From an uncultured Anaeroplasma sp. (GTDB lineage Bacteria > Bacillota_I > Bacilli_A > Acholeplasmatales > Anaeroplasmataceae), in NCBI GenBank assembly GCA_934216145.1, contig CAKQBG010000044.1, forward strand, positions 1 to 15,471: 15,471 nucleotides of DNA, in the 5' to 3' direction. Shown in pieces: positions 1-15,471 of the stretch (position 1 is the stretch's first letter; each line of letters starts with the position of its first letter). A program made the translations under genes and the position numbers. The notes below the pieces were generated by a model. The model ran no database searches, was not told the DNA's origin, and saw only the letters and a program-made list of their open reading frames with translations.

Positions 1-80
1 TTTCCAGATTTTAAACTGGTTTGAAACCCCATTTTTGTTTATCGAGGACTGATTATTTCTTCACAGCCCCTTTTTTTAAT
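1..80. other. Non-coding edge, possible insertion-sequence end
   Basis: No gene is visible. The stretch is richer in G and C than its surroundings. On the minus strand, just after the T-rich tail of the GGDEF gene, it reads GGGGCTGTGAAGAAATAAT, which resembles the terminal repeats of some insertion sequences (IS1182-like, from memory). No transposase is in the window, so this is only a suggestion. Confidence 0.25.
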
Positions 81-81
81 T

Positions 82-1038
82 CTAAATAGTTATTCTTCTT
101 TTTCTTTTATAATTCTCTAATTCATGATCTATATTGCCTAATTTAAATAATTGATTTGCTTCATCAGTTCTTATAAATGAAGCACTATTCTTACCACCAT
201 ATTTAGATTTATACATAACATAATCCGCAATCTTAATTGTATCGACTATACTATATTTAGAATCAAATGTATATTCAGCAACTCCAATCGAAAATGAAGG
301 ATGAATACCATAAAAATCAATTGAATTAATTGCAGTTTGTATTTTATTAACAAACTCCTTTGTTCCTTCAAAATCTAAATTAACAGTCAAAAAGACAAAC
401 TCATCTCCACCATATCTATAAAAGATAATATGCTCATTAGAAATAGAAATAAGCTTCTTTCCAATAGTAGTTAATAGTTCATTACCTGCATAGTGAGAAA
501 AATTATCATTGATGTATTTAAAGTTATCTAAATCAAGGAATCCAACAAATCTCTCTTCATTTGAATTTTCAAGATGAAGCTTTAATGCATTCTTATTAAA
601 CAAATATGTTAAAGAATCCTTATAGGAATCAGAATATAATCTTTCTATATCTACCATATCACTATCTGCTAAATACAAATAACATATCATTCTAGTATCC
701 TCACGAATTATTTTAAGAGAATACACTCTAGTATCTAAATCAAGCTTTAGTGGTAAATATACTTGAGATATTTTATTCTTAGAATTAATTTGAGATTGAA
801 CATCTGATAAATATTTAGTTAAACCAATAATTTCAGGTATTTCACTTTTATAATCAATAATTTTTAATAAATCATTGATTGATTTGGAATTTGAAATTCC
901 TACTGACGAAAAATCATTATATAAAAAGGTAACATCATCATCAATATTTTCCGAAATGAAAATTACACCTTCATTTGAAACTAAAAGATTAAAAAGTGTT
1001 TCTTGTGAAATAATATCTAATATTTTATTTGAATCCAT
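82..1038 (-). CDS. GGDEF-domain protein, probable diguanylate cyclase
   Basis: Probably makes the second messenger cyclic di-GMP from two GTP. The 318-residue protein has an N-terminal region (about 1-130) that I do not recognise, possibly PAS-like or GAF-like, and a GGDEF domain at about 138-292. Visible motifs are DSLTYLFNK near 141, FLDLDNFKYINDNF near 167, the catalytic loop RYGGDEF at 208-214, and ADYVMYKSKYGGKN near the end. The usual GHxxGD stretch reads SHYAGN, so the nucleotide site is somewhat diverged although the GGDEF loop is intact. No RxxD inhibitory site lies five residues ahead of GGDEF. No membrane segment or signal peptide is seen, so it is likely cytosolic. The ATG has an AGAGG site eight bases upstream and its own promoter. 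It follows the ABC operon on the same strand but seems independently transcribed. Confidence 0.88.
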   Translation of the reverse strand: MDSNKILDIISQETLFNLLVSNEGVIFISENIDDDVTFLYNDFSSVGISNSKSINDLLKIIDYKSEIPEIIGLTKYLSDVQSQINSKNKISQVYLPLKLDLDTRVYSLKIIREDTRMICYLYLADSDMVDIERLYSDSYKDSLTYLFNKNALKLHLENSNEERFVGFLDLDNFKYINDNFSHYAGNELLTTIGKKLISISNEHIIFYRYGGDEFVFLTVNLDFEGTKEFVNKIQTAINSIDFYGIHPSFSIGVAEYTFDSKYSIVDTIKIADYVMYKSKYGGKNSASFIRTDEANQLFKLGNIDHELENYKRKRRITI

Positions 1039-1059
1039 TATACCAACCTCTATAAGTAT

Positions 1060-1088
1060 ATTATATGAAAAGAGAATTGAATTTTCAA
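1060..1088 (-). promoter_or_regulatory. Promoter of the GGDEF gene
   Basis: On the minus strand, TTGAAA (1083-1088) and a consensus TATAAT (1060-1065) are separated by 17 bp. The -10 box ends 21 bp before the start codon. The promoter lies between the permease stop codon and the GGDEF gene. Confidence 0.7.
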
Positions 1089-1101
1089 GAAAATAAATAA
1101 A

Positions 1102-2013
1102 TTATTTTTCCTTATAGATTTTATTATAGATAGTTCCTAATAAAATAACAGTAATAATTATAATTGATAAAACATAAATATATGAAAACATATTATTAAC
1201 AATATTATTAAATAAATTACAATTAAAGCCAAAGGCAACTTTAATAGATTCTAATAAAATATGATTATCCATTCCCATTAAGGAACTATCCATATTATTA
1301 ACTACGCCAGTTAATAATGTATTTCTAAATAATGCTGCAATATGAGAAGCAGGAAATAAATTACAAATAGTTTGAACTATAGGACTAAACTCACTTAAGG
1401 GAATATACGCTCCAATTATAAATCCTGATGCGGCACTCAATAAGCCTAGAAAAGCGCCAGCTTGACTACTAGTTTTAAAAAATATCATAATAAGCATCAT
1501 AAAAGAACAAGCTGAAATAGTGCCAAGTAATAAAATACCTATTAATTTTAAATAATCAGAAAATACTAAATATGTTTTTGAAATAGAATTACAAATAATT
1601 AAAGTTACTATCATCATTATAATTACTATTATAAATGTTACTAAAATAGATGCTAATAAATATGCAATTATTATTTTAAATCTAGATAAAGGAGATACCT
1701 TTATATCATATGATATCTTATCCTCTTTATCTTTAACAATTGTAGATAAAGAAGAATAGCTTACTGTCATTAATGATGAACCTAATACAGATGCTAGTAA
1801 AATTAAATTACTAAATGTTGAAATATCATTTCTATCAATATAATTAATTCCATCTCCTATAGAATTCTCTAATGAACTAACAAATGTGCCTCTCAAAAAT
1901 AAAACATATAATACAAAAACAATAATAGGAGAAAGAATTGAAAAGAAAACAGCTTGATAATCCTTTATATAAACCAATATATTTCTTTTTACTAAACCTA
2001 TAAAACCTTTCAT
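1102..2013 (-). CDS. ABC-2 type exporter permease
   Basis: Membrane subunit of an ABC exporter, of the DrrB/NatB-like ABC-2 type. The 303-residue protein starts with a short cytosolic segment, then a hydrophobic helix at about 20-42, a large extracytoplasmic loop, and five further hydrophobic stretches. These include SNLILLASVLGSSLMTVSYS, the helix pairs around 115-140 and 155-185, the small-residue-rich FLGLLSAASGFIIGAYIPL, and a C-terminal anchor near 280-298. The amphipathic stretch DKEDKISYDIKVSPLSRFK after the second helix is typical of the coupling region in this family. Its start overlaps the ATPase stop by four bases (ATGA), so the two are translationally coupled and should form one transporter. 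The substrate cannot be read from sequence; family members export drugs, peptides or sodium. Confidence 0.88.
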   Translation of the reverse strand: MKGFIGLVKRNILVYIKDYQAVFFSILSPIIVFVLYVLFLRGTFVSSLENSIGDGINYIDRNDISTFSNLILLASVLGSSLMTVSYSSLSTIVKDKEDKISYDIKVSPLSRFKIIIAYLLASILVTFIIVIIMMIVTLIICNSISKTYLVFSDYLKLIGILLLGTISACSFMMLIMIFFKTSSQAGAFLGLLSAASGFIIGAYIPLSEFSPIVQTICNLFPASHIAALFRNTLLTGVVNNMDSSLMGMDNHILLESIKVAFGFNCNLFNNIVNNMFSYIYVLSIIIITVILLGTIYNKIYKEK

Positions 2014-2906
2014 ACTTCAAGCTCCCTTCCTGTTAAATTTAAAAAGACATCATCCATACTGCCTTTATACACCTCAAAATCATCTATATTATTTTGATAT
2101 ATAAAATTTCTTATCTCTCTATGAGTCATATTAATAATATAATGATCAACCTCATAATGATAATCATATTTATTAATTAATAAATCATATTTATCATCTC
2201 TATTAATATACCAATATAATCTAGTAGATGTATATTTGGTCTTTAAATTAGCAGGAGTGTCATTTTCAATTATTTTTCCATGATCAAGTATAACTACTCT
2301 ATCAGCATCAATTACCTCCTCCATATAATGAGTTGTTAAAAAGATTGTTAAATGATTTTTTCTTCTTAATTCATTAATATAATTCCATACTATTTTTCTA
2401 GATTTAGGATCTAATCCTGTTGTAGGCTCATCTAAAAATAATATTTTAGGATTATTAATTAACGCTCTAGCAATATCAACTCTTCTTCTTTCTCCTCCTG
2501 ATAAGGTTTTATATTTTTGATTCCATATCTCATTAAGCTCTAATGATTTAAAAAATGGTTCTAATCTTTTAATAGCTTCCTTTTTAGATAATCCATACAA
2601 GCTCGCTCTAGATAATAAATTTTCCTTTACAGTTAATACCGGATCTAAACAAGAGCCTTGAAAGCAAATGCCAATAATATCTCTTATTTTATCATCATCA
2701 ATACCAAGCTTATATCCAAAAATATTTACTTCTCCTGAAGTCATTTTTGAAATAGTTGTAAGCATATTAATAGTTGTAGATTTACCAGCTCCATTTTCAC
2801 CCAAAAAAGCAAAAAGCATTCCCTCATCTACATCAAATGTTATAGAATCTACAGCAATTTTATTTTTATAGCACTTCACTAAATTTTTAACCTCTAATGC
2901 CTTCAT
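2010..2906 (-). CDS. ABC exporter ATP-binding protein
   Basis: ATPase subunit that powers the adjacent ABC-2 permease. With the chosen start it has 298 residues. Motifs in order are Walker A GENGAGKST (36-44), Q-loop CFQGS (Q83), signature LSGGERRR (135-142), Walker B LFLDEPTTGLDP (156-167) and the switch His in TTHYMEE (H193). The roughly 90-residue C-terminal extension is usual for the DrrA/NatA-like class. An ATG 18 bp further upstream (2922-2924) would add MIKGDS but has no ribosome site, whereas AAGGGTGA lies just ahead of the ATG at 2904-2906, so I chose the shorter form. The gene is preceded by a terminator and its own likely promoter with LytTR-like repeats. This suggests that the upstream LytTR protein controls it. 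Confidence 0.9.
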   Translation of the reverse strand: MKALEVKNLVKCYKNKIAVDSITFDVDEGMLFAFLGENGAGKSTTINMLTTISKMTSGEVNIFGYKLGIDDDKIRDIIGICFQGSCLDPVLTVKENLLSRASLYGLSKKEAIKRLEPFFKSLELNEIWNQKYKTLSGGERRRVDIARALINNPKILFLDEPTTGLDPKSRKIVWNYINELRRKNHLTIFLTTHYMEEVIDADRVVILDHGKIIENDTPANLKTKYTSTRLYWYINRDDKYDLLINKYDYHYEVDHYIINMTHREIRNFIYQNNIDDFEVYKGSMDDVFLNLTGRELEV

Positions 2907-2924
2907 ACTATCACCCTTAATCAT

Positions 2925-2933
2925 ATAATAGCA
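2925..2933 (-). promoter_or_regulatory. Extended -10 promoter for the ABC transporter
   Basis: The minus strand reads TGCTATTAT, an extended -10 element. It lies just downstream of the terminator T-run and about 18 bp ahead of the chosen ATPase start. The -35 position falls in the T-run and is poor, which fits a promoter that needs an activator. The LytTR-like repeats end about 30 bp upstream of the -10 box. Confidence 0.55.
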
Positions 2934-2940
2934 TTTTTAG

Positions 2941-2975
2941 AAAAAAAATAAATGCAACCTAAGTAAGTTGCATTT
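2941..2975 (-). terminator. Terminator after DUF3021 gene
   Basis: A 9-bp perfect stem (AAATGCAAC with GTTGCATTT, 2950-2958 and 2967-2975) with an 8-nt loop is followed on the minus strand by A and eight T. It would end or attenuate transcription between the DUF3021 gene and the ABC ATPase. One arm and the loop contain a LytTR-like repeat. Confidence 0.8.
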
Positions 2976-2995
2976 AAGAGCAGGTAAGTTGCATT
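2963..2995. repeat. Two 12-bp direct repeats, LytTR-type spacing
   Basis: GTAAGTTGCATT occurs identically at 2963-2974 and 2984-2995, start to start 21 bp. Two 9-bp direct repeats about 21 bp apart, that is two helical turns, is the known arrangement of LytTR-family sites (AgrA, ComE). The core TAAGTTGCA only partly fits the published consensus. Relative to the predicted -10 box the pair covers about -45 to -77, a position suited to activation. The second copy reaches into the DUF3021 stop codon. Confidence 0.55.
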
Positions 2996-3440
2996 AATCA
3001 TCATCCTTATTATTGCTTAAGGCTATATTAATGGTTTCTTCTTCATTTAAATATTTTATTTTAGTAACAATCCAAACAAAAATATAAATAATAGAATAAA
3101 TACCAAAAATCAAAAACGGGTATAAAAAGGTAGTAAAATCAGTCCATCCAAATAAATATGAAGCAAGCATTACTATAGCTCCTAATAGAATATAATGAAT
3201 GATAAGCTTAACGATAAAGGGAACATTCTTTAAGACATTTACATTAAAAATAATTGAACCACATGCAGTTACAATAGAAACTATAATTGAACCAATTAAA
3301 AATAAAACATTTATAGAATAATTATTACCAGTTAAAGTAAATATTCCTCCAATTATACCATTTAGTAAAACAATACCAAAATTAACAAGTAATGCTTGAA
3401 AACAAATCACTTTTAATATTTTTTTTCTTTCCTCCTTCAT
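2994..3440 (-). CDS. DUF3021 family four-helix membrane protein
   Basis: Small integral membrane protein of 148 residues with four hydrophobic segments at about 10-35, 43-68, 75-98 and 104-127, short loops, and an acidic C-terminus ending in DDD. DUF3021 proteins are known companions of LytTR-domain regulators in Bacillota and are thought to modulate them from the membrane, often as an inhibitor. That role is family knowledge and not shown by this sequence. Its start overlaps the LytTR stop codon by four bases (ATGA), so the pair is translationally coupled. The ribosome site GGAGG lies in the end of the LytTR gene. A terminator follows at once, which separates it from the ABC genes. Confidence 0.85.
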   Translation of the reverse strand: MKEERKKILKVICFQALLVNFGIVLLNGIIGGIFTLTGNNYSINVLFLIGSIIVSIVTACGSIIFNVNVLKNVPFIVKLIIHYILLGAIVMLASYLFGWTDFTTFLYPFLIFGIYSIIYIFVWIVTKIKYLNEEETINIALSNNKDDD

Positions 3441-3883
3441 CTTATACCTCCTATATTTATGGCCTTCTTTAAATCTTTAACATACATTCTATTAATAACA
3501 ACAACCTCATCATTTAATAATGTAGCATTCATTCTACCATTTAAGCTTGATTTAACATGCTTAATTTTTTTAACATTGCAAATCATTTGCTTAGAAATAC
3601 GAACAAATGTAATTCTATTAATATATGAAGAAATCTCATATAGCTTAAGCTTAGATTCATATGTTTCAGTTTTAGTAGAAACAAAGGTTTTATTATCAAC
3701 AGATTCAATATAATAAATCTTATTAATATCTATTTGATAGCTAACCCCATTTAATACTCCTAAAATAGTATCTTTTTTATTTTCTAACAAAGCCTTAGCT
3801 TCTAATATTTCATCTGATAGCCTACTAGTATTAATTACAGCAAGCTCATCTTTTTCTTTTACAATATTAATTTTTACACGCAT
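3437..3883 (-). CDS. LytTR-domain transcriptional regulator
   Basis: DNA-binding regulator of 148 residues made of a short N-terminal segment (1-42) and a LytTR domain (about 45-145). It has no receiver domain, so it is not a classical response regulator. The domain shows the family pattern: YQIDINKIYYIESVDNKTFV, then YESKLKLYEISSYI, then FVRISKQMICNVKKIKHV with the conserved Arg and Asn, and a final VINRMYVKDLKKAI. It is the first gene of a LytTR-DUF3021 pair and likely acts on the ABC exporter genes downstream, where direct repeats with LytTR spacing are found. A GGGAG site stands ahead of the ATG. A single 9-of-12 match to the repeat lies upstream of its own promoter (3952-3963), which could mean autoregulation. 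Confidence 0.9.
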   Translation of the reverse strand: MRVKINIVKEKDELAVINTSRLSDEILEAKALLENKKDTILGVLNGVSYQIDINKIYYIESVDNKTFVSTKTETYESKLKLYEISSYINRITFVRISKQMICNVKKIKHVKSSLNGRMNATLLNDEVVVINRMYVKDLKKAINIGGIR

Positions 3884-3910
3884 TGTAATCTCCCATATAG
3901 TATTGATTCT

Positions 3911-3939
3911 ATAATAAGCTTATTTTAATTCTATTTGAA
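3911..3939 (-). promoter_or_regulatory. Predicted promoter of the LytTR-DUF3021 operon
   Basis: On the minus strand TTCAAA (3934-3939) and TATTAT (3911-3916) are 17 bp apart, about 28 bp ahead of the ATG. The -35 box is only a partial match. It overlaps the last codons of the upstream decayed gene. Confidence 0.45.
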
Positions 3940-4144
3940 GCTACTATAGTAGTAAGCTTCATCATTTTCATCACACAAGTATTCATAATCATAATGCTTC
4001 CAAATCCATCAATATTATATTTTTCAGCTACCATTCTCATAATACTAAATTGATGAGGATATTTTAATAATGTATAATCATTAATAGATTCTTTTTCTAA
4101 GCCATTGAATTTTTTTAATTCATTCCTAAATCTTCAAAAATCAA
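3931..4144 (-). pseudogene. Decayed small gene of unknown family
   Basis: No intact reading frame exists here, but coding-like sequence of about 70 residues runs on the minus strand through three frames. A start near 4144 (TTG, or a lost ATG) has GGAG nine bases upstream and gives IFEDLG. After a one-base shift the text continues as NELKKFNGLEKESIND, then YTLLKYPHQFSIMRMVAEKYN and IDGF. After a second shift near 3995 it continues as WKHYDYEYLCDENDEAYYY and ends at a TAG (3931-3933). A near-perfect extended -10 promoter stands upstream. I do not recognise the family. It could also be an intact gene spoiled by sequencing errors, since both breaks are single-base shifts. Confidence 0.5.
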
Positions 4145-4423
4145 TATTACTTTCTCCTATATTCATTTTATTACTATCTTATCAATATTTTCATTATAGC
4201 ATTTTTATAATAAAATTAATTATGAAAAATTATATAAATCATATAATATAGATACTTTAAGCATAAAATTACTTTTCATCTAATTAAAGATGAAATAAAG
4301 ATTTCCTTACTATAATTCTAATAAATATGTTTACCAATAATTTAATTGGTTAATTTAAAAATTATAATATATAGTAATTTTAAAATAATTCAGCTTAAAA
4401 TAAATTTCATTCTTTACTTACGT
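4145..4423. other. AT-rich intergenic stretch with two small hairpins
   Basis: No gene is seen. It holds two inverted repeats: an 8-bp stem (TTTCATCT / AGATGAAA, 4274-4295) and a 6-bp stem (ACCAAT / ATTGGT, 4333-4350). Neither has a clear T-run, so neither is a convincing terminator for the MBL gene upstream. The promoter of the decayed gene is at its low-coordinate end. Confidence 0.4.
4193..4201 (-). promoter_or_regulatory. Extended -10 promoter of the decayed gene
   Basis: The minus strand reads TGCTATAAT, a perfect extended -10 box, about 48 bp ahead of the likely start of the decayed gene. No good -35 box is seen. The preceding bases (AAAAATGCTA) match those at the ABC promoter. Confidence 0.6.
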
Positions 4424-5314
4424 TTAATCTATTTTTGTGACTTCATTAATAAATACTAATCTATTATCTTTAAAATAATTCTTTATTCTTTTATTATTAC
4501 TTAAATATGATAAATAGCTTCTTACAGTAGATAATATTAGCATATATTTATTATATGAAATTCTTAAATTATAATAATCAAATATATGTGATGTACATTC
4601 TGTACAATTATGCTCATCATGTAGATAATCTAATAAAACATTCATTATTTCATACATAGTATTTCTATTAAATTCTACAACAGGCTTAATATTAGTTGTT
4701 TCCTCACTATGTGATGGTACAACCATTTTACCATCTAATGATTCAACAAAATTAAGTGAATCTAAATATCCTTTAACATCATAAATAAGTAATATATGAG
4801 CTCTTTCTACTAAATCAATAGAACCTAATGTGTCCGCAACAAAATACACATCATCCTTAGTCTTAATACCAATCATACCCCAATGATGACCTGGTAGATG
4901 AAACCATTCTATACCATTAGGTATTTCATCTAGCGCGTATATTTCATCATTCATATCTATATGCATAAGCTTACCATCATATTCATCTAATGGATATCCA
5001 CCATATAAAAATCCTATATCAAGCTTAGGGTCTCTAAAAAAACCTCTTTCAACCTTACTTGCTATCATCTTACAATGAGTTTTATTATAAATATATTCCC
5101 AACCACCAGCATGATCTGCATGGCAATGGCTAAATACTAAATGAGTAACCTTCATATTTGCATTCTCTAAGGCTTCATATATTTTTATTCCATCACTAGA
5201 GGTACCACAATCAAATAATAATACCTCATTCTTATCATTTAATACATAAACCCCACAATTTGTCGGTCCATCAATATAATAAGTATTTCCTTTTAAATGA
5301 TGTAACTGATACAT
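4424..5314 (-). CDS. Metallo-beta-lactamase-fold hydrolase
   Basis: Cytosolic metal-dependent hydrolase of 296 residues, most likely with two metals. The ligand set is visible: HCHADH at 63-68 (H63, H65, D67, H68), H143 in LPGHHWG, D161 in FVADTL and H202 in VVPSHSEE. The fold covers about 1-205. The last 90 residues form a separate, probably helical tail with a Cys pair (CTEC) that I cannot assign, perhaps for substrate or dimer contacts. The ATG has AGGT eight bases upstream. It begins eight bases after the DUF1848 stop codon, so the two are surely cotranscribed. Substrate is unknown; glyoxalase II-like, lactonase or phosphodiesterase activities all occur in this fold. No signal peptide is present. 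Confidence 0.85.
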   Translation of the reverse strand: MYQLHHLKGNTYYIDGPTNCGVYVLNDKNEVLLFDCGTSSDGIKIYEALENANMKVTHLVFSHCHADHAGGWEYIYNKTHCKMIASKVERGFFRDPKLDIGFLYGGYPLDEYDGKLMHIDMNDEIYALDEIPNGIEWFHLPGHHWGMIGIKTKDDVYFVADTLGSIDLVERAHILLIYDVKGYLDSLNFVESLDGKMVVPSHSEETTNIKPVVEFNRNTMYEIMNVLLDYLHDEHNCTECTSHIFDYYNLRISYNKYMLILSTVRSYLSYLSNNKRIKNYFKDNRLVFINEVTKID

Positions 5315-5322
5315 AAATATAC

Positions 5323-6210
5323 CTATTTAAACCTTTCTTTAATGATATCATCTTCATTAATATGTCCAATTAATAATGATGATTTAGGATCATGTAATTT
5401 CATGTTATTACAAATATCGTCCTCATTATAATTAGCATAACAATATTTACAATAATGCTTACAAGTGTTATAAACACCTATATCAACCATTTGACAGCAA
5501 TTACAATTATCACTATTTCTAGCCTTCCATTTAGGAAATAGCTTTCCAGTTATTTCATATACCTGTTTTATAGGAACACAGTCATCCTTAATAAATCCAT
5601 ATTTTATTAGATTTTCTTCCTCACAACAGGTAAATATATTAATATTATTATCTCTAGCAATTTTAGAGAAATTAACTCCTATTTCCTTATAATCAAAATC
5701 ATTAAGTTCTTTATAATTTAATTCATTTAAATGCTTATTTACATTTTTATATGAATCTATAAAGGAAATAAGTATTCTATTAACATAACCATTTAATAGG
5801 CTACAAAGCCTTTTAAATGCTTTTATATGATATTCTATATTATATTTATCATTAATAAAAATAGGATCATATCTAATTGTTAGCCTATCTTTGCCAACTA
5901 ATAATGATAGTTCTTTTATTTTTTCAATTAATAAAGACTTATTAATAACATTAGGCTCAATATCTTTATGATAGGGAGTCAATGTAATATGAAATAAAAT
6001 AGGAATATTAATCATTTTTAAATGTGACGTAATAGGAATAGGATTTTTAGTACAAAACACTATTAAATCAACATTATCAAAGCTAATACGACTTATAAGC
6101 TTTGGGTTAAAGGGATTTCTAACATCAATAAAGCCTTCATGATATCTATTCATAAACCATTCAGTATAAAAGGCTACTATATCTGTTCTCCCACTTACAT
6201 TTAATATCAT
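5323..6210 (-). CDS. DUF1848 family protein with C-terminal cysteine cluster
   Basis: Protein of 295 residues that I recognise as DUF1848. The N-terminus VSGRTDIVAFYTEWFMNRY and the stretches VRNPFNPK and VFCTKNPIPI are characteristic of the family, followed by an alternating beta/alpha pattern (HITLTPY, LTIRYDPIF, ILISFID, NIFTCCEE) suggestive of a TIM-type barrel. The C-terminal part carries CNCC at 236-239 and then C250-x3-C254-x2-C257 (CKHYCKYC). That spacing equals the iron-sulfur motif of radical SAM enzymes, here at the C-terminus instead of the N-terminus. Function is not known to me. It forms an operon with the MBL hydrolase. The start follows a GGTGG stretch. The tRNA-Arg gene ends only 31 bp upstream with no terminator between. 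Confidence 0.8.
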   Translation of the reverse strand: MILNVSGRTDIVAFYTEWFMNRYHEGFIDVRNPFNPKLISRISFDNVDLIVFCTKNPIPITSHLKMINIPILFHITLTPYHKDIEPNVINKSLLIEKIKELSLLVGKDRLTIRYDPIFINDKYNIEYHIKAFKRLCSLLNGYVNRILISFIDSYKNVNKHLNELNYKELNDFDYKEIGVNFSKIARDNNINIFTCCEEENLIKYGFIKDDCVPIKQVYEITGKLFPKWKARNSDNCNCCQMVDIGVYNTCKHYCKYCYANYNEDDICNNMKLHDPKSSLLIGHINEDDIIKERFK

Positions 6211-6241
6211 AATGCACCACCATAATTATAAATAACAAAAT

Positions 6242-6318
6242 TGGCGTACATGATGGGACTCGAACCCATGACCTTAACCTTCGGAGGGTTACGCTCTAAT
6301 CCACTAAGCTACATGTAC
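6242..6318 (-). tRNA. tRNA-Arg (anticodon CCG)
   Basis: Cloverleaf on the minus strand, with acceptor GTACATG pairing CATGTAC, discriminator G and encoded CCA. The anticodon stem is TAACC/GGTTA around loop CTCCGAA, giving anticodon CCG for the Arg codon CGG. The T-arm ATGGG-TTCGAGT-CCCAT is complete. It has its own promoter (6361-6389). Confidence 0.95.
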
Positions 6319-6360
6319 AATAATAATAGAATTATTCACTTTGTATATAATACACAATCA

Positions 6361-6389
6361 ATTATAGCATTTAAATATTATTATTTCAT
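6361..6389 (-). promoter_or_regulatory. Promoter of tRNA-Arg, perhaps also of DUF1848-MBL
   Basis: On the minus strand an extended -10 TGCTATAAT (6361-6369) lies 17 bp after a partial -35 ATGAAA (6384-6389), about 40 bp before the tRNA. Because no terminator separates the tRNA from the DUF1848 gene, this promoter may drive both. Confidence 0.6.
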
Positions 6390-6412
6390 CTATTCAATAG
6401 TAATTAAATTAT

Positions 6413-6449
6413 AAAAAAAGCTTGATACTATTTCATTTGTACCAAGCTT
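6413..6449 (-). terminator. Terminator after tRNA-Glu(CUC)
   Basis: An 11-bp stem with one G-T wobble (AAGCTTGGTAC / GTATCAAGCTT on the minus strand) and a 10-nt loop, followed by a seven-T run. It separates gltX/tRNA-Glu from the tRNA-Arg promoter. Confidence 0.88.
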
Positions 6450-6464
6450 ATTAATTCTATTAAA

Positions 6465-6540
6465 TGGTGACCAGTATGGGATTCGAACCCATGAATGTCG
6501 CCTTGAGAGGGCGATGTGTTAACCGTTTCACCAACTGGCC
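6465..6540 (-). tRNA. tRNA-Glu (anticodon CTC)
   Basis: Acceptor GGCCAGT pairs ACTGGTC, with discriminator A and encoded CCA. Anticodon stem TCGCC/GGCGA encloses CTCTCAA, giving CTC for Glu codon GAG. It lies 75 bp downstream of gltX, whose product would charge it, with its own strong promoter. Confidence 0.95.
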
Positions 6541-6572
6541 ATTAATACACGCAATATTACGTTGCGAGTATA

Positions 6573-6601
6573 AGTATATCATAATTAAAAAGCTAAATCA
6601 A
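6573..6601 (-). promoter_or_regulatory. Strong promoter of tRNA-Glu(CUC)
   Basis: TTGATT (6596-6601), 17-bp spacer and TGATATACT extended -10 (hexamer 6573-6578) on the minus strand. It lies between the gltX stop codon and the tRNA. The short leader has a CGCAA/TTGCG hairpin just before the tRNA. Confidence 0.75.
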
Positions 6602-6615
6602 GTAAAAGTTTATAT

Positions 6616-8283
6616 TTATTTTAAAAATTTTAGCGTTTCGTTAATTCTATTAATAACCTTTTCTTTACCTAAAATTTGAATTACATAATAAAGGTTAGGA
6701 CAAGTATTCCTACCTGCTAAAGCTAATCTTAAGAATCCTGTAACATCACCAACATGACCCTTATATGCTTCTTTATTCTTCTTCCATACCTTCACATTAT
6801 CGGCAAATCCATACTTAACAGATAGAGCCTTCATAGAATCAAACCATTCATCCTCAGTTAATTCCATATTGATATTATTCTTATAATCCTCTAATACAGA
6901 AATAATATCTTCCTTATTAATTGCAGGATTCCATTCTAATTTAGTCTTATCAATTAATGCATAAACATCATCATAGAAGAAAGAGATAATAGGGAAAATA
7001 TCAGAATATTTTGCATAATCCTTTCTAGGCTTTTCCTTTTCACGTTCAATATTTAAAATTGAAACAAAAAAATCCTCATTAGAAATAATTCTATTATAGA
7101 AATCAGGATTATAAGTCTTAGCCCATTCCTTAACCTCTTGACATAATTCAGTAGCCTTTTTATAAGCTATTCTTTCTTTAGATATATTTTGTACCTTTTG
7201 AATATCAAATAAAGCTCCATCAAGGCTCATCTTATCAAATGATAATTTAAAATCATAAAAATCCTTATCTAGATTATCATTTCTCCAAGCTTCATAATTT
7301 GAGTTAGCAATAGTTAATAAATATTCAATAAATCCATATTTAGGATAGCCTTCCTCAAGGAAATAGCTAACTGCAGCTTCTAAATCCTTTCTCTTAGATA
7401 GCTTTCTTCTATTACCATTTTCAACCTTCATTATTACTGGTAAATGAGCATATTTTGGTCTTTTAAAGCCTAAAGTATCAAATAACTCAAGATGAATTGG
7501 TAAGCTTGATAACCATTCCTCACCACGTGTGATATGAGTTGTACGCATGAAATGATCATCACATAAATGGGCAAAATGATATGTAGGTAATCCATCACTC
7601 TTTAAAATAACAATATCCTGATCATTTTCAGTTAATTCAAGATCTCCCTTTATTTCATCATGAAAGAATATTTTATTATTATGATCACCCATAGATTTGA
7701 ATCTAATAATATATGGATCACCATTTTCAATCTTCTTTATAGCTTCATCAACAGGGAAATCTCTATATTTAGCATATTTACCATAATAGCCTGGAATTTC
7801 CTTATTAGCCTCTTGTTCCTTACGTAGTTCATTTAATTCCTCAGGTGTACAAAAGCATGGATATGCTCTACCAATTGAAATTAAATGCTTTATAACAGTA
7901 TTATAAATTAAAGAACGATTAGATTGCTTATAAGGTCCATAGTTTCCTATTTCCTTTGAATCAGATAAATAACCTTCATCAGGAATAACATCAAATACCT
8001 TTAATTGTTCAATTAATGATTCACCAGAGCCCTGTACCTCTCTTTTAGTGTCAGTATCCTCTAGTCTAATATAAAATACACCACCACTTTGCTTTGCAAA
8101 TCTAGCAGAAACTAAAGAAGTAAAAAGACTTCCTGTATGTAAAAAGCCAGTAGGTGATGGAGCAAATCTAGTTACCATAGCTCCATCAGGTAAATTTCTT
8201 TCAGGATATTTCTTCTCTAAATCCTCTATTGTTAAATCTATATCTTTAAATATTAAATTTGCTAAATCTTGATAATTAGCCAC
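6616..8283 (-). CDS. gltX: Glutamate--tRNA ligase
   Basis: Class I aminoacyl-tRNA synthetase that attaches glutamate to tRNA-Glu in the cytosol. In bacteria lacking GlnRS it may also charge tRNA-Gln, with later amidation; the window cannot tell. The 555-residue protein has the HIGH-type motif PSPTGFLHTG at 42-51 and the KMSKS-type loop KLSKR at 294-298, with the family stretch GLPTYHFAHLCDDHFMRTTHITRGEEW between them and the anticodon-binding domain after about 330. A 35-residue N-terminal extension precedes the catalytic domain, and the total is longer than the usual 470-490. The start is GTG with GAGG seven bases upstream. There is only a 20-base leader, so no T-box. tRNA-Glu(CUC) follows directly. 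Confidence 0.95.
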   Translation of the reverse strand: MANYQDLANLIFKDIDLTIEDLEKKYPERNLPDGAMVTRFAPSPTGFLHTGSLFTSLVSARFAKQSGGVFYIRLEDTDTKREVQGSGESLIEQLKVFDVIPDEGYLSDSKEIGNYGPYKQSNRSLIYNTVIKHLISIGRAYPCFCTPEELNELRKEQEANKEIPGYYGKYAKYRDFPVDEAIKKIENGDPYIIRFKSMGDHNNKIFFHDEIKGDLELTENDQDIVILKSDGLPTYHFAHLCDDHFMRTTHITRGEEWLSSLPIHLELFDTLGFKRPKYAHLPVIMKVENGNRRKLSKRKDLEAAVSYFLEEGYPKYGFIEYLLTIANSNYEAWRNDNLDKDFYDFKLSFDKMSLDGALFDIQKVQNISKERIAYKKATELCQEVKEWAKTYNPDFYNRIISNEDFFVSILNIEREKEKPRKDYAKYSDIFPIISFFYDDVYALIDKTKLEWNPAINKEDIISVLEDYKNNINMELTEDEWFDSMKALSVKYGFADNVKVWKKNKEAYKGHVGDVTGFLRLALAGRNTCPNLYYVIQILGKEKVINRINETLKFLK

Positions 8284-8310
8284 AATAACACCTCTTTCAA
8301 ATACTATTTA

Positions 8311-8338
8311 ATTATATCAAAGAATAATATTTTTTCAA
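8311..8338 (-). promoter_or_regulatory. Promoter of gltX
   Basis: TTGAAA (8333-8338), 16-bp spacer and consensus TATAAT (8311-8316) on the minus strand, directly after the terminator of the protease gene. Confidence 0.75.
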
Positions 8339-8339
8339 G

Positions 8340-8364
8340 AAAAAAAGAGGTCCTAAGACCTCTT
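8340..8364 (-). terminator. Terminator of the HtrA-like gene
   Basis: Perfect 8-bp stem AAGAGGTC / GACCTCTT with a four-base loop, followed by seven T on the minus strand, starting four bases after the protease stop codon. Confidence 0.92.
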
Positions 8365-8368
8365 ACCA

Positions 8369-9592
8369 CTAAATTGAATAAATATATTGAATAACTGGCA
8401 CTTTTACTTCAATTTCAGAACTATTTCTAATTAATTTAAATACTATTGTATCTCCAATCTCTAGATCAGCTCCATATAAGAAATTATATAAATCAGTTGA
8501 TGAAGAGAATGTAGTAATATTAATACTTGTTTTAGAAGAATCCTTATAATCGATAGCTATAGAAGAGATTATATCTTGGTATTTTAATTCACTAGAGCCG
8601 GTTCCTGTAATATTTGTAGATACATCACTTATATAGAAAACTCTTTTTGATTGGAAGCCTGAATGATAGTAGCCCTCAGATATTTCAAAGCCAAAGGAAA
8701 TATCTCCTTCTACATAGCCTGTAGTCCAAGTTTTATTATCAATATCATATCTAGCTGTACTTAAAAGATTTTCAATTGAATATTTAACTTGATTAATTGG
8801 TATAGCAAAGCCTAAGCCTTCAATTCCTGAAGATGAATATTTAGCATTTACAATTCCTATTAATGCCCCCTTAGTATTAAATAAGGCTCCACCTGAATTT
8901 CCTGAATTAATCGCTACATCAGTTTGAATTAATGTTCTATAGTTATAGTTATCTATTTGTACCTTACGATTAATATAAGAAATAATACCTGTAGATACAC
9001 TTCCTGGTAAAGAGCCTAATGGGTTACCAATACATACAACACCACTTCCAAGCTTTAGTTTATCAGAATCATCATAGAATGGTGCATATGTTAATCCTTC
9101 AGTTTCTTCAATTGACATAACAGCAATATCTAAATCCTCATATCCACCGATTAGCTTTGCATCATAATTACTTCCATCCGCTAATGTTACAGAAAATAAA
9201 GATGCATCATCAATAACATGGAAGCATGTAACAACATAGCTTAATCCAAGTGATGCATCAGAAGCAAATAACACACCGCTTCCTGCACTAATTGCTGTAG
9301 TTGATGTAGCTGTAATAGCAACTACTGAATCATAAACTGCTTCAACTGTATCTGTAATATCAGTATCCGGAGATGCTAAAGTATTATCAATAATAGTGTA
9401 ATCAGGGCTAGTTTTTGTGCCTGATTCATTATTATAATCTCCTATATTTGTAGTACCTGTTGCAGATGTTTGATTAGCTAAATTAGAAAATGATGAAGAA
9501 GTTTTTTCAATTATATTTAAGCCCTCATTATTGCAGCTTGTAAGCGCTAGAGTCATTACTGCTAAGCCTACTGGCAACATCATTTTATTCAT
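8369..9592 (-). CDS. HtrA/DegP-like serine protease, probable lipoprotein
   Basis: Surface-anchored trypsin-like protease for envelope protein quality control. The 407-residue protein begins with a lipoprotein signal (hydrophobic helix, lipobox LTSC, C20), then a Ser/Thr/Asn-rich linker to about residue 80. The protease domain spans about 83-280 with the triad H125 (VVTCFHVI), D155 (EDLDIAV) and S233 (INSGNSGGALF). The C-terminal part (about 290-407) looks like a diverged PDZ domain: LKYQDIISSI and LEIGDTIVFKLIRNSSEIEVKVPV fit the second half, but the region before them is long and unusual. Family members usually have a transmembrane anchor instead of a lipobox in Bacillota. Start ATG has AAAGGAA about 11 bases upstream. 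It is monocistronic, with its own terminator. Confidence 0.9.
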   Translation of the reverse strand: MNKMMLPVGLAVMTLALTSCNNEGLNIIEKTSSSFSNLANQTSATGTTNIGDYNNESGTKTSPDYTIIDNTLASPDTDITDTVEAVYDSVVAITATSTTAISAGSGVLFASDASLGLSYVVTCFHVIDDASLFSVTLADGSNYDAKLIGGYEDLDIAVMSIEETEGLTYAPFYDDSDKLKLGSGVVCIGNPLGSLPGSVSTGIISYINRKVQIDNYNYRTLIQTDVAINSGNSGGALFNTKGALIGIVNAKYSSSGIEGLGFAIPINQVKYSIENLLSTARYDIDNKTWTTGYVEGDISFGFEISEGYYHSGFQSKRVFYISDVSTNITGTGSSELKYQDIISSIAIDYKDSSKTSINITTFSSSTDLYNFLYGADLEIGDTIVFKLIRNSSEIEVKVPVIQYIYSI

Positions 9593-9625
9593 ATATTAAC
9601 ACATTCCTTTCAATTTACAATTTAA

Positions 9626-9631
9626 ATTATA
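9626..9631 (-). promoter_or_regulatory. -10 box of the HtrA-like gene
   Basis: Consensus TATAAT on the minus strand, 33 bp before the start codon. No recognisable -35 box, so it may be weak or activator-dependent. Confidence 0.45.
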
Positions 9632-9696
9632 GTATTTAATTGTGTGATAAATTTGGGAATATCGTAAAAAAAGTATGAAACAAGCCGAATAAAATT

Positions 9697-9734
9697 TAAA
9701 AGGCATGACTCCAAATTAATTTGAAAATCATGCC
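9697..9734 (-). terminator. Terminator of the perR-rbr operon
   Basis: Stem GGCATGA / TCATGCC (9702-9708 with 9728-9734) around a large AT-rich loop that contains the palindrome CAAATTAATTTG, followed on the minus strand by TTTTAAATTTT. It lies about 90 bp beyond the rubrerythrin stop codon. The broken T-run makes it less certain. Confidence 0.55.
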
Positions 9735-9825
9735 AATCCTAAACTATTACTTTAGTTATTTAATTTTTTAAACTTAAAACTATTTACTGAAAAATTCAAG
9801 CTTTTAATCTAATAAATTTATATTA

Positions 9826-10371
9826 TTACTTAAAATATCTATTTAATAGGCCTTCGAATGCTCTACCATGTCTAGCTTCATCCTTACCCATTTCATGAAC
9901 TGTATCATGAATAGCATCAAGATTAGCCTTCTTAGCACGAGTAGCTAAATCCATCTTACCTGCTGTAGCGCCATTTTCAGCTGCTACACGAAGCTCAAGA
10001 TTCTTCTTTGTAGATGGAGTTACACCCTCACCTAATAGCTCAGCAAACTTAGCTGCATGCTCAGCCTCTTCCCAAGCTGCCTTTTCATAGTACATACCAA
10101 CCTCAGGGTATCCCTCTCTATAAGCAACTCTAGCCATTGCTAAATACATACCAACCTCACTGCATTCACCATTGAAGTTAGCTCTTAAATCCTCTTTAAT
10201 ATCCTCAGGTGCATCAGCTGCAATTCCTACAACATGCTCACAAGCCCAAGTCATTTCAGTCATTTCCTCAAACTTACTTGCAGGTGCCTTACATTGAGGG
10301 CACTTGTAATCCTCTGGTAAAGAGTCTCCTTCGTAAACATAACCACAAATCTTACATACATACTTCTTCAT
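9826..10371 (-). CDS. rbr: Reverse rubrerythrin (NADH peroxidase-type)
   Basis: Cytosolic non-heme di-iron peroxidase that reduces hydrogen peroxide in anaerobes. The 181-residue protein has the rubredoxin domain first: Cys6-x2-Cys9 (VCKICGY) and Cys24-x2-Cys27 (CPQCKAP) bind one iron. The ferritin-like four-helix domain follows at about 60-180, with candidate di-iron ligands E69 in [10 protein letters not shown]102/H105 in [10 protein letters not shown]132 in AENGA and E165/H168 in DEARHGRAF. Rubredoxin at the N-terminus marks the reverse type, known from clostridia as a PerR-controlled peroxidase. Codon use is richer in G and C than that of its neighbours, which fits high expression. AAAAGGGGA is a strong ribosome site. 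It begins 16 bases after perR, so the two share the peroxide-responsive promoter. Confidence 0.93.
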
Positions 10372-10387
10372 TGTTATTTTCCCCTTT

Positions 10388-10771
10388 TCAATTATTTTTT
10401 TTCAAACATTCATGACATACTCCAAAGAACACAATATCACAATCTGTAACAAGCTCATTAGATACCTTATTTAGTTTAGTAACATCATAAGGTAATGCAT
10501 CAACTGGAATATCATATATATTATGACATTCCTTACATTGATAATGATAATGCTTATTCTTTACAGTTTCATAAACATCTGTTTGACCTAATTTTATTTT
10601 TTTTATGATATTATCCTCAAGCATAATTGAGATATTTCTATAAATAGACGCTAAGGAAATATCATCACGCTTACTCATAATATCCTGAATTAAATCTTCA
10701 GAGGTAATATGCCCCTTTTCTTTAATTGTATCATAGACAATTTGTCTTTGATTTGTATTTCTTCTTATCAT
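10388..10771 (-). CDS. perR: Fur-family peroxide regulator, PerR-like
   Basis: Metal-dependent repressor of 127 residues with an N-terminal winged helix (about 5-68; recognition part [13 protein letters not shown]) and a C-terminal dimer domain. The structural zinc site is C79-x2-C82 and C119-x2-C122. The regulatory site by alignment with B. subtilis PerR has H21 (H37), H74 (H91), H76 (H93) and D87 (D104). Asp at the last position is typical of PerR, while Fur has Glu. The fifth ligand position, D85 in PerR, is Glu (E68) here. The gene stands directly before the peroxidase rbr and behind a palindromic operator, which supports PerR over Fur or Zur. GAGG lies five bases ahead of the ATG. Self-repression through the operator is likely. 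Confidence 0.85.
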
Positions 10772-10783
10772 ATGTACCTCTTA

Positions 10784-10800
10784 TTAAGAATAATTCTTAA
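10784..10800. promoter_or_regulatory. Per/Fur-box operator of perR-rbr
   Basis: Perfect inverted repeat TTAAGAAT-A-ATTCTTAA. The inner 15 bp has the 7-1-7 layout of the PerR box (TTATAATNATTATAA). It lies from about +4 of the promoter to 13 bp before the start codon, a place where a bound repressor would block initiation. Confidence 0.78.
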
Positions 10801-10804
10801 TTAT

Positions 10805-10832
10805 ATTATAACAATTTTTTTTGAAGTGTCAA
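10805..10832 (-). promoter_or_regulatory. Consensus promoter of perR-rbr
   Basis: TTGACA (10827-10832) and TATAAT (10805-10810) on the minus strand, both perfect, with a 16-bp spacer containing eight A. The palindromic operator begins four bases downstream of the -10 box. This is the best promoter in the window and starts only nine bases past the helicase stop codon. Confidence 0.85.
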
Positions 10833-10840
10833 TAATTATT

Positions 10841-13800
10841 TTACTCTAAAAGCTCTAAAATGTCATTTTTAGTAAGCTTTACCTTATTTTCATCAGATGA
10901 AACAATACTATCAGCCAAATCCTTCTTTAGATTTTGTAATGTTAATACCTTTTCCTCAATTGTATCTTTACAAATAAGCTTAACAACATTAACATTCTTA
11001 GTTTGACCAATACGATATGCTCTATCTGTAGCCTGACTTTCAGCACTACTATTCCACCATGGATCTAGATGGATTACCATATCAGCACCAACTAAATTTA
11101 ATCCTGTACCTCCAGCCTTCAATGATATTAGGAACACCTTATTTTCAGTATTATTATTAAATTCCTCTACCATCTCAAGTCTAACCTTAGCTTTAGTTGA
11201 ACCATCAAGAATGAAATGCTTTATACCCATTTGCTCAAGCTCTCTTGAAATAATAGGGAATGATTGAGAGAATTGAGAGAATACAAGAATTCTATGACCA
11301 GCATCAATTGATGATTTAATTAATTCTAAAGCCATGTCAATCTTAGTATTATCAAAATGTTCTTGATAGATTAATTCAGGAGTAATACAAATTTGACGTA
11401 ATCTTGTTAATAAAGCTAGAATATTATTACCACCAGCCTTAATATCCTCCTTTAATTGCTCTACATAAGCCTCATATACTTCTCTTTGCTTTGATTCCAT
11501 CTTACAATAGTAGTAATCCTCAATCTTATCTGGTAAATCAGATAATACATCCTTTTTAGTTCTTCTTAAAATAAATGGAGATACTCTCTTTTGTAAAACA
11601 TCTAAGGCTTCCTTATCATCATGAATGATTAATGATTCATATCTCGATTTAAAATGAGAATAATTAGATAAATAACCTGGCATTAGGAAATCAAAAATAC
11701 TCCATAAATCAGCAAGTCCATTTTCAATAGGTGTACCAGTTAATGCAAAATTGATCTCAGATTGAATACTCTTTATAGCTTCACTCTTTTGGGCAAATTG
11801 ATTTTTAATAAATTGAGCCTCATCAGCTATAACAAATCTAAATTTAATTTTATATAGATTAGCATCTCTTCTTAATGAATCATATGATGTAATACATAAT
11901 GATTTTGCATTAGGATTAATATTAGAAATAATATTTTCTCTTTCCTCGATACTACCTAAAATTAAATGTATTGGACAATTTAAATTCCATTTATGACATT
12001 CATTTTCCCAGTTATAAACTAATGACATTGGACAAACAATTAAGCTTGGTGCTTGTTTAGAATCAGAGTCAACAAAGCTTATAATTTCAAGTGTTTTACC
12101 AAGGCCCATATCATCAGCTAAGATACCACCAAAATCATAACTAGATAGTGTTTTTAACCATTTAAAGCCTTCTAGCTGATATGATCTAAGTAAAGTCTTA
12201 AATTGTTCGTTAGGCTCATATTTACTCTTCTTAAAGTTTTGAATAGTTTGAATCATCTTGATAACTTCATTATCCATACTTAAATTAGAATCAGTTCCAT
12301 TAATTAGCTTTAATAAATAATTTAAAGGCTTTTGAACAGGCTTATTAATATCCTTAATAGAAATATTAAAATCCTCAAGGAAATCATCTATTTTCTTTAT
12401 TTCATCATTATCAAGTTCTAGAATAGAATTATCCTTAAGCTTAACAAACTTCTTCTTTTGATGATATGCCAATAACATTGCTTGAATATCCTCAATAGTT
12501 AAATCTGAATTTTCAAATTTAAAATCAAGTAATCCAACATTATAAGAAATACTAATATTTGTTTTAGTAGTTTTCTTAGGCTTAATACTTTTTATAGATT
12601 CATCAAAGAATACTTCACCGAATGCTTTAATTGGAGATAAATCAGATGTTAAAAAACAATATTGTGTATCTAATGTATCAATAACATAAGCTTTGTTTTT
12701 TGATTTAACAAAGAAGAATCCTTCTATTATTTTGAAGTATCCATCTAATAATTGTTTTAAATAAGGACTGTTTTTATCTATTTCCTTACATGAAATTTTA
12801 GGTACTAGAACAATTTGATTATCAGAATATGAGAAATATGAATTAATTTTAATATTAGGTATAGGATATTTCTCATAGAAACTTGTATCTACCTGAACTA
12901 AATTCTTTATAATTGGTAATACATTAGTTATAAAGCTTCTACTATCCATCTCAATTAATAAATTACCATTAACCTGATATAGGAATTCATAAATTTTGCT
13001 TTCCATAATTGAAGCATATGTATAAACATAAATATTCTCTTCATCAATAAAATAGAAATGATTTACACCACTAACAAATAATGAAGAACCATTTGGAGTG
13101 ATAATTGATAATGATTTATCTGTTAATACTATTTCAGCATCATTATTTTCTACAATATTTCTTATAGTAGCTTTAGGTTCATTTTTTCCTTTAAAGGCAA
13201 TATATGAGCCTTGATATAGCTCTAATATCTTTAACAGATGGGATTTTCTTATAGTAACACTCTTTGAGGTATCTTCTCTAACGATGTTTCTAATAAAGCT
13301 ATAGAATTCCTTACTTATATTATCGAAGCATTCATAAGAATGAGTAAAGCTTAGCTTTTGTCCATATGAATATTCAATGTTGTTTTCTGTCATTTGAATA
13401 AATTCTAATATATCCTTAATTACATAATCCTTATCATAGCCAATCTTTAATGATAAATTATAAGCACCATTTTCATATTCAATACATGGAATTAAGTGAA
13501 TTAATCCTGCATAAGGATTAACTGATTTAAGACCTACAGATAGACTATTTAAAACATTCTTATGCCATGTATAAAGCTTTTTATCAAGGTATCTTTGATA
13601 TTCCTGATCATATACTGTTTTATCAATTGCGCAAATTCCTATACAATATAGCGCAACAATATGGATACATTCCTTTGTTTTATAGAATTGTAAGCATCCA
13701 CAATCAGAATATAAAATGTCAAAATCCAATCCAATTTCAATTATTGTTTTAGTAACATTAAATTTATTTAAAAAGATTTGTGTTGGAGAGATAATATATT

Positions 13801-13915
13801 TATCATCTTCCTTTTGTATATTTACATACACTGAGGGATTATCTATAGTTTTACCTAAAAAATCCATAAGTAATGTATTTGAATCATATTTGAATAAAAA
13901 GTCACTTAATTTCAT
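10841..13915 (-). CDS. SNF2-family DEAD/DEAH-like helicase with SWIM motif
   Basis: Large ATP-driven DNA or nucleoprotein translocase of the bacterial SNF2/RapA-like type, 1024 residues. Near the N-terminus C72-x-C74 and C83-x-H85 (CGCLQFYKTKECIH) form a SWIM-type zinc motif. About 100-540 is a poorly conserved middle region of the kind found in such proteins. The ATPase core has Walker A ADDMGLGKT near 595-603, IADEAQ near 696, LTGTPIENGLADLW near 725 and RRTKKDV near 790. The second lobe has VFSQFSQSF, SLKAGGTGLNL, HLDPWWN and the motif VI stretch QATDRAYRIGQT near 965. All helicase motifs look intact. GAGAGG precedes the ATG. Role is uncertain: RapA-like RNA polymerase recycling and repair have been proposed for relatives. 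It has no defence-system partners here. Confidence 0.92.
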   Translation of the reverse strand: MKLSDFLFKYDSNTLLMDFLGKTIDNPSVYVNIQKEDDKYIISPTQIFLNKFNVTKTIIEIGLDFDILYSDCGCLQFYKTKECIHIVALYCIGICAIDKTVYDQEYQRYLDKKLYTWHKNVLNSLSVGLKSVNPYAGLIHLIPCIEYENGAYNLSLKIGYDKDYVIKDILEFIQMTENNIEYSYGQKLSFTHSYECFDNISKEFYSFIRNIVREDTSKSVTIRKSHLLKILELYQGSYIAFKGKNEPKATIRNIVENNDAEIVLTDKSLSIITPNGSSLFVSGVNHFYFIDEENIYVYTYASIMESKIYEFLYQVNGNLLIEMDSRSFITNVLPIIKNLVQVDTSFYEKYPIPNIKINSYFSYSDNQIVLVPKISCKEIDKNSPYLKQLLDGYFKIIEGFFFVKSKNKAYVIDTLDTQYCFLTSDLSPIKAFGEVFFDESIKSIKPKKTTKTNISISYNVGLLDFKFENSDLTIEDIQAMLLAYHQKKKFVKLKDNSILELDNDEIKKIDDFLEDFNISIKDINKPVQKPLNYLLKLINGTDSNLSMDNEVIKMIQTIQNFKKSKYEPNEQFKTLLRSYQLEGFKWLKTLSSYDFGGILADDMGLGKTLEIISFVDSDSKQAPSLIVCPMSLVYNWENECHKWNLNCPIHLILGSIEERENIISNINPNAKSLCITSYDSLRRDANLYKIKFRFVIADEAQFIKNQFAQKSEAIKSIQSEINFALTGTPIENGLADLWSIFDFLMPGYLSNYSHFKSRYESLIIHDDKEALDVLQKRVSPFILRRTKKDVLSDLPDKIEDYYYCKMESKQREVYEAYVEQLKEDIKAGGNNILALLTRLRQICITPELIYQEHFDNTKIDMALELIKSSIDAGHRILVFSQFSQSFPIISRELEQMGIKHFILDGSTKAKVRLEMVEEFNNNTENKVFLISLKAGGTGLNLVGADMVIHLDPWWNSSAESQATDRAYRIGQTKNVNVVKLICKDTIEEKVLTLQNLKKDLADSIVSSDENKVKLTKNDILELLE

Positions 13916-13941
13916 ATTACACCTCTCATTACATCTTTATA

Positions 13942-13950
13942 ATTTTACCA
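13942..13950 (-). promoter_or_regulatory. Probable extended -10 promoter of the SNF2 gene
   Basis: The minus strand reads TGGTAAAAT (hexamer 13942-13947), 26 bp before the ATG, with a TTTAAA 17 bp upstream. Moderate match. Confidence 0.45.
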
Positions 13951-14056
13951 TACTTTTATTAATTTTAAAGAGTGAATTAGATAATTTACTAAAATATATC
14001 GAAATATTTAGAATAAGAAATAAATTTTTAGAAATAATATAAATGAGGTAAAAAAA

Positions 14057-14188
14057 ATGAATGAAATTAATAGAAATAATAGTAATGATGATTTAACAAA
14101 TCGTTCAATGAATAATCAAATTGGAAGTAAAATGAATTTTAAAATAAATAATAAAAGAGTAAAGAAATCAAATAAAAAAGAAAAATAA
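14057..14188 (+). CDS. Possible 43-residue basic peptide
   Basis: A short open frame starting MNEINRNNSNDDLTNRSM and ending in a Lys-rich tail (KRVKKSNKKEK). GAGGT stands seven bases ahead of the ATG, the same ribosome site as for the next gene, which is the main reason to list it. It is strongly charged, rich in Asn and Lys, without a membrane segment or known motif, so it would be a soluble basic peptide, perhaps nucleic-acid binding. Because AT-rich DNA gives Asn/Lys-rich frames by chance, it could be spurious. It ends 60 bp before the DtxR-family gene and has no clear promoter. Confidence 0.4.
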   Translation: MNEINRNNSNDDLTNRSMNNQIGSKMNFKINNKRVKKSNKKEK

Positions 14189-14196
14189 TATTTAAT

Positions 14197-14219
14197 TATT
14201 TTTAAAAATAGATTATAAT
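14197..14219 (+). promoter_or_regulatory. Promoter and AT palindrome of the DtxR-family gene
   Basis: Consensus TATAAT at 14214-14219, 30 bp before the ATG, with a poor -35. The spacer contains a perfect 14-bp palindrome, TATTTTTAAAAATA (14197-14210), placed where an operator would block RNA polymerase. AT-only palindromes also arise by chance. Confidence 0.45.
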
Positions 14220-14248
14220 AAAGACATATACATATTGAGGTGAAAATT

Positions 14249-14623
14249 ATGTCTTTATTAGAATCAGGAGAAAATTATTTAGAAACTATTTTAATGCTAT
14301 TAAAAACTCAAAGTGATGTTCACGCAATTGATATAGCTACACATTTAGGCTTTTCTAAACCGTCTGTATCAATAGCTTTAAAGAAATTATCAAATGATGA
14401 ATATATCACAATTGATAATTCAAGTCACATCCATTTAACTGAGAAAGGTGAAAAAATAGCTACAAAAATCTATGAAAGACATGTTTTATTAACAAATGCC
14501 TTTAAGGCATTAGGAGTTGATCCTGCTATAGCTGAGGAGGATGCCTGTAAGATAGAGCATGATTTATCAGATGAAACGTTTAATGCTATAAAAAAGCATT
14601 ATAATAAATTAAGTAATGAATAA
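14249..14623 (+). CDS. DtxR/MntR-family metal-dependent repressor
   Basis: Cytosolic repressor of metal uptake genes, 124 residues from the chosen start. The winged helix (about 8-65) has the recognition helix KPSVSIALKKL, and the dimer domain follows at 70-124; the SH3-like third domain of DtxR is absent, as in MntR. Metal positions by alignment are N9, E12, H78, C100, E103 and H104. The stretch DACKIEHDLS carries the Cys-x2-Glu-His of iron-type DtxR, not the Glu-x2-Glu-His of MntR, so iron is at least as likely as manganese. A GTG nine bases upstream overlaps the GAGGTG ribosome site, so the ATG at 14249 is the start. It is the only well-supported protein gene on the plus strand; no target gene is next to it. 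Confidence 0.85.
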   Translation: MSLLESGENYLETILMLLKTQSDVHAIDIATHLGFSKPSVSIALKKLSNDEYITIDNSSHIHLTEKGEKIATKIYERHVLLTNAFKALGVDPAIAEEDACKIEHDLSDETFNAIKKHYNKLSNE

Positions 14624-14631
14624 ATAATTTT

Positions 14632-14661
14632 GTACCATAATTTATTTTATGGTACTTTTTT
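14632..14661 (+). terminator. Terminator of the DtxR-family gene
   Basis: Perfect 9-bp stem GTACCATAA / TTATGGTAC, six-base loop, followed by six T, eight bases after the stop codon. Confidence 0.92.
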
Positions 14662-14680
14662 CTTATTCTAAAAATTGTAA

Positions 14681-15217
14681 ATCGAGTAGAGTAGAAAAAA
14701 ACATTTCTAATTACTAAATCCCCTCTCATACCACCGTACGTTCCGTTCAGAATACAATGGTTCAATTCATAAGTTTGCTTCAAGTTAAATAATAGTCAAG
14801 AGCGAATATCAAATTTCTTAATTTCCTCTTTTTATTTGGTGTTGCAAGTCTAATTTTTGATATTGCATTTTGTAGTATTTTGGAAATGTGCTACAAACAT
14901 ATAGCCTCTTCTACAATTTGTCAAGTCTCTTGCTTCATCATAAGTGCTTAACGTCTTACCATTATTTATTTTAATTAATATTTTTTTATTTAATCTTATG
15001 TAAATTGGTATTAAACAGTCTTTCGGAGTTTGTTATGCTATGTTAACTTATCCACCTAATGGGCTTTAGACTTAAATTCCTACTCGTTGAGCCAAGGTTT
15101 CGCTATTGCTTCTTTTCATGCTCCATTACTGATTAATGCTTTGCAAGTTGATATCAAGTTCAAGACAACTACGCCTCTTGGGACTTTCACTTTAGATATA
15201 TGACATTCCTGTCATAC
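14681..15217 (-). mobile_element. Group IIC intron, deleted, 537 nt
   Basis: Retroelement relic on the minus strand. It begins GTATGACAGG at 15217, keeps domain I features (GTGAAAGTCCC, GAAGCAATAGCGAAACCTT, GGATAAGTTAACATAGCATAA) and ends with domain V (GAACC...GAACGGAACG...GGTGGT, 14730-14762), GAGAGG, a domain VI stem and the 3' end CTACTCGAT at 14681-14689. Domain V aligns base for base in length with the Oceanobacillus iheyensis IIC intron as I remember it, where the catalytic triad CGC reads CAT here. Of the reverse transcriptase, only a broken C-terminal end remains in domain IV. The 5' end abuts the T-run of the tRNA terminator, the known target preference of IIC introns. It is unlikely to move by itself, and splicing is doubtful. 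Confidence 0.85.
14780..14945 (-). pseudogene. C-terminal remnant of the intron reverse transcriptase
   Basis: In domain IV one frame gives TYDEARDLTNCRRGYM, which resembles the YWRI region (ARxLxNxRKGYW) near the C-terminus of group II intron-encoded proteins. After a one-base shift the next frame continues as ISKILQNAISKIRLATP and then LRNLIFALDYYLT before TGA at 14780-14782, like the usual final residues of such maturases. The palm, finger and thumb domains are missing. The deletion joint is probably in the AT-only stretch at about 14955-15000. Confidence 0.65.
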
Positions 15218-15248
15218 AAAAAAAAAGACTGATCTAATAATCAGTCTT
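15218..15248 (-). terminator. Terminator of the tRNA cluster, intron target
   Basis: Perfect 9-bp stem AAGACTGAT / ATCAGTCTT with a six-base loop, followed by a T-run that continues to the intron's first base (nine A on the plus strand, 15218-15226). It ends the Asn-Glu tRNA transcript. Confidence 0.93.
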
Positions 15249-15260
15249 AAGTCATCAAAC

Positions 15261-15336
15261 TGGTGACCCGTACGGGGTTCGAACCCATAAATGCATGCGT
15301 GAAAGGCATGTGTGTTAACCGTTTCACCAACGGGCC
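15261..15336 (-). tRNA. tRNA-Glu (anticodon TTC)
   Basis: Acceptor GGCCCGT pairs ACGGGTC, with discriminator A and encoded CCA. Anticodon stem CATGC/GCATG around CTTTCAC gives TTC, reading GAA and GAG. Its body is close to the tRNA-Glu(CTC) at 6465-6540, differing mainly in the anticodon arm and acceptor. Confidence 0.95.
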
Positions 15337-15373
15337 ATCTATATAAATGAGCTATCGCAAGCTCAGTAATTGG

Positions 15374-15392
15374 GTTATACAATATGTATAAC
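15374..15392. other. Hairpin in the tRNA spacer
   Basis: Perfect 8-bp inverted repeat GTTATACA-ATA-TGTATAAC between tRNA-Asn and tRNA-Glu. A second short stem (GAGCT/AGCTC) lies next to tRNA-Glu at 15352-15364. Without a T-run they are more likely processing structures than terminators. Confidence 0.4.
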
Positions 15393-15399
15393 ATAAAAA

Positions 15400-15471
15400 T
15401 GGCGCCCGCTGTAAGACTCGAACTTACGACACCTTGATTAACAGTCAAGTGCTCTAACCAACTGAGCTAAG
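15400..15471 (-). tRNA. tRNA-Asn (anticodon GTT), cut by the window edge
   Basis: CCA, discriminator G, 3' acceptor strand AGCGGGC, T-arm GTAAG-TTCGAGT-CTTAC, anticodon stem TTGA/TCAA around CTGTTAA (anticodon GTT, codons AAC and AAT) and D-arm AGCTCAGTTGGTTAGAGC are all present. The first five bases of the acceptor lie beyond the window end. It is upstream of tRNA-Glu in the same cluster. Confidence 0.93.

Follow-up and report, generated by a model that had tools for sequence, protein, structure and literature searches.

A probable group IIC intron relic behind a tRNA-Glu terminator in an uncultured Anaeroplasma, and its ORF-less relatives

Introduction

In a 15,471-nt stretch of DNA from an uncultured Anaeroplasma sp. 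(hereafter the window), a short element with the ends of a group II intron lies between a tRNA-Glu gene and a convergent repressor gene. The question that this locus raises is whether the element is a miniature intron that still functions or what is left of a larger one. We approached it by comparing the element with related introns in genomes of the family Anaeroplasmataceae and of its order, and with the corresponding locus in a sister genome.

Results

A group IIC intron copy behind a tRNA terminator

Read along the minus strand, the locus runs from tRNA-Glu through its terminator hairpin and the element into a short stretch rich in A and T, beyond which the convergent repressor gene ends (Table 1). 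The closest relatives of this repressor gene were found in Anaeroplasmataceae and Mollicutes draft genomes. The terminator has a stem-loop of 10 pairs (15248-15225) and a T-run (15224-15218) that the element adjoins, with the first G of the intron at 15217, as expected from the original prediction of an insertion directly behind a tRNA terminator. When relatives' genomes were searched with the element DNA, family copies repeatedly began at query base 1 and stopped at query base 537, and for this reason we take 15217 and 14681 to be the true ends of the element. The relatives' copies start with GTATG at base 1, as the window copy does, whereas another IIC subfamily in the relatives' genomes starts with GTGTG; they end with CTACTCTACTCGAT at base 537, the exceptions being L152 and L153, whose 3' end is CTAT.

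Table 1 Features of the intron locus in the window
Feature	Position	Strand	Basis or detail
DtxR-type iron-dependent repressor gene, convergent neighbour	14249..14623	+	Pfam PF01325 and PF02742
Terminator-like hairpin of the convergent DtxR-type gene, just past the intron 3' end	14632..14655	+	Hairpin scan
Group IIC intron copy with internal deletion (entire element, 537 nt)	14681..15217	-	Both ends match relatives exactly
Domain VI region and intron 3' end (...CTACTCTACTCGAT)	14681..14729	-	Same 3' end in relatives
Domain V	14730..14761	-	Triad C14759-A14758-U14757; bulge C14740-G14739
RT C-terminus remnant, two frames, frameshift near 14885	14783..14936	-	tblastn with L124 RT C terminus
Zone holding the deletion junction	14937..15016	-	Domain I similarity fades after element base 200
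5' part of domain I, first ~206 nt	15012..15217	-	77-85% identity to relatives
Rho-independent terminator of tRNA-Glu, insertion target and 5' exon	15218..15248	-	Hairpin and T-run scan
tRNA-Glu (anticodon ttc), upstream gene of the 5' exon	15261..15336	-	ARAGORN; RF00005, 59.6 bits

At the gathering threshold, Rfam gave no group II match anywhere in the window, so the identity of the window copy rests on its relatives. Below threshold, RF00029 (21.2 bits against a cut-off of 40, E 0.095) and RF02001 (19.3 bits at 15135-14977 against a cut-off of 32, E 0.14) both fell in the correct place and order and on the correct strand. The element DNA matched 18 of 55 Anaeroplasmataceae genomes (best E 2.5e-53); matches anchored on an element end occurred in 15 of the 55, and G009, G025 and G050, with matches of only 34-39 bases, were not counted as carriers. 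The nearest copies were only 75-83% identical to the element. In a first search, of five relatives' genomes, no match was longer than about 45 bases and the best E was 0.003, most of the similarity being due to chance in AT-rich sequence; one match from that search, at a contig edge in G004, proved on reading to be a true intron 3' end.

Five of the ten relative stretches searched with RF02001 scored 94.9-116 bits (L136, L134, L126, L127 and L123), the broken copy L139 scored 43.5 bits and the remaining four do not contain the part that this model covers; RF01998 scored 39-49.9 bits in L127, L123, L126, L134, L136 and L155. The RT of the relatives is a group II RT/maturase (TIGR04416, 409 bits; Pfam RVT_1 and GIIM), and its nearest solved structures are the PDB 7uim series, followed by 5hhj/5hhl and the GsI-IIC RT 6ar1. 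No complete RT-bearing copy was seen on a single contig among the relatives, and we infer the complete RT-bearing form from L126 and L127 (5' end and RT) and L124 (RT C terminus and 3' end). In a search of 160 genomes of the order (E <= 1e-5, three candidates scored per genome), 18 genomes matched and no intact copy of the window's own subfamily was found; the matching genomes outside the family were G072, whose domain V is canonical, and G158, where the match spans 35 bases. The element is homologous from end to end to intact IIC copies with common 5' and 3' ends, and on the strength of this homology we judge 15217-14681 (minus strand) to be a copy of a group IIC intron, which agrees with the 537-nt extent, the two ends and the class that had been predicted. 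Like group IIC introns with a class C RT, it stands directly behind a rho-independent terminator, has a 3' end AU and a domain V hairpin with a 2-nt bulge, and carries the family's residues in its RT C terminus.

Group IIC introns habitually insert behind intrinsic terminators, according to PMC4424553 and PMC8919778. We scored 27 distinct 5' junctions, taken from stretches L121-L169, L184 and L185 and the window and distinguished by upstream flanks of at least 40 bases before the 5' motif, using hairpin thresholds of our own choice. At the loosest threshold, a terminator-like hairpin with a T-run was present at all 27 junctions and at 9.5% of 3000 random control positions; 26 of the 27 passed each of the next two thresholds (controls, 2.9% and 1.5%) and 24 passed the strictest (control, 1.0%). 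In genomes G014 and G017, a common 5' intron fragment lies behind a common terminator flank in L139 (2250 onwards) and L135 (267-1, minus strand), apparently as a relic inherited in both.

The window copy lacks much of the intron core

Compared with its relatives, the window copy is without the 3' half of domain I and the 3' strand of the domain I helices, without domains II-III and without most of the RT. Alignments with L123 and L127 cover its first 200 bases, and the alignment with L124 covers the RT C terminus, domain V and the 3' end, similarity to the relatives' RT beginning at about element base 274-281. A 19-base domain III motif of the relatives was not found in the window with up to three mismatches allowed. 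The exact deletion joint, which we sought by alignment to the relatives, could not be placed; because the zone is AT-rich and the joint unplaceable, the RT codons left number about 50 with certainty, these being the last ones, and 90 at most. In tblastn searches, 13 of 17 amino acids matched at 14936-14886 (frame -2) and 26 of 33 at 14884-14786 (frame -3; E(2) 1e-15), and the RT pieces of the window matched no family in Pfam or NCBIfam. The window copy has, in place of a class C RT/maturase or an intact ORF-less ribozyme, only a frameshifted C-terminal remnant, and its domains I to VI are incomplete. The near-total loss of the RT that had been predicted is borne out, and the loss goes further than was claimed, taking half of domain I and domains II-III as well. 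These gaps, together with the CAT triad described below, set the window copy apart from group IIC introns. Elsewhere in the family, in L155 (3267-2944, minus strand), the RT gene seems to have been lost by a deletion whose borders are a pair of short, similar sequences (AAAAGAAAGGA), one close to each RT gene end; the 3' half of this ribozyme is intact and the 5' half is hidden by the contig edge.

The retained part has also changed. In a consensus structure of this part, the window copy keeps 22 of 30 pairs, breaks seven and lacks one side of one, whereas six relatives break 0-1 pairs in leave-one-out; the structure was built from the same six relatives with which the window is compared, and leave-one-out was applied to the relatives. 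At 127 otherwise invariant columns the window copy has 14 private changes, compared with 0-4 in 10 of 11 other copies and eight in L129, seven of which are gaps at its contig end. As measures of decay both figures are partly doubtful because the nearest copies are no more than 75-83% identical and because the window domain V is canonical and not of their U-bulge type (see below), and part of the change may be the normal divergence of an unsampled subfamily.

Truncated or inactivated bacterial group II copies are described in PMC4424553 and PMC4496777 as fragmented, diverged and outside coding genes, as the window copy is. The fragments of PMC4496777 lose the 3' terminus, whereas the window copy has an internal deletion and keeps both ends.

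Domain V is paired and has an altered triad

No part of group II introns is more conserved than domain V, to which the U6 active site corresponds. In the window copy domain V, ACCATTGTATTCT-GAAC-GGAACGTACGGTGGT, forms a hairpin of 13 pairs that includes a CG bulge of 2 nt, a fold only modestly better than that of shuffled sequences (15 of 200 shuffles fold as well). It is of the widespread canonical kind, unlike the U-bulge kind of its nearest relatives. In G072, from the same order, domain V is GAACCGCCGTATACCGAACGGTACGTACGGTGGT (L182 and L183) and passed RF00029 at 45.2 and 42.0 bits.

The triad reads CAT in the window copy and CGC in all 45 related copies, namely 25, some of them near-identical to each other, from 24 viral contigs that had been retrieved with a pattern placing no constraint on the triad side, and 20 of the Anaeroplasmataceae type, several of which are identical and come from one genome. 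On this comparison we consider CAT a departure from CGC, as the original prediction had it. A functional group II triad is AGC or CGC according to PMC4424553, and the window copy has neither. The usual G-U of the triad is A-U in this copy and the stem is still paired, as had been observed from the sequence. The three adjacent transitions in or beside the triad are, on the intron strand, G-to-A, C-to-T and C-to-T. Because a C-G pair hit by C-to-T always becomes U-G and a G-U pair hit by G-to-A always becomes A-U, both of them standard pairs, the pairing follows automatically and is no sign of selection; the earlier observation stands, but not as a mark of constraint.

A 2019-base contig from the viral collection (L228) has two domain V copies, at 43-69 and 1939-1965 (minus strand), 1896 bases apart, and in it an intron 3' end is followed immediately by GTGTGCCGTGCATG, which resembles a 5' intron start. 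This arrangement could be a tandem copy, a circle or an assembly artefact.

ORF-less relatives and a bulged U in domain V

Complete ORF-less group IIC copies were found in three related genomes, G006, G014 and G046: L134 2443-3060 (618 nt), L136 2323-2943 (621 nt) and L141 1-614 (614 nt), none with 60 consecutive codons free of stops in any of the three forward frames. L134 and L136 keep domains I-III (RF02001, 113.6-116 bits; RF01998, 43.2 bits), and the core of all three copies looks intact. In G006, four sites of the L134 type do not differ at all over their first 206 bases, nor do four over their last 140; L134 is the complete one, the others stopping at contig edges. We did not find a cognate RT in these draft genomes: the RTs nearest to the family RT are 36-57% identical in G006 and 53% identical in G014, with none at E <= 1e-15 in G046, and those in L210 (G006) and L207 (G014) belong to the IIC subfamily with GTGTG starts. 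This absence means little, because the RT is likewise missing from drafts in which RT-type 3' ends do occur (G012, G018 and G044 among them), and the cognate RT may simply be missing, as drafts lose multi-copy contigs. The existence of complete ORF-less copies, one type of them at four or more sites in G006, makes mobilization in trans plausible in this intron family.

Compared with the canonical form, domain V of this subfamily has one base more, a U that bulges out of the 3' strand, with three pairs below the catalytic bulge. All 20 readable U-type copies (L124 767-853 and others in L121-L169) keep this U. In the one copy scored with RF00029, that of L124, the U was aligned as an insertion and the score was 26.7 bits against the cut-off of 40. 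Of 395 genomes sampled from the class, four carried a 31-base pattern for the U-bulge domain V (up to three mismatches), and a 28-base pattern had no exact match in the viral contigs. Among the papers listed by a limited literature search there was no mention of an extra bulge or an unusual domain V, which is no proof of novelty. We tentatively propose, with a confidence that stops a little short of even, that Anaeroplasmataceae may harbour a IIC subfamily that works with a non-canonical U-bulge domain V and has ORF-less members multiplying in trans.

Whether the window element, too, could be a shrunken non-autonomous intron, still spliced and mobilized with the help of a maturase whose gene lies at another site of the genome, as the original prediction offered, has to be judged against these copies. 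Their existence at 614-621 nt in three related genomes, with one type at no fewer than four sites in G006, favours the idea, as do the two ends and the domain V fold that the window copy retains. However, the ORF-less relatives keep domains I-III and the window copy does not; it has seven of 30 pairs broken and the triad G replaced by A, and with domains II and III and half of domain I absent, along with the 3' strand of the domain I helices, no maturase supplied in trans could rescue it. We therefore regard its survival through such a maturase as very improbable. The ORF-less bacterial group II introns described in PMC4424553 are, like the window copy, short and without a complete RT, but ORF-less introns keep domains I-III, and L134, L136 and L141 are of this true type. 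Rescue by a maturase encoded elsewhere is a misfit for the window copy and could fit its ORF-less relatives. From its sequence, then, we do not consider the window element an intact miniature intron.

A sister locus without the element

G027 is a sister genome, with an SNF2-type protein 88% identical to that of the window, and it is collinear with the window over 8304 aligned bases at 79% identity, the tRNA region aligning over 193 bases at 95%. The intron is absent behind its tRNA-Glu, where a terminator-like hairpin of other sequence was read by eye. The comparison shows presence versus absence, which is explained more simply by a gain in the lineage of the window, although a loss in the G027 lineage is possible. 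No orthologous intron copy was found in a second species. Between the repressor gene and tRNA-Glu, where the window has only the relic, G027 carries an extra gene (L181, about 16160-17200), which by eye is serine acetyltransferase-like.

With the tRNA terminator on one side and that of the convergent DtxR-type gene on the other, the element is placed where it might have been retained as a spacer, as an insulator or as an RNA element separating the two converging transcripts. Yet each neighbour gene has a terminator-like hairpin of its own and G027 does without the element; we found no evidence for the role that had been suggested and give it hardly any credence. An assembly chimera, in which multi-copy introns break contigs and the ends of different copies are wrongly joined, is just as implausible: the intron stands at a contig edge in most of the fetched relatives, which shows how assemblies fail, but both halves of the window copy differ similarly from all sampled copies (75-83% identity) and both flanks agree with the locus in G027.

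Discussion

The missing segments, the broken pairs and the frameshifted RT remnant favour the dead-relic alternative of the original prediction, and we conclude that the window element is very probably a dead, internally deleted group IIC intron relic that is drifting. That domain V still folds is a counterpoint to this reading. A dead relic is the usual fate of bacterial group II introns. In the order of events that we infer, a group IIC intron would have inserted behind the tRNA-Glu terminator, the usual target of its class; an internal deletion, later or during a failed insertion, would have taken out most of the RT gene together with domains II-III and the 3' half of domain I; and point changes would then have piled up, among them the three adjacent transitions in or beside the triad and the frameshift in the RT remnant. 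The copy would by now neither splice nor move by itself and would be drifting.

As a relic the element is ordinary, and it adds one more way for a group II intron to die, by internal deletion with both ends kept. It is a warning, too, that an element is not a miniature intron just because it has both intron ends and a domain V able to fold. A lead worth more than the relic comes from its U-bulge, ORF-less relatives. If the proposal made for them is true, such introns would fall below the domain V model used for ORF-less introns and would be overlooked; PMC4424553 notes that ORF-less bacterial introns could be missed in exactly such a domain V case. If the U-bulge copies splice, the tolerance of the active-site hairpin to change would become directly testable, and this would suggest that ORF-less introns in bacteria are undercounted.
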